This document shows, piece after piece, positions 1 through 64,000 of a stretch of DNA of 64,000 nt. The translations under genes were made by a program, and so were the position numbers. The stretch is from an uncultured Sphingomonadales bacterium (GTDB lineage Bacteria > Pseudomonadota > Alphaproteobacteria > Sphingomonadales > Rhodothalassiaceae), in NCBI GenBank assembly GCA_947499155.1, contig CANMND010000003.1:434001-498000 (forward strand), read 5' to 3'. How positions within the stretch are numbered: position 1 is the first letter of the stretch; the number at the start of each line of letters is the position of its first letter. Under the pieces are notes generated by a model. The model did not search any database, was not told where the DNA came from, and was given only the letters and a program-made list of their open reading frames with translations.

Positions 1-4
1 GACC

Positions 5-1024
5 ATGGCATACCGCATGCTATTGGGGCGGCGAGCCCTTGAGGCTGGTGTCCTTGTGGATGTGACCCGGTCATGTATTCACGGCGAGCCTGACCTTCAG
101 GTTTATGATGATCTGCCCCATGCGCGGGCGGCAAAGCGCACCCTCGCCATCGCCCTGCTTGCCAGTGACCCTGACAGTTCCCTTGCACTAAGATTGACAG
201 AGGCGGCAAAGGCCCGTGGTCACGTGGTGCATATACTGGATGTGCATCACTGTCATCTTGCGATCGAAAATGGCCGGACCTCCCTTTATCAGGGGGACAC
301 GCTATTACCGCCTGTGGATGCGGTCCTGCCATGCCTGAGACCCGTCGGCAAGGAATCAGGGCTTGCCTTCCTGCGTGCACTGGAAGTGGAAGGCGTTCAT
401 GCCCTTAATTCCCCGGCCGCGCTGATGGCGGTCTGGGACCGTTTGTTCATGTGTCAAAGATTGGCACAACGCGGGGTGAGGCAACCGCGGACGGGATATG
501 CAGCCAACCCGGACAGCAATCGTCATATGATCGAACGGATTGGCGGCGCACCGCTTGCCTTGCGGTTCGCTGGTAACGGTCACAGGCGGGGCATGGTGGT
601 GACAGACAGCGATGAGTTGGCTCAATCCGTTCTGGGAGCGTTTCACGGTTTGGATGCCCAGGTTCTGGTTCAGCATTATATCGTTAATCCCCGCAGGCGA
701 ATTGTACGATGCCTGATGGCAGGGAGGCGGGTGTTATGTGCGCTATATGTCGGAACGGAGAACCATAAAATATCCAGCCCAGTCGTGAAATCAGCCCGTC
801 CCACCCGTGAAGAGCGACGCCTTGCATCCAGAGCCATGGCAGCTCTCAACCTTCAGATGGGCGTGGTAGACCTTGTAACCGATGCCAATGGGCCAATGGT
901 CGTGGATGTTGAGCCCTTGTTTGATCCTGAGCTGTTTGAAAGTGCAAGCGGTGAGGATGTGGCGTCTGGGCTGATTGCTCATCTCGAAGAAAGAACAGGC
1001 CGTAAAATTGCCATACCCAGGTGA
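5..1024 (+). CDS. RimK-family ATP-grasp ligase; likely C-terminal part of a longer Zn_protease-RimK fusion running off the 5' window edge
   Basis: ORF protein with ATP-grasp-like C-terminal half (VQHYIVNPRRRIVRCLMAG..., MGVVDLVTDANGPMVVDVEPLFDPELFE). N-terminus MAYRMLLGRRALEAGVLVDVTRS resembles the tail of RimK-associated aspartyl/zinc protease domains. Frame is open to the window edge. Confidence 0.7.
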   Translation: MAYRMLLGRRALEAGVLVDVTRSCIHGEPDLQVYDDLPHARAAKRTLAIALLASDPDSSLALRLTEAAKARGHVVHILDVHHCHLAIENGRTSLYQGDTLLPPVDAVLPCLRPVGKESGLAFLRALEVEGVHALNSPAALMAVWDRLFMCQRLAQRGVRQPRTGYAANPDSNRHMIERIGGAPLALRFAGNGHRRGMVVTDSDELAQSVLGAFHGLDAQVLVQHYIVNPRRRIVRCLMAGRRVLCALYVGTENHKISSPVVKSARPTREERRLASRAMAALNLQMGVVDLVTDANGPMVVDVEPLFDPELFESASGEDVASGLIAHLEERTGRKIAIPR

Positions 1025-1194
1025 CAGATATGCATCAGCTGACGTGTGTGTGCGTCATTCCGCCCGACTCATCTTGCACGGGCTCTCACAATATGGGAAG
1101 AGCGATGATGAAGCGTTAAACTGTCAATCGCTCTATCAATTTCCGGTGCCAAATCCGATGCCAGTTCGGTCCACAGTCTCCCGCCCCGATTCTT

Positions 1195-4100
1195 ATGGGC
1201 GGCGCGTCTGCGCACATGAAGACGTTTGTATTTGGGTTGGCGGGCGTGCCGGGGCCCGAAGCGACGATCATTAGCGGAGAAGATAAGATGGAAGGTCTGG
1301 GCGTCAATCCGTTTGAACACAAGAATGCGGTGATCGCAGAGGTTGTGGCCATAGCGAATACTGAAGCGCCACCTGCTGAACGTTCCGATATCCTGCATTT
1401 TCTGGAGGTGTTTTATGCCCACGCCTCTCCTGATGATGTCAAGGACCAGGCGCCTGAAACACTTTACGCTATTGCGGTTCATATGTGGCGCATGGGCGCT
1501 GTCCGTAAACTTGGGGCGCCCAAGGTCGAGGTGTTTAATCCGCGCAGCATAAATGACGGCTGGGCCACGCCTTATACCGCAATTGCCATCATCAATGATG
1601 ACATGCCATTTTTGGTTGATTCCATCACCGGCGGCCTTGCGGTAACGCACCACTACCGTATTCACGCAGTTCATCATCCCCTGTTACAGATCGACAGGGA
1701 TGAAAACGGCGAGAGGCGGAAGATTGTTGGTGCGATTGATTTTGAGCGTGGTGATGACCAGGCGGCTGGCCGCGAGTCTTACATGTATATCGAAATCGAT
1801 GCGCAATCTGACCCGGCTGTTCTCGAATCGATCAGAGCCGAGATCGAGGCTATTTTGCGTGATGTCAGGAAATCCGTGTCTGACTGGCAGGCCATGACCG
1901 GCAAGATTGATGAGACCGTGGCGGCACTGACCAAAAACCCGCCACCAATCGAACAGGATGAGCTGGACGAAACAGTTGAGTTTTTGCGCTGGCTGGCCAG
2001 GGACCGGTTTACGTTTCTGGGATATCGCGAATACCGGTTTGAGGGAAATCCCGCTGACAGTGACTTTTCGGCTGTCGATGGTTCGGGCCTTGGCATCTTG
2101 CAAGACCCCAAGCGATACATTTTGCGCGGGACAAACGGTCTTTCAATCATATCAGCGGAAATTCGTCACTTTCTGACGCGCGCCGACAAGCCGATTATAA
2201 TTACGAAAGCCAATGTGAAGGCGACGGTTCATCGTCCCGTTCACATGGATTATGTTGGTGTTAAAGTCTATGACGACAAGGGCCGCGTCATTGGCGAGAG
2301 ACGGTTTGTTGGATTATTCACCAGTCAGACCTACGCGGAAAGCCCCTATGAAACCCCGCTCTTGCGTCGCAAGGTGGAAGAGGTGCAGCGGGGGGCGCTA
2401 TATGACAAGCGCAGCCACGCGGGCAAGGTCATGCGTCATATTCTGGAGACTTTTCCTCGGGATGAGTTGTTCCAGATCAGTGAAAATCGTCTGCTGCGCA
2501 CGTGTCTTGGAGTTTTGAATCTTCAGGAGCGCCCGCGGCCACGTGCCTTCATCCGCCGCGACCAGTTTGAACGGTTTATATCAGCTCTCGTTTATGTCCC
2601 ACGCGATTCGTATAACTCTGCGAATCGGCGCGCTATTGAGACGATCCTGTGTGATGCGTTTAATGGCGAGATATCGGTTTACTACGCCCAGTTGTCCGAT
2701 GAAGTTATGGCTCGCTGGCACTTTATTATCCGCACCAGACCCGGGGAGGTTCCAAACCCCGATGAGGACGAAATTGATCGCCAGATGACCGAAGCTGTTA
2801 AAAGCTGGCCAGAGCGTCTGCGCGAAAAACTTGTAGAACGCTATGGCGACGAGCAGGGTGTGAGGCTTTACGATCGCTTTGGCCAGGTTTTTTCCTTGGG
2901 CTATCAGGAAGATTTCGAGCCCCGCTTTGGGGTGCTTGATATCGCTCAGATGGACGCGCTTAAGGACGGCGAAGATATAGGTTTTGAGCTTTATCGGCGC
3001 AAAACCGATGAGGCCGATATCTTGCGCCTCAAAATGTATCATGCGTCTGAAGTCGTGCCACTCAGCCAGTGCCTTCCGATGCTGGAAAATCTGGGCCTGA
3101 TGGTCATCAGTGAAAATGCCTATCATCTGGAAGGCGAGGGTGGTGGCTGCATCCATGACTTTTACCTTCAGAAAGCCGGCGGGGCGGCTGTGGATGTAAA
3201 GGCGATGAAAGAGCTGGTGGAGGACCTTCTGCTCCGTGTCTGGACCGGTGCTGTGGAAAATGACAGCTATAACAGTCTGGTTATCGAAACCGGCCTTGAT
3301 TGGCAGGATGTGGTGGTTTTGCGGGCCTATGCACATTTCCTGCGCCAGCTTGGGCTGCCATTTGGCCATGCCTATATTGCGCAGTGCCTGAAAAACAATG
3401 CCGATATCTCGCGCGACCTGTTCACCTTGTTTGATGTTCGCTTTGATCCCGCACTGGTGGAAGACGGCAAAGACCGCGCTACCGCCATGGCCGAGCTTGA
3501 ACAGTCCTTGCTGGAGCGCCTCGATGGCGTTGCAAGCCTGGATGAAGACCGCATTCTTCGCACCTTCATCAATCTGATCAAAGCGACTGTCCGGACCAAC
3601 TTTTACCAGACCGGTGAATCTGTGGATGGCGTTGAAAATGGTCTCGCCTTCAAGATCCGGTCCCGCGACCTGGAAGAAGCGCCAAGGCCGCGTCCATGGC
3701 GGGAAATATTCGTTTATTCCCCACGGCTGGAAGGAACTCATCTGCGCTGGGGCCCGGTCTCTCGCGGTGGCTTGCGCTGGTCTGACCGGCGTCAGGATTT
3801 CCGTACGGAAGTGTTGGGCCTTGTAAAAGCACAGCAAGTGAAAAATGCCGTGATTGTTCCGGTCGGTGCCAAGGGCGGTTTCGTCCCCAAAAGACTGCCA
3901 GCAGGCGGTGACCGTGAAGCCATTCAGGCGGAAGGTGTTGCATCTTATAAAAGCTTTATCGCCAGCCTGTTGTCTGTGACCGACAATCTGGTGAACGGGA
4001 CCCTTGTTCCCCCGGTGGATTGTGTGCGCCATGATGAAGATGATCCCTATCTGGTGGTTGCCGCCGACAAGGGAACCGCGACATTTTCCAATATCGCCAA

Positions 4101-6174
4101 TGGTCTGGCCCAGGCACGCAATTTCTGGATGAGCGATGCTTTTGCGTCCGGTGGCAGCCATGGTTATGACCACAAGGGTATGGGCATTACGGCTCGCGGG
4201 GGTTGGACATCGGTTCAGCGGCACTTCCGTGAGCTTGGCCTTGATGTTCAAAAAGATCCGATTACGGTCATTGGTGTGGGTGACATGTCCGGCGACGTCT
4301 TTGGCAACGGCATGCTGCTCTCTGACGCCATAAAAGTGCAGGCAGCATTTGACCACCGGCACATTTTCTTTGACCCTGACCCCGATCCCAAAACTGCACA
4401 TAAGGAACGCCAGCGCCTGTTTGAACTCAAGCGTTCAAGCTGGGACGACTATAATGTGGACCTGATCTCAAAGGGTGGTGGTGTCTGGCCGCGTTCGGCA
4501 AAGTCCATTACCCTTAGTGATGAACTGAAGGCCTTCCTTGGCACAGACAAGACGGCCCTCACTCCCTTGCAACTTATCAATCAGATACTGAAGGCAAAGG
4601 CTGACCTGCTATGGTTTGGCGGCATTGGCACCTATGTCAAGGCCAGTGATGAAAGCCATGCCGAGGTGGGTGACCGCGCCAATGATGCAATCCGCGTCAA
4701 CGGCCAGGACTTGAAAGTGAGGGTCGTGGGTGAAGGGGCCAATCTGGGCATGACCCAACGGTCCCGCATCGAATATGCCCGCACTGGTGGCCGTCTTAAT
4801 GCAGACTTCATTGATAACTCCGCCGGCGTCGATTGTTCCGACAAGGAGGTCAATATCAAGATTCTCCTGGCTGACGCTGTGGCGCGGAATGAGATTGACC
4901 TTGAGTCCCGCAACGTCTTGCTGGCGGACATGACTGATCAGGTGGCGGCAATCGTTCTGGAAGACAATTATCTCCAGACCCAGGCCCTCAGCCACGCTGA
5001 GGCCCAGGCGATCACGGCGCGGGAAAGCCATGCCGGGCTCATTCGGACGCTGGAAAAAGATGGAGTGCTTGATCGGGACATCGAATTTTTGCCAAGCGAA
5101 GAGCAGTTCTCAGAACTGGCGCTGTCCCAGCGCGGCCTCACACGCCCCGAGCTTGCGATTCTGATGGCCTATTCCAAGCTTAGTCTGAAGGCGATTCTGA
5201 TCAACAGTCCGCTGCTGGACGATCCCTTGTTGGAGCCGGAGTTGCGCTGGAGCTTTCCTCAGGTTCTGCCTGAAAGATTCCCGCAATCGCTTCATAGCCA
5301 TCGCTTGCGCCGGGATCTCATTTGTACGGTTCTAGTCAACCAGATGGTTACGCGCGCTGGAATTACATTTGTCTATGAGGTACGCGAAGAAACCGGCCTT
5401 GGAGTGGATCAGATTTTCGGGGCATTCTTGCTGGTTCGGGACATTTTCGGACTGGAGGACCTGTGGCCTGCCATTGACGAACTGGATTATGAGGTTCCGT
5501 CTGCCATCCAGACACTGATGCATCTGGAACTGACAAGTTTCATAAAGAAGCAGACAACCTGGTTCTTGCGCAATGAAGAACATCCTTATGATTTGCAGAC
5601 CTTGATCGACTCGTACCGTGACGGGGTGAAGGTCCTTCTGGATAATCCTGAGGCGGTCTTGTCACCCACAGCGCTTGAAGTGTTCACAACCAGGGTTGGC
5701 ATGTTTGTAGAGCAAGGGGCGCCAAAGGATCTGGCATCCCGAATTGTAGCGCTACAGTTGCTGGACTTTGCCTGTGATGTTGAAAAGGTTGCCAACACAC
5801 TTGATCGGAAAGTGGATGAGGTGGGCCGTGCCTATTCCAGTGTGGGTGATCGCCTGGGCTTCGACTGGTTGCGACAGGCCAGCGACACGATCTCCAGCGA
5901 TGACCATTGGGATCGTCTGGCAGCCAGTGCCGTCCTCGAGGATCTGGCAGACCAACAGCGTGAGCTTACACGGTATATCCTAGTCAATGCGCCCGACAGC
6001 AAGGGATCAAAAGCGGTATCCGACTGGTTCAAGCAACAGGAGCTGACCCGGATTCGCACCAGTCGCTTGCTGGCCGATCTGCGTTCCAGCGGCCCGTTGA
6101 CCGTTGCCAAATTGTCCTTTGCCGGTCGTCATATGCGTTCGATTCTGTCGCGCGCCATGGCGTCCTGGACTTAA
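1195..6174 (+). CDS. NAD-specific glutamate dehydrogenase, large (about 180 kDa) class; start may be 1288
   Basis: 1659-aa ORF; GDH core motifs (GPVSRGGLRWSDRRQDFRTEVLGLVKAQQVKNAVIVPVGAKGGF, GGSHGYDHKGMGITARGGW, GVGDMSGDVFGNGML). ATG at 1288 is preceded by GGAGAA. Confidence 0.96.
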   Translation: MGGASAHMKTFVFGLAGVPGPEATIISGEDKMEGLGVNPFEHKNAVIAEVVAIANTEAPPAERSDILHFLEVFYAHASPDDVKDQAPETLYAIAVHMWRMGAVRKLGAPKVEVFNPRSINDGWATPYTAIAIINDDMPFLVDSITGGLAVTHHYRIHAVHHPLLQIDRDENGERRKIVGAIDFERGDDQAAGRESYMYIEIDAQSDPAVLESIRAEIEAILRDVRKSVSDWQAMTGKIDETVAALTKNPPPIEQDELDETVEFLRWLARDRFTFLGYREYRFEGNPADSDFSAVDGSGLGILQDPKRYILRGTNGLSIISAEIRHFLTRADKPIIITKANVKATVHRPVHMDYVGVKVYDDKGRVIGERRFVGLFTSQTYAESPYETPLLRRKVEEVQRGALYDKRSHAGKVMRHILETFPRDELFQISENRLLRTCLGVLNLQERPRPRAFIRRDQFERFISALVYVPRDSYNSANRRAIETILCDAFNGEISVYYAQLSDEVMARWHFIIRTRPGEVPNPDEDEIDRQMTEAVKSWPERLREKLVERYGDEQGVRLYDRFGQVFSLGYQEDFEPRFGVLDIAQMDALKDGEDIGFELYRRKTDEADILRLKMYHASEVVPLSQCLPMLENLGLMVISENAYHLEGEGGGCIHDFYLQKAGGAAVDVKAMKELVEDLLLRVWTGAVENDSYNSLVIETGLDWQDVVVLRAYAHFLRQLGLPFGHAYIAQCLKNNADISRDLFTLFDVRFDPALVEDGKDRATAMAELEQSLLERLDGVASLDEDRILRTFINLIKATVRTNFYQTGESVDGVENGLAFKIRSRDLEEAPRPRPWREIFVYSPRLEGTHLRWGPVSRGGLRWSDRRQDFRTEVLGLVKAQQVKNAVIVPVGAKGGFVPKRLPAGGDREAIQAEGVASYKSFIASLLSVTDNLVNGTLVPPVDCVRHDEDDPYLVVAADKGTATFSNIANGLAQARNFWMSDAFASGGSHGYDHKGMGITARGGWTSVQRHFRELGLDVQKDPITVIGVGDMSGDVFGNGMLLSDAIKVQAAFDHRHIFFDPDPDPKTAHKERQRLFELKRSSWDDYNVDLISKGGGVWPRSAKSITLSDELKAFLGTDKTALTPLQLINQILKAKADLLWFGGIGTYVKASDESHAEVGDRANDAIRVNGQDLKVRVVGEGANLGMTQRSRIEYARTGGRLNADFIDNSAGVDCSDKEVNIKILLADAVARNEIDLESRNVLLADMTDQVAAIVLEDNYLQTQALSHAEAQAITARESHAGLIRTLEKDGVLDRDIEFLPSEEQFSELALSQRGLTRPELAILMAYSKLSLKAILINSPLLDDPLLEPELRWSFPQVLPERFPQSLHSHRLRRDLICTVLVNQMVTRAGITFVYEVREETGLGVDQIFGAFLLVRDIFGLEDLWPAIDELDYEVPSAIQTLMHLELTSFIKKQTTWFLRNEEHPYDLQTLIDSYRDGVKVLLDNPEAVLSPTALEVFTTRVGMFVEQGAPKDLASRIVALQLLDFACDVEKVANTLDRKVDEVGRAYSSVGDRLGFDWLRQASDTISSDDHWDRLAASAVLEDLADQQRELTRYILVNAPDSKGSKAVSDWFKQQELTRIRTSRLLADLRSSGPLTVAKLSFAGRHMRSILSRAMASWT

Positions 6175-6198
6175 AAGACTGTGTTGGCGTGAAGACAT

Positions 6199-6228
6199 AA
6201 ACGGCAGGGATGTCCCTGCCGTTTTCAT
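6199..6228 (+). terminator. Rho-independent terminator after the glutamate dehydrogenase gene
   Basis: Near-perfect hairpin AAACGGCAGGGA/TCCCTGCCGTTTT followed by a T-rich tract, just downstream of the stop at 6174. Confidence 0.85.
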
Positions 6229-6262
6229 TTAAAGTGGATACTGTTAGGCTTTTCTCGCCCGA

Positions 6263-7852
6263 TCAGTGGCGGAAGTGACGCATGCCGGTAAAGACCATGG
6301 CAAGGCCTGCCTCATCTGCGGCTGCTATCACCTCGTCATCCCTGATTGAGCCGCCGGGCTGAATAACGGCGGTTGCTCCTGCTTCTGCTGCGGCCAGAAG
6401 GCCATCGGCAAAGGGAAAGAAGGCGTCGGATGCGACCACGGATCCTTTGGCAAGGCTTTCGCTTTTGCCCGCGGCCTCTGCCGCTTCAGCGGCACGGATA
6501 GCCGCGATACGGCTGGAATCACGACGGTTCATCTGGCCCGCACCAATCCCCACGGTCATGCCATCTTTGGCATAGACGATGGCATTTGATTTCACATGTT
6601 TTGCAATGGTGAAGGCAAACAGCATGTCGCTGATTTCAGCATCTGTGGGGGTGCGCTTGCTAACAACCTGAAGGTCTTTGGCCGTGATCTTGCCGCCGTC
6701 CCTGTCCTGTAGCAAAAAGCCCCCTGCCACCTGACGCCAGGTCATGATCTGTGCAGCGGGATCGGCAAGTCCTCCGGTCACCAGCAGGCGCAGGTTTTTC
6801 TTTTTTGCCAATATGGCACGGGCATCGTCATCGGCATCCGGGGCGATAATGACTTCGGTAAATATCTTAGCGATCTCTTCAGCGGTTTCGCCATCCAGCG
6901 GACGGTTGGCAGCCACGATCCCGCCAAAGGCGCTGACCGGGTCACATTCAAGTGCCATAAGATAAGCGTCACGCAATGAGTCTCCATAGGCGACGCCGCA
7001 GGGGTTAGCGTGTTTGATAATGGCAATGGCCGGACGCTGACGTTCCAGATCGGACAGCAATTCAAAGGCTGCGTCCGTGTCATTGATATTATTATAGCTC
7101 AGCGCCTTTCCCTGAAGCTGCCGTGCAAGGGCGACGCCGGGGCGCGGACGATTTGTATCAAGATAAAGGGCCGCAGTCTGATGTGGGTTTTCACCATATC
7201 GAAGTTCCATGGCTTTCACCCCTGATATGGCCTTGTTGGGTAGAAAAGGCTCGCCCAGCGTATGTGCAAACCAATTGGATATGGCCGCATCATAGCTTGC
7301 GGTACGGGCATAGGCCCTGGCCGCAAGGGAGCGGCGGAGTTCACCTGTGATAGCGCCATCATTTTGATCAAGCTCACCCAAAATGGCGTCATAATCCTTG
7401 ATGTCTGTCACCACCGTCACAAAGGCGTGGTTTTTAGCAGCCGAGCGGATCATTGCCGGCCCGCCGATATCAATATTTTCAATACAATTTGCAAAATCCC
7501 CGCCTCTGGCGACGGTTTCTTCAAAGGGGTAAAGATTGATCACCACCAGGTCGATTGGCTTGATCCCGTGGGTTTTCATGGCAGACACGTGGCTTTCCTT
7601 GTCACGAAGGCCAAGCAGGCCGCCATGAACATGGGGGTGCAGTGTTTTTACCCGTCCATCCATCATCTCGGGAAAGCCGGTATAGTCAGCTACTTCTGTC
7701 ACTGAAATGCCCGCATCCATCAGCGCTTTTGCCGATCCTCCGGTTGACAGGATTTCCACTCCCCGATCAGCCAGCGCCTGGCCAAGTTCTGTCAGACGTG
7801 ACTTGTCTGACACTGAAATGAGGGCACGGCGGATTTCGACGAGGTCGGTCAT
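6263..7852 (-). CDS. purH: Bifunctional AICAR formyltransferase/IMP cyclohydrolase
   Basis: 529 aa; [68 protein letters not shown]. Confidence 0.98.
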
Positions 7853-7858
7853 GGTTCG

Positions 7859-9679
7859 TTATTCCTTTGAAGAGTCCGGTGATGTTGGAACGGCGGCGCT
7901 GCCGGTTATGGCGTCGGTGTTTTTTGGCGTCTGTTCTGCTGGGCGCTTGCCCCCCAGCCGTTCAAAGCTCCAGTCGACACAAGTGCTTTTAGCGTCTGTT
8001 ACAGCACCACGCACGAGAATTTGCAGACTTTTATGGACACCCTTGTGGTCGAGATAAAGGCTGTCTTCCAGACTTGCTTTCAGATTGCTGTCTTCACCTG
8101 TCACCCGGAACAGCCAGCCATGGCGACTGGACAGACGCAAAAGGACACCAGCACCGCCATGGGTGGTTGAGGCCGTCACGCCTGGGTGAAGGTGAAAGCG
8201 CAGATCGAACATCAGGCCGGTTTTCGGCAAGCGGCCATTTAAAAGAATCTCGTCCCGCCCGATCAGCCGGTCACCGGACTTGTTTAGATGGAGGGTCCGG
8301 CGGTGGTCGCAGCGCAAACGACGGTGATAGCCATCATGACTGGCGACAATCAGGGTGCCACCCTTGCCGTCGTTTCGTTCCACTGTAATGCGCTGTATGC
8401 CGTTCCCCAGGCCATTGTCGTGAATTTCTGTTGTATTGCGATCGCCAAGTACAAGAGTGGAATGAGCAGCCGTGGTACGGGCGAGGCTGGCAAGTGCGCC
8501 ATCGGCCGTACCCATATTCACCACCAGCCTGTCGCGGTCATCGGACAGTTCAAAGGCAAGGGTCCCGGCATGGGCGCCTGCGCTTAGATGGACAGGTGGC
8601 GGGGCCATGGCATCAAAAATAAGCACGGTACGCCGGGCCTGTACCCGCATCAGGCCGCTATAAGGGGCGGAAGTGAGGGCTTTGCCGTCCGCTTGTGACA
8701 GGCTTAGAATCAGGCCTGTCAGGCCTTCAGGTTCACGTCCTGCCCCGTTCACATGGGCAAGTGTCCCGTCCGGGTGACGCAGGGCGCGAAGGAATGGTGC
8801 CATGCGGTCCAGAGTGCGCTGGATCAAATGAGGGACTTCTTCCATTCTGTCCTCATAGGCGCGGCGCAAAGTGATCAGGCTTTGCATGACAGCGATGAGG
8901 TCCGACGGCCTGTTGCTGAGGACGCCGCCATCGGGGAGAACGAATGATCCAAGGCTTTCGGCAAGATGCTGTTCTCCACGCATTCGCCAGCTTGCCCCGT
9001 CAGGCAGTAAAAGGCCGCACAGAATAAGCCCTGTAGCAGCAGTGATTGCAGGAAGGCCAGGGGCGGCGTCTCCTGACACACGCATCAGGTGACGGGCCTG
9101 ACGGGCCATGGCGTTCAATATAGTGCTGCGATAGACCAGATCATTGCTGGCAAGGATCAGGGGCGCGTGCAGCAGCCACATGCCAAGGCGCTCACCTGTT
9201 TCAGCAGGTGCCCAGGCGGCAGCATGAAATTGCGAAAATCGAGTGATCCAGCCCCTGGTCAGGATTTCGGCAACGGCCCGTGCCCGGCGCGGATCGCTGA
9301 CACTGGCCAGATCACGCAACCATAAAAATCCCAGGGCATAGGGGCGCAAGGCTGACATACTGGCAGCCCTTTCCCAGAAGTCAGGGTCTTCGATCTCCAG
9401 ACGTACATCTTTATAACTGAGAAAGCCATTGACCAGGGAATGGCCCGCGTCCCGGTCGCCGGGCCATGGATCACCGGGCGTACCCAGCAGTCTTAACGGG
9501 TGCCGGCCTTTGAGACGCCAGTCATAAAGACGAGTTTCATAGCCGTAGCGACGTAGACTGCAGACAAGGCGCTCCCGGATACGGGCCAGAAGTGGCAATC
9601 CGGTTTGGCGCACTATTTGGCGGTGATCAGTGTGCCCGTCTTCCGCCGGTGGGGGTGGTATGGCGGCGGGGGTGGTCAT
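7859..9679 (-). CDS. Heparinase II/III family protein
   Basis: 606 aa; WITRFSQFHAAAWAPAETGERLGMWLLHAPLIL and LPDGGVLSNRPSDLIAVMQSLITLRRAY, typical of the alphaproteobacterial heparinase II/III-like protein beside purH. Confidence 0.85.
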   Translation of the reverse strand: MTTPAAIPPPPAEDGHTDHRQIVRQTGLPLLARIRERLVCSLRRYGYETRLYDWRLKGRHPLRLLGTPGDPWPGDRDAGHSLVNGFLSYKDVRLEIEDPDFWERAASMSALRPYALGFLWLRDLASVSDPRRARAVAEILTRGWITRFSQFHAAAWAPAETGERLGMWLLHAPLILASNDLVYRSTILNAMARQARHLMRVSGDAAPGLPAITAATGLILCGLLLPDGASWRMRGEQHLAESLGSFVLPDGGVLSNRPSDLIAVMQSLITLRRAYEDRMEEVPHLIQRTLDRMAPFLRALRHPDGTLAHVNGAGREPEGLTGLILSLSQADGKALTSAPYSGLMRVQARRTVLIFDAMAPPPVHLSAGAHAGTLAFELSDDRDRLVVNMGTADGALASLARTTAAHSTLVLGDRNTTEIHDNGLGNGIQRITVERNDGKGGTLIVASHDGYHRRLRCDHRRTLHLNKSGDRLIGRDEILLNGRLPKTGLMFDLRFHLHPGVTASTTHGGAGVLLRLSSRHGWLFRVTGEDSNLKASLEDSLYLDHKGVHKSLQILVRGAVTDAKSTCVDWSFERLGGKRPAEQTPKNTDAITGSAAVPTSPDSSKE

Positions 9680-9695
9680 GGACGCTGCGCTCCGT

Positions 9696-10361
9696 TCAGG
9701 GTCTGGTCTTCAAGGCTGCAATATTGGCGCTATAGGCCTCTTTGCCGCCTTTAAAGCTGGCGGTACCAGCGACCAGCACATTGGCACCGGCATCCCGTGC
9801 AAGCGGTGCGGTTTGTTCTGTAATGCCGCCATCGACTTCCAGATCGATGTCCCTGCCCGTTTCATTGATCATTTGCCGAAGGGTGGCAATTTTTGGCAAC
9901 TGGCTGGTCAAGAAGGACTGGCCGCCAAAGCCGGGATTGACCGTCATGACAAGAATGAGATCGACCATATCGATCACATGTTCAATGACGCTGACGGGCG
10001 TTGCCGGATTAAGGGAGACGCCTGCCTTTACCCCAAGGCTCTTAATGGTTTGCAGTGTGCGATGAAGATGCGGGCCGGATTCGGGGTGTACCGTCAAGAT
10101 ATCGGCACCGGCATCGACAAATTCCTGCAGATAGGGATCAACAGGCGCGATCATCAGATGTACATCAAAGGGCTTTTTCGTGTGCGGGCGCAATGCCTTT
10201 ACCACAGCCGGGCCAATGGTGAGGTTGGGCACGAAATGGCCGTCCATCACATCGATATGGATGTAATCGGCACCGGCTTCATCAATGGCGCGGACTTCTT
10301 CGCCCAGGCGGGCAAAGTCAGCGGACAGGATCGAGGGCGCTATGCGAATGTCTGTGGTCAT
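9696..10361 (-). CDS. rpe: Ribulose-phosphate 3-epimerase
   Basis: 221 aa; [64 protein letters not shown]. Confidence 0.98.
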
Positions 10362-10431
10362 AAGATGCTGGTTAGCAGGTTCTTAACAGCTTCTCAACGG
10401 CAATTGGCAAGGTTGTCGTCCTCTGTAATTC

Positions 10432-11739
10432 TTATGACCGACGTTGGAAGCGGGCAATAAAGAATCCGTCCATGCCTCCACAATCTTCCCAGTGACTTGG
10501 CAAGGTGCGAACATCTCCAGTAACAGTGATGGCGGTCTCCAGCTGGGGCAGTTCCTCTGCGGTGACCGGAAGGCGCTGATACCGATCGCCATGGCGGGCG
10601 AGGAAGCCGTTTACTTGCGCTTCACCTTCTTCCGGTTCGAGCGAACACACGCAATAAACAAAGACGCCACCCGGTGCCATAATGCTTGCCACATGATCAA
10701 GAAGGCGAGCCTGCAAGTCCACGAGCTTTTCAATATCCGCCTCAGATTTCAGCCAGCCGGTATCAGGATGGCGGCGCAGTGTTCCGGTAGCGCTGCAGGG
10801 GGCGTCAAGCAGCAGACGTGTGGGCGGCACCGGAGGGACCCAGCTTGTAGCGTCCGCTGTCACAAGGGTTGCCGCAAGGCCGGTCCGGGCGAGATTTTCC
10901 TGAACCCGTTTGAGTCGCTTGGCTGAACGGTCAACCGCCAGAACCGGTGCGCCATTGGCCGCCAGTTGCAGTGTCTTGCCACCGGGAGCAGCGCAAAGGT
11001 CAACCACCGCATCCTTGCCCGGCAATAGGCGTACAGGCAATGTGGCGGCCACATCCTGCACCCAGAAGCGGCCTTCTTCAAAACCTGGAAGTCCTGTCAC
11101 ATCAGGGGGCCGGGCAATTCTGAGGCTGCCGGTGGGAAGGCGTTCCGCCTGACATTTTTCGGCGAGATCCTGGGCATCGTCGGGACTGCGCAAAGTGAGG
11201 TCCAGTGGCGGCTCAGTGCGCAGGACGCGGGCGATGGCTTTGGTGGTATCCTGGCCATAGGTGGCGGTCCAGCGCTCGGCAAGCCAAGGGGCAAGGATCC
11301 GTGTGGGATCCTGTTCAAGCTCTGCCACAAGTTCGGTGCGTTCCCGTGCCACGCGGCGCAACACAGCATTAATAACCGGCTTCATGCCGCGGTCGGCGCG
11401 ATGTTTTGCTCCGGCGATCAGGCGTACGCTGGAATCAACGGCGGCATGGTCGGGCACATCCATAAACAGGATCTGGGTAACACCTCCCCGCAAGACCAGG
11501 GCAGCATATCGACATTTGGCTGGTACGCCTTCAGTGAGAAAGCGCTCAAGCACAATTTCAATAAAGCCCAGATTACGCAGGCAGGCACGGGCAAGGGCAT
11601 GGGCAAAGGCCCGGTCGCGCCTGTCAAGCGGATGTTGTCCCAATACAGCCTCAAGGGCGTCGTCAAGGGTCTGACGACGGTTCAGGACATGGTCGATAAT
11701 GGCGAGCGCCCGGCGGCGCGGATCAAGGGGATCTGACAT
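10432..11739 (-). CDS. rsmB: 16S rRNA (cytosine-967-C5)-methyltransferase, RsmB/Sun family
   Basis: 435 aa; NusB-like N-terminus, FWVQDVAATLPVRLLPGKDAVVDLCAAPGGKTLQLA, LLDAPCSATGTLRRHPD. Confidence 0.93.
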   Translation of the reverse strand: MSDPLDPRRRALAIIDHVLNRRQTLDDALEAVLGQHPLDRRDRAFAHALARACLRNLGFIEIVLERFLTEGVPAKCRYAALVLRGGVTQILFMDVPDHAAVDSSVRLIAGAKHRADRGMKPVINAVLRRVARERTELVAELEQDPTRILAPWLAERWTATYGQDTTKAIARVLRTEPPLDLTLRSPDDAQDLAEKCQAERLPTGSLRIARPPDVTGLPGFEEGRFWVQDVAATLPVRLLPGKDAVVDLCAAPGGKTLQLAANGAPVLAVDRSAKRLKRVQENLARTGLAATLVTADATSWVPPVPPTRLLLDAPCSATGTLRRHPDTGWLKSEADIEKLVDLQARLLDHVASIMAPGGVFVYCVCSLEPEEGEAQVNGFLARHGDRYQRLPVTAEELPQLETAITVTGDVRTLPSHWEDCGGMDGFFIARFQRRS

Positions 11740-11792
11740 GGCGGCGGACTATGATGCAATCTGTCATGCAATGCCAGCACCTTGTGCCGGGT

Positions 11793-12752
11793 TCAGGGCC
11801 TGCGCTTTCTGCCCGAGGATGGCACACTGGTTCCGGGAGTCCGACGCGGTGAAGCCGGTGGCGAGGTCGAAGGGCGGGTTGGGCCGGAAAATGGCCTGCG
11901 ATAACCTGTTCCGCCCATTTTGCCGGTCAGCGCCTCAAGGGCGGCAATACGCTCACCGGTGTCAGGGTGGGTTGAAAACAGATTACCCATGCGCTTGCCC
12001 GACAAGGGATTGATAATGAACAGATGTGCCGTGGCAGGATTGGCGTCGGCCCGGTCATTCTGATGCATATGAGCGCCCTGGTGCAGCTTTTTAAGGGCGC
12101 TGGCAAGGGCGCGGGGCTTGCCGGAAATCTCAGCGCCGCCCCGGTCAGCAGAAAATTCACGGGTGCGGCTGATGGCCATCTGCACGAGAAGGGCAGCCAT
12201 GGGGGCAAAGACCATGATGGCGATGACGCCGACAAAGCCAAGGTGATTGTCGCGGTTTCCGCCGAAGAACAGGGCGAAATTGGCCAGCATGGATATGGCC
12301 CCCGCAATCATGGCGGTGAGCGTCATGATGGTTGTGTCACGGTTTTTGATATGGGCAAGCTCGTGGGCCATGACGCCTTCCACCTCATCGGAATCGAGCA
12401 TCTGTAAAAGCCCGGTTGTGGCAGCAACGGCGGCATTTTCCGGGTTGCGGCCTGTGGCAAAAGCATTGGGCTGGGCTTGATCGATCAGATAGACTTTCGG
12501 CATCGGCAGCCCCGCCCTTTGAGAGAGGTGGCGGACAGTTGCATAAAGCCGGGGCGCCTCTTGTTCACTGACAGGCCGAGCGCCTTGCATGCGCAAAACC
12601 AGTTTGTCGGAATTCCACCAGGCATAGCCGTTCATGAAAACGGCAAACAAAAAAGCGAAGATCATGCCGCCCGTGCCGCCCAGCATATAGCCGACCGCCA
12701 GAAACAGGCCGGTCATCGCTGCAAGCAAAAGGGCTGTACGCATATAATTCAT
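11793..12752 (-). CDS. htpX: Membrane zinc metalloprotease HtpX
   Basis: Start at [26 protein letters not shown] within the longer ORF (11793..12959); [11 protein letters not shown] zinc motif. Confidence 0.95.
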
Positions 12753-12882
12753 CGGTCTATGGCTCCCTTGCCAGACTGTGAAACCAAACGATATGTGGTA
12801 TGAGACATGGCGCTGGTCAATGCAGGACCATGCGGTCGGGTACCATAGAGGATGTCCCCCGGATGAGATACAGGAGCAAAGG

Positions 12883-13020
12883 GTGAGTGACGAGATAAAA
12901 GAGACGGCCAAAAAGCCAGAGCCTTCATCAGAGACTGCAAAGGAAGTGGGTGGACGCAAGGGTCCTGAACCGACACGTTATGGCGATTGGGAAAAGAACG
13001 GCATTGCCAGCGATTTTTGA
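12883..13020 (+). CDS. DUF1674 / SdhAF4-like small protein
   Basis: Probable GTG start preceded by AGGAG; C-terminus [23 protein letters not shown] matches the DUF1674 signature. Confidence 0.85.
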
Positions 13021-13036
13021 CAGCTACGTAATGTTC

Positions 13037-13912
13037 TCAAGCCGTGTGGTCGAGGGCTTTGCGTATATCGGGAAGTGTCTCCAGCATCTCGATCGCGCGA
13101 ACGCCGATTTGTTGCGCCGGGTCCACGTCCAGCCGATGCAGCCTGTCCATGTCAATGTTGTGAGACTTTGCAAACTGGGCAATATCCGCAGGCCGAAACA
13201 GGCCGGGCGCGCCATTAAACAGCACCTTGTCTATGCTTATCAGCATGCTGTCAGGGATATCAGTGAGAACAATCCCGCCATCTGAAGCCTGAACAGGCAA
13301 AATGTGGATGATCTCAAAAAGGGATGCCACATAGCTGTCTTTGGCAATGGTCCGGAATGGCGTGTGGTTGTCTATATAAAGCACGCGTTTGACCGGCATT
13401 GTGTGCATGGCCATTTTAACCCGCGCGAGACCGGCTTCAAAGCGTCGCGACAAGGTGTCAGCATTGTCCTTGACGCCAAACAGTTCACCAAAAAAGCAGA
13501 ACAGTCCGAAATTGTCCTGAACCGTAGCCGGGGCCATGGCGACCACTTGCAGGCCCTTTTCCATCAACTGGCCTTGTATGGCCTGTGGGGTGCGGGTCGG
13601 GTGAACCAGAACATGACTGGGTTCCAGACTTGCGATCCGTTCAAGGTCGGGCAATAGCACAGAGCCGATATCGCGTGAGTCGGGAATGCGACTGGCTCTG
13701 GTGACATGGCCAACAAGTTGATCCCCAAGTTCCAGGGCCAGAACCAGATCCGTCAAGGGATCTGTCATGGAGACAATTCGGGCCTGCCCTTCGTGGGGCT
13801 TGAACTGGTGGCCTTTGCTATCGGTCAGACAAAGTGTGTCATCGGACATGGTGTTATAAAAACTCCAGGCATGGCCGGCCACTGCGGGGCGGTGTTCATC
13901 ATGCCGTGTCAT
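13037..13912 (-). CDS. Cobalamin/iron-type periplasmic substrate-binding-like protein (TroA-like helical-backbone fold)
   Basis: 291 aa; RIVSMTDPLTDLVLALELGDQLVGHVTRASRIPDSRDIGSVLLPDLERIASLEPSHVLVHP. Confidence 0.7.
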   Translation of the reverse strand: MTRHDEHRPAVAGHAWSFYNTMSDDTLCLTDSKGHQFKPHEGQARIVSMTDPLTDLVLALELGDQLVGHVTRASRIPDSRDIGSVLLPDLERIASLEPSHVLVHPTRTPQAIQGQLMEKGLQVVAMAPATVQDNFGLFCFFGELFGVKDNADTLSRRFEAGLARVKMAMHTMPVKRVLYIDNHTPFRTIAKDSYVASLFEIIHILPVQASDGGIVLTDIPDSMLISIDKVLFNGAPGLFRPADIAQFAKSHNIDMDRLHRLDVDPAQQIGVRAIEMLETLPDIRKALDHTA

Positions 13913-14016
13913 AGTATGGAATGATACAGGGTGATTTTAAAGGAGCTGTGAGCCTTGCCTAATGGATCCGGGCTGTCATTGCCTGAAAATGCAGACTTGT
14001 GCCTGACTCTTCAAAA

Positions 14017-14092
14017 TGGTGCCGCAAGAGGGAATTGAACCCCCGACCCCATCATTACGAATGATGTGCTCTACCATCTGAGCTATTGCGGC
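14017..14092 (-). tRNA. tRNA-Thr(CGT), CCA encoded
   Basis: Minus strand GCCGCAATAGCTCAGATGGTAGAGCACATCATTCGTAATGATGGGGTCGGGGGTTCAATTCCCTCTTGCGGCACCA; anticodon loop TTCGTAA. Confidence 0.95.
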
Positions 14093-14182
14093 CCGCAGGA
14101 AATCCGTGAGTCCCATATGGACTCGATGCGGGCGCAACATAATGACAGTGGCTAAGGACTGCAAGCCCGAAGAACAGGTCGT

Positions 14183-15574
14183 TCAGGAATGGAAGGGTTC
14201 ACCGGCCACACCGTCGCGGGGAATTTGGGGATCAGAGCTGCCGCCAATGAGACCAAGCGGTCTGGTTTTTGTGCCTATGGCTGCGGGGCTGTCAAGGGCA
14301 CCTCTTTGCCAATGCTGGGTATTAAATCGCCCACAGCCCGGACAGTGCGGAGTCCAGCGCCCGCGCCGACTTCCACAATGCCTGCATTGCCATTGCGCAA
14401 CGATAGCTTCAAGGCCTGCACGTTCACGGAAGGATTGAGCCAGCTTGCTGTCCTTGTCCTGTTCAGCCAGTTCCGCACGCAGCATAAAGGCTCTTCGGTC
14501 ATTGGTTTTAAGAGCCTGTTCAATTGCAGGGCGGGCAAGGGCCGGATTATCCGAATCAAGAGCCGCCCTTGCCAGCGCCAAATGACTTTCAAGCGCTGTC
14601 GGATTAACGGCGACAAGGTGCTCCACCCGCTTCAGGCGGGCGTGGGCTGGCTCATTGGGGGACAAGGCGTGCCACATATCCAATATCAAGGGATGCGGAT
14701 TCTTTTTCCAGCCCGCACGCAACATCTTGTCCGCATCACGGTTTTTGCCCGCAGCGATCATGAGTCGTGCGGTCATGGCAACGGCAGGCGACAAGGCAGG
14801 GTCTGCGTTTGCTGCCTCATGAGCAAGGGTACGGGCCGTATCAGCCTGCCCGGCGAGATCGGCTTCAACAGCGCGGCAATAAAGCAAGGCGGCACGGTCA
14901 GTTGCCGCTTGCGCTTTATTGGTTACGCCTGCTTTCGTCAGTTTGGACAGGTCATCAAGGGCAGACTGCCAGTCACCAGCCTTCAGATGAAGGTCGAACA
15001 GCGTTTGAAGCGCCCAGTGGCTTTTGGGTCTGAGCGCCACTGCTCGTCCCGCAAGCTCCAGCGCATCCTGCTCTCGCCCCTCGATACGGGCTTCGCCTAT
15101 CAGGCCACGGAGACCAAGGAAGGCTGCCTGATCGTCGTCCAGCAAGGCCTGGAAATGTTCCTTGGCCGTTTCGTGATCATCGGCCAGACGTGCGGCTTCT
15201 GCCGCCATAATATGGGTGAGAGGCTGTGGTGGCAGCAGGCGCGTGGCGCGTCCAGTTAGACTTTTAGCCGCTTTTTTGTCACCGGCTGACAGGGCAACCA
15301 TGGCAGCATTAAGGGCGGCATAGCCTTTTTCCGAGCGCCTTTTTTGCCGCTTTTCTTTCGAAAAGGGCAGGTCGCGGGCAATCAGTGTCGCCAGTCTTTG
15401 TAGGAAAACACCGGCGAAGAAAAGCATCACCAGCAAAAAGGCAAGGGCTGCAACCGAGGTCTCAGCCCGATAACCCAGCCAGTCCACACCGATTCGGCCC
15501 GGATTATCTGCAAACCAGGCGGCTCCAAGCGCTGCAAGGACCACCAGCACCAGATAGACGAGAAGCCGGATCAT
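14183..15574 (-). CDS. HemY-like TPR inner membrane protein
   Basis: 463 aa; MIRLLVYLVLVVLAALGAAWFADNPGRIGVDWLGYRAETSVAALAFLLVML, TPR repeats; in a hem gene cluster. Confidence 0.88.
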   Translation of the reverse strand: MIRLLVYLVLVVLAALGAAWFADNPGRIGVDWLGYRAETSVAALAFLLVMLFFAGVFLQRLATLIARDLPFSKEKRQKRRSEKGYAALNAAMVALSAGDKKAAKSLTGRATRLLPPQPLTHIMAAEAARLADDHETAKEHFQALLDDDQAAFLGLRGLIGEARIEGREQDALELAGRAVALRPKSHWALQTLFDLHLKAGDWQSALDDLSKLTKAGVTNKAQAATDRAALLYCRAVEADLAGQADTARTLAHEAANADPALSPAVAMTARLMIAAGKNRDADKMLRAGWKKNPHPLILDMWHALSPNEPAHARLKRVEHLVAVNPTALESHLALARAALDSDNPALARPAIEQALKTNDRRAFMLRAELAEQDKDSKLAQSFRERAGLEAIVAQWQCRHCGSRRGRWTPHCPGCGRFNTQHWQRGALDSPAAIGTKTRPLGLIGGSSDPQIPRDGVAGEPFHS

Positions 15575-16851
15575 GGGCGTTCCTGCATCTGGCCCGTATT
15601 CCGTCGGCCCTGACTGTTTTGCAAGAGACCCAAAAGGTCGTGAAAGGCATTGGTTGCGGCCATTCGGTCACGGGCCTGTTCCAGCCACGATGCGGCCGGT
15701 GCGCGGATTTCAGGGGCAAGGCTTTCAAGAATAGTTACGGCATCTTCCAGCTTGCCGTCTTCAAGGGCACGTTTGGCACCGGCAAGATGGGCAGACAGGC
15801 CTTCTTGTGCCTCGGAATCTTTTGGATGAATGACGACAATGCCTGCCACCTTGTCTTTCAATGTTGAAAACAGGCCCTTGTCTTCCTGCGCCGCCTGTCC
15901 GGTGCGTTCAGCCTTGATGATACTGTTTACAAGCGGGTCAAAGTCGCGACGCAAGGCGGACAGGGTTACAACCCCGCTGGGTGCATAATATGACAGGGTA
16001 TCAATAGCGGGTTTCGCCTCGGGCTGGTCGGCAAACCAACTTTGAAGAGGTGCCATGGTCTTGTCATAGGCAGTGCCGTTTTCAAGATGGCGGCCAAGGG
16101 CGAGAATAGCGGGAAATATACCGGGCGTGACGGTAAGCTGAGCTTGTGGGGCGGGCTGTTCCAACTGATTGAGTCGCCCTGACAGGGCATCAATATTCAA
16201 ATTGAGCCGCTGCCGTTCTGACTGTGCCGCCGCCAGTCTGTCAGACAGTGTCATTCGGGCATTTCTTTCACTGGCAACATCAGTGTTGACGGTGGCCTCC
16301 AGGGCGTCCAGCCGTTCACGCATTGCAGACAGGCGGGCTTCATATGAGGTGATATCGACGGACGTACTGTCAGTAGACCCGACAGATGAAGCCGGTCTCT
16401 CACCTATAATGTCGAGGCGATTTTTTGTGTCGGCGCTTTCTTCACTGATGGCGGCAAGTGCGGTTTCAATCGTCTTTAACCGACGCCCCATAGCGGTAAG
16501 GGTGAGTTCCAGATCATCCAGGCGCAGTATGATGTGGGTGCTGTCATTTCGGTCAGTGCCATTTTGGTCGGCAACGGGCAGGGTCACAGATTCACGTGGG
16601 GACATAAGGCCATAAGTGACCAGTTGCTGTTCAACGGTGGGTGCAGCAAAAAGGCCACCGATGAAAATAAGCACCATCAGCAAAAGAAGCCAGGGCAGCC
16701 ATCCCATGGCACGACGGAGTCCTGAGCGTGGCTTATCGCCGGATAGCCCTGTCTCCGGGTTGTCAGAAGATGTGCCTGGCGAGCTTTCGTCAGCTTCGAT
16801 GAATTCCCCTTCAATGACGGGATCGTCTTCACCGTTTGTCGCGTTCGCCAT
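15571..16851 (-). CDS. Mitofilin/COG4223-like inner membrane protein
   Basis: 426 aa; single TM after an acidic N-terminus, long coiled coil, between hemY-like and hemD genes. Confidence 0.75.
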   Translation of the reverse strand: MANATNGEDDPVIEGEFIEADESSPGTSSDNPETGLSGDKPRSGLRRAMGWLPWLLLLMVLIFIGGLFAAPTVEQQLVTYGLMSPRESVTLPVADQNGTDRNDSTHIILRLDDLELTLTAMGRRLKTIETALAAISEESADTKNRLDIIGERPASSVGSTDSTSVDITSYEARLSAMRERLDALEATVNTDVASERNARMTLSDRLAAAQSERQRLNLNIDALSGRLNQLEQPAPQAQLTVTPGIFPAILALGRHLENGTAYDKTMAPLQSWFADQPEAKPAIDTLSYYAPSGVVTLSALRRDFDPLVNSIIKAERTGQAAQEDKGLFSTLKDKVAGIVVIHPKDSEAQEGLSAHLAGAKRALEDGKLEDAVTILESLAPEIRAPAASWLEQARDRMAATNAFHDLLGLLQNSQGRRNTGQMQERP

Positions 16852-16921
16852 GGTTTATCCTCGTTGGCTCTTGGTCTTAGTGATGATTGGGCAATCCCTG
16901 ACCGATAGAAAGACATATCTG

Positions 16922-17650
16922 TCAGAACTGGCCAAAGTTCCCGCCACAGGTCTTTTCCAGTGCGTCAAAAAGGGCATTTTCATCAGGTGTTTGGGCCACG
17001 ATCTTAAAGTCCCAGCCCTCGCCTGCCTTTGCTGCCACAGCCGGGCTGAGGCACCCGGCAGCTATATTGGACAGAATATGTTCCATCGCAGCGGCTTTCA
17101 ACTGGACACGAAATTGTTGCGCACTTCTTGGAGAATACAAGAGTACAAGCGAGATGTCGCCCCCCTGAAATGCGGATTTGGCCTCATCTGTCATATGAGA
17201 CACGGGTCGGGCGACATAGACCGGAATGGAATGGATGGTGAAGCCCGCATCTTTCAGGGTCTGTGCCAGACTTTCCTTATGCTCTTGTCCACAAAGATGA
17301 ACCAGTGGCCCATCTTTGGCATTCACTCGGGCCAGGATAAGGTCGGCCAGTGCCACCGCGTCTCCGTCGGCGGATGTGATATCGCTCCAGCCCGCTTCCC
17401 GGGCAGCTTCTGCGGTGCGGTAGCCGACGGTGAAAACAGGATTATTGCGGCCCGCTATTCGGTCTGCGGCATGGCGGACACCATTGAGGCTGGTAAAGAT
17501 CAGCGCATATGCGTCATCGGTGACGGACAGGTCCGCATACAAAGGCTGGATATCAAGAACCGGGGAGAGGATGGTTTTGTGGCCTTGTTCCTTCAGATGC
17601 CCGGCAAGCCTGGTTGCATCGATGAGGGGCCGGGTGATGAGGATGGTCAT
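16922..17650 (-). CDS. hemD: Uroporphyrinogen-III synthase
   Basis: 242 aa; ITRPLIDATRLAGHLKEQGHKTILSPVLDIQP; overlaps hemC. Confidence 0.9.
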   Translation of the reverse strand: MTILITRPLIDATRLAGHLKEQGHKTILSPVLDIQPLYADLSVTDDAYALIFTSLNGVRHAADRIAGRNNPVFTVGYRTAEAAREAGWSDITSADGDAVALADLILARVNAKDGPLVHLCGQEHKESLAQTLKDAGFTIHSIPVYVARPVSHMTDEAKSAFQGGDISLVLLYSPRSAQQFRVQLKAAAMEHILSNIAAGCLSPAVAAKAGEGWDFKIVAQTPDENALFDALEKTCGGNFGQF

Positions 17651-18639
17651 GGATGCGGGCCTTGCGACTGCTCTTGCAGGATCAGGCGGAAGAACTCCTC
17701 ACCCGCTTCTGTTCTAAGGGTGTGTCCGGCGGCCTCACCTATCTCGTTTGCATCCTCTACCGGGCCTGAACGGGTATCAGCAAGACAGGTGACGCCATCA
17801 ATAGACAACAGCCGACCCTCAAGGGATAAATCTGTGCCGTCAATCTTTGCCAGGGCAGCAATGGGGGTGCGGCAACTGCCTTCAAGGGCTGCAAGAAAGG
17901 CCCGTTCTGCCACAATGGCCCGCTCGGTTTCATGGTCATTAAGCGGGGCCAGCAGGTCGAGCATGGCATGATTGTCCAGGCGGCTTTCCACGCAAACTGC
18001 CCCTTGTGCAGGGGCTGGCAGCATCAGGTCGGTATCGAGAACCTCAGATGCCTTGTCCGCCATGCCAAGGCGCTTCAGGCCCGCATAGGCGAGCATTGTC
18101 GCATCGACGACGCCATCTTGCAGCTTTTTGAGTCTGGTCCCCACATTGCCGCGAAAGCTGGTGATCTTCAGGTCGGGTCTCGCCGCCAGTAATTGTGCCT
18201 GCCGCCTGAGAGAGGCGGTGCCAATGAGCGCACCTTCAGGAAGAGAGCTGAACCCTTGCCCGGTGCGGGTTATAAGCGCATCTCGCGGGTCTTCGCGTTT
18301 TAAAAAGCAGGTGAGCCCAAGGCCCGGCGGCAAAGTGGTTGGCATGTCCTTGGTGGAATGGACGGCACAATCAAGCGCGCCACTCATAAGGCCCTCTTCC
18401 AGCTCTTTGGTAAAGAGGCCCTTGCCACCTATGTCCGCCAGTGGCCGGTCAAGGATCATGTCGCCGGTGGTTTTGACAATAATGATTTCGACGCCATCTG
18501 GTGAAAGTTCCGGATGGGCGGCCAAAAGGGCGACACGCACGGCATTGGCCTGCCAAAGGGCGAGCGGACTGCCACGGGTCCCTATTTTAAGCGTATGTTG
18601 CACAGACCATGTGGTACGTGTATCCCCGCTTTGGGTCAA
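17647..18639 (-). CDS. hemC: Hydroxymethylbilane synthase (porphobilinogen deaminase)
   Basis: 330 aa; [48 protein letters not shown]. Confidence 0.98.
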
Positions 18640-18655
18640 CTATGAGCATAAGACA

Positions 18656-19744
18656 ATGGTGACGCACCCTGTTATTTTGGGAATAGAGACAAGCTGTGAT
18701 GAAACGGCGGCGGCTGTGGTTGATGCCACGGGTCAGGTGCTGGGTCATGCCTTGCTCAGTCAGGCACAAGATCACGCGGTTTATGGCGGGGTGGTGCCTG
18801 AAATTGCCGCCCGCGCCCATGGAGACCATCTCGACCGGATGATCGCGCAGGCTCTGGATGAGTCGGACATGACAATCGATGACATGGACGCCATAGCAGC
18901 AACCGCAGGGCCGGGACTGATTGGCGGTGTGATGGTTGGCCTTGTCACCGCAAAGGCGCTGGCCCTCGGTGCAGGGAAACCGTTCGTTGCTGTCAATCAC
19001 CTGGAAGGTCATGCCTTGTCGCCCCGCCTTGGTCATGATCTTGCCTTTCCCTATCTGCTGCTTTTGGTCTCAGGCGGACATTGCCAGCTTTTGATCGTTG
19101 AAGATGTGGGCAGCTATCATCGCCTTGGGTCCACAATTGATGATGCAGCCGGCGAGGCGTTTGACAAAACCGCAAAGCTTTTGGGGCTGGGTTATCCCGG
19201 CGGACCTGCCCTTGAAAAGGCGGCCCTATCAGGAGATGCCGCGCGCTTTCCCCTTCCCCGCCCGCTTTTGGGGCAGGACAATTGCAATTTCAGTTTCTCC
19301 GGCCTCAAAACCGCAGTGCGGCGCTCAGCAGAAAAGCTGGCGGATGAGCAGGGCGGCCTTTACGAGCAAGATATTTGCGACCTTGCGGCGGCGACCCAGA
19401 TGGCCATTGGCGATTGTCTGATTGATCGCACCAGACGGGCTGTTGATCTTTATTTCACGCAGATGCAGCCGGTGACGCCAACTCTTGTCGTGGCGGGCGG
19501 TGTGGCGGCCAACAAGGCCTTGCGCGCCCGTCTCGCTGAATTGGCGGAAAGTCGGGATATGGCTTTTGTGGCGCCGCCCTTGTGGCTCTGTACCGATAAT
19601 GGTGCGATGATTGCGTGGGCGGGTCTGGAGCGCTTTCGTTTGGGGCAGCGGGACGGACTGGACACGCCTGCCCGTCCGCGCTGGCCTTTGGATGAGACTG
19701 CCCTTCCGGTTTATGGCGGTGGCAAGAAAGGGGCCAAGGCCTGA
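18656..19744 (+). CDS. tsaD: tRNA N6-adenosine threonylcarbamoyltransferase
   Basis: Start at [22 protein letters not shown] inside a longer [48 protein letters not shown]. Confidence 0.98.
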
Positions 19745-19809
19745 TTGCGGCTTGCGTCACGTTTATTAATCTTGCGCGCGCGTGGTCTTTCCGTCACGGT
19801 CACAAAGAT

Positions 19810-20817
19810 ATGACAGATAAAAGCATGAAATCCCTTGGTATTGTCGGGGGTGGTGCATGGGGCACCGCCCTTGGATGCGTGGCAGCGCGAGCTGGTCGGC
19901 GTACGCTTTTATGGGCGCGGAACAGTGACGTTGTGGCAGAGATCAACAGCCATCATCTCAACAGTTTATATTTGCCGGACATTCCACTGCATGCAGACCT
20001 GGTTGCGACCGGGGATATGGCGGAACTGGCGCAGATGGATGCGTTATTGCTCGTCTGCCCCGCCCAGTATATGCGTGCGACTGTCCGCTTGCTGAAACCC
20101 CATATCGCGGCGTCCACTCCGCTGGTCATCTGCGCCAAGGGGATCGAGCAGCAAAGCGGGGCGCTGATGAGCATGGTGCTGGCGGATGAGCTGCCTGACA
20201 ATCCGGTGGCGGTCCTCTCAGGCCCCAATTTCGCAGCAGAAGTGGCGCGAGACCTGCCAGCGGCTGTGACATTGGCCACGGCAGATGAAGATCTGGGCCT
20301 GCGGCTTGTCAATGCGATCGGGACAGCGACCTTCAGGCCCTATTACACAAATGATGTGATCGGTGCCCAGATTGGGGGCGCTGTCAAAAACGTTCTCGCC
20401 ATTGCGAGCGGACTGGTCTCCGGCCTTGCTCTTGGTGAGAATGCCCGGGCTGCCCTTATCACCCGTGGTCTGGCCGAAATGACGCGTTTTGGCATCGCGC
20501 TTGGCGGCCATCGTGAAACCATGACCGGATTGTCCGGTATGGGGGATCTTATTCTCACCTGCTCGTCAGAACAGTCACGTAACATGTCCTTGGGCAAGGC
20601 TCTGGGTGAAGGGCGCAAGGCCAGTGAAATACTGGCCGAACGGCGCAGCGTGTCAGAAGGAGTCTGGAGTGCAGCTATTGTGCAGAAAATGGCGCATGAT
20701 GCGGGCGTAGATATGCCTATTGTCGATGCGGTCGTGGATCTTTTGAAGACGGATGCGCCTGCTCACTCTGTCATTCATGCGCTTTTAAGCAGGCCATTCA
20801 AGCGCGAGGAGACGTAA
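19810..20817 (+). CDS. gpsA: NAD(P)H-dependent glycerol-3-phosphate dehydrogenase
   Basis: 335 aa; LGIVGGGAWGTALG, CAKGIEQ, LSGPNFAAEVARDLPAAVTLA. Confidence 0.98.
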   Translation: MTDKSMKSLGIVGGGAWGTALGCVAARAGRRTLLWARNSDVVAEINSHHLNSLYLPDIPLHADLVATGDMAELAQMDALLLVCPAQYMRATVRLLKPHIAASTPLVICAKGIEQQSGALMSMVLADELPDNPVAVLSGPNFAAEVARDLPAAVTLATADEDLGLRLVNAIGTATFRPYYTNDVIGAQIGGAVKNVLAIASGLVSGLALGENARAALITRGLAEMTRFGIALGGHRETMTGLSGMGDLILTCSSEQSRNMSLGKALGEGRKASEILAERRSVSEGVWSAAIVQKMAHDAGVDMPIVDAVVDLLKTDAPAHSVIHALLSRPFKREET

Positions 20818-20821
20818 ACCG

Positions 20822-21118
20822 ATGTTATTCGTGATTGTGGCAAAAGACAAAAAGGACGGTCATACCATCCGGGCAACCACGCGGGCCGCCCATCTTGATT
20901 ATCTGGCAGATGCAGGTGACAGGTTGCGACTGGCGGGCCCTTTAAAGGATGCCAATGACAAGCCGGTCGGATCAATGATCGTGATTGATGCCGCAAGTGA
21001 AACTGCGGCACGGCTTTTTGCCAAGAATGACCCCTATGCCCAGGTCGGCCTGTTTCAAAGCGTCGATATATTTCCTTATGTGGCGGTAACGGGTGTCTGG
21101 GCGACCGGCGAGGCTTAG
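20822..21118 (+). CDS. YciI family protein
   Basis: 98 aa; MLFVIVAKDKKDGHTIRATTRAAHLDYLADAGDRLRLAGPLKDANDKPVGSMIVID. Confidence 0.9.
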   Translation: MLFVIVAKDKKDGHTIRATTRAAHLDYLADAGDRLRLAGPLKDANDKPVGSMIVIDAASETAARLFAKNDPYAQVGLFQSVDIFPYVAVTGVWATGEA

Positions 21119-21133
21119 CCAGAGGAGAGACAT

Positions 21134-21541
21134 ATGGCCTATTGGCTGGTGAAGTCAGAGCCTGAGAGCTGGTCCTGGGCAGATCAGGTGGCAGCCGGAC
21201 GGACCCATTGGGATGGTGTGCGTAATGCGCAGGCCCTTGGGAATATGCGACAAATGGCAGTGGGTGACCGGGTCTTTTTCTATCATTCCGGCAAAGAGCG
21301 GGCGATTGTCGGCATTGTCGAGGTGGTGAAAGACTTTTATCCCGACCCGGATGACGCAAAATCCGGTCTTGTGGATGTGAAGACCGTAGAATCCCTTGCA
21401 AACCCTGTGACACTTGCATCCGTCAAGGCCGATGGCCGCTTTGACCAGATGGCTCTGGTGCGCCAATCGCGCCTGTCGGTCATGCCGGTAACGGATGAGC
21501 AGTGGACGTGGCTTATAAAGATGGCCAAGGGTAAGCCATAG
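21134..21541 (+). CDS. EVE domain protein
   Basis: 135 aa; MAYWLVKSEPESWSW, WDGVRNAQALGNMRQMAVGDRVFFYHSGKERAIVGIVEV. Confidence 0.95.
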   Translation: MAYWLVKSEPESWSWADQVAAGRTHWDGVRNAQALGNMRQMAVGDRVFFYHSGKERAIVGIVEVVKDFYPDPDDAKSGLVDVKTVESLANPVTLASVKADGRFDQMALVRQSRLSVMPVTDEQWTWLIKMAKGKP

Positions 21542-21554
21542 TCTTTTCTGCCTC

Positions 21555-23447
21555 TTAGGCAGTGTGTAAGGCGTCTTCATGATCCTTTGCCCTAAGACAA
21601 CGGCCAAAGCCTTGCGCCTTGCCGAATTCCGGCGTGAAGGCCTTGTCTTCCCAGGCTATTTTTCCATTGATGATCACGAGGGGCACCACACCGTCTGAGC
21701 GGTTGACCCGCTGGCGGTGTGAAAAGACATCCCGTTCAATCAACTGATTATGGGCGGCACTGTCATAACTGGCCAACGCCTCGGGGTCGATTAAAACAAG
21801 ATCGGCGCGGGCACCGGGACGGATCCGGCCAGCATCAATGCCGAAGAACTGCGCCGGTTCGTCGGTGAGACGGCGCACCATCAAAGAGACTGTCGCCAAG
21901 TCCTGCTTTTGGGCGATCTGGAGGGCGCGAAGATTGCCGTCATAAAAAGCCATATTGGTGAGGTGGGCACCTGAATCATTAAAGCCGGGCAGGAAATGGG
22001 GGTTCATCAACAGCTTTCGTATGACACGGGGATCGCGATTGGCGCTGGTGGTGTACCAGTACAGATCTGTGTCAAAGCACTCCAGCAGATGAAGTATGAA
22101 ATCTGCATCATCTGTCACCTTGTCCATTGCCATGAATGAGGCCCGTTCTTCTTCGCTACGGGCCTGCCGGGGGTCCTCTCTGTAAGCCATGAGCCGGGCA
22201 TAAACACTGGCCATGTCCTCTCCGGCCCACACAGCCACCGGACAGCTCTCAATCACCATATCAGCAAGATCACGACTGATAGTGAAGTCTTCGCGCTTTA
22301 AAAGACGTCTGAGGCGCGCCAGTGAAATGCCATGCTTTCCTTTGGACCACATTGCCTTGAATTTGGCGCGATAGGCGGGGTCACGCAGGATTACAAGCCG
22401 GGCATCCCGGTCTTCCAGTTCAGTCTCGTTTAAAAGGCGCAAGACGGGTATTTCTTCAGCCAATGGCGTGAATGGCCCATCGGCCCACACCTTGAATGGG
22501 GCAGCAAGGGCCTGCATGCGCAAACGCCCGTTAACGAGAGGGTTGTTAAGAAGCAAGGATAGCACCTTGGACAGCGTGACAAGGCTTTTGTTGCTGGCAA
22601 AATCAAGGGCGGCCACGGCCGTCAGTTTCAAGGGTTTTCCATAAAACCTCCCACTGCTAAGCAGAAAGGTCTGCAAGACTTCCAAGGGCTTGTCCTTGGG
22701 CGGTGTCGCCTGCCACAGGCGGTCTTTATTACGAACAATAGCAAGCAGGCGCTTGAGTTCCCGGTGCTTTACATATTGCGAAGGGATGCGGGATTTTTCA
22801 TTGGGGTGGTTGGCAAGATAATGAAACGGCAATGCATCGGTGGAAAATCCGGCATAGCCTTCATCCATCGCCTTTTCCAATAGCTGCTCCATCCTGTGCA
22901 ACTCGGACTCTGTCGGGTCGCGGCTGATGCTGGCCTTCAGACCCACGGCCTCGATGCGCAGCATGGAATGGGGGACCAGCGGCACGATATTGGGTCCAAG
23001 TGGCAGGCTGTCGAGATGTTTGAGATAATCCCCACTGTCTGACCATGTTGCCCGGTCCGCCACCAGTTTGAGGACAGTTTTGGGGACGTTTTCGACCCGG
23101 GCGAAACAGTCAACGATAGGATCATCGCTGTTTTTGCGTTGATTGCCAAAAGCAAGACCAATGGAGCAATTGGCGACGACTACCGTTGTGGTGCCATGAC
23201 GTACAGCTTCAGGAAGGCCAGGTGCCAGTTCCACTTCCAGGTCGAAATGAGTGTGAATGTCGAGGAGTCCGGGAATAAGCCACAGGCCATCGGCATTTAT
23301 GACACGTTTTGCCCCGTCAGCAGACAAGGCGGCGCCGACAGCTTTGACATGACCGCTTTCTATTGCGACATCCGCAGACCTTACTGACCCGCCTGAGCCG
23401 TCGAACAGGCGAATCGACCGGATCAAATAATCGCATTCTAAGGTCAT
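21555..23447 (-). CDS. Amidohydrolase family protein (D-aminoacylase/N-acyl-D-amino-acid deacylase-like)
   Basis: 630 aa; DGLWLIPGLLDIHTHFDLEVELAPGLPEAVRHGTTTVVVANCSIGLAFG, GFNDSGAHLTNMAFYD. Confidence 0.88.
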   Translation of the reverse strand: MTLECDYLIRSIRLFDGSGGSVRSADVAIESGHVKAVGAALSADGAKRVINADGLWLIPGLLDIHTHFDLEVELAPGLPEAVRHGTTTVVVANCSIGLAFGNQRKNSDDPIVDCFARVENVPKTVLKLVADRATWSDSGDYLKHLDSLPLGPNIVPLVPHSMLRIEAVGLKASISRDPTESELHRMEQLLEKAMDEGYAGFSTDALPFHYLANHPNEKSRIPSQYVKHRELKRLLAIVRNKDRLWQATPPKDKPLEVLQTFLLSSGRFYGKPLKLTAVAALDFASNKSLVTLSKVLSLLLNNPLVNGRLRMQALAAPFKVWADGPFTPLAEEIPVLRLLNETELEDRDARLVILRDPAYRAKFKAMWSKGKHGISLARLRRLLKREDFTISRDLADMVIESCPVAVWAGEDMASVYARLMAYREDPRQARSEEERASFMAMDKVTDDADFILHLLECFDTDLYWYTTSANRDPRVIRKLLMNPHFLPGFNDSGAHLTNMAFYDGNLRALQIAQKQDLATVSLMVRRLTDEPAQFFGIDAGRIRPGARADLVLIDPEALASYDSAAHNQLIERDVFSHRQRVNRSDGVVPLVIINGKIAWEDKAFTPEFGKAQGFGRCLRAKDHEDALHTA

Positions 23448-24376
23448 GCACGTGCTACCTGCCCCCTGTCTGTTGTTTCTGACTGGTCGAGAAAACGCAG
23501 ATACTGGTCAAGTACCGTTTCAGGCGCTTCCAAGTGGGGATAATGCCCGATTGCGGGTAATTCCACAATATCGTCAGTCTCACGAACAATTTCGCGGTAT
23601 CGTTCGACAACTGCCGCACCGGATACAGGATCAGCGCTGCCATTGATAAGCTGGATCGGACAATGACTGTTTATCAGTGCATCCAGCCAACATGTGCGGT
23701 GGCGACGACGCTCGTACATGAATCCCATTATTGAGGGCAATACGTGGCGCCCGTCATGAGCGCAAATGGCGGTCCAGAAATGATCGATATCGTCACTGCT
23801 TGGCTGGCTGTCGGGGCCAAATATACTGCAAATGTTTTTGCCAAAGTGCTTTTTTGTGGCCAGACGGCTGATCCATGGTCCGAATGGGCCCGCAAGCCAT
23901 CTTTGAATACCCAAAGGCTTATGGCATTCAGGAAACAGAGCGCCATTCAGCAGGCATACAGACCGGAAATACCGGCATTCCGGGGATCTTTGGTTATCAC
24001 GGGCCAGAAGCTCCTGCGCGACGGAATCGCCATAGTCATGGGCAAGCAGATGACACGATTTGAGAGTAAGCGCAGCAGCAAGGGTTTCGATCAGATCGGC
24101 CTGTTCCAGAATCGAATAGCAGTGGGGATGTGGTTTTTGGGAAAATCCGAAACCCAGAAAATCCGGTACGATAAGTCGGTATTTGGCGACGAGGCCCGGC
24201 CAGACCCGGTGGAAATCCCATCCGGATGTGGGGAAGCCATGCAGCATCACAAGTGGGGTCTTGCCTGCGTCCAGGTCAATCGTGCTGCTATCAAGATAAA
24301 AAAGACGCCGCCTGCTAAGAGCAATGGTTTGGCCTGCCATTTTCCAAGCCTGAGGCGATGACAAAATCTTTCCCAT
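23444..24376 (-). CDS. Alpha/beta hydrolase
   Basis: 310 aa; PLVMLHGFPTSGWDFHRVWPGL, HLLAHDYGDSVAQELLAR, C-terminal IGHYPHLEAPE. Confidence 0.9.
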   Translation of the reverse strand: MGKILSSPQAWKMAGQTIALSRRRLFYLDSSTIDLDAGKTPLVMLHGFPTSGWDFHRVWPGLVAKYRLIVPDFLGFGFSQKPHPHCYSILEQADLIETLAAALTLKSCHLLAHDYGDSVAQELLARDNQRSPECRYFRSVCLLNGALFPECHKPLGIQRWLAGPFGPWISRLATKKHFGKNICSIFGPDSQPSSDDIDHFWTAICAHDGRHVLPSIMGFMYERRRHRTCWLDALINSHCPIQLINGSADPVSGAAVVERYREIVRETDDIVELPAIGHYPHLEAPETVLDQYLRFLDQSETTDRGQVARA

Positions 24377-24465
24377 GACTCAAGTATAGCCTGAAAATCA
24401 GTGCAGTAGTCTGTAGTTTTGATTACTTAACGATCAAAGATATTTGATCATTTCGTGTAGACTTG

Positions 24466-24945
24466 TCACATTTCCGTAAGATGTTCGAATTCTTTTACGA
24501 TAGTTTCGTATAAAGAACGCTTGAATGAAACGATATGGTGCGGAAGGTCCTGCAGCGTTGACCAGCGCCAGGCGCTGAATTCCGGATTGGGTGTATTGAT
24601 GTTGATCTCAGCGTCGGTGCCTAAAAACCGCATGGCATACCAGTGAACACACTGCCCGCGATAACGCCCACCCCATGCCTTGCCTAAAAGTTCCGGTGGC
24701 AGATCGTAACAGACCGGTTTCTTTGTGCAGGCGATAATCCTGACATTATCTGTACCGACTTCTTCCCTGAGTTCACGCAAAGCAGCGTGTTCAGGGGTCT
24801 CGCCCGGATCAATTCCGCCTTGTGGCATCTGCCAGGCCTCTGCACGGCTATCGATTCTCTGGCCGGTGAAGACAAGGTTTTCGGAGTTCAGCATCAGCAT
24901 ACCTACACAAGGGCGATAGGGTAGTGAGTTGGTTTTAGTGGTCAT
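24466..24945 (-). CDS. rppH: RNA pyrophosphohydrolase (Nudix)
   Basis: 159 aa; AWQMPQGGIDPGETPEHAALRELREEVGTDNV Nudix box. Confidence 0.95.
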   Translation of the reverse strand: MTTKTNSLPYRPCVGMLMLNSENLVFTGQRIDSRAEAWQMPQGGIDPGETPEHAALRELREEVGTDNVRIIACTKKPVCYDLPPELLGKAWGGRYRGQCVHWYAMRFLGTDAEININTPNPEFSAWRWSTLQDLPHHIVSFKRSLYETIVKEFEHLTEM

Positions 24946-24989
24946 GGTCGCCCCTGTTTGTAGCTGTGAGTTCTAAAGGTTCAGGAGTC

Positions 24990-26171
24990 TTATCGGCCTA
25001 TGGCGGTAATGGGGACAAGTGTCACACCCCTTAGGGCAAGGCCTGACTCCCAGGCCTTGATCCGATCCACAGTCACAGGGAAGGGACGGCCAAATCCGAC
25101 AGCGATTCCCCGCTCATGGGCAATGGCTTCCAGTTCGGACAGATACCGGTCAATGTCGGCAGCCGACAAACGATTATCGATAAAACGGTCATTGACGGCG
25201 ACTGGAAAGCCTTCTTCCGTGGCAATGGTAGCCATTATAGAGCGGACGCCAGAACGGGCATCAACGATCAGCAGGCCGCGGCTGCCGATATCCGATATGA
25301 TCGGAGACAATGCCAGGCGATCGGCAGTGAAACGTGATCCCATATGGTTGACGACCCCGGCGTAACCCTGAAGCCGGCTCATAACCAGGTGCAAACGATC
25401 AAGGTTTTCAGCGGCGGGCAAAGAAACCAGCAGACTGTGGGGGCCGGGATCGTTGGCTGGATATGCAACTGGTTCCATGGGCACCATTAAAAGCACCTCA
25501 TGACCTTTGTCGCGGGCCGTGGTCACGATGTCTTGAGGGTTTGCCGAATAGGGTGAGACTGCCATTGTCACTTCTGGCGGCAACTGGTCGATGGCGAGAG
25601 AGCTGGATTTTTGCGATAGTCCGATTTCCTGAATAACAAGGGCGATTTTTGGTCCGGATGTGGGACCCAGATAAGGGCGTCCATAGACATGCCACGGCTT
25701 TTTGCCATCTGCCCCGATCATGGGGAGCGGACCATGGTTGCTCATCTCAACAAGATCAGGGTCAGGGACCGGTCCAAGATGGATTTGGGCTGTGATGGAC
25801 GGGGCCACTTTGTCTGCCATGCCCGTTTCACGGTCAGGGTCACGAGACTGATCAGTTAAGCCTGCCTGTGAAGATGAGGGCAAGGCAGCAGTGGCCTGTT
25901 TGGGTTCTGTATTCTCGTCATAGGCACCGTCACCATCGGCGCCGTCCGTGTGACTGGCTAATATTGGCGGTGTTGAAACCGGGATAGCCAGTGCGTCCGT
26001 ATCCGGCTGGTGGGCAGGTTCGGAAAGGGTTGGCGCCGGTTCATGGCTTATATGCAGCCAGAGGATGACCAGACCCAGAACAAGCAGGGTCAGTGCCCAG
26101 GTACAGGCAAGGGGGCCGACGCTGCCGAACCCCCTTTTAAGGCCAAGTATGGATCTGTTCAAACGCGACAC
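24990..26171 (-). CDS. Divergent polysaccharide deacetylase family protein
   Basis: 393 aa; PKIALVIQEIGLSQKSSSLAIDQLPPEVTMAVSPYSANPQDIVTTARDKGHEVLLMVPMEP, MGSRFTADR, GFGRPFPVTVDRI. Confidence 0.9.
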   Translation of the reverse strand: MSRLNRSILGLKRGFGSVGPLACTWALTLLVLGLVILWLHISHEPAPTLSEPAHQPDTDALAIPVSTPPILASHTDGADGDGAYDENTEPKQATAALPSSSQAGLTDQSRDPDRETGMADKVAPSITAQIHLGPVPDPDLVEMSNHGPLPMIGADGKKPWHVYGRPYLGPTSGPKIALVIQEIGLSQKSSSLAIDQLPPEVTMAVSPYSANPQDIVTTARDKGHEVLLMVPMEPVAYPANDPGPHSLLVSLPAAENLDRLHLVMSRLQGYAGVVNHMGSRFTADRLALSPIISDIGSRGLLIVDARSGVRSIMATIATEEGFPVAVNDRFIDNRLSAADIDRYLSELEAIAHERGIAVGFGRPFPVTVDRIKAWESGLALRGVTLVPITAIGR

Positions 26172-26181
26172 GGCAAAGATG

Positions 26182-27627
26182 CTACTTCTTCAAATCCGCT
26201 GCGACCTGTTGCGAGATGGCTGAGCGAATGCCCTGCAACAGGTCCAGCGCATAATTGAGCTGGTAATCACTGACCTCTTCCGTGTCGTCAGTGGACTCGT
26301 CGCCGTCTGCCTTATCCGTATTGTTGTCAGTTTTGCCGCTTTCCTCACCAGCATTGTTGGCCGGTGCGCCTTTATCATCTGAAGCGATTATCTCTTCGGT
26401 GATGGATTCATCAATGTCGGTCTTAAGTTGTTCATTTTCCAGATGTCCGCGAAGATCGCGTTCGCGGCGCGGCTTCAGAATCCGGCCATTGGGTGCAACC
26501 CGGACCTGCTTTACAGGGATGTCAGGCTCAATCCCGCGTTCCTGGATCGAGCGACCGGCTGGCGTGTAATACCGTGCTGTGGTCAGGCGAAGGGCGCTGT
26601 CTGCTCCCAGCGGGATGATGGTCTGCACCGTTCCCTTGCCAAAGGTGTCGTCACCCAGGATTGTCGCACGATGATGGTCTTGAAGGGCGCCTGCCACAAT
26701 CTCGGATGCAGAAGCAGAGCCAGCATCGACGAGGACGACAATAGGCTTGCCATTGATCATGTCACCGGGGTTTGCATGCCAGCGCTTGGTATCGCGCGCA
26801 TGTCGGCCACGAGTAGACACAACCTCGCCCTTGTCAAGAAAGGCATCAGATACGGAAATGGCCTGATCAAGAAGTCCGCCGGGGTTGGAGCGCAGGTCAA
26901 GCACCAGGCCGGTCATGTCATTGCCAAGCTCGCTTTCAAGCTCGCGCAGGGCATCTTTCAGACCGCGGGTTGTCTGTTCATTGAAGGTGCGGACGCGGAT
27001 ATAACCGATCGAATCTCGCTCAATCCGATGAGACGTCGCGGCAACCGTTATATTGTCGCGGACCAGTTCGACATCAAACACTTCATTTTCTTCACCTTCC
27101 TGAGGGCGGACAATCGTGATGGTGATAGCCGCGCCAACTGGACCGCGCATTTTCTCCACCGCATCGTTCAGCGTCATGCCAAGAACCGCTACACCATCAA
27201 TTTGTGTGATAAAATCGCCGCTTTTGATGCCAGCGCGGGATGCTGGTGTTTCATCAATGGGTGATACCACCTTGACGACGCCGTTTTCCTGCGTCACTTC
27301 AAGCCCCAGTCCACCATATTCACCACGGGTCTGCACCTGCATGGCCTTGAAGCTTTCCGGGCCCATATAACTGGAATGGGGATCAAGGGACGCCAGCATA
27401 CCGTTGATAGCGGCTTCAAGGACTTCCTGATCTTCTACTTCTTCTACATATTCTGCGCGTACCCGCTCAAACACTTCCATCAGCAGGTCAAGCTGACGAT
27501 AAGTGTCGGCATTGGCGGGGGCGGCATATGATCCGGCACTGCCAAGGAAAGCCATGGCCGCCGCGCTTATTCCTAAAATAATTCCTCGCATCGTCAACTT
27601 ACCTTTCCCAGTCCCGCAGCCAACCAT
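26182..27627 (-). CDS. S41 family C-terminal processing peptidase (CtpA-like); start probably 27591
   Basis: 481 aa; PDZ domain plus LDLRSNPGGLLDQAISVSDAFL and VLVDAGSASASEIVAGALQDHHRATILGDDTFGKGTVQ. Confidence 0.95.
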   Translation of the reverse strand: MVGCGTGKGKLTMRGIILGISAAAMAFLGSAGSYAAPANADTYRQLDLLMEVFERVRAEYVEEVEDQEVLEAAINGMLASLDPHSSYMGPESFKAMQVQTRGEYGGLGLEVTQENGVVKVVSPIDETPASRAGIKSGDFITQIDGVAVLGMTLNDAVEKMRGPVGAAITITIVRPQEGEENEVFDVELVRDNITVAATSHRIERDSIGYIRVRTFNEQTTRGLKDALRELESELGNDMTGLVLDLRSNPGGLLDQAISVSDAFLDKGEVVSTRGRHARDTKRWHANPGDMINGKPIVVLVDAGSASASEIVAGALQDHHRATILGDDTFGKGTVQTIIPLGADSALRLTTARYYTPAGRSIQERGIEPDIPVKQVRVAPNGRILKPRRERDLRGHLENEQLKTDIDESITEEIIASDDKGAPANNAGEESGKTDNNTDKADGDESTDDTEEVSDYQLNYALDLLQGIRSAISQQVAADLKK

Positions 27628-28901
27628 GGCAAGGGATCTATTGGTTCGCCCCCTTTTCGTAACTCCACATAGAGTTTGGGAGCGTCCCCGGTTATTATAT
27701 TCGCGCTCTGCGTCGCGTTCTTGCTGCCGCCCTCATTATCTTCAGCCATCAGTCCGACTGGCTCTCCGGCAAGAACCCATTGCCCGACGGATGCATATAT
27801 CTGCTCCATGCCGGCCAACAATGTATGGTACCCTTCGCCGTGGGTGATGATCAAGAGCCTGCCATAGCCACGAAACGGTCCGGCAAAGGCGACACGCCCG
27901 TCATGGGGAGCGATAACCTGTGCGCCCGCAAGTGTTGCGATTGTCAGGCCTTTTTCATGTAACCCCCCGTTTTCAGACCCAAAAGCTTTGAGCAACCGTC
28001 CGCGTACCGGCAAGGGAAGTGAGCCGTGGGCCTGGCCGATTGAAGTGGATTGAGGCGGCGGCTCAACAGATGGTGGCGTTGTTCGGTCGGGCGCGTTTCC
28101 GACACGCTTTGCCGCATCAGCAGCAAGAGCCATGCGCCGTTTCCGTTCTTTTTCAATGGCTTCCAGCAATCCTTCCAGATCTCGTGCCTGATCTGCCAGT
28201 CGGGCCATGACCCGCGATTCGTCTTCAGCTTCGCCCAAAAGACGCTTGCGGTCGTCTTCCCGTGCCTTACGCAGGCTTTCCAGCTCGCTCTGGCTTGCCT
28301 CCAGCGCTTTGTGATCATCACGAAGGCTTGTGCGCTCATTTTCAAGATCAGTGCGAAGAATGATGATCCGCTCTACCTGTTGACCGATCTCGCGCGCGTC
28401 TTTTTCCAGTTGCGGAGCCAGCTCACGCAGGAGCAGAGCGCCCTTGACCGTCTCATTGGCATCGGTGGGGCGCAGCAAGGCAAGATGTGGCGGGCGGCGC
28501 GACAGCCGCTGCAGGGCGGCAAGGGTGTGGCTCATCTGATCCTGGCGCTGGTCAAGCAGGTCTTCCTGTTCATTCAGCATTTCCACAAGACTCTCGATCT
28601 TGATGGCAAGGGCTGTGACCTTTTCTTCCAGACCCTGTACATCTGCGGCGGTGGCGATTATCCGGCGCGTCAATGCTTCCGCGTCATGACCTGCCGCCTC
28701 TGCCTGCTGTGCAAGTTCACGGCTGTGGCGCGCACGTTCGGCCAGTTCGGATTCAATTCGGTCAAGCCTTGCCCGTGTGGCATCGGGATCGTCTGAAGTC
28801 TGGGATTGGCCAGTTGCGGGCCATAACAGATACAAAAATCCGACGACAAGAACCAGCGAAAGACTGGTGCGGGGACTGGATGTGACCGGTTTTTGGATCA
28901 T
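27594..28901 (-). CDS. Murein hydrolase activator EnvC-like, coiled coil plus LytM domain
   Basis: 435 aa; signal-like N-terminus, long coiled coil, degenerate M23/LytM C-terminus (VIAPHDGRVAFAGPFRGYGRLLIITHGEGYHTLLAGM). Confidence 0.9.
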   Translation of the reverse strand: MIQKPVTSSPRTSLSLVLVVGFLYLLWPATGQSQTSDDPDATRARLDRIESELAERARHSRELAQQAEAAGHDAEALTRRIIATAADVQGLEEKVTALAIKIESLVEMLNEQEDLLDQRQDQMSHTLAALQRLSRRPPHLALLRPTDANETVKGALLLRELAPQLEKDAREIGQQVERIIILRTDLENERTSLRDDHKALEASQSELESLRKAREDDRKRLLGEAEDESRVMARLADQARDLEGLLEAIEKERKRRMALAADAAKRVGNAPDRTTPPSVEPPPQSTSIGQAHGSLPLPVRGRLLKAFGSENGGLHEKGLTIATLAGAQVIAPHDGRVAFAGPFRGYGRLLIITHGEGYHTLLAGMEQIYASVGQWVLAGEPVGLMAEDNEGGSKNATQSANIITGDAPKLYVELRKGGEPIDPLPWLAAGLGKVS

Positions 28902-28920
28902 GGTGGTCCGTTTGGTCTTG

Positions 28921-29388
28921 TCATTGTATCAGGTCGCGATGATAGGGATGTCCCATGGTTATGGACGTTGCGCGATAAAGCTGTTCTGCCAGCATTACTC
29001 TTACCAACATGTGCGGCCACGTCATGTTTGACAAGGAGAGTGTTGTATCAGCACGCTTTAACACAGCTTCGCCATGGCCGTCAGCTCCACCAATGGCAAA
29101 GACCAGCGGGCGGCCCATTTCCTGCCAGCGGGTAAGATTCCCGGCTAGTTGTGGGCTGGTCATCTGCTTGCCCCGTTCATCCAGAACGACAAGAAAAGCA
29201 TTGTCCGGAAGCGCTGCCAGCAGTTTCTCACCTTCGCGCTTTATAAGTTCCAATCCCTGAAATGGGCGCTTTTCTTCCAGTTCCTTGATGCGTGCTGGTA
29301 CCGGCAGCCGATTCAGATAGGCCTGAGCCAAAGCTGCTTCGGGTCTGCGGCCAGCGCGGCCCAGTGCAAGAATCGTGATTTCACTCAT
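28921..29388 (-). CDS. rlmH: 23S rRNA (pseudouridine-1915-N3)-methyltransferase
   Basis: 155 aa; LVVLDERGKQMTSPQLAGNL, FAIGGADGHGE, LSLSNMTWPHMLVRVMLAEQLYRATSI. Confidence 0.95.
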   Translation of the reverse strand: MSEITILALGRAGRRPEAALAQAYLNRLPVPARIKELEEKRPFQGLELIKREGEKLLAALPDNAFLVVLDERGKQMTSPQLAGNLTRWQEMGRPLVFAIGGADGHGEAVLKRADTTLSLSNMTWPHMLVRVMLAEQLYRATSITMGHPYHRDLIQ

Positions 29389-29406
29389 ATGTGGCTGCCT
29401 GGCCGG

Positions 29407-30339
29407 TTATTCATGCAGGTTTGGCCTCTGTCTTTTTTCTGTCATGACCTCTCCTTTTGCGGCGGCTATTTTTGCCAGTCGCGACTCCCGATGGGCAAGA
29501 TAGACACTGGACAGCAAAATGACCGATGCCCCGAGCAGGGTCTGCCAGTCAAGATGTTCGCCAAATAAAACTATGCCAAAACCGGCCGCAAGGACAAGAC
29601 GCACAAAATCAAGAGGCAGCACAGCCGTGATTTCGGCAGCCGCAAAGGAGCGCGCAAGGAACACCTGCCCCAGATTGGCCAGAATACCAATACCGACAAG
29701 CAGGACCAGCTCTGTCATATTGGGCCACTGCCAGAAAAACAGGGCGACAATGAAATTGATCGGCAGCATGAAAATATAGGTGAAGCCGACGATCGCATCG
29801 ATGCGCTCTGTTGCCGATAGCAATTTGATTGCTGTCAAAGATCCCGCGGTCATAAGCGCTGCGCCCAAGGCTGCAAGATGCCCCGGCCCCAGCTCGCGAA
29901 GGCCCGGGCGCATGACCAGCAACATGCCAAACAGACCAATAAGCAATGTTGTGATTCGTCGCGCCCTGATCACCTCTCCCAACGCCAGGACAGCTACAAG
30001 GGTGGCGAATAAGGGTGTTGCATAGGATATGGCGACGATATCGGCCAATGGGGCGACAGCCACTGCATAGAATGTGGCGTACATGGCGATGATGCCAGTC
30101 AGGGAACGAAGAATATGAAGCCCAAGACGATGGGTGACAAAGACATGATGCCGTTCGCGCAGCAGTATGGGTGCCATGAATAAAAGGCCGAAAAAGGTCC
30201 GATAAAAGACGATGAGCGGTGATGGCATGGTATGGGATGCATAACGGATCAGAACCCAGAGCACTGCAAGACAGACGGTGGATAGCAGCATATAGACTGC
30301 GCCCCGTGCCGTTGCAGGCAGATGACCGAGATATTTCAT
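29407..30339 (-). CDS. DMT superfamily (EamA) transporter
   Basis: 310 aa; multiple TM segments, two EamA-like repeats. Confidence 0.9.
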   Translation of the reverse strand: MKYLGHLPATARGAVYMLLSTVCLAVLWVLIRYASHTMPSPLIVFYRTFFGLLFMAPILLRERHHVFVTHRLGLHILRSLTGIIAMYATFYAVAVAPLADIVAISYATPLFATLVAVLALGEVIRARRITTLLIGLFGMLLVMRPGLRELGPGHLAALGAALMTAGSLTAIKLLSATERIDAIVGFTYIFMLPINFIVALFFWQWPNMTELVLLVGIGILANLGQVFLARSFAAAEITAVLPLDFVRLVLAAGFGIVLFGEHLDWQTLLGASVILLSSVYLAHRESRLAKIAAAKGEVMTEKRQRPNLHE

Positions 30340-30405
30340 GGGACCCCATATGACACTATAAAGATATGGCGCAGGCCAATGAACGAGAGGCCGACACCCG
30401 TTGTC

Positions 30406-32067
30406 TCATATCTTCTTTGGCTGTGCCCTTTGCAAGATGGCATCGACATCAAGGCCGATTGGCAAGGTTCCAAACGCCCGGCCCCAGTCGCCACCAAGGC
30501 GACTCGCGCAGAAGGCATCGGCCACAGCGGACGGTGCATGGCGCACCAGCAACGAGCCTTGCAAGGCCAGAGCCAGGTCCTCCACCAGACGCCGCGCCTG
30601 CTGCTCCAGACCATCCGGGCGGGCAAACCAGCGATCAAGATCTGCAATGGCGCGATCAAGGCGTTTGTCGGTGCCGCTTGCAAGAGCCAGCTCAGTTCGC
30701 AAGGCATCAACCGCTTCCGGTGATTTTTGCAGCGTGCGCAGGGCATCAAGTGCGATGACATTGCCCGAGCCTTCCCAGATGCTGTTCAGCGGTGCCTCAC
30801 GGTAAAGCCTTGGCATCGGTGTATCTTCGATATAGCCGATACCGCCATGAACCTCCATTGCCTCAAAAATCAGGGGTGAAACCCGCTTGTTGAGCCAGTA
30901 TTTCGCAATGGCAACCGCCAGTCTTGAAAAGGAACGGGCGGCATGGTCCTTTTCACTGTCGTCAAAGGCGCGGGCAACGCGAAAGGCAAGGGCGGTTGCG
31001 GCTTCCGATTCAATGGCCAGATCAGCAAGGACCGTCTGCATCAGGGGCTGATCAATCAGATGGCGTTGAAAAACGCGGCGATGGCGGGAGTGGTTAAGCG
31101 CCTCCGCCAGCGCCCTGCGCATCAAGGACGCGGCCCCCACTGTGGTATCAAGCCTTGTATGATGAACCATCTCGATAATGGTGCGGACGCCTTGTCCTTC
31201 GTCGCCAACCCGTCGGGCATAGGCATTGTGATATTCAATTTCGGCAGAGGCATTGGACCGGTTGCCCAGCTTGTCTTTCAGTCTTTGGATGAAAATACGA
31301 TTGCGGGTTTCATCAGGTGTCCAGCGCGGAACGAAAAAGCAGGTGAGGCCTTCATCTATGTAGGCAAGGGTCAGAAAAGCGTCGGACATGGGGGCTGAAC
31401 AGAACCATTTATGGCCTATCAGGGTATAGCCGTCATTGGTACCTGCGATCGGTTTGGCGCGTGTGGTGTTGGCACGCACGTCTGAGCCACCCTGCTTTTC
31501 CGTCATAGCCATGCCCATTGTGGCCGCGGTCTTGTCTTTTACCGGACGAAAATCTGGATCATAGTCTGATGATAAAAGCTTTGGTTCCCACTCTTGGGCA
31601 ATGTCAGGATTGTGACGCAGGGCCGGGATACCGGCATAGGTCATGGACAAGGGACAGCAAACGCCCGCCTCCACTTCATGCATCAGGAATTCAAGCGCTG
31701 CATGACTGACATGGCCGCCCTTTTCCCCGCTCCAGGCGACATTGTGCTGGCCATGTTCCATTGCCAGCGTCATTAGCCGATGATAGTCGGGATGAAAGTG
31801 AACCTCGTCAATGCGCTGGCCATAGCGGTCAAAGGGCACGAATTCAGGGGCATGGCGGTTGGCGCTGTCACCTGCTTCCAGCATGGCGGCGGACCCAAGC
31901 ACGACACCAAAAGCACGGGCGCGCCTGTCAGATTGCGGTGAACCTTCGCGATTGACAGCTTCCACCAGGGCGCGGTCACTGTCATAGAGATTGTAGTCTA
32001 CAAGCGGTGATGCCTGATTTGTTACGTCATGGGTTTCAAGGTCAGTTGTTGGGCGATAGGCAGGCAT
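30406..32067 (-). CDS. Acyl-CoA dehydrogenase family protein (AidB-like)
   Basis: 553 aa; MGMAMTEKQGGSDVRANTTRA, GHKWFCSAPMSDAFLTLA, FEAMEVHGGIGYIEDTPMPRLYREAPLNSIWEGSGNVIALD. Confidence 0.93.
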   Translation of the reverse strand: MPAYRPTTDLETHDVTNQASPLVDYNLYDSDRALVEAVNREGSPQSDRRARAFGVVLGSAAMLEAGDSANRHAPEFVPFDRYGQRIDEVHFHPDYHRLMTLAMEHGQHNVAWSGEKGGHVSHAALEFLMHEVEAGVCCPLSMTYAGIPALRHNPDIAQEWEPKLLSSDYDPDFRPVKDKTAATMGMAMTEKQGGSDVRANTTRAKPIAGTNDGYTLIGHKWFCSAPMSDAFLTLAYIDEGLTCFFVPRWTPDETRNRIFIQRLKDKLGNRSNASAEIEYHNAYARRVGDEGQGVRTIIEMVHHTRLDTTVGAASLMRRALAEALNHSRHRRVFQRHLIDQPLMQTVLADLAIESEAATALAFRVARAFDDSEKDHAARSFSRLAVAIAKYWLNKRVSPLIFEAMEVHGGIGYIEDTPMPRLYREAPLNSIWEGSGNVIALDALRTLQKSPEAVDALRTELALASGTDKRLDRAIADLDRWFARPDGLEQQARRLVEDLALALQGSLLVRHAPSAVADAFCASRLGGDWGRAFGTLPIGLDVDAILQRAQPKKI

Positions 32068-32218
32068 GACGGGTTTCCCCTGATTGGGATGGACAATCCG
32101 GCCTCAAGCATACACGACTTGTTTGCGGGATAAAAAGAAAGCGGAAGGCTTGCCCGCCAGTGTTGGCGGCGTTATGGACGCATTTTGATAGCGCACTGGC
32201 TGAGAATGGAATGACCGG

Positions 32219-33007
32219 ATGGCAAAGATTACACATGACCGCAGATTTGCAGGACATCCGGCGCTGGTGACAGGCGGCACATCAGGGATTGGCGAACAGA
32301 TCGTCCGGCGTCTGGCCAAGGAAGGCGCACATGTTGCGTTTTGCGGCCTTGATGACGAGGGTGGCCAGGCGCTTGAACAACATCTTTGTGAAGACGGTGG
32401 TGTTGCACGCTACATCCGTGCAGATGTGCGAAGCGACGCGGAGATGGCGCAACTGGTGGCACAAACGGTTGCTCAGTTCGGCGGTTTGTCACTGGCAGTG
32501 AACTGCGCCGGTATCAGTCACCTGCCCTTAAGACTGGCGGACATTGATCCGGCAATATGGCGGGATGTGATGGCCACCAATGCGGACGGTGTTTTTTATG
32601 CCATGCGCCATGAAATCCCCGCTATTCTCTCTCATGAAGGAACTAATGGATCTGGCGCCATCGTCAATATCGCATCCATTCTGGGTGCAAAGGGTTCGCC
32701 GTGGATTGCAGCCTATGGCGCCAGCAAGCATGCGGTTATCGGCATGACCCTGTCGGCAGCACGAGACTATGCAACAATGGGCCTGCGGATCAATGCGGTC
32801 TCGCCTGGTCCTGTGGATACACCCATGCTTCAGCGTGCACTTCTGGATATCGGCGATGACCATACGAAATATGCCGGGGGCTTTCCGCCTTCGGGTCCGG
32901 GTCGCCCGGATGACGTTGCCAGTGCAGTCTTGTTCCTTCTAAGCCGGGAAGCAGCCTATATCAACGGGGCCAATCTGTTGGTAGATGGTGCAACAGCTGC
33001 TATATGA
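32219..33007 (+). CDS. SDR family oxidoreductase
   Basis: 262 aa; ALVTGGTSGIGEQIVRRLAKEGAHVAFCG, catalytic YGASKHAVIG. Confidence 0.95.
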   Translation: MAKITHDRRFAGHPALVTGGTSGIGEQIVRRLAKEGAHVAFCGLDDEGGQALEQHLCEDGGVARYIRADVRSDAEMAQLVAQTVAQFGGLSLAVNCAGISHLPLRLADIDPAIWRDVMATNADGVFYAMRHEIPAILSHEGTNGSGAIVNIASILGAKGSPWIAAYGASKHAVIGMTLSAARDYATMGLRINAVSPGPVDTPMLQRALLDIGDDHTKYAGGFPPSGPGRPDDVASAVLFLLSREAAYINGANLLVDGATAAI

Positions 33008-34134
33008 CGCTGGATCAGGGCAAACGGCATGGAGGCCACATGACACTTTTCAGCCGTTGGTTCAAACGAACGTTAAATGACCCGCAGATCATGCTGCTGG
33101 TTCTGGTCCTGCTTGGGGCATTCGTTCTTCTCAGTTTCCTGTCCGATGCGCTGGCTCCGGTGATTGCCGCCGTTGTCATTGCATTTTTACTGGATGGTCC
33201 GTCGAACTGGCTGCAAAGGCGGGGAATGGGCGCGCTGATGGCTACCAGTATTATGTTCTTGAGCTTTGTGGCTGTTTTGATCCTGGGTCTGGTTCTAGTT
33301 CTTCCGCCTCTCACCGGGCAGGTGGTGCAGTTTGTCGACCTGTTGCCCAAGATGGTCGAACGCTTGCGGGATGTCATGCTGAAGCTGCCCCAGACCTATC
33401 CGGGCCTGGTGACCGAAAGCTTTGTCCGCGACATCATGGATACCATGACCAGCCAGTTGACCGGCATGGGCAAAGAGGTGGTGACACGAACCCTGACAGG
33501 GGTGACAAGTGTTGTGGTTCTGGGTGTCTACGCCATCCTGGTGTCGGTCATGGTGTTTTTCTTTATGAAGGACAAGCACAAGATCCTGGGCTGGCTTGGT
33601 GGGTTCCTGCCCATCCACAGACCCCTTGCTGATCGGGTGTGGGATGAAGTCGTTGCCCGTGCAGGCGATTATGCACGCGGCAAAGCCTATGAAATCCTGA
33701 TTGTCGGAACGGTTGCCTGGATTGTCTATACCGTCCTCGGGCTCCGCTTTCCCGCGCTTTTGGCAGTGATGACAGGCCTGTCGGTCATTGTTCCCTATGT
33801 GGGGGCAACAGTGGTCACCTTCCCCGTCGCTTTTGTCGCCTTCTTCCAATGGGGGGTGGGGAGCGAGTTTTTTATGGCCGTGGGTGCTTATCTCCTGTTG
33901 CAGGCGCTTGATGGCAATCTGCTTGCTCCCTTGTTGTTTTCCGAAGTTGTAAAGCTTCATCCCAATGCAATCATTCTTGCAGTTTTGGTTTTCGGCACCA
34001 TTTGGGGCGTGTGGGGCGTGTTCTTTGCCATACCACTTGCAACACTTGCCCATGCAGTCATCAAGGCCTGGCCTCGTCAGACTGTGATTGAAAAACCTGG
34101 AATGGAGGAAGGAGCGGCCCGCGATCTCCACTAA
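33004..34134 (+). CDS. AI-2E family transporter
   Basis: 376 aa; multi-TM, LLLQALDGNLLAPLLFSEVVKLHPNAIILAVLVFGTIWGVWGVFFAIPLATLAHAVIKAW. Internal start at 33040 possible. Confidence 0.92.
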   Translation: MTLDQGKRHGGHMTLFSRWFKRTLNDPQIMLLVLVLLGAFVLLSFLSDALAPVIAAVVIAFLLDGPSNWLQRRGMGALMATSIMFLSFVAVLILGLVLVLPPLTGQVVQFVDLLPKMVERLRDVMLKLPQTYPGLVTESFVRDIMDTMTSQLTGMGKEVVTRTLTGVTSVVVLGVYAILVSVMVFFFMKDKHKILGWLGGFLPIHRPLADRVWDEVVARAGDYARGKAYEILIVGTVAWIVYTVLGLRFPALLAVMTGLSVIVPYVGATVVTFPVAFVAFFQWGVGSEFFMAVGAYLLLQALDGNLLAPLLFSEVVKLHPNAIILAVLVFGTIWGVWGVFFAIPLATLAHAVIKAWPRQTVIEKPGMEEGAARDLH

Positions 34135-34167
34135 TCAGAGTGATCGGGTGCTCTGAAAATTGAAGCG

Positions 34168-35004
34168 ATGCAAGTCTTTGTACTTGATCATGAAATGGCG
34201 ATAAGGGCAGGTGCCTTTGTTACCATGCTTGTCCTGATGGCGTTGGCTGAAATTCTGTCGCCACGGCGTAGGGGTATTGACCGGAGGCACCGCTGGCCAA
34301 CCAATCTTGCCATGGTGGTTTTTGGTACGGTGTTGATACGGCTGCTGGTACCTCTGATGGCGGTTGAAGCAGCCCTCTGGGCGCAGTCTTCGAGTTTTGG
34401 CCTGTTTAATCTGCTGGATTGGCCGGTCTGGCTCGTCATGATCTTGTCAGTACTTTTACTGGATCTGGCAGTCTATGCCCAGCATGTTGCCTTTCACCAT
34501 GTGCCAGCCTTATGGCAACTCCACCGCATGCATCACAGTGATCTCAGTCTGGATGTAACATCGGGCGTGCGGTTCCATCCCTTGGAATTTGTTCTGTCGA
34601 TGCTGATCAAGGTGGCGGTGGTGGCTGCTTTGGGTATCCCGGCGGTGGCGGTTATCGTGTTTGAGGTGATTTTGAATGTGACGTCCCTCTTTAATCACGG
34701 AAATTTGCGCCTGCCTGAAGGGCTTGATCGATTTTTACGCAGGTTTCTTGTGACGCCTGCCTTTCATTTCGTCCATCACTCTACCAGAAGATCGGACCAT
34801 AACCGAAATTATGGCTTCAATCTCACATGGTGGGATTATCTGTTTGGGACATACAAGGCACGTCCCGACAAGGGTATTGAGAAGATGGATGTGGGTCTGG
34901 AAAGCTGGCGTACCCCTGAAAAGCTTGGAGCAGGTGCTTTGCTCATAATGCCCTGGAGGCCAGATCCGCCTGTCAAGAAGGTGATAGTTGATGAATCATC
35001 ATAG
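34168..35004 (+). CDS. Sterol desaturase/fatty acid hydroxylase family protein
   Basis: 278 aa; histidine boxes HVAFHHVPALWQLHRMHHSD, FNHGN, HFVHHST. Confidence 0.95.
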   Translation: MQVFVLDHEMAIRAGAFVTMLVLMALAEILSPRRRGIDRRHRWPTNLAMVVFGTVLIRLLVPLMAVEAALWAQSSSFGLFNLLDWPVWLVMILSVLLLDLAVYAQHVAFHHVPALWQLHRMHHSDLSLDVTSGVRFHPLEFVLSMLIKVAVVAALGIPAVAVIVFEVILNVTSLFNHGNLRLPEGLDRFLRRFLVTPAFHFVHHSTRRSDHNRNYGFNLTWWDYLFGTYKARPDKGIEKMDVGLESWRTPEKLGAGALLIMPWRPDPPVKKVIVDESS

Positions 35005-35130
35005 TGGGTTGATAGAGACTGGCTGATGGTTGATCCGGGATGGGCATGGATTGGTTTACGCCATCTTCTCCTTCTCATAAGGGTAGGACGGGTGCTAAAA
35101 CACTGTTCTTTAAGAAATGGGGAAGGGTGA

Positions 35131-35778
35131 ATGCTTGTGCGTTGGCTTGGGGTGCTTTTTCTCATTGCGATCATATCTGCCTGTGGCGAGCAGACAGAGG
35201 ACGGTGAACCCTATTCCCTGCCTGAAGGACTCCGTGCCCAGATCAATATGGGTGGCCAGGCCTTTGAGATGGAGGTGGCCAGTGTTGCTGACCGGGTCGC
35301 CACTTTGCAATATTTCTGGCAGGACAGGCTTGTCTCTGAAAGGCAGCAGTATCGCGGGCTGTTTTCGCTGTCCGGTCATGATGGTGACATCCGGTTTATC
35401 AATGATGTGGATACCGCTGTTATCGACAGTCTCTTTCCTTTGAAGGTAGGGCACGAAGTCAGCTTTGGTGGGAAAACATGGTATGAAGCAGCGGATTATT
35501 CAGGGTCTTTGTGGGTGACGATTGCCGTCGTTGATACGGCTGAGGTCGCGATCAAGGATGGCCGTTTTGACGTATTTGTCCTTCATGTCAGTACGATTTT
35601 GAGTGTTGCCGGTGAGGTGAGGTCTGTCACGCGTGTAATTTATTATTCACCGGAGCTGGGGCTTCCGCTCAAAATGGAGATGTCAGACGGGGTACGGCGT
35701 TCATACTGGCGTATCACGGCCATTGACATGCCGCCTTTGCGGGTGCGCCGCAATCGCCTGGGTACAGTGATGATCTGA
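35131..35778 (+). CDS. Predicted lipoprotein, unknown function
   Basis: 215 aa; signal peptide with lipobox MLVRWLGVLFLIAIISAC. Confidence 0.6.
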   Translation: MLVRWLGVLFLIAIISACGEQTEDGEPYSLPEGLRAQINMGGQAFEMEVASVADRVATLQYFWQDRLVSERQQYRGLFSLSGHDGDIRFINDVDTAVIDSLFPLKVGHEVSFGGKTWYEAADYSGSLWVTIAVVDTAEVAIKDGRFDVFVLHVSTILSVAGEVRSVTRVIYYSPELGLPLKMEMSDGVRRSYWRITAIDMPPLRVRRNRLGTVMI

Positions 35779-35902
35779 CCAAGCATATATGTCGCCAGTC
35801 TTGTGACCACACTGTCAAATTCCGATGGACAAGGATTAAGAATCAAGCATAGCCTGCTTTAATCTTCTGGGGTCGGCGGGGGCAACAGATTCAGGAGAGG
35901 AC

Positions 35903-36319
35903 ATGATGGAAGCGCAGGCAATTTTTTACCCGGTGGGGATATTAATTCTTTGGACATTGGCTATTTTGGTTGTAGTGGGCAATCGTCGAATGGCGGCGGT
36001 CAGCAAGGGCTTGATGCCCGCGGCTTATTACAAGCTTTATCGCGGAGCGGAAGAGCCACCACGCCTGGCGGCACTGGCACGGCATTATCAGAATCTTTTG
36101 GAATTGCCGCCCCTGTTTTATGTCACAACCCTTGTTGCTTTTGTGGCTGGAGCGGTCGACCCTCTCATGGTGGGGCTGGCCTGGGCCTTTGTGGGGAGTC
36201 GCATGGTCCACAGCATCGTTCATGTGACCGTTAACAAGGTGCCGATCCGATTTTTACTGTTCTTGTCTGGTGTTGTGATACTGGCGGCCATGTTGATTCT
36301 GATTTTGGTACGTCTTTGA
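35903..36319 (+). CDS. MAPEG family membrane protein
   Basis: 138 aa; multiple TM, NLLELPPLFYVTTLVAFVAGAVDPLMVGLAWAFVGSRMVHSIVHVTVNKVPIRF. Confidence 0.88.
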   Translation: MMEAQAIFYPVGILILWTLAILVVVGNRRMAAVSKGLMPAAYYKLYRGAEEPPRLAALARHYQNLLELPPLFYVTTLVAFVAGAVDPLMVGLAWAFVGSRMVHSIVHVTVNKVPIRFLLFLSGVVILAAMLILILVRL

Positions 36320-36409
36320 TATCAACGGATGCTTCAGGTGTTCTCTTCCTTGACGCGGGGCGAGTGCGCACTTAGGTATCGCCATAAGGAACCTTAAAAA
36401 GAGCGAGCT

Positions 36410-36928
36410 ATGGCATTGCGTCCTATCATCACCTGTCTTGACCCGGCCTTGCGGCAAACCAGCGCTCCTTTGGAGCAAGTGGATGATGCTGTGCAAAGGC
36501 TGATCGATGATATGCTTTTGACCATGTATGAAGCGCCTGGCATTGGCCTTGCGGCGATACAGGTGGCAGAACCGGTGCGTCTGATTGTGACGGACGTATC
36601 AGACGAGGACGGTGAGAGAAATCCCCATGTTCTCATCAATCCGGAGATCCTTTGGACCTCGGATAGCCGTAATGTTTATAATGAAGGCTGCTTGTCGGTG
36701 CCTGAGCATTATGCGGAAGTGGAGCGTCCGGCTGAATGTCGCGTTCGTTTTCTCAACCGGGAAGGCAAGGAAGAAGAGATTCATGCCGATGGTCTGCTTG
36801 CCACCTGTCTGCAACATGAAATCGATCATCTGAACGGTGTCTTGTTCATCGATTATCTGTCGAAACTCAAACGCAACATGATCATCCGCAAGGTGGCAAA
36901 AGCCAGCCGCGAAACGGTGATGGTTTAA
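36410..36928 (+). CDS. def: Peptide deformylase
   Basis: 172 aa; APGIGLAAIQVAEPVR, EGCLSVPEHYAEVERP, CLQHEIDHLNGVLFIDYLS. Confidence 0.98.
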   Translation: MALRPIITCLDPALRQTSAPLEQVDDAVQRLIDDMLLTMYEAPGIGLAAIQVAEPVRLIVTDVSDEDGERNPHVLINPEILWTSDSRNVYNEGCLSVPEHYAEVERPAECRVRFLNREGKEEEIHADGLLATCLQHEIDHLNGVLFIDYLSKLKRNMIIRKVAKASRETVMV

Positions 36929-36934
36929 GGGCTA

Positions 36935-37912
36935 TTGAAGACCTGGAAAGGGCGTGCTGTGGCCGGCCTGAAGCTTGTATTTTTCGGCACTCCCGATTTT
37001 GCAGTTCCAACATTAGCGGCTTTACTTGAAGCTGGGCACGACATTGTCGCTGTATACAGCCAGCCACCCCGTCCAGCCGGACGCGGCAAGGCCTTGCGCA
37101 AAAGTCCGGTCCATGACTTTGCCGAAGGACATGATCTCCCGGTTTTTACTCCCAAAAGCCTGAAAAAGCCGGATGAAATTGCCAGACTCTCCGCACTTGG
37201 TGCAGATGCGGGTGTTGTTGTCGCCTTTGGCCAGATCCTGCCAAAAGCTGTCCTTGATGCCCCACGACTGGGCTGTTTTAACGTCCATGCATCACTTTTG
37301 CCGCGCTGGCGGGGTGCTGCCCCCATTCATCGCGCTGTAATGGCAGGTGACAAGGAAACCGGCATTACCATCATGCAGATGGATGAAGGGCTTGATACCG
37401 GCCCCATGCTGCTTGATGAGCGTTTGGCGATCAGCGAAGAGGACACCACCCTTAGCCTTCATGATCCCTTGGCCGATATGGGCGCGAGACTGATGGTGCA
37501 AGCGCTTGATGATGTGGAGCATAATCGTTTGCAGCCCCGGCCTCAGCCAACGGAAGGGGTGACGTATGCCGCCAAGATCGACAAGGCTGAAAGCCGTATC
37601 GACTGGAGCCGGGACGCCCATGAGATAGCGGCCATGGTTCGGGGCCTGTATCCGTTTCCTGGGGCCACAACCACCATGAATGGCGAAAGACTGAAAATTC
37701 TGGTCGCGCGACCGGTAGAGAGAACAGGTGACGCGCTCGCCGGTGAGGTGTTGGATGGCGGCATGACTATAGCTTGCGGACGGGGTGCTCTGGAAATCCT
37801 GCGTATTCAGCGCGAAGGCCGGGCCGCTATGGATATAGCGGACTTTCTCAGAGGACATCGACTTGAACAAGGGCAGCGCCTTGGCCATGACAAATCTGGA
37901 GTTCAGGGCTAA
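36935..37912 (+). CDS. fmt: Methionyl-tRNA formyltransferase
   Basis: 325 aa; LVFFGTPDFAVPTLAALLEAGHDIVAVYSQPPRPAGRGKALRKSPV, NVHASLLPRWRGAAPIHRAVMAGDKETGITIMQMDEGLDTG. Confidence 0.98.
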   Translation: MKTWKGRAVAGLKLVFFGTPDFAVPTLAALLEAGHDIVAVYSQPPRPAGRGKALRKSPVHDFAEGHDLPVFTPKSLKKPDEIARLSALGADAGVVVAFGQILPKAVLDAPRLGCFNVHASLLPRWRGAAPIHRAVMAGDKETGITIMQMDEGLDTGPMLLDERLAISEEDTTLSLHDPLADMGARLMVQALDDVEHNRLQPRPQPTEGVTYAAKIDKAESRIDWSRDAHEIAAMVRGLYPFPGATTTMNGERLKILVARPVERTGDALAGEVLDGGMTIACGRGALEILRIQREGRAAMDIADFLRGHRLEQGQRLGHDKSGVQG

Positions 37913-37915
37913 GGG

Positions 37916-38653
37916 ATGCAACGTTTCAAACTCACTATCGAATATGATGGCCGTCCATTTGTCGGCTGGCAGATCCAGAAAAATGGGCCAAGTGTTCAGC
38001 AAGCCCTGAAAGATGCGGTCAAGGCGTTTTCCGGTGAAGATGTGGCGGTTGAAGGGGCAGGTCGCACGGATCGCGGTGTTCATGCTCTGGCTCAGACGGC
38101 TCATCTGGACCTCAAAAAGCCCATGACAACCGATCGGTTGCAAGGGGCGCTCAATTATCATTTAAAGCCACATCCGGTGACGATTCTAAGCGCGGAAACC
38201 GTGGGGGATGATTTCCATGCCCGTTTTTCTGCACGTCGCAGGCTTTATCGGTATCGCATCGTCAACCGTCGCGCCCGGCTGAGCTTTGACGAGGGGCTGG
38301 CATGGCATGTGGCTCATCCATTGAATACAGACGCCATGAATGAAGCGACACAGTATCTGATTGGCAAGCATGACTTTACCACTTTTCGCCATATTGCCTG
38401 TCAAGCACGGTCGCCGGTGAAAACACTGGAGCTTCTGACAGTAGAATCTGTGGGCACCGAAGTGTTTTTCCACGTCATGGCCCGGTCATTCCTGCATCAT
38501 CAGGTGCGCTCCATTGTCGGAACGCTGGTATTGGTGGGCTTGGGAAAATGGCAACCCTTGCAGGTGAAAGCGGCGCTGGAGGCCTGTGACCGTTGCGCCG
38601 TGGGTTATAATGCACCGCCGGACGGACTTTATCTGACCGATGTTATTTACTGA
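37916..38653 (+). CDS. truA: tRNA pseudouridine(38-40) synthase
   Basis: 245 aa; [61 protein letters not shown]. Confidence 0.98.
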
Positions 38654-39195
38654 AGACCGACAGTGCCACGCTTCAAAATCAAAGCTGGCATATCCTTGTA
38701 GGTCGTTTTAACGGGGTCGCCAAATCCCGCATTTTGTGCCAGCCGCAAAGATGGCCGGTTTTCAGGGTGAATGATACACAGCGAGTTGATAGAGCCGAAA
38801 TATGCATCGCCCCAGTTTTGAGCTGCCGTGACTGCCTCGCTGGCATAGCCCTGGCCATGCATCTGAGGCATCAGGACCCACCCCATTTCAGGGGTATTAA
38901 TTAGAGCTGGAGCTATGTCTCTGTGAAATTTCATGTAACCCACTTCACCGACAAATTCGTTGCTATGTTTGTCTTCCACAAGCCAGCAGCCATAATTCAT
39001 CAGTGCCCAGTGACCACGATAGCGTAAAAGGCGAGTCCAGCATTCTTCCGATGTCGCAGGCGGTCCGATATAGCGTACAACGTCCTTGTTCGACCACAGC
39101 GCTGAACAGGACTCAAAATCGGTTATAGTATGGCCTCGAAGCCTAAGACGTTCAGTTTCCAGAACAGGAATGCTCGCAGGTGTGGATTGGATCAT
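38647..39195 (-). CDS. GNAT family N-acetyltransferase (RimJ/RimL-like)
   Basis: 182 aa; [53 protein letters not shown]. Confidence 0.93.
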
Positions 39196-39215
39196 ATTTG
39201 GGCTTTCGGGAGAGG

Positions 39216-39737
39216 TTATTTGTTTTTGCTTTTGTGATCGTTGGGGCGGCTGGTTTGGCCGTGGTGATGCCGTTCCATTTCCGCCAGAGCATCGGCCATA
39301 TCCTTGCGCTGCTCAGGTGTCATAAGTGCAGCTGATTCCAAAATGATATCTTGCATGGGAGCCTGTATGGCAGCAAGTGCAGAGTTCAGGCGATCGATTG
39401 CAGCCTGGAGTGCGGCCTGATCAAAGGTTTCAGCGGAAAGCAAAGTCCGGATTTCCTCCCGGCTTTCTGTGATCTCGGCAAATACCGGCTGCATCTTTGT
39501 CCGTTTTTCTCGCAAGGTTGTCCGCAATGTTTCGCGGGCATCATCGGGCAGTGCCGAACTGAGCGCCCGCAGCTCCATGCGCAAGGATGATCGGTCATGG
39601 CTATAATGGCGCTTGGTATCCTGAACGTTCGCTTCCAGTCTCTCATAGACCATGCGCCCGGCAGTCATGCTGCCAAGAAAGACATTGATCGTGACAGACA
39701 CGACCAGTGCGGTCACCAGCCAGTTGCGGCTTTTCAT
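39216..39737 (-). CDS. Periplasmic heavy-metal-sensor/Spy-like protein, membrane anchored
   Basis: 173 aa; N-terminal TM then charged helical region with paired LSAETFDQAALQAAIDRLNSALAAIQAPMQDIILESAALMTPEQRKDMADALAEM; His-rich tail. Confidence 0.7.
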   Translation of the reverse strand: MKSRNWLVTALVVSVTINVFLGSMTAGRMVYERLEANVQDTKRHYSHDRSSLRMELRALSSALPDDARETLRTTLREKRTKMQPVFAEITESREEIRTLLSAETFDQAALQAAIDRLNSALAAIQAPMQDIILESAALMTPEQRKDMADALAEMERHHHGQTSRPNDHKSKNK

Positions 39738-40213
39738 GGTGATGTGTCCTTATAAAAAGCAAGATCATATCCCATCAGCCAGGGTGACAGGTCCATGGCG
39801 TTATTGACATCTACGCCATAGCTCGCTGTGCCGACCCACAAGCCAGCCGCAAGGGCAATGGCAAGAACAGCCGCCCGGGCCGGGAAGGCAACCGGGGACA
39901 GGGTATGAAGGAGAATTCCGGGCCCGATCTTGCCAAAAGCTGGAGGTGCGGCAATCCGCGCGCCCTGTGGCGTTTTGGAAATGGCGAGAAGGCGGTCAAG
40001 GAAGGAATCGGATGCGGGAACGTGTCCTGGCTTGTTTGTTTCAAGCCAATGGTCGATATGTTGTTCAGGTGCCAAATCCGATGACATGTCATGGCGGGCA
40101 AGAAACTGCTCAGCAGATGCGCGCTCGCACTCGGGCCAACGGGAAGGATTGGCACCATAGGCCTTCAACAAACGTGAAAACCGCCTTTTTGTTATGTCCT
40201 TAGGCTCAATCAT
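39734..40213 (-). CDS. Putative anti-sigma-type single-TM protein
   Basis: 159 aa; cytoplasmic N-terminus, one C-proximal TM (AVLAIALAAGLWVGTASYG); overlaps the ECF sigma gene by 4 nt. Confidence 0.5.
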   Translation of the reverse strand: MIEPKDITKRRFSRLLKAYGANPSRWPECERASAEQFLARHDMSSDLAPEQHIDHWLETNKPGHVPASDSFLDRLLAISKTPQGARIAAPPAFGKIGPGILLHTLSPVAFPARAAVLAIALAAGLWVGTASYGVDVNNAMDLSPWLMGYDLAFYKDTSP

Positions 40214-40926
40214 GGCTTGGTTCCGCCGATTTTGTAATGAATGCGCAAATGGCGCCTTGCCCGCACGAGCAGAGATTCCACCGCCTTTACGCTAATTCCC
40301 ATAATCTCGGCAGCCTCCTGATTGTTCACGCCTTCATAATAGTTCAAAACAAGGGCAAATCTTTGGCGTTCCGGGAGAATTTGCAGTGCTTTGGTTAAAT
40401 GACTGGCCTGCTGCTTTCCCTCAATGATATCATCGGCGCCTGGCGCGGGATCCACCACATCCCATCCCTCAGGTAATGCCACCAGCCGTCTGTTGCGGCG
40501 CAGGCGGTCGGTACACGCATTGCTGACCACACGATAAAACCAAGTGGTAAAGCGAGCCGTATTGGCATCAAAACGATCCGCTTTTTGCCACAGTCTGGTG
40601 AAGGCTTCCTGCATCACATCCTCCGCTTCCGCCCGATCAGACAACAAGCGCTCTGCAAGCCGTAAAAACCGGTCCGCATGGCGCGTTACCAGTATCGCAT
40701 AGGCCCCTTGGTCTCCTCGTGCCACCTTGTCCATCAGGACGGCATCGGACGCGCCCTGCAATTGCCCTCTATCCTTATCGGGTATGGGTTCCGTTCTTCT
40801 TTTCACCGGTTCGGTCTTCTCATGACTGATACGCAGGATGGCCCCCCAACCCTGCGCTCCCGCAAAAGGCCCAAAACCCAGACTGACCGCAAAACTGGCC
40901 AGATGAAAGAAAATTATGCCCCCCAA
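40210..40926 (-). CDS. ECF RNA polymerase sigma factor
   Basis: 238 aa; RHADRFLRLAERLLSDRAEAEDVMQEAFTRLWQKADRFD, FTTWFYRVVSNACTDRLRR, ALVLNYYEGVNNQEAAEIMGISVKAVESLLVRARRHLR. Confidence 0.92.
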   Translation of the reverse strand: MGGIIFFHLASFAVSLGFGPFAGAQGWGAILRISHEKTEPVKRRTEPIPDKDRGQLQGASDAVLMDKVARGDQGAYAILVTRHADRFLRLAERLLSDRAEAEDVMQEAFTRLWQKADRFDANTARFTTWFYRVVSNACTDRLRRNRRLVALPEGWDVVDPAPGADDIIEGKQQASHLTKALQILPERQRFALVLNYYEGVNNQEAAEIMGISVKAVESLLVRARRHLRIHYKIGGTKP

Positions 40927-40997
40927 AACAAATCACGCCACTATCTAAAGATGAGGCGTGAGAGTAAAAACGGATTAAGTGGTGTTATTTTAGATGT

Positions 40998-41522
40998 TCA
41001 AGCATGAATCATATCAACCGGAATGTCGATTTCATTAAGTAGGGCTTTCGCCTGTGCAATCGCGCCGCCAGTTGCCTTGGCAGGCTTGCGTCGTTTGAGT
41101 TCGGTCTTCCAGTCAGTAATCTTTTCTTCATTCACCAGCCAGTGGATAGTTGCAGCCAACTCAGCGATGGAAGAAGCCTCGTTCTTAATTTTGGTTATGA
41201 TGTCCTTTGCGCGCTCATATCCAAGTTTGCCGATGGCTGAAGGTGTCTCTTTATTTTCGTTTTGTAGTCGAAATATACTATAAAATCCCGTATCGGACCG
41301 GTTCTGTTCCTCAACAATTGTTTTGTCAAGATACTGTGCGCGCTCAAGCGTAATAGAAAGGTTTTCAGAATAAGGGCCATAATGATAGTAGGAGTAATCA
41401 AAGCCCGCCTCCATGCCGCATTGTTCCAGCAAATAAACGATTTTTTGCATACGAATGCGCCCGACAATTTCCCCGTCAGCCGCACTAAGGATGTCACGAA
41501 TAATATCTTCTTTTTGTTCCAT
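40998..41522 (-). CDS. YwgA-like / Panacea-DUF4065-like protein paired with an HD phosphohydrolase
   Basis: 174 aa; GEIVGRIRMQKIVYLLEQCGMEAGFDYSYYHYGPYSENL; directly downstream of the HD gene. Confidence 0.5.
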   Translation of the reverse strand: MEQKEDIIRDILSAADGEIVGRIRMQKIVYLLEQCGMEAGFDYSYYHYGPYSENLSITLERAQYLDKTIVEEQNRSDTGFYSIFRLQNENKETPSAIGKLGYERAKDIITKIKNEASSIAELAATIHWLVNEEKITDWKTELKRRKPAKATGGAIAQAKALLNEIDIPVDMIHA

Positions 41523-41525
41523 TTA

Positions 41526-42899
41526 TTATCTCCCGTCCATAACATCGCGTGCTTCACGATAAATTTCATCATCAAGAAAATAATAGCGTAGCAGGCGTGC
41601 CTTTTCTTGGTGCGGTTCTCCAATAATGGTATTCTTAAATGCCGTTATTTCCTTTGCCGCTCCATTACCATCATGTACGCGAACCTTTTTATGCTCTTTT
41701 TCGGACTCCCCGCCCATTGTCGTATAAAGATTATAGCCGGGGCTATCTTTGAAAACGCTTGTGCCTAATTGACTATTTAGATGGTTATCGAGGCGATTTT
41801 CGGCATTGAAAAAGGCCTCTTTATCGTCTGAGAAATGTGCAGCCAGGTCGAGGACACGCGGCGGTTCACGATTAAACAATCGTTTTGCCAACCGACAAGT
41901 ATCGTCATCCTGAGATCGTGTTAGCACTTCTATCGCACTCCATACCGCGGCATCATCTAAACGCTTATAGTCATCAAGCGATGCTTCAGTATCTCTCAAG
42001 AATCGCACAAGTGGGGCATTCTTATCAAGACCCAGATGATTAGGACATATTTCAGGGTCGCCGATTTTTACAAAAAGAGCGGTCGCCAGCTTCTCGAATC
42101 CGCGTGTCGTTTTATGCAAATAGACTTGGGTGTAGAGTCTATGGCGGGCCAATAGAAAATCTTCCGCAGCTTGTCGCGCCTTAGCCTTGAAGGTGAAGGT
42201 GGGTATACCGCTGGTGTTATCGGGGTCATCCGGATCATCCGGATTATATATTTTATATATCTTGAGATTTTCGATTAACCAGTCGCGGTCAATTGCCCCG
42301 GCTCCCGTGCCGGTCATATAGCGGTCACGCATCAGATAATCGAGCCTGTCGGCATCAAAGGAGCTGGAGACAACTGCGTGATATATGTCTGCAGGGTTGT
42401 CGATAGCAAAAATATCCGCAACATCTTGGGAAAGGCCAGCTTTAGACGCTTCCAGTATTTTATTGATAGCGCCGTTTTTGTCCAATATCAGATTTTCGGT
42501 AAATTTTTCGTGGCTGGGGGCTTTGCTCTGCCCTTTGTGACGGGCAACGGCTTTTCGGGCGTCTTCGAAGGCGTGGCTGAAGGGGCCGTGCCCAATATCA
42601 TGTAGTAGTGCTGCTATAAGAATGACGTTGGCTCTGTTTTCATCAAAGCTTCCACCTTCTTCACGCCTAATGATTTTCATAAGCATACGGGCATTGTGAT
42701 AGACGCCTAAGGAGTGGGCAAAGCGACTATGTGTGGCACTGGGAAATACAAAGTCGCTAACGCCAAGTTGTTTTATTCTGCGCAATCTCTGGAATTCGGG
42801 TGTCTCGATCAATTCCCATGCGAGCATGTCGGTTTCGTTCTTTTCATCAAAGACAATAAATCCATAGATTGGATCACGAATTCTGCGGGTTTTTGCCAT
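41526..42899 (-). CDS. HD-domain phosphohydrolase, COG1078/YwfO-like
   Basis: 457 aa; RIRDPIYGFIVFDE, TPEFQRLRRIKQLGVSDFVFPSATHSRFAHSLGVYH, LLHDIGHGPFSHAFE. Confidence 0.92.
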   Translation of the reverse strand: MAKTRRIRDPIYGFIVFDEKNETDMLAWELIETPEFQRLRRIKQLGVSDFVFPSATHSRFAHSLGVYHNARMLMKIIRREEGGSFDENRANVILIAALLHDIGHGPFSHAFEDARKAVARHKGQSKAPSHEKFTENLILDKNGAINKILEASKAGLSQDVADIFAIDNPADIYHAVVSSSFDADRLDYLMRDRYMTGTGAGAIDRDWLIENLKIYKIYNPDDPDDPDNTSGIPTFTFKAKARQAAEDFLLARHRLYTQVYLHKTTRGFEKLATALFVKIGDPEICPNHLGLDKNAPLVRFLRDTEASLDDYKRLDDAAVWSAIEVLTRSQDDDTCRLAKRLFNREPPRVLDLAAHFSDDKEAFFNAENRLDNHLNSQLGTSVFKDSPGYNLYTTMGGESEKEHKKVRVHDGNGAAKEITAFKNTIIGEPHQEKARLLRYYFLDDEIYREARDVMDGR

Positions 42900-42943
42900 T
42901 ATCCCGTTTCCAAAAACATTTCAATAATTCTCGTATAATGAGA

Positions 42944-42972
42944 AAAGGCCGCTTGTTTGGCAAGCGGCCTTT
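42944..42972 (-). terminator. Terminator-like hairpin downstream of korB
   Basis: AAAGGCCGCTTG-tttgg-CAAGCGGCCTTT, perfect 12-bp stem, between korB and the HD gene. Confidence 0.8.
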
Positions 42973-43005
42973 GTCTGGTTGTGGTTGTGGGCTGGTGGTC
43001 GTGGT

Positions 43006-44025
43006 TTATTCCACTGTCCAGGTGTAGCCACGACGTAGATGGGCGTTCATGTCGGGGATGCCCCGTTCCGCCTTGACCGCTGCCATTTGCGCAATCATGT
43101 CACGCTCATAGCTGGTGGCTGGATTGCAGTAAATCACGCCGATCACCATCGGGAAATCCGGCGGTGTCATATGGGTCAGCATATGGGCCAGCGTCAGATT
43201 GGTTTCATCATGCACCAGAATATCGGCTTCAGTGATACCGTTTTCACCAAGGGTCACGGTCTCAAGTTGCATGGTTTTGGCATTGAAAATGATACCCTTG
43301 TCTTTTTCTTTGCCATATAGCATCGGCTCGTCATGGCGGACATCAAGGGTACGGTCATCGATCACGGACCGTTCTGTAAAGCTTTCAAACACAGCGTCAT
43401 TATAGACGATACAGTTCTGGAAAATCTCCACAAAGCTCGCCCCCTTGTGGGCATGGGCGCGCTTGAAGATCTCAGGCATGTGTTTTTGCGCCGTATCAAT
43501 GGTGCGGGCGACAAAATGTGCGCCGGAACCAAGGGCAAATGCGGCAGGAACCAGTGGTCTGTCCAGCGAGCCAAATGGCGTGGATGGCGAGCGCGTGCCT
43601 TCTTGTGATGTGGGGGAATACTGGCCCTTGGTCAGGCCATAAATCTCGTTGTTGAACAATAAGATATTGAGATCCACATTACGCCTGAGCGCATGCATCA
43701 GGTGATTGCCGCCGATGGACAGGCCATCGCCATCACCGGTGATGACCCAGACATCAAGCTCGGGATTGGCAAGCTTTACACCTGTCGCAATGGCAGGTGC
43801 GCGGCCATGGATGGTGTGAAAACCATAGGTCGCCATGTAATAGGGAAAGCGCGACGAACAACCAATGCCTGAGACGAACACGGTATTTTCCGTCGTCGCA
43901 CCCAGTTCCGGCAATGTGCGCTGCATGCATTTCAGGATGGCATAGTCACCACAGCCAGGGCACCAGCGGACTTCCTGGTCCGATGTGAAATCCTTGGCAG
44001 TCAGTTTTGTAATGGGCTTGTTCAT
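43006..44025 (-). CDS. korB: 2-oxoacid:ferredoxin oxidoreductase subunit beta (KorB-like)
   Basis: 339 aa; VRWCPGCGDYAILKCMQRTLPELG, ITGDGDGLSIGGNHLMHALRRNVDLNILLFNNEIYGLTKGQYSPTSQEG. Confidence 0.93.
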   Translation of the reverse strand: MNKPITKLTAKDFTSDQEVRWCPGCGDYAILKCMQRTLPELGATTENTVFVSGIGCSSRFPYYMATYGFHTIHGRAPAIATGVKLANPELDVWVITGDGDGLSIGGNHLMHALRRNVDLNILLFNNEIYGLTKGQYSPTSQEGTRSPSTPFGSLDRPLVPAAFALGSGAHFVARTIDTAQKHMPEIFKRAHAHKGASFVEIFQNCIVYNDAVFESFTERSVIDDRTLDVRHDEPMLYGKEKDKGIIFNAKTMQLETVTLGENGITEADILVHDETNLTLAHMLTHMTPPDFPMVIGVIYCNPATSYERDMIAQMAAVKAERGIPDMNAHLRRGYTWTVE

Positions 44026-44030
44026 GGTCT

Positions 44031-45944
44031 TTACTCCGCAGCCCTTGCGCCCTGCTCGCCCAGTTCCTCATGGATGGCGGTCAGAAGTTCGCGAATTTTA
44101 AAGGGTTGGCCTGAGACTTTTGTCACCGACCGGGCATCAAGCAGATAGCGGTCACGCAAGACCGTTATAAGCTGGCCCATGTTCATTTCCGCGACGATCA
44201 CCTTGTCAAAGGCAGCAAGCAGGCTTTTGAGATTGCGCGGGAAAGGATGGATATGTCGGATATGGATGTGGCTGACGTCCAGACCTTCGGCCCGGGCGCG
44301 CCTCACCGCCTGGTCGATCGGTCCATAAGTGGAGCCCCAGCCAACTACTGCAAGTGCACCATGATCCTTGCCCAGCGTTACAGTCTGGAGCGGAATGTCA
44401 TTGGCGATATTGTTGATCTTCTGGGCCCTGAGATCACTCATGCGCTGGTGGTTGTCCGGGTCATAGGAAATATGCCCGGTTTCAGACGACTTCTCGATCC
44501 CGCCGATCCGATGCTCCAGCCCCGGTGTGCCTGGAACAGCCCATGGCCGCGCCAGAGTTTTGGGATCACGTTCAAACGGATTGAAGGCCGTCTCGTCCGA
44601 TGGATCGCGGGCGGCCTTTTGCGTAACGGCGATGGAAGGATAATTGTTAATATCCGGCAGTTTCCATGGCTCTGCCGCATTGGCGATATAGCCATCGGTC
44701 AACAGCATGACAGGGGTCATGTATTTAAGCGCAATGCGGGTGGCCTCAATCGCGACATCAAAGCAATCACCGGGCGTTGCAGTGGCAATCACTGGAATGG
44801 GTGCATCACCATTGCGGCCATAGATAGCCTGATAAAGATCAGACTGTTCCGTTTTTGTCGGCAAGCCGGTTGAAGGTCCGCCACGCTGGGAGTTAATCAC
44901 CAGGAGTGGAAGTTCGGTTGAAATGGCTAGGCCAAGCGCCTCGCCCTTCAAAGCAATTCCCGGCCCTGAGCTGGATGTGACGCCAATGGAACCCGCATAG
45001 GACGCGCCGATTGCCGAACAGATGGCGGCGATTTCGTCTTCCGCCTGGAAAGTGAGGACGTTAAATTCTTTCATCCGCGACAATTCATGCAGCAAGGGAG
45101 AGGCGGGCGTAATCGGATAGGAGCCGAACATGATCGGCATGTTGGCGAGTTGGCCGGCTGCGGCAACACCCCAGGCCAGTGCCTGGGAGCCGGTGACCGT
45201 ACGATATTCACCGGCTTCCGATTGCGCGCGATCGACGCGGTAGCGCTTGATAGCGGCGCCAAGTTCAGCGGTATCGCCAAAAGCGTGCCCGGCATTGAGC
45301 GCTGCGATATTGGCGTCGCGGATCGTGGGCATTGATGCAAACTTGCTGTCCAGCCACTTGATGACAGTTTCGCGCGGACGGGTGAACATCCACATCATTA
45401 GACCAAGCGTCCACATGTTCTTGCAGCGCAGGGCGTCCTTGTTGGACAGGCCATAGTCTTTTACCGCGTCCATGGTCAGCTTTGAAATATCAAACTTCAG
45501 CACCTGAAAGCGATCAAGGAGCGGCGTCTCCAGTGGATTGGTATCGTAGCCTGCCTTTTGCAGATTGCGCTTTGAGAAAGCCCCGGTGTCGATCACAAGA
45601 AGCCCGCCTTCGCGTACATTCTTGAGATTGACCTTGAGGGCAGCCGGGTTCATGGCGACGAGTACGTCGGGGTCATCGCCTGCGGTCAGAACCGTGCTGG
45701 AGCCAAAATTGATCTGGAAGGCGGAGACGCCAAAGGTCGTACCCGCGGGTGCTCGAATTTCCGCCGGAAAGTCGGGGAAAGTGGCAAGGTCGTTCCCGGC
45801 CAGTGCCGTTGAAGACGTGAATTGACTGCCTGTCAGCTGCATGCCGTCGCCGGAGTCACCGGCAAACCGCACCACCACACTGTCAAGCTCTTCCAGGCGG
45901 TCGGTGGCTTCGATTGTATCCATGACGCGTATATCGCCCTTCAA
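44031..45944 (-). CDS. korA: 2-oxoacid:ferredoxin/acceptor oxidoreductase subunit alpha with fused gamma domain (KorA-like)
   Basis: 637 aa; VVVRFAGDSGDGMQLTGSQF then GSYPITPASPLLHELSR, VTSSSGPGIALKGEALGLAISTELPLLVINSQRGGPSTGLPTKTEQSDL. Confidence 0.93.
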   Translation of the reverse strand: MKGDIRVMDTIEATDRLEELDSVVVRFAGDSGDGMQLTGSQFTSSTALAGNDLATFPDFPAEIRAPAGTTFGVSAFQINFGSSTVLTAGDDPDVLVAMNPAALKVNLKNVREGGLLVIDTGAFSKRNLQKAGYDTNPLETPLLDRFQVLKFDISKLTMDAVKDYGLSNKDALRCKNMWTLGLMMWMFTRPRETVIKWLDSKFASMPTIRDANIAALNAGHAFGDTAELGAAIKRYRVDRAQSEAGEYRTVTGSQALAWGVAAAGQLANMPIMFGSYPITPASPLLHELSRMKEFNVLTFQAEDEIAAICSAIGASYAGSIGVTSSSGPGIALKGEALGLAISTELPLLVINSQRGGPSTGLPTKTEQSDLYQAIYGRNGDAPIPVIATATPGDCFDVAIEATRIALKYMTPVMLLTDGYIANAAEPWKLPDINNYPSIAVTQKAARDPSDETAFNPFERDPKTLARPWAVPGTPGLEHRIGGIEKSSETGHISYDPDNHQRMSDLRAQKINNIANDIPLQTVTLGKDHGALAVVGWGSTYGPIDQAVRRARAEGLDVSHIHIRHIHPFPRNLKSLLAAFDKVIVAEMNMGQLITVLRDRYLLDARSVTKVSGQPFKIRELLTAIHEELGEQGARAAE

Positions 45945-46561
45945 ATCCGGCGCTTCCCTAATTGCTGGCGCCTATCCGCACTTACGAACCCGGCGGCATT
46001 ACGGTTCCTTGAAGGACAAGGCCTGTTGAGCCGGGTGCCGGCACACCTTACTTACTTTGTGTGCCCCATATGCCTGCACTTAAGACAGCAAGACGACAAG
46101 TGCAAGCAATGCCCCCTTATGTTTCGGTATAGCCGTTCTTATGCGCGGCACCGGGATTCAAGTATAAACCCCCTCTAAAAGGGCTGGAAACTGCTGCATA
46201 CTCCTCAAAACGCCCGATGGCAAGAGAGGGGCCCGCCAGTCGTTTATATTGCCGTGGAATCAGTGAAAATCCTCTTCAATGCATCCTGCCAGCCGTCCAG
46301 ACAGATACCGGACACGGATATGGGCGCCGTCAGGGCCGTCGCTGAACCGATGATCTCACCAACCGTCGGTGTCGCCGGTTGCAGGATCCCGCACAATATT
46401 GGACATCGTATTCAGTGTGACCTTGTGGATCAGTTCGAACGGAAGGAACATAATGCTCATAAAAGCATTTTATGACTTCTTCCAGTGTGCAATACCCTCT
46501 TGCACGGACTTTGCCACCGACATAAGGTCCGCAGGGCTTTATAAACCACCCAATATCTACC

Positions 46562-46637
46562 GGGGCCGTAGCTCAGTTGGGAGAGCGCAGCAATCGCACT
46601 GCTGAGGTCAGGGGTTCGATTCCCCTCGGCTCCACCA
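46562..46637 (+). tRNA. tRNA-Ala(CGC), CCA encoded
   Basis: GGGGCCGTAGCTCAGTTGGGAGAGCGCAGCAATCGCACTGCTGAGGTCAGGGGTTCGATTCCCCTCGGCTCCACCA; anticodon loop ATCGCAC. Confidence 0.93.
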
Positions 46638-46862
46638 TTATCGCGTTGGCGATAATGGTGTCTCCTTGGGTTTGTTTGGTTTCCGAAAAGCGGACGATGC
46701 CCGCTTTCGCTCCGGGTGCTCCACCAGTATCGCAGGTGCGATAATGGGTCTCCTCGGATTTATTCGTTTTCCGAAAAGCGGACGATGCCCGCTTTCGCTC
46801 CGGGTGCTCCACCATTCTCGCAGATGCGATATTGGTGCCCCCTCGGGTTTATATGTTTTCGA
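46629..46862 (+). repeat. 88-89 bp tandem repeat (two full units plus a partial third), each starting with the tRNA-Ala 3' end GCTCCACCA
   Basis: Unit starts at 46629, 46718 and 46806. TTTCCGAAAAGCGGACGATGCCCGCTTTCGCTCCGGGTGCTCCACCA is identical at 46680-46726 and 46768-46814. Units contain hairpins such as CCATTATCGC-gttg-GCGATAATGG. Confidence 0.9.
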
Positions 46863-47529
46863 TGGCGTAGGAGGGGACCGGGGGGTGGCTTAGCCGGTAG
46901 GGGACGATGATGGAACGGGTTCCCAGTCTTAAGACGATTCCGGCCCTTTCCAGTGTTTCCATGCTTTCCCGGTCAAGATCGGCAGTTCCAATATGGGGGC
47001 GTCCGTCCGCGAGGCGCAGGAATGTGGTAAGTGCATCCTCTCCGCTTATGACAAATTTGTGGTTCTTGCCGGGAATCCGACGGTCAATCACGATTGCAAA
47101 GTCCGGTCCCTTTTTCCAGAAAAATTGCCCGAATGAAAATGGCTGGGGCCGTGACAACAGGTCGTTGTCGGGAGATGAGCTCGTGTCTGGTGGCGTCAGG
47201 TGGCAAAGATGGGGTAAAACATGCTCAGGGACGTCGCCAAGGCGCCAGTCAACGCGGAGGCCAAGACGGGTCGCATCTCGCAGCATGCAAATGATTGCCA
47301 GAAATTCCGCATTGCTGAGTGCATTTTCACCATCAAGCGAAACGTCTGTGTCGAGTATCAGTTTCCAGATACCCTGAGTGCGCAGACTTTTCATCTGTGC
47401 AAAGGTCATGGCCACCACATCTGCAGCTGTAAGCCGGACAGATTGCGACAGCTCCAGCGCTCGTGCATGCCCCAGGCGATCCAGAATGCCGTTTTTACGA
47501 GTGGTCTGGGAGGATAAGTTATTTGTCAT
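46849..47529 (-). CDS. Uncharacterised protein coupled to the cobalamin-type RiPP radical SAM enzyme
   Basis: 226 aa; overlaps the upstream radical SAM gene by 1 nt (TGATG). No family assigned with confidence. Confidence 0.75.
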   Translation of the reverse strand: MTNNLSSQTTRKNGILDRLGHARALELSQSVRLTAADVVAMTFAQMKSLRTQGIWKLILDTDVSLDGENALSNAEFLAIICMLRDATRLGLRVDWRLGDVPEHVLPHLCHLTPPDTSSSPDNDLLSRPQPFSFGQFFWKKGPDFAIVIDRRIPGKNHKFVISGEDALTTFLRLADGRPHIGTADLDRESMETLERAGIVLRLGTRSIIVPYRLSHPPVPSYAIENI

Positions 47530-49436
47530 CAGGCAGCCATCCGTTTTTGAGTGCGCGTCTCCAGGGTGGCGAGCGCCAGATAGTGTCCATCATCACAGAA
47601 AACCAGTCCGTTCTCTTCAAAATAGGAGAGAATCTGCAAGACGCTCTCTTTGGTCATGTCAGGGTCATGGCCGGACAGGGCATCGAGAAGGGCGTCAGTG
47701 CCAAGCGGCTGGTCAAGACAGCGATAAGCGTAGGCGTGGATGCTGTCAGGCAGGCCATAGGCCCTGTGTTCCCACCCTGCCCGTTCATCACAAATAACGG
47801 TCTCGCCGTCGATTTCCGTTTGGGTGAGGCGACTGCCCGCCTGATAGTGCTTGTGCCAGCTATCGATAAGGTCTCTCAACTCTGTAAGCTTTTTATCCGA
47901 TATGCCCTGATTATCCGTATCGAACAGATAGGCGATATCCGTCAGGGCTTCATCAGGAAGGTCGTAGATAAGGTCGTAATGGCTGGCATGACGGCGATTC
48001 TGAAAACCCAAAGACAGATCGTCAAAATAAGGACTGAAGCGTTCCAGGGAAATCCTCAAGGCCGTGCGAGGCGGCTGCAAATGGGACATGGCAGAGGCAT
48101 AGCGCTCGAAACTCAGAAAGTCATCGCTGGTCTCGCCGGGAAAGCCTGTGAGAAGATACCATTGAACTGTCAGGTCAAAGGCTTCACAATCCCGCAGCAA
48201 GGCGACGTTGCGTGGCCCTGATACACCCTTGCGCATGAGACCCAGAAGCCGTGTGGAAACGGATTCGATGCCGGGCTGGATGATATTGACACCCGCATCC
48301 CGCAAAAGGGCAAGCTGATCGCGTTTCAGGTTCGCCTTCACTTCGTAATGAAGTCTTATGTCCCAGTCGCGTTCGGCCAAGCGGGGCAGGAACGAGCGGA
48401 AATACTCCATACTGATGATATTATCTGCCATGACCACATCAAGAACTTGGTGTTTGGCCACCAAATCAATCAGCTCTTCGAGCATGGTGTCGGCATCTTT
48501 GTTTCGAAACGCCATGCCAGCACCATTAAGTCCGCAGAATGTGCAGTGATGCTTTTGGCCCCACCAGCAGCCTCGCGATGATTCCATCACAAGCTCAGGT
48601 CTGATGATGTCGGATCTGGATGATTTTTCCACCTGATCGAAATACTCGTCATAATCAGGGCGAACCAGCTCGGATCCTGGTGGCAAGGGGGCGGGCGGAT
48701 TATAGCCGCTCATGCCATTTTCACGCCAACACAGGCCAGGAATGTCTGTCACTGGACGGTTGCCGGCCAGATAGTCGAGGAAAGCCGGAAAAGTGCTCTC
48801 ACCTTCTCCTGAAGCCACATAATCGAGAAAATCATATGATTTATGAAGGGCCGTTCCTTGCACCCCATCGCAATTGGCACCGCCCATTATGATTTTTATC
48901 TGGGGTGATTTGTCCTTCAGGGCCTGGGCAAGGGCAAGACAGGCCACGTTTTGGGAAAAGACACTGGAGAGGCCGATAACGTCAAAGCCCATTTGTACGA
49001 TAGCGTCGGCTGCCTCATCGATGAAGCGTGGTGCGAGCCTGTGGGCGGTCATCAATTTCTCAGTCAGGTCGCCCCTGTCCCCCATAAGCTCGGCATAGCG
49101 ACTGCTCTGCCATTCATCGGTTTTATGGAGACTGGAAGAAAAAACAAAATCCCCGCCACCAATATCGAACAATTCTTCACTGATATCGGAATAATCAGAC
49201 GCAGTAAACGTCAGGTCCATATGTTCAGAGAGATATTCGAACCATTTGATATTGAGATAAAGCGTGCGGCAATTAACGGACGGATGCGCCTGTTTTGCCA
49301 TTTGTGCCAGAATACCGAGTCCCAAAGATGGACGATTCAGATTCTGCCACGGTACTGAAACAAGTAATATATTCAAATCTATACCACTTTCTTCAAGGTT
49401 CATGCTAATCAAGCGTGTGTATAGAGCCTTACGCAC
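47529..49436 (-). CDS. Cobalamin-binding radical SAM, RiPP maturation radical SAM C-methyltransferase-like (TIGR03975-type)
   Basis: 635 aa; N-terminal B12-binding-like region (ILLVSVPWQNLNRPSLGLGILAQMAKQA), MESSRGCWWGQKHHCTFCGLNGAGMAFRNKDADTMLEEL with the CxxxxxxCxxC arrangement of this family. Start uncertain (49436 or 49403). Confidence 0.9.
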   Translation of the reverse strand: MRKALYTRLISMNLEESGIDLNILLVSVPWQNLNRPSLGLGILAQMAKQAHPSVNCRTLYLNIKWFEYLSEHMDLTFTASDYSDISEELFDIGGGDFVFSSSLHKTDEWQSSRYAELMGDRGDLTEKLMTAHRLAPRFIDEAADAIVQMGFDVIGLSSVFSQNVACLALAQALKDKSPQIKIIMGGANCDGVQGTALHKSYDFLDYVASGEGESTFPAFLDYLAGNRPVTDIPGLCWRENGMSGYNPPAPLPPGSELVRPDYDEYFDQVEKSSRSDIIRPELVMESSRGCWWGQKHHCTFCGLNGAGMAFRNKDADTMLEELIDLVAKHQVLDVVMADNIISMEYFRSFLPRLAERDWDIRLHYEVKANLKRDQLALLRDAGVNIIQPGIESVSTRLLGLMRKGVSGPRNVALLRDCEAFDLTVQWYLLTGFPGETSDDFLSFERYASAMSHLQPPRTALRISLERFSPYFDDLSLGFQNRRHASHYDLIYDLPDEALTDIAYLFDTDNQGISDKKLTELRDLIDSWHKHYQAGSRLTQTEIDGETVICDERAGWEHRAYGLPDSIHAYAYRCLDQPLGTDALLDALSGHDPDMTKESVLQILSYFEENGLVFCDDGHYLALATLETRTQKRMAA

Positions 49437-49607
49437 GGCTTGGTTGCTGGTCGTTATTTTGATCCGGTTTACCTAAAGTTCCATATAGGCATTTGACCCC
49501 AGTCTTGCTTGAAGTGCAATCAAATATACTCGACATAGTAGATAAACTATGTTTTGGTTCAAGTAAGTGAAGGTGATTCTTGACTGACCGCCATTACAGG
49601 AGGGCGT

Positions 49608-50837
49608 GTGCGCGGGGACTTACTTGAGCAATTACAGGGCCAGGCCCTCGATATGGCAAACCATATCGCCCGATACCCCTTGGGTCCCGACAGGCATGGC
49701 TCATCTATTGCGAATCGTGCTGTGCTCGCCCTGAGAGAACACCCTCTCGCCTCGATGATCGATCCCGTGGCTGTCCTTGCTGCTTTGGCCGCGGATCCTG
49801 AGGCTGAGCGGAAGATGGCGGTACAAACCCCATCGAAATTCGCAGACTGTCAGCTTGTTCTGTTCTCTGATTCGACGATCAGTATTCAGCTTTTAGTCTG
49901 GATGAATGGCACAACAAGTATCCATGACCACAATTTCAATGGCGCCTTTCGCATGATTACCGGAAGGAGTCTTCATTGCAGCTATGATTTCCATGCAAGG
50001 CCCGGTGATGCAACCTGCGGAGTGGCTGCAGGCAGACTGGAGTTTGTCGATAGTGAGATCATCGGGGAGGGAGACGTTCGCCCAATTCATGCCGGGCAGT
50101 CTTTCATCCATGCGGCCTTTCATCTTGATGAGCCGTCAGTAACGCTGCTGGTGGCAAGCCCTGTTGGCGTCGAATCCAGTGGGCAGAACGAATATCGCGG
50201 CGGGAGACTGTCCGTTGACGAATCCGCCCTGCCGCTGATTGTGGCCCGCCAGGTTCAGGCGCTGCACATTCTTCACAAGATTGAGCCTGAGGCTTTTCTG
50301 CCACGGCTTATAGAGTGCATGGCGTCAGCAGATCTGGGCCGGAAATACTGGATCCTGCGTGCCATGGACCGGATTGTTTCCCGACTGCCATCAGCAGATC
50401 AAAATCGGTTACATGACCAAATTTCGCGCCAACATGATGGGCCACTTTTGCTGGATGTCCTGTTTCGCGAAAAGCTGACCTACAGGATTGTTTCCCTGCG
50501 CGAGACCATTCGCGATCCGATAACACGCTTTGTGCTGGGCCTTTTTGTAAATGTAAGAAATCCCGCACAATGGCCATCTCTTTTTCAACAATACGGCGCG
50601 CGCTCGATAGCCGATGCAAGCGCCTACAGCCAGGCGCTGGATAGAATTTTTGATGCCACGTTCTGGACGGGCATTTTCGCGGCAGACGAGGTGTCACAAC
50701 TGCGAGAATTTCTACGGGGTTTGACGGGAATGCCCGAAGGTGACGTGCATATCTCCGCAATCCTGCGTGACAATGCCGTCTATCAGACCCTGTTCCCAGA
50801 GCCGGTGCACTCACTTTATGAGGGGGCGGAACCATGA
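49608..50837 (+). CDS. Cysteine-dioxygenase-like cupin protein with about 200-aa C-terminal extension, in the RiPP locus
   Basis: 409 aa; GTTSIHDHNFNGAFRMITGRSLHCSYDF plus IHAGQSFIHAAFHLDEPSVTLLVASPV, matching the CDO pattern SIHDH...G / H...PAVSLHLYSPP. GTG start with AGGAGG upstream; overlaps the next gene by ATGA. Confidence 0.65.
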   Translation: MRGDLLEQLQGQALDMANHIARYPLGPDRHGSSIANRAVLALREHPLASMIDPVAVLAALAADPEAERKMAVQTPSKFADCQLVLFSDSTISIQLLVWMNGTTSIHDHNFNGAFRMITGRSLHCSYDFHARPGDATCGVAAGRLEFVDSEIIGEGDVRPIHAGQSFIHAAFHLDEPSVTLLVASPVGVESSGQNEYRGGRLSVDESALPLIVARQVQALHILHKIEPEAFLPRLIECMASADLGRKYWILRAMDRIVSRLPSADQNRLHDQISRQHDGPLLLDVLFREKLTYRIVSLRETIRDPITRFVLGLFVNVRNPAQWPSLFQQYGARSIADASAYSQALDRIFDATFWTGIFAADEVSQLREFLRGLTGMPEGDVHISAILRDNAVYQTLFPEPVHSLYEGAEP

Positions 50838-52021
50838 TTTTTGCTAATGTTATCAAGCCGACACATATCTGCAATCTGGCCTGTACTTATTGCTATAATG
50901 ATGATGTGCGCGATCCGATTATGAAGGACGGCGTACTGGCCAGGACTATTCAACAGACATTTGAATATGCTGCGAGCAGGCCGGTCTTCAAAAAAATTGA
51001 ATTCATCTGGCACGGCGGCGAACCGATGGTACCCGGCCTGGGATTTTATGAACGGGTCGTTGCCATGCAGGAGAGCCTTAAGGGCGATATTCCGTATCAG
51101 AACCTTATCCAGACGAACGGTATCCTTATCAATGACAAATGGCTTGAGTTCTTTAAGGAACACAAATTTGCTGTCAGCATCTCAATAGATGGCCCAAAAG
51201 CACTTCATGATGTCTATCGGTTGACGCATAAGGGTGAAGGGTCGTTTGACCGTGTGTTTCGAGCCATCAATATGGTCCGCGATGCAGGCCTTCCCATTGC
51301 AGTTTGCATGGTAATGAGCCGGGCGACCATTGATAAGTGCGAGGAACTGCTGGAGTTCTTTTCGGCCAATCGCCTGCATTTTGAAGTGATACCAATGACA
51401 CGGTCCGGCGCAGCCCGTGACAATTTTGCAGATTTGGGGCTGGATCCTGAAGAATACGGTCGTGCCTGGTGCAAGATGTATGATCTGTGGATGGACCTTT
51501 CTGGCGAAGACTATGTCCAGTGCGCAGATTTTATAAACAAGACCCGCTCGATTCTTTATGGAATGGGTATGGATTGCTTCGGGTTGGCCAATTGCTCACA
51601 CAGCAATGTGTCGACTGATCCTGTAGGCGATGTGTTTCCCTGCGCGACTTTGTCGGGCACCGATACTGTTTGCTACGGCAATATCGCAGAACGTGATTTT
51701 AGCGAAATTTTGTTATCACCAGCGGCACGGGACTTTCAGACTCGGGGCATCGATCCCGAATGTGCACGCTGTGATTGGCAGCATGTTTGTCATGGCGGCT
51801 GCGTATCCCGATCGTACAAGTTTCATGGGGATATTCACAAGCGGGACTACTACTGTCCCAGTCTTTACATGATGTACGAGCACGTGGCTACCCGGCTCAA
51901 GGAGCGGGGCATCGAGCCAGGTGCACAAAATCCGTTTCACAACACAAACGGTATTGACCCTGTAGTTTTTGAAAGACTGCACTCTTCTGCACGAACTGGC
52001 CCTATGTGTACGGCCGGATAA
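50834..52021 (+). CDS. Radical SAM/SPASM peptide-maturation enzyme
   Basis: 395 aa; KPTHICNLACTYCYNDD (CxxxCxxC), C-terminal Cys-rich SPASM region (CSHSNVSTDPVGDVFPCATLSGTDTVCYGNI...CARCDWQHVCHGGCVSRSY). Confidence 0.93.
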   Translation: MIFANVIKPTHICNLACTYCYNDDVRDPIMKDGVLARTIQQTFEYAASRPVFKKIEFIWHGGEPMVPGLGFYERVVAMQESLKGDIPYQNLIQTNGILINDKWLEFFKEHKFAVSISIDGPKALHDVYRLTHKGEGSFDRVFRAINMVRDAGLPIAVCMVMSRATIDKCEELLEFFSANRLHFEVIPMTRSGAARDNFADLGLDPEEYGRAWCKMYDLWMDLSGEDYVQCADFINKTRSILYGMGMDCFGLANCSHSNVSTDPVGDVFPCATLSGTDTVCYGNIAERDFSEILLSPAARDFQTRGIDPECARCDWQHVCHGGCVSRSYKFHGDIHKRDYYCPSLYMMYEHVATRLKERGIEPGAQNPFHNTNGIDPVVFERLHSSARTGPMCTAG

Positions 52022-52056
52022 TATCAACGTACAAACAACCAGAAAGGAAAACAGTA

Positions 52057-52260
52057 ATGGATAATAATAACATCACAAAATCTGATGTGAAAAAAGCAGT
52101 ATGGTCTGAAGCCCTGCTGGATTCATTCAGCCCGGAAATCAAAGAGACTCATACTCCTGGCGATATCATGGAGGAAGAAAGCAAAGACGGATCAGGCATT
52201 CGCTATTACGCAACAAATGGCGGAGGCTGGAGCGGCAATATCGCCAAAATCCGATTCTGA
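52057..52260 (+). CDS. Candidate RiPP precursor peptide, 67 aa, cysteine-free
   Basis: MDNNNITKSDVKKAVWSEALLDSFSPEIKETHTPGDIMEEESKDGSGIRYYATNGGGWSGNIAKIRF; AGAAAGGAAA upstream; between the rSAM and exporter genes; helical acidic leader and Gly/aromatic-rich tail. Confidence 0.8.
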   Translation: MDNNNITKSDVKKAVWSEALLDSFSPEIKETHTPGDIMEEESKDGSGIRYYATNGGGWSGNIAKIRF

Positions 52261-52267
52261 TGTGACA

Positions 52268-52309
52268 ATAGGCTACTGAACGCCGGACTTGACGGCATCT
52301 GAAGCCTAT
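52268..52309 (+). promoter_or_regulatory. Two-tier hairpin (possible attenuator or processing site) between precursor and exporter genes
   Basis: Outer stem ATAGGCT/AGCCTAT (52268-52274, 52303-52309) enclosing GCCG/CGGC; no U-tract. Confidence 0.4.
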
Positions 52310-52316
52310 AAAGGTT

Positions 52317-54719
52317 ATGGGGTGCCTTGTGTATATTGTATCTTACTTTAAAAGAAAAAAGATAACGGCACTTGGATTTATGCTCAGTTTGTTTTTGGGC
52401 ATGTTTTCTCTGGTCCTTGCTCTTCAGTATAGTCAGTATCAATTGACTTATGATGATTGGATCAGTGATTCGGGTCAGACCTTTGCCGTGCGCACCACCA
52501 TAACACCGCCGGGGGGAGAGCCAGTGCTTACAGCCAGCTCTCCCGTCGGCTTACCACAATGGCTCGACAATCAGCGATCAGAAGATTTTCAGGATCTGGC
52601 TTATTTTCGGCATCGTCCGGTCCATATCCTTCCCGATAATATTTTCATTGCCGAGCAGCTGACCGAGGTTTCTCCCGGCTTTCTTTCGGTCTTTAAACTG
52701 CAAGATGATGAACGCCCACTCATGGAAAATGAGGTTCTTTTGTCCCGTGCGGCCGCGATCCGGGCTTATGGTCGGCCCGATGTAACGGGGGAAGACTATG
52801 AAATTCCCAATATCGGGACTTATCAAGTGCGCGGCGTATTCGAGATGCCGCAAAAAAGTCATCTGAAATTCGATGTCCTCGTTGCGAGACCCGTTGAAAG
52901 CATGCAGGAAACACGGGAGCTGGGCGACTGGACCTCACTTGATGAATTCGTATATGTGCGGCTTGGCAAAAGTCGTGATGCAAAAACCGTTGAGAGAATC
53001 CTGAACGAGGCCCTGCCCGATTATCTCGGACCAATTGTCGTGCGTGGAACCAGTCTTGATGCGTCTGCAATCTGGGACATCAGCTTGACGCGGGTTGGAG
53101 ATATGAATTTTCTGCCGCCGATGCTGGGGCAGATGAAGGCACCGGCTCATGATTTCGAAATATACTTTGTCTTCTTCCTGATCGTATTTGTTTTTGTGAT
53201 CATGCTGTCCAATTTATTCAATCTTGCTTTTTTGAGTGTGGAAGACCGCGCTGTCGAATTCAGGATGCGCCAGCTACACGGGGAAACTCCCCTGCAGCAG
53301 GCCTCGATGCTGTTTTTGGAAATGTTGCTGCTCACACTTTTGATGCTCGCGGTCGCACTTTTGGCGGTTTACGCCGCAGGACCCTATTTCGAACAGGCCT
53401 GGTCCATGCCTAAAATCTGGACAATCGCCTTAACGGACCCTTCCTGGGCACGAACCATTGCCATCGGACTTGCGACAGCCCTGATTATTCCTCTGATACT
53501 TGTTCTGCAGACTTTTTATCCCGGCATTGTCCGCAAGAAAAACGAGGATGGCAAAAACGGAAGCGTTGCCCGCGGCGTTTTGCTGTTTATGCAGGTGTTT
53601 GCTGCAGGTCTTGTGGTTACAGCTACGATTGTGCTGTCACAGGAGTTGAATCGTCAGGTCTCTGTCAATCCCGGCTTTGATCCCAACAGCATGATGATGA
53701 TACGCGATGCCCAGTCCAACTCGGGCTTTACCGAGATGCTGGATGAAATCCGTGCCGCGCTTTTGGAGGCCGATGGCGTAACGGATGCAGTCTACAGCAA
53801 TTCAGTTCCCGGGCAGCCTTTCCCGTCGCGCACAATCGTTGCATCGGCAGACCGGCCCGATGGTCCGACGGCGATGAGCGCCTATCATTCCGTCTCGGCG
53901 ACCATGCTGGAACGCTTTGGGGCAAGCCTGCTTGCCGGACGTTTCTTTGATCCCGATCGGGCAGATGACCGGTTTGCTGATCATGAGGGCGTGCCAATAT
54001 CGGCAGAAGGTGCGGTTATCGTCAATCGTGCCCTTATTGAAGCCTTTGGCTTTGCGTCGGGACAAGATGCACTGGGCCAGCGGCTTGATCTGGGCGATGG
54101 ACGTATCGCCCGTATCATCGGTGTCATTGAAAACTGGCCTTATCAGGGTATCAACAGAGACATTCTTCCAACAGTGATGGTCGAAGATGTTCAGGCATTT
54201 GCCCATCTGTTTATATTCGGGCGCGATAATCTTCCTGCTATCCAGGATGCGCTGGGACAGACGGTTCCCACATTGAACGCTCATATGGAGCCGTTTGGAC
54301 CCTTTTGGACTCAGCAGTTTGTTACATTAAAGCGGGCGACAGAGCTGGGATTTTTCCTGTCGATTATTGTCATGTCTTTGGTGTTGGTGGGGCTTGTGTC
54401 CTATCTGGATTTCTTCATCAGGAAGCGAACCGTTGAACTGCTGATCCATCAATTGCATGGCGCAGGGCTTTCACAGCTTTTCGTGATCGCCGGGCGGGTT
54501 ATTCTGGTGGCTGTTGCCCTTGGATCGCTGGCCTCACTTGGCGTCTCATATTATCTTGTGCCTTATGCTGCAAAAAGCGGCTTTGCGGGGTCCGGCTTTG
54601 GGGCCATGCCGGTCATGTCCATAGCACTGATTGCTATAGTCATCCTTGGCATCGGCTGGGTGTCGGCTTTACGTATTCTTTTACGACGTGATCTGTATCA
54701 GGCCTTGAGGTCTGAGTGA
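52317..54719 (+). CDS. MacB/FtsX-type ABC transporter permease
   Basis: 800 aa; N-terminal TM, MacB-type periplasmic domain, FtsX-like TM blocks with RMRQLHGETPLQQASMLFLE and LIHQLHGAGLSQLFVIAGR. Confidence 0.9.
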   Translation: MGCLVYIVSYFKRKKITALGFMLSLFLGMFSLVLALQYSQYQLTYDDWISDSGQTFAVRTTITPPGGEPVLTASSPVGLPQWLDNQRSEDFQDLAYFRHRPVHILPDNIFIAEQLTEVSPGFLSVFKLQDDERPLMENEVLLSRAAAIRAYGRPDVTGEDYEIPNIGTYQVRGVFEMPQKSHLKFDVLVARPVESMQETRELGDWTSLDEFVYVRLGKSRDAKTVERILNEALPDYLGPIVVRGTSLDASAIWDISLTRVGDMNFLPPMLGQMKAPAHDFEIYFVFFLIVFVFVIMLSNLFNLAFLSVEDRAVEFRMRQLHGETPLQQASMLFLEMLLLTLLMLAVALLAVYAAGPYFEQAWSMPKIWTIALTDPSWARTIAIGLATALIIPLILVLQTFYPGIVRKKNEDGKNGSVARGVLLFMQVFAAGLVVTATIVLSQELNRQVSVNPGFDPNSMMMIRDAQSNSGFTEMLDEIRAALLEADGVTDAVYSNSVPGQPFPSRTIVASADRPDGPTAMSAYHSVSATMLERFGASLLAGRFFDPDRADDRFADHEGVPISAEGAVIVNRALIEAFGFASGQDALGQRLDLGDGRIARIIGVIENWPYQGINRDILPTVMVEDVQAFAHLFIFGRDNLPAIQDALGQTVPTLNAHMEPFGPFWTQQFVTLKRATELGFFLSIIVMSLVLVGLVSYLDFFIRKRTVELLIHQLHGAGLSQLFVIAGRVILVAVALGSLASLGVSYYLVPYAAKSGFAGSGFGAMPVMSIALIAIVILGIGWVSALRILLRRDLYQALRSE

Positions 54720-54720
54720 T

Positions 54721-56157
54721 ATGCAAGGGGTGCAAGCTGATGAAGATGTCTCATTGCAGCATCTGTTTTCAGGATTTGCCAAAGGCCGTGATTTTGTAAT
54801 TGCCAATATATTCATCGGGTTTGAAGTCCTGTTAAAAGCGGTGGAGATCTGGCTCTATTACGTTTTTGGCCAACTTCTTGCCGATGATATGAGCGGCATT
54901 GTCCTGCTCGCCTTCGCTATTTTGGGGGCGGCACTTATAAGAATTGTGATCTCGGGTACAATTTCTCTATTTGGAGAATATTGGCGCGTTTCAATCGTAA
55001 AGTCCGTCCTTGACCAGGGTGTACATGTGTTGCGTGATCGTCCGGATGTTTATCCGGAACGGACAATGCGTCATGAACGGCCCACGGCCATTGCTTCAAG
55101 CAGCTATCTCACCTCAGAAAACCTGGTCAGTCTTTATCTAAGTCTGGTTCGCTCCGGTTTTGGGCTTGCGTCCTATATAGTTGCCTTTGCACTTCTTTTT
55201 GGTGCGGGCCTCAGTCTGGCTTTTCTTGCGGGGCTGGCGTTCAGCTTCATGCTCAATCGAAGGGTTGAGCCCTATCTTGCAAAACGCGCCAGTCGCACAG
55301 AAACGGCGCGGATCAAGGTGACATCCCTTTATGATACGGCCTGGGACAATCTGGTTATCGGCAACAGCCTGTGGACGGGGAAATGGATCCGGCGCCTTGA
55401 TGATACGTACAGGCGCTATCGCTTTCTCAACAATATGATGTGTCGGCGCATCTATGTCATTCAGCTCATACATATTTTCGTGTCTTACGGGCTGACGGTT
55501 ACGGTCTTTGTCTGGCTGTTGTTGTCCAGTAGGCCTGACATGGCTCTGACATTAAGTCTGGTGGTGGTGGTTCCTAAAATTATTCAGGGCCTGCAACAGC
55601 AATCCGACTTTATCGCTCATATCAGCGTCCTTGGCGTGCTTAAGGGCCAGTTGGAGATTATCCGGGATGCCTTAAGTCCACTTAAGCGGCAGGATCTGTC
55701 TTTAAGAATGGATGAGGGAAAGATCAAAATCTTGTCCGGTCAGGATGGCAAGGAAGGGCTGGCCGCCTTTTTTGAGCGACTGGATGAGAAAGGTCAGCTC
55801 AGTCAGGTTGGGCAGAGGATGACGATCCGGGGTGCAAATGGCAGCGGCAAGACCAGTCTCCTGCTAATGTTGAAGGAAAGGTTCGGTTCGCTGAGCTTTT
55901 ATCTGCCAGCCGGGATGAAAACGACGATGAGCGGGTCTGATATTCGCCACTCTACTGGTGAATATGTCATGAAAACTTTGCATGAGGCGCTGACCGCCTC
56001 CAATCGCCCACGTTTTTTCCTGTTGGATGAGTGGGATGCAAATCTGGATGGCAATAATGCCCGCGAGATTGATCGCCTGCTGGATCTCGCATGTTTGGAC
56101 GGAACAACGATTATCGAAGTGCGTCATCGTAACAGGGATGACAGGGTAAATGAGTAA
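54721..56157 (+). CDS. ABC exporter-like TMD-NBD protein with a shortened, non-canonical NBD
   Basis: 478 aa; about six TM segments, Walker A RGANGSGKTSLL, Walker B/D-loop RFFLLDEWDANLDGNN, only about 57 residues between them and no LSGGQ. Confidence 0.75.
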   Translation: MQGVQADEDVSLQHLFSGFAKGRDFVIANIFIGFEVLLKAVEIWLYYVFGQLLADDMSGIVLLAFAILGAALIRIVISGTISLFGEYWRVSIVKSVLDQGVHVLRDRPDVYPERTMRHERPTAIASSSYLTSENLVSLYLSLVRSGFGLASYIVAFALLFGAGLSLAFLAGLAFSFMLNRRVEPYLAKRASRTETARIKVTSLYDTAWDNLVIGNSLWTGKWIRRLDDTYRRYRFLNNMMCRRIYVIQLIHIFVSYGLTVTVFVWLLLSSRPDMALTLSLVVVVPKIIQGLQQQSDFIAHISVLGVLKGQLEIIRDALSPLKRQDLSLRMDEGKIKILSGQDGKEGLAAFFERLDEKGQLSQVGQRMTIRGANGSGKTSLLLMLKERFGSLSFYLPAGMKTTMSGSDIRHSTGEYVMKTLHEALTASNRPRFFLLDEWDANLDGNNAREIDRLLDLACLDGTTIIEVRHRNRDDRVNE

Positions 56158-57409
56158 TATGGATATTGTCATTCCGGCCCATAAGGCCAACAAACGGCGT
56201 GCGCTATGGCTGGTGCTGGCCATATTGGCTGTCATCGCTGTGCTGTTCTTTGTGGTTAGCGGCTTTGGAGCCGGGCGCGTATTACAGACGACACAGGATA
56301 ATGTGACCCTGCACTCTGTCACTGACGGCGAATTTATTGAGTCTGTTTCTGTTCTTGCTATGGTGGAACCGGTGCGATCCGTCGTTCTCAGTACCGCTGT
56401 GGGCGGGCGACTGGAGCCTGGTGATTTTCTTTCAGGCAGCCATGTGGAACAAGGCGATGAGATTGCGCGTCTCACCAATGCGGCACTGGAGCTTGAGGTT
56501 CTGACCAGGGCAACCGAGGTCGCCCAACAGATATCCAATCTCTATAATTTTGAACTGGCTTATCAGAATCGTGATCTTGATCTTCAAAACCAGAAGATTG
56601 CAGTGGAATCAGATCTGGCAAAGGCTCAATTGCGGTTGGAACGGGTAGAAAGTCTTGTGGCCAAGGGGTTTTCCACTCAGGAAGCCTATGATAATGCCAG
56701 AATAGACGTCAGGGAAAAAAAGACACTGCGTGACACCATTGCGGCGGCCGTTGTTGATTTTCAGAGCCTGAAAGCATCCCAGTCTTCGGACTTCAAAGAG
56801 ACGACAGACAAGCTGACGGCGGGATTGGCGCTGGCAAGAAAGCGCCAGGATGATCTGGTAATCCGTGCCCCCATCAGTGGCATTTTGTCGGATTTTGATG
56901 CGATTCCGGGAACACAGATCCAGGCCGGGGATGTCATCGGCCGTATCAAGTCCGTTGACCGGATGATCCTGCGTGCAAATCCGAGTGAATTCTATCTCAA
57001 CAAGATTGATTCAGAAAGCAAGGCGACGGCTCTTGTGGGTGACAGGTCTTATCCACTGCGCCTCGTCAAGCTTTCACCAACCGTTGCCAACAAAACATTT
57101 GAGGTCGATTTTGAACTGTTGGACAGCGGTCAGACCGTGAGGCTGGGGCAGACAGTCCCGATCAGGATCCAGCTGTCCTCGCCGCGACAGGCGATACAGG
57201 TTCCGGCCAGTCCGTTCTGGAATGGGGTGGGGCCTGAGGGGGTGTTTGTTTATGACCCTGAGACCAAACGCGCTGTTCGCCGCCAGGTAACGCTTGGCAG
57301 CAGGAACGACACAGCAATTGAAATCCGCCATGGCCTGAATGACGGGGACATTGTCGTCGGCCTGAATTATGAGGAGATGAGGGGATATGAGCGAATCGAA
57401 ATCGAATAA
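56150..57409 (+). CDS. HlyD-family periplasmic adaptor
   Basis: 419 aa; N-terminal TM, barrel-sandwich and coiled-coil (LAKAQLRLERVESLVAKGFSTQEAYDNARIDVREKKTLRDTI), VIRAPISGILSDFDAIPGTQIQAGDVIGRI. Confidence 0.93.
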   Translation: MSNMDIVIPAHKANKRRALWLVLAILAVIAVLFFVVSGFGAGRVLQTTQDNVTLHSVTDGEFIESVSVLAMVEPVRSVVLSTAVGGRLEPGDFLSGSHVEQGDEIARLTNAALELEVLTRATEVAQQISNLYNFELAYQNRDLDLQNQKIAVESDLAKAQLRLERVESLVAKGFSTQEAYDNARIDVREKKTLRDTIAAAVVDFQSLKASQSSDFKETTDKLTAGLALARKRQDDLVIRAPISGILSDFDAIPGTQIQAGDVIGRIKSVDRMILRANPSEFYLNKIDSESKATALVGDRSYPLRLVKLSPTVANKTFEVDFELLDSGQTVRLGQTVPIRIQLSSPRQAIQVPASPFWNGVGPEGVFVYDPETKRAVRRQVTLGSRNDTAIEIRHGLNDGDIVVGLNYEEMRGYERIEIE

Positions 57410-58085
57410 GCTGGCACAGCTTATTGATGTTGGCTGTGTTTTCAGGTCGGGACAGGTCGAAACCCATGCCTTGCGCGATATCAATCTTGAGATCGAGACC
57501 GGTGACTATTTGGCAATAACGGGTGAATCTGGTGCGGGGAAGTCGACGCTTTTGTCCATACTGGGAATGATTGCGACCCCGACATCAGGGGACTATGTTC
57601 TTGCCGGGCAATCTGTGAAAGGCTTGACACGAAGCCAGATTCAGCAGGTCAGAGCCGAGAATATCGGCTTTATATTTCAGGCCTTTCACCTGATTGACCA
57701 CATTACCGTTGAGGCCAATGTTCAGATAGGCCTGAAATATCTGCCGTCAGGGTCAGAGTCTTACAAAAAGCGCGTTGCCGACGTGTTGGAGAAAGTTGGC
57801 CTCTCACACCGCATGTCTCATTATCCCAGTCAGTTGTCCGGTGGCCAAAGACAGCGCGTAGCTATTGCGCGGGCACTTGTTGGGGACCCCAAAATTATTC
57901 TGGCCGATGAACCAACAGGAAATCTGGATTCAGTAACCGGAGAGACGTTGCTTGATCTTTTTGATGTGCTTCACAAGGAGGGGCGGACATTGGTTGTGGT
58001 GACTCATTCCGAGAGCCTGGCGGCGCGGGCGGCTCGTTCTATGGTTATACGTGATGGCAGACTGGTTGGAGAGGGACATGGTTGA
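57387..58085 (+). CDS. ABC transporter ATP-binding protein (MacB/LolD-like)
   Basis: 232 aa; [52 protein letters not shown]. Confidence 0.96.
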
Positions 58086-59466
58086 TCACGCATCCAAGAC
58101 AGAGTTCGAAATCCTCACATTGGGGCATGCCTCATTGATATTCAGGGTCGGGCCACTTGTTATTTATATGGACCCGATCTTTGACGATCCTCATCATGAT
58201 GGCCTGTTTGAGATCTATCCCAATCGCAGTATTGATTCCAATTTGCTGCCAACTCCAACCCATATTCTGATTTCACACAGACATTTTGATCATTTCGATA
58301 TCAATACCCTTGCCCGTCTTGACCGGAGCCTGCCTGTTATTATTCCGGCCGACCCCATGATGAGGGATGCACTTAAAAGACTGGGCTTTAGCGATATCAC
58401 CGAGGTCAGTGACTATGAGCGCCTCACTCTTCAGTCAGTAGAGCTGTATTTTACACCCTCAGAGCTGAAGCTTCCCGAACATGGTGTGGTCATCTCTTTT
58501 AATGGGGTGAGCGTCTGGAATCAGGTCGATACGATGTTATCGGACGAGGATCTGGCGCGGGTTGTGGATCAGTTTGGCTCGTTTGACATGGTTATCGCCC
58601 CGTGGCAGCCCTTGCTGGAAGCGGTAGTCCAGCATAATCAGCCGCTGGTTTTTCCAATAGCTGAATATTGCCGGTTTTTGGTCAAGGCCGCCCGTTGCAA
58701 AGGCCAGCTCACCGTACCCGGTGCGAACGGCTTTAGATATCGCAAGCCATATGACTGGCAGAACACATTGTGTTTTCCGGCGACGCGGGAGCGGTTCATG
58801 CAAGACCTTGAGCACCTGATCGCCTTTGACCCATCACGTCAGGTTGCCCCGAACGATTCTGGCGATCACTGGGTGTTTGAAAATGGACGGTTCCACAAGC
58901 TTTCAGAACAAGTTTCAGGGGTTACGCGTCACCATGACTGGCATTACGAGGATCTGGTGTTCCAGCCCGGCCTCACTGCGATAGTCGGGTCAAAACAGGT
59001 GAGGCAGTCTGGACGTGGTTCGGAGTCTCTTTCGCAAATTCTGGAGCGGCTGGAAGATCTGGTTAACAAGAAAATGACGCAAGACCCCGAGGCATTTAAG
59101 GAACTCAAAGCCTGGGATGTTGTCTATCAGATAACCGTATGCGACGGTGAGGAAACGTGCAGCTTTCATATTCCGTTTGCAGCTGATACGCCTCAGGCGG
59201 TGCCCGGAACGAGCCCCTATGCCACCATGACCACGACAGTGAACGCGTGGGCCCTTCTTGACCTTCTGGATCACCGGACATCATGGGACCATCTGGTTCA
59301 CAGTGGAGCCTATCGAACCCATCAGACGGTGTTTCGTCTTGCACCCGATGGAATCCACGCGCCGGGGGCAGAGGCCATTGCAGACCCCTTATGGGCGATT
59401 GCAAAGATTGAGGATAATCTTATAGCAAAAATCGATCGCGAGCTTGCAGCTGTTGACAGACTTTGA
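58078..59466 (+). CDS. MBL-fold metal-dependent hydrolase
   Basis: 462 aa from ATG overlapping the ABC ATPase stop; GHASLIFRVGPLVIYMDPIF, ISHRHFDHFDI (HxHxDH). Confidence 0.88.
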   Translation: MVDHASKTEFEILTLGHASLIFRVGPLVIYMDPIFDDPHHDGLFEIYPNRSIDSNLLPTPTHILISHRHFDHFDINTLARLDRSLPVIIPADPMMRDALKRLGFSDITEVSDYERLTLQSVELYFTPSELKLPEHGVVISFNGVSVWNQVDTMLSDEDLARVVDQFGSFDMVIAPWQPLLEAVVQHNQPLVFPIAEYCRFLVKAARCKGQLTVPGANGFRYRKPYDWQNTLCFPATRERFMQDLEHLIAFDPSRQVAPNDSGDHWVFENGRFHKLSEQVSGVTRHHDWHYEDLVFQPGLTAIVGSKQVRQSGRGSESLSQILERLEDLVNKKMTQDPEAFKELKAWDVVYQITVCDGEETCSFHIPFAADTPQAVPGTSPYATMTTTVNAWALLDLLDHRTSWDHLVHSGAYRTHQTVFRLAPDGIHAPGAEAIADPLWAIAKIEDNLIAKIDRELAAVDRL

Positions 59467-59469
59467 ACT

Positions 59470-59509
59470 ATTGCGGGCAGGTGTTGACGTCATGACTTCT
59501 GCCCGCGAT
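59470..59509 (+). terminator. Inverted repeat after the RiPP operon (possible terminator)
   Basis: GCGGGCAG...CTGCCCGC, 8-bp perfect core extendable with wobble, 18-nt loop; no strong U-tract. Confidence 0.35.
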
Positions 59510-59612
59510 TGGCGGGGTGCAGGCCTGTGTGGCTGCTTTCGTCCTTGTGTATTGGCGTTAGGCGACCTATTCGCAGTAAGATGACCACATAAGATTAGAC
59601 GAGAGGAAACCG

Positions 59613-60230
59613 ATGAGCATCACACTACACCATGGCGACTTGCCTGCGGACGTTGATTTTGGATCGTCCGTTGCCATTGATACGGAAACCATGGGATTGC
59701 TGCCGCATCGTGACCGGTTGTGTCTGATTCAGTTATCATCGGGCGATGGGTCTGCTCATCTGGTGAAATTTGATGGCAAGGACTATAGCGCGCCAAATCT
59801 CTCACGCTTGCTGGCTGACGAAAGCATCTTGAAGCTGTTTCACTTTGCCCGTTTTGATATTGCTGTTCTTTATCATGCACTAGGCGTCATGACGTCACCG
59901 GTTTACTGCACCAAAATCGCATCCAAGCTTATCCGCACCTATACGGACCGCCACGGCCTGAAGGATCTGTGCCGGGAGCTTCTGGATGTGGAGATTTCCA
60001 AGCAGCAGCAAAGTTCTGACTGGGGAGCAGACGAACTGAGTGAGGCACAGCAGGCCTATGCCGCATCGGACGTTCTTTATCTGCATGACCTGAAGGAAAA
60101 GCTGGATCAGGTGCTTGTGCGCGAAGGGCGGACCCATATTGCACAGGCGGCCTTTGATTTTCTGCCAGTGCGCGCAGAACTCGACCTGATGGCTGGTGAA
60201 GGATATGATCTGTTTTCACATTCGGCCTGA
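59613..60230 (+). CDS. Ribonuclease D-like 3'-5' exonuclease
   Basis: 205 aa; VAIDTETMGLLPHRDRLCLIQLSSGDG, KLFHFARFDIAVLYHALGV, YAASDVLYLHDLKEKL. Confidence 0.95.
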   Translation: MSITLHHGDLPADVDFGSSVAIDTETMGLLPHRDRLCLIQLSSGDGSAHLVKFDGKDYSAPNLSRLLADESILKLFHFARFDIAVLYHALGVMTSPVYCTKIASKLIRTYTDRHGLKDLCRELLDVEISKQQQSSDWGADELSEAQQAYAASDVLYLHDLKEKLDQVLVREGRTHIAQAAFDFLPVRAELDLMAGEGYDLFSHSA

Positions 60231-60235
60231 GCCGG

Positions 60236-60988
60236 GTGTATCGGGATTATCCTGTCATGACCGCTGGACATAATACCACAGCCCCTGATGAGCAACCACA
60301 GCCTGCCCAGGCCTATGCCTTGGCACCGGGGCTTGGCAGTCAGCCTGTTGGCGGTGGCATTTTTCAGGTTGTGACGCCTTATGACCGCTATGTGGCATTC
60401 ATGCGTCCGGCCCTGGTATTTATTGCCGTCCTCAGTGCGGGACTGAGTTTTTTGTGGCCGCTCCTCAGCCGGGATGAGACATCCTTCGTATTCAACCAGG
60501 ATCACATGGAGCGCGGTGAAAAAGAGGTGCGGATTCTGGGTCCGACCTATAGTGGCACGGATGCGGTCAACAGATTGTTCACCATCCGCGCTGAAGAAGC
60601 GGTTCAGTCTTCACCAGATGCGCCGAAAGTGGTCTTGAGCGGTCTGGTGGCGACAATGGATCTGGGAGACGGGCGCAAGGCATCAGCCACGGCGGAAGAG
60701 GGTATTTACGATACGGCAACGGAATCCGTGCAGGTTCCCGGCCTGATGCACCTTGAGACCAGTGATGGTTATCGTCTGGACAGTTATGGGACCCGGCTTG
60801 ATCTGCGTGAAAAGCTGGTCAAAAGTGTTCGTCCGGTAGAAGGCGTCGGACCTTTGGGTCGGGTGCGTGCTGACGGGTTTGTGCTGGATATTGATGAGCG
60901 CAAGGCTGTATTTGAAGGCAATGTCAAAATGCGGACTACACCTGCCCGCGCGGCGGCTGTTAATGATCGCCCTCAATTAAAGGACTGA
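60236..60988 (+). CDS. lptC: LPS export system protein LptC; start may be 60257
   Basis: 250 aa; single TM near N-terminus, LptC-like beta-jellyroll pattern, directly upstream of lptA-like and lptB. Confidence 0.85.
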   Translation: MYRDYPVMTAGHNTTAPDEQPQPAQAYALAPGLGSQPVGGGIFQVVTPYDRYVAFMRPALVFIAVLSAGLSFLWPLLSRDETSFVFNQDHMERGEKEVRILGPTYSGTDAVNRLFTIRAEEAVQSSPDAPKVVLSGLVATMDLGDGRKASATAEEGIYDTATESVQVPGLMHLETSDGYRLDSYGTRLDLREKLVKSVRPVEGVGPLGRVRADGFVLDIDERKAVFEGNVKMRTTPARAAAVNDRPQLKD

Positions 60989-60992
60989 CCTG

Positions 60993-61574
60993 ATGCTGCG
61001 CTTGCTCTTTGTGGTATTTTCCGGCCTTTTTTATCTGGCCTGCACATCGTCCGCTTTTTCACAGGGCCTGTCGGCTTTGAAGAATCACGATATCGACCAG
61101 CCCATTGAATGGGAGGCGGAGCGGTCGGAATTGCTGGGGCGCGAGGATGTGGCCCTGTTCATCGGTGATGTGCATGTGACGCAAGGAACGCTGGAGCTGT
61201 CCTCAGACCGCTTGCATGTTTTTTATTCGATTGTGGAAGGCCAGACGGATCCCAGCGTTGAGCGTCTGGATGTGACTGGCAATGTGACGATCATAAGCCC
61301 GTCTGAACATGTAAGGGCGCAATGGGCTGTCTATGATATCCCAAAGCGTCTCATCACCCTGGGTGGTGGTGTGAAACTCAATCGTGGGGATACCCGTCTT
61401 GAAGGCGACCGCCTGGAAATCGATTTGATTTCAGGGGTGACCAAGCTCGATGGGGAAGCAGCAGACGGGGATGGTGCACGGGTCCGTGGCCGTTTTATTC
61501 TGCCTGAAAGTGCGCCTGCAAAAGAACTTGAGCAGAACCGTCCGAAACAGGACAAGTCAAACCCTGATTATTGA
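60993..61574 (+). CDS. lptA: LptA/OstA-like LPS transport periplasmic protein
   Basis: 193 aa; signal peptide, WEAERSELLGREDVALFIGDVHVTQGTLELSSDRLHVFY. Confidence 0.88.
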   Translation: MLRLLFVVFSGLFYLACTSSAFSQGLSALKNHDIDQPIEWEAERSELLGREDVALFIGDVHVTQGTLELSSDRLHVFYSIVEGQTDPSVERLDVTGNVTIISPSEHVRAQWAVYDIPKRLITLGGGVKLNRGDTRLEGDRLEIDLISGVTKLDGEAADGDGARVRGRFILPESAPAKELEQNRPKQDKSNPDY

Positions 61575-61622
61575 AGACTGGACAGACGTTCGGTCTGGCG
61601 TCACTTTGGTCATATAACACCC

Positions 61623-62465
61623 ATGCATGATTTGCGCCAAAAGGCGTGCCGTCATGCTTTATTAAGCCTTTTTGTTGATATTGCAGGGTCTATGACAACG
61701 CCTGAACAAGATATGACCATTCCTGTTACCGACACTATGCCGACCACAGGACTTGTGGCGCGTTCGGTCGGGAAATCCTATGGCCGCAAACCGGTCCTGC
61801 GCGATCTTTCCCTGCATGTGCAGCGGGGTGAGGTTGTGGGTCTGTTGGGTCCCAACGGCGCCGGGAAAACCACCAGCTTTTATGCTCTGGTTGGCCTTGT
61901 AGCACCGGATCAGGGGCGGGTGACGCTTGATGGCCGCGATATCTCAAAACTGCCCATGTACAGACGCGCCCAGCTTGGTATCGGCTATCTGCCACAGGAA
62001 GCGTCAATTTTTCGAGGCATGACGGTCGAACAGAATATTCTGGCAGTGCTGGAAGTGAATGAGCCGGTGAGAAAGCGCCGCGACCAGATGCTGGATTCAC
62101 TGCTGGATGAGTTCTCTATTTCCCATTTGCGGCATTCACCGGCCCTGTCGCTGTCCGGTGGTGAGCGCAGGCGCTGTGAGATTGCCCGTGCGCTGGCCTC
62201 TGAGCCTGCTTTTGTGCTTTTGGATGAGCCATTTGCCGGGATTGATCCCATCGCCATTGCCGATATTCGCCAATTGACGGTTCATCTGAAGGATCGCGGT
62301 ATTGGGGTTTTGATCACGGACCATAATGTCCGCGAGACGCTGGATATCATCGATCGCGCCTATATCATTCATGATGGCCAGGTGCTGATGGAGGGAGATG
62401 CCCAGCAGATTCTGGCCAGTCCTGATGTGCGCCGTGTTTATCTGGGGGAGGCGTTCAGCCTGTAA
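61623..62465 (+). CDS. lptB: LPS export ABC transporter ATP-binding protein; start may be internal
   Basis: 280 aa; [85 protein letters not shown]. Confidence 0.97.
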
Positions 62466-62473
62466 GTTACATT

Positions 62474-64000
62474 ATGGCTCTCACTCCAAGACTTGATTTA
62501 AGGCAGACACAGCAACTGGTGCTGACACCTCAGCTCCAGCAAGCCATCAAGCTATTGCAGATGGCCAATCTGGAGCTTTCGGGTTTTATTGAACAGGAAA
62601 TGGAACGCAATCCCCTGCTGGAGGTAGGCGAGGGAGAGGGTGACAGCACTGACGCGCCAGATTTGGAGCCTCATGAGCTTTCAGGCTTTGATGGCGATGA
62701 GGGCGTCTATTCGGCCGATGCGGGCCTTGGCGGTGATGGCGTGGTGGCTGATGGTGACGCGCCCCTTGATGCGGATTATTCCGTCAATGTCTTTGATGAT
62801 GCACCGGTTGACAGGCCGATGGCAGACGCTGGCGGTGTAAATCAGCCTGGCTCAGTCGGGGGGAGCAGCGGTGGTGGGGGTGGTGGCCATGGCGATGGTG
62901 ACAGCCTCGACCAGTATTTGAGCGAGACGCCGGATCTCAAAACCCATCTAAGCGGTGAAATGGTCACGGTCATTCATGACCCGCAACGGCGGATGATTGC
63001 GGCCAATCTGATCGACCTGTTGGATGATGCGGGATATCTGGAAGCAGGCTATGCCGACGTGGCGGAACGGCTTGGGGTCTCCAATGAGGATGTTCTGGCG
63101 GTTTTGAAGCAACTGCAAACGCTGGAGCCGACTGGAGTATTTGCGCGAAACCTGGCTGAGTGCCTGTCCCTGCAACTGATTGAACGTGACAGGTTTGATC
63201 CCGCCATGCAGATCCTGGTAGAGAATCTGCATCTGCTAGGCCGGCATGATCTGATGGCGCTTAAAAGGCTTTGCGCAGTCGATGACGAGGATCTGGCCGA
63301 CATGATCGCAGAAGTCCGGGCCCTTAATCCTAGGCCGGGACTTGTCTATGGCGAAGGCGTGGCTCAGCCGGTTGTTCCTGATGTCTTCGTGCGTCAGGCA
63401 GCCGATGGAACCTGGGCTGTTGAACTTAATAATGAGACCCTGCCAAAGGTTCTGGTGAACCAGCATTATTATGCACAGCTGAGCACCCAGGCATCAGACA
63501 AGAAAGACAAGCAATTCCTGTCTGAATGCTTGTCCACTGCCAATTGGCTGGTCCGGGCACTTGATCAGCGCGCCCGGACGATTCTCAAGGTCTCTTCAGA
63601 AATCGTCCGACAGCAGGAAGGGTTTTTCACCCACGGTGTCCGCCAGTTGCGTCCCTTGACCTTGCGTGACATCGCCGATGTGATCGACATGCATGAAAGC
63701 ACGGTAAGCCGGGTGACATCAGGCAAATTCATGGCCACCAGCCGGGGCGTTTTTGAACTGAAATTCTTTTTCACCTCAGCTATCCAGTCGTCTGAAGGGG
63801 GAGAGGCTTATTCGTCCGAGTCGGTCAGGGATCGGATCCGCACCCTCATTGATGAGGAGGACCCAGCGAAAATTCTGTCCGATGACCGGCTGGTGGATAT
63901 GCTCAAAAGTGAGGGTATCGATATCGCCCGGCGTACGGTTGCGAAATACCGCGAAGCCATGCGAATCCCCTCCAGTGTGCAACGACGGCGGGAAAAGCGT
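62474..64000 (+). CDS. rpoN: RNA polymerase sigma-54 factor, 3'-truncated by the window edge
   Basis: Manual translation from ATG at 62474: MALTPRLDLRQTQQLVLTPQLQQAIKLLQMANLELSGFIEQEMERNPLLE...; C-terminal RpoN box IARRTVAKYREAMRIPSSVQRRREKR reaches base 64000. Absent from the ORF track because no stop is inside the window. Confidence 0.96.
   Translation, partial: MALTPRLDLRQTQQLVLTPQLQQAIKLLQMANLELSGFIEQEMERNPLLEVGEGEGDSTDAPDLEPHELSGFDGDEGVYSADAGLGGDGVVADGDAPLDADYSVNVFDDAPVDRPMADAGGVNQPGSVGGSSGGGGGGHGDGDSLDQYLSETPDLKTHLSGEMVTVIHDPQRRMIAANLIDLLDDAGYLEAGYADVAERLGVSNEDVLAVLKQLQTLEPTGVFARNLAECLSLQLIERDRFDPAMQILVENLHLLGRHDLMALKRLCAVDDEDLADMIAEVRALNPRPGLVYGEGVAQPVVPDVFVRQAADGTWAVELNNETLPKVLVNQHYYAQLSTQASDKKDKQFLSECLSTANWLVRALDQRARTILKVSSEIVRQQEGFFTHGVRQLRPLTLRDIADVIDMHESTVSRVTSGKFMATSRGVFELKFFFTSAIQSSEGGEAYSSESVRDRIRTLIDEEDPAKILSDDRLVDMLKSEGIDIARRTVAKYREAMRIPSSVQRRREKR

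Follow-up and report, generated by a model that had tools for sequence, protein, structure and literature searches.

Gene content and genomic setting of the locus

The window, i.e. the whole stretch of 64,000 nucleotides that was analysed, contains between positions 46849 and 59466 two divergently oriented groups of genes around a shared promoter region, with the following features:

46849..47529, minus strand: DUF5825 partner protein of the cobalamin radical SAM enzyme (PF19142, 69 bits, cut-off 25)
47529..49436, minus strand: cobalamin-dependent radical SAM enzyme of the RiPP C-methyltransferase family TIGR03975 (559.6 bits, cut-off 281.85), with B12-binding domain
49437..49607, no strand: divergent promoter region with an inverted repeat, possible operator
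49608..50837, plus strand: CDO-like cupin whose C-terminal half is helical, a predicted peptide oxidase (IHDH at residue 105, FIHAAFH at 166)
50834..52021, plus strand: DynA-type radical SAM/SPASM maturase with a CNLACTYC motif, predicted to form a W1-N4 cyclophane (NF041298, 564.9 bits)
52057..52260, plus strand: RiPP precursor of 67 amino acids with ribosome-binding site, predicted core WSGNIAKIRF, leader ending in GGG (NF041295, 21.5 bits)
52317..54719, plus strand: MacB/FtsX-type (ADOP, DarB-like) exporter permease (TIGR03434, 117 bits; NF038008, 80 bits)
54721..56157, plus strand: TMD-NBD ABC-type protein whose NBD is degenerate, probably serving in auxiliary export or immunity (relatives on Moraxellaceae plasmids)
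56150..57409, plus strand: HlyD/DarC-like periplasmic adaptor (best model NF038010, 186 bits, cut-off 450)
57387..58085, plus strand: MacB/LolD/DarD-like ATPase (lowest E-value on NF038007, 219 bits, cut-off 375)
58078..59466 (alternative start 58051), plus strand: CmlA-like protein of the MBL fold, predicted to act as an oxygenase rather than as a hydrolase (PF12706 over cut-off; CmlA, E 1.5e-8)

An ORF check of the window found all ten reported reading frames open at these coordinates. The two minus-strand genes overlap by one base, and the start/stop overlaps seen in the original prediction on the plus strand are indeed there, measuring 4 to 35 nt at four junctions, while the other gaps span 1 to about 60 bases. 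For the precursor, the longest possible frame starts at GTG 52006 and encodes 84 amino acids, but ATG 52057, which is preceded by the ribosome-binding site AGAAAGGA, is the better start. Likewise, ATG 58078, located behind GGAGAGGGAC, is the more likely start of the MBL-fold gene compared to GTG 58051. The divergent pair and the cupin-DynA operon are separated by 171 bp of shared promoter region, in which a perfect inverted repeat (ACATAGT-N6-ACTATGT, 49533-49552), present in a single copy in the window, forms a possible regulator site.

The exporter had been predicted to resemble that of darobactin, and this likeness holds at the level of best or near-best models, all scoring below their cut-offs. 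DarC (NF038010) is the best model for the HlyD protein, and for the ATPase the E-value is lowest with DarD, closely followed by MacB and LolD. The permease is matched best by the general ADOP permease model, with DarB (cut-off 700) second, both below cut-off. Since none of the three reaches its equivalog cut-off, we regard them as DarBCD-like in their working and do not file them as DarBCD. In the NBD of the TMD-NBD protein the degenerate motifs read STG(E/Q) and DEWDANLD, and the protein ends near VRH; one of its plasmid-borne relatives adjoins a gene for a HEXXH putative peptide-modification protein.

The host is, as far as can be read from its sequence, an alphaproteobacterium, with an LptB 72% identical to that of Azospirillum. 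The block from 46849 to 59466 has a G+C content of approximately 50-54%, compared to 55-57% alongside, which is somewhat below most of the window. Four genomes from the family of the host have conserved rnd and lptC, but the stretch fetched upstream of these two genes contains no cluster genes. Together with the lower G+C content, this makes it most likely that the block is an acquired insert. Just outside its left edge lies a tRNA-Ala (cgc) at 46562-46637; Rfam places these positions barely above the tmRNA threshold (47.1 compared to 47), probably as a tRNA look-alike. Target-site repeats derived from this tRNA-Ala were sought at the right edge of the cluster and none were found.

The DynA maturase and its precursor

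The radical SAM/SPASM enzyme exceeds the equivalog cut-off (450 bits) of the NCBIfam model for DynA, the dynobactin maturase, by a wide margin, so the new type put forward in the original prediction does not hold for the macrocyclase, which is of a known kind. Assignment as DarE was rejected (137.5 bits, cut-off 650). DynA proteins are rare: scans of 385 genomes of the class, 301 of the order, 399 of the phylum and 331 of gammaproteobacterial families, the last without positive control, revealed DynA in two genomes only, namely the host (G000) and G006, which belongs to another genus of the same family. Collections of genome contigs, viral contigs and plasmids yielded none. The G006 enzyme scores 598 bits and shares 56% identity with that of the window.

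In G006 (L023:14386-15947, G006:C1), the dynA-precursor pair is located between the genes for CTP synthase and gatB, and dynA is followed directly by an ORF with the C-terminal sequence WSGNIYRYSF, compared to WSGNIAKIRF for the precursor in the window. These two cores are identical at 6 out of 10 positions, while unrelated short ORFs reach at most 5 out of 10 (approximately 5,700 short-ORF C-termini), which argues that the match is not due to chance. Dynobactin A itself is WNSNVHSYRF, in which a C-C link joins Trp1 to Asn4 and a C-N link joins His6 to Tyr8 (PMC13067283). All three sequences have W1, N4 and F10 in common, and the window core additionally shares R9 with dynobactin A. The 67-amino-acid ORF is thus a real precursor, with a matching core behind the G006 DynA and a ribosome-binding site of its own, and the RiPP locus that had been proposed around it is borne out. 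Against a dynobactin reading counts that the precursor remains short of the cut-off of the dynobactin precursor model NF041295 (40 bits; E 2e-4), to which it aligns over 47 of 48 positions. Moreover, Ala6 and Ile8 replace His6 and Tyr8, so that the second dynobactin ring cannot form and a single Trp-Asn ring is predicted; as this removes half of the dynobactin scaffold, binding to BamA may be lost.

A conserved short ORF was thus present in the one homologous locus found. The expectation that the genes stay together in relatives holds only in part: G006 keeps maturase and precursor, but no cupin, exporter, cobalamin radical SAM/DUF5825 pair or MBL-fold gene was found in the surroundings of its dynA. 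Therefore the ten genes do not always travel together. Maturase and precursor constitute the minimal unit and the remaining genes are accessory, and an action of the latter on the window peptide does not have the support of conservation.

Accessory enzymes

The presence of two radical SAM enzymes, as originally put forward, is confirmed by scores over the cut-offs for both DynA and the cobalamin enzyme, the latter adjoined by a DUF5825 protein that likewise exceeds its cut-off. A homologous pair is reported to C-methylate clavusporins (PMC12257519). Compared by identity and neighbourhood only, the main forks of the tree remaining unresolved, the cobalamin enzyme has its closest named relatives in Streptomyces (41-42% identity), where DUF5825 is encoded directly downstream; in two relative loci lacking DUF5825 the radical SAM identity amounts to 33-36%. 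DUF5825 occurs in 1 of 367 alphaproteobacterial genomes, i.e. in two copies in the host, and is absent from the 366 others. Given its adjacency alone, the DynA precursor is a putative substrate of the pair.

Just upstream of Streptomyces cobalamin radical SAM/DUF5825 pairs, short peptides ending in SITITVPIRNAEDSDTES and VTVGVSVSF (L031:6645-6821 and L032:6455-6664) look like unannotated precursors, while a comparison of short ORFs among the Streptomyces loci gave mostly noise. The second pair of the host (G000:C5:111069-114478), 46% identical to that of the window, adjoins genes for an MFS transporter, SDRs and an AurF/R2-like oxidase, with no DynA. The same contig carries a second apparent RiPP locus (G000:C5:90739-104538) encoding a TIGR04463-like SPASM radical SAM enzyme (below cut-off), a short ORF ending in RCNGRCDGKVALA, a daptide-type M50-like metalloprotease, three arginase-family proteins, two JmjC/Cupin_8 proteins and FtsX permeases. 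Repeats translating as VFPARAGMNR and SPHARG (G000:C5:117344-117942; L053:17345-17943) suggest a CRISPR array with the type I-E kind of repeat.

For the cupin, the CDO-like character first noted is upheld by its His pattern. Its weak PDB match to 3MPDO/CDO has an E-value of 0.6, which is at chance level; no Pfam or NCBIfam model matched and no relatives were found in plasmids or in 150 related genomes. A Pseudanabaena cupin located beside an MBL relative was rejected as a relative, as it is a JmjC protein of another family. Because the precursor contains no Cys, thiol dioxygenation of the precursor by the cupin is unlikely, and it possibly performs another oxidation.

In the di-iron monooxygenase CmlA, the ligand set consists of HxHxDH, a Glu in place of the third His, a bridging Asp and a final His. 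The best PDB match of the MBL-fold protein is this monooxygenase, and in an alignment of three proteins it and its cyanobacterial relatives keep HRHxDH, a Glu in the place of the third MBL His, and the Asp; the final metal His was sought in these three proteins and not found, so the protein may be inactive. Since the third metal His is a Glu and CmlA is the best match, the earlier label of hydrolase is doubtful, and a role as peptide oxygenase is slightly favoured. In Nostoc, the gene of the relative is flanked by SagB and an NHLP exporter gene, and in Pseudanabaena LanM and Nif11 genes are nearby; this recurrence of the subfamily in cyanobacterial plasmid RiPP loci suggests a so far unrecognised family of RiPP tailoring proteins. 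AlphaFold models of the cupin and the MBL-fold protein made without alignments (pLDDT 41 and 37, respectively) were unusable and were discarded.

Proposed pathway, alternative readings and known systems

We consider it probable that this alphaproteobacterial locus is a RiPP cluster of the dynobactin type, working along the following lines. DynA would join the β-carbon of Asn4 to the indole of Trp1 by radical chemistry, giving the W1-N4 cyclophane of WSGNIAKIRF, and the cobalamin radical SAM enzyme with its DUF5825 partner would methylate unactivated carbons, perhaps of Ile5 or Ile8. Oxidation or hydroxylation of the peptide may fall to the CDO-like cupin and the CmlA-like MBL-fold protein. The export complex would move the peptide out, general proteases cutting the leader after GGG. 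The C-terminal strand of the product would then block the BamA lateral gate of competing Gram-negative bacteria; inhibition of BamA is a prediction drawn from the conservation of the core. More tentatively, and with somewhat less than even confidence, the product could be a first decorated dynobactin in which, next to the Trp-Asn cyclophane and with the second ring lost, C-methyl groups and oxidations by the cupin and the CmlA-like protein offer an alternative way of rigidifying the BamA-binding strand. Changes conferring dynobactin resistance have been reported at G429 and G807 of E. coli BamA. The single BamA of the host has Gly at both corresponding positions, which does not account for self-protection and counts against a dynobactin reading. 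A BamA paralogue as immunity determinant was rejected: among the two Omp85 proteins of the host genome no extra BamA was evident.

The DynA-precursor core could stand while the divergent cobalamin radical SAM/DUF5825 pair is a chance neighbour acting on another peptide or on a non-peptide substrate. The pair lies on the strand opposite to the DynA operon, the same genome has its second pair away from any DynA, and none is found beside the DynA of G006. On the other hand, the pair has only the 171 bp promoter region between itself and the cupin-DynA operon, in common with the latter, no other conserved short ORF was recognised beside it, and the whole block is missing upstream of rnd in relatives. 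We hold such independence to be unlikely, though to be reckoned with. It is rather improbable that the peptide belongs to another triceptide or cyclophane RiPP class and serves another purpose than inhibiting BamA, e.g. metal binding or signaling. Core residues 6 and 8 unlike those of dynobactin, a cupin without relatives in the plasmids and 150 related genomes and exporter scores under the darobactin cut-offs speak for such a class, but the maturase scores above the equivalog threshold for DynA, and the core retains Trp1, Asn4 and the RF at its C-terminus. That the cluster is decayed or silent and the peptide no longer made, as might be read from the missing last His of the MBL-fold protein and the degenerate NBD, seems very improbable, since these departures recur in relatives from other phyla or families and are therefore family traits rather than decay; moreover, ten frames are open, with overlaps and ribosome-binding sites intact.

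Dynobactin-like peptides block outer-membrane assembly in Gram-negative bacteria, and the few leads of natural origin against these organisms include dynobactin and darobactin. The producers named in the literature consulted are mainly gammaproteobacteria (Photorhabdus, Yersinia). If our preferred reading as a dynobactin-type cluster is true, an alphaproteobacterial maturase of the DynA clade with a new core and extra enzymes would show which scaffold positions are kept in evolution (W1, N4, F10), and in what other ways the strand can be tailored.

Measured against reviews of dynobactin and darobactin and against NCBIfam, the kind of maturase is known, the peptide sequence is new, and the extra tailoring enzymes are additions to what these sources give for dynobactin and darobactin clusters. 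With dynobactin A of Photorhabdus australis the locus shares an over-threshold maturase and a ten-residue C-terminal core containing W1, N4, R9 and F10, but the core lacks His6 and Tyr8 and the leader has diverged; compared to the dynobactin cluster described in the same sources, the cobalamin radical SAM/DUF5825 pair, the cupin, the TMD-NBD protein and the MBL-fold protein are additions. The darobactin cluster darABCDE likewise combines a short precursor, a SPASM radical SAM enzyme and MacB/HlyD/ATPase-like export, and because it too has no dedicated leader peptidase (PMC9055067), the lack of one here is not unusual. In contrast to darobactin, the radical SAM enzyme of the window is far under the DarE cut-off and the core contains no WxW, WxF or WNWxKxF; without the WNWxKxF core no Trp-O-Trp ether is expected.

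The clavusporin pair is homologous to that of the window and has the same gene order (the radical SAM enzyme is 41% identical to the Streptomyces clavuligerus plasmid enzyme), but the window pair adjoins a cyclophane RiPP operon and the precursor core is unrelated. From CmlA, with which it shares the MBL fold, HxHxDH and a Glu near the third MBL His, the MBL-fold protein differs by the absence of the N-terminal domain, by another C-terminal half and by the final metal His, which was not found. The biphenomycin clusters (pbs, bip) also combine a B12-dependent radical SAM enzyme with a cupin-type hydroxylase around a three-residue ring, and their YHxYxY relatives also carry DUF5825; biphenomycin, however, uses an MNIO, an arginase and a B12-dependent radical SAM crosslinker, whereas the window cluster has neither MNIO nor arginase, and the two cupins belong to different families.
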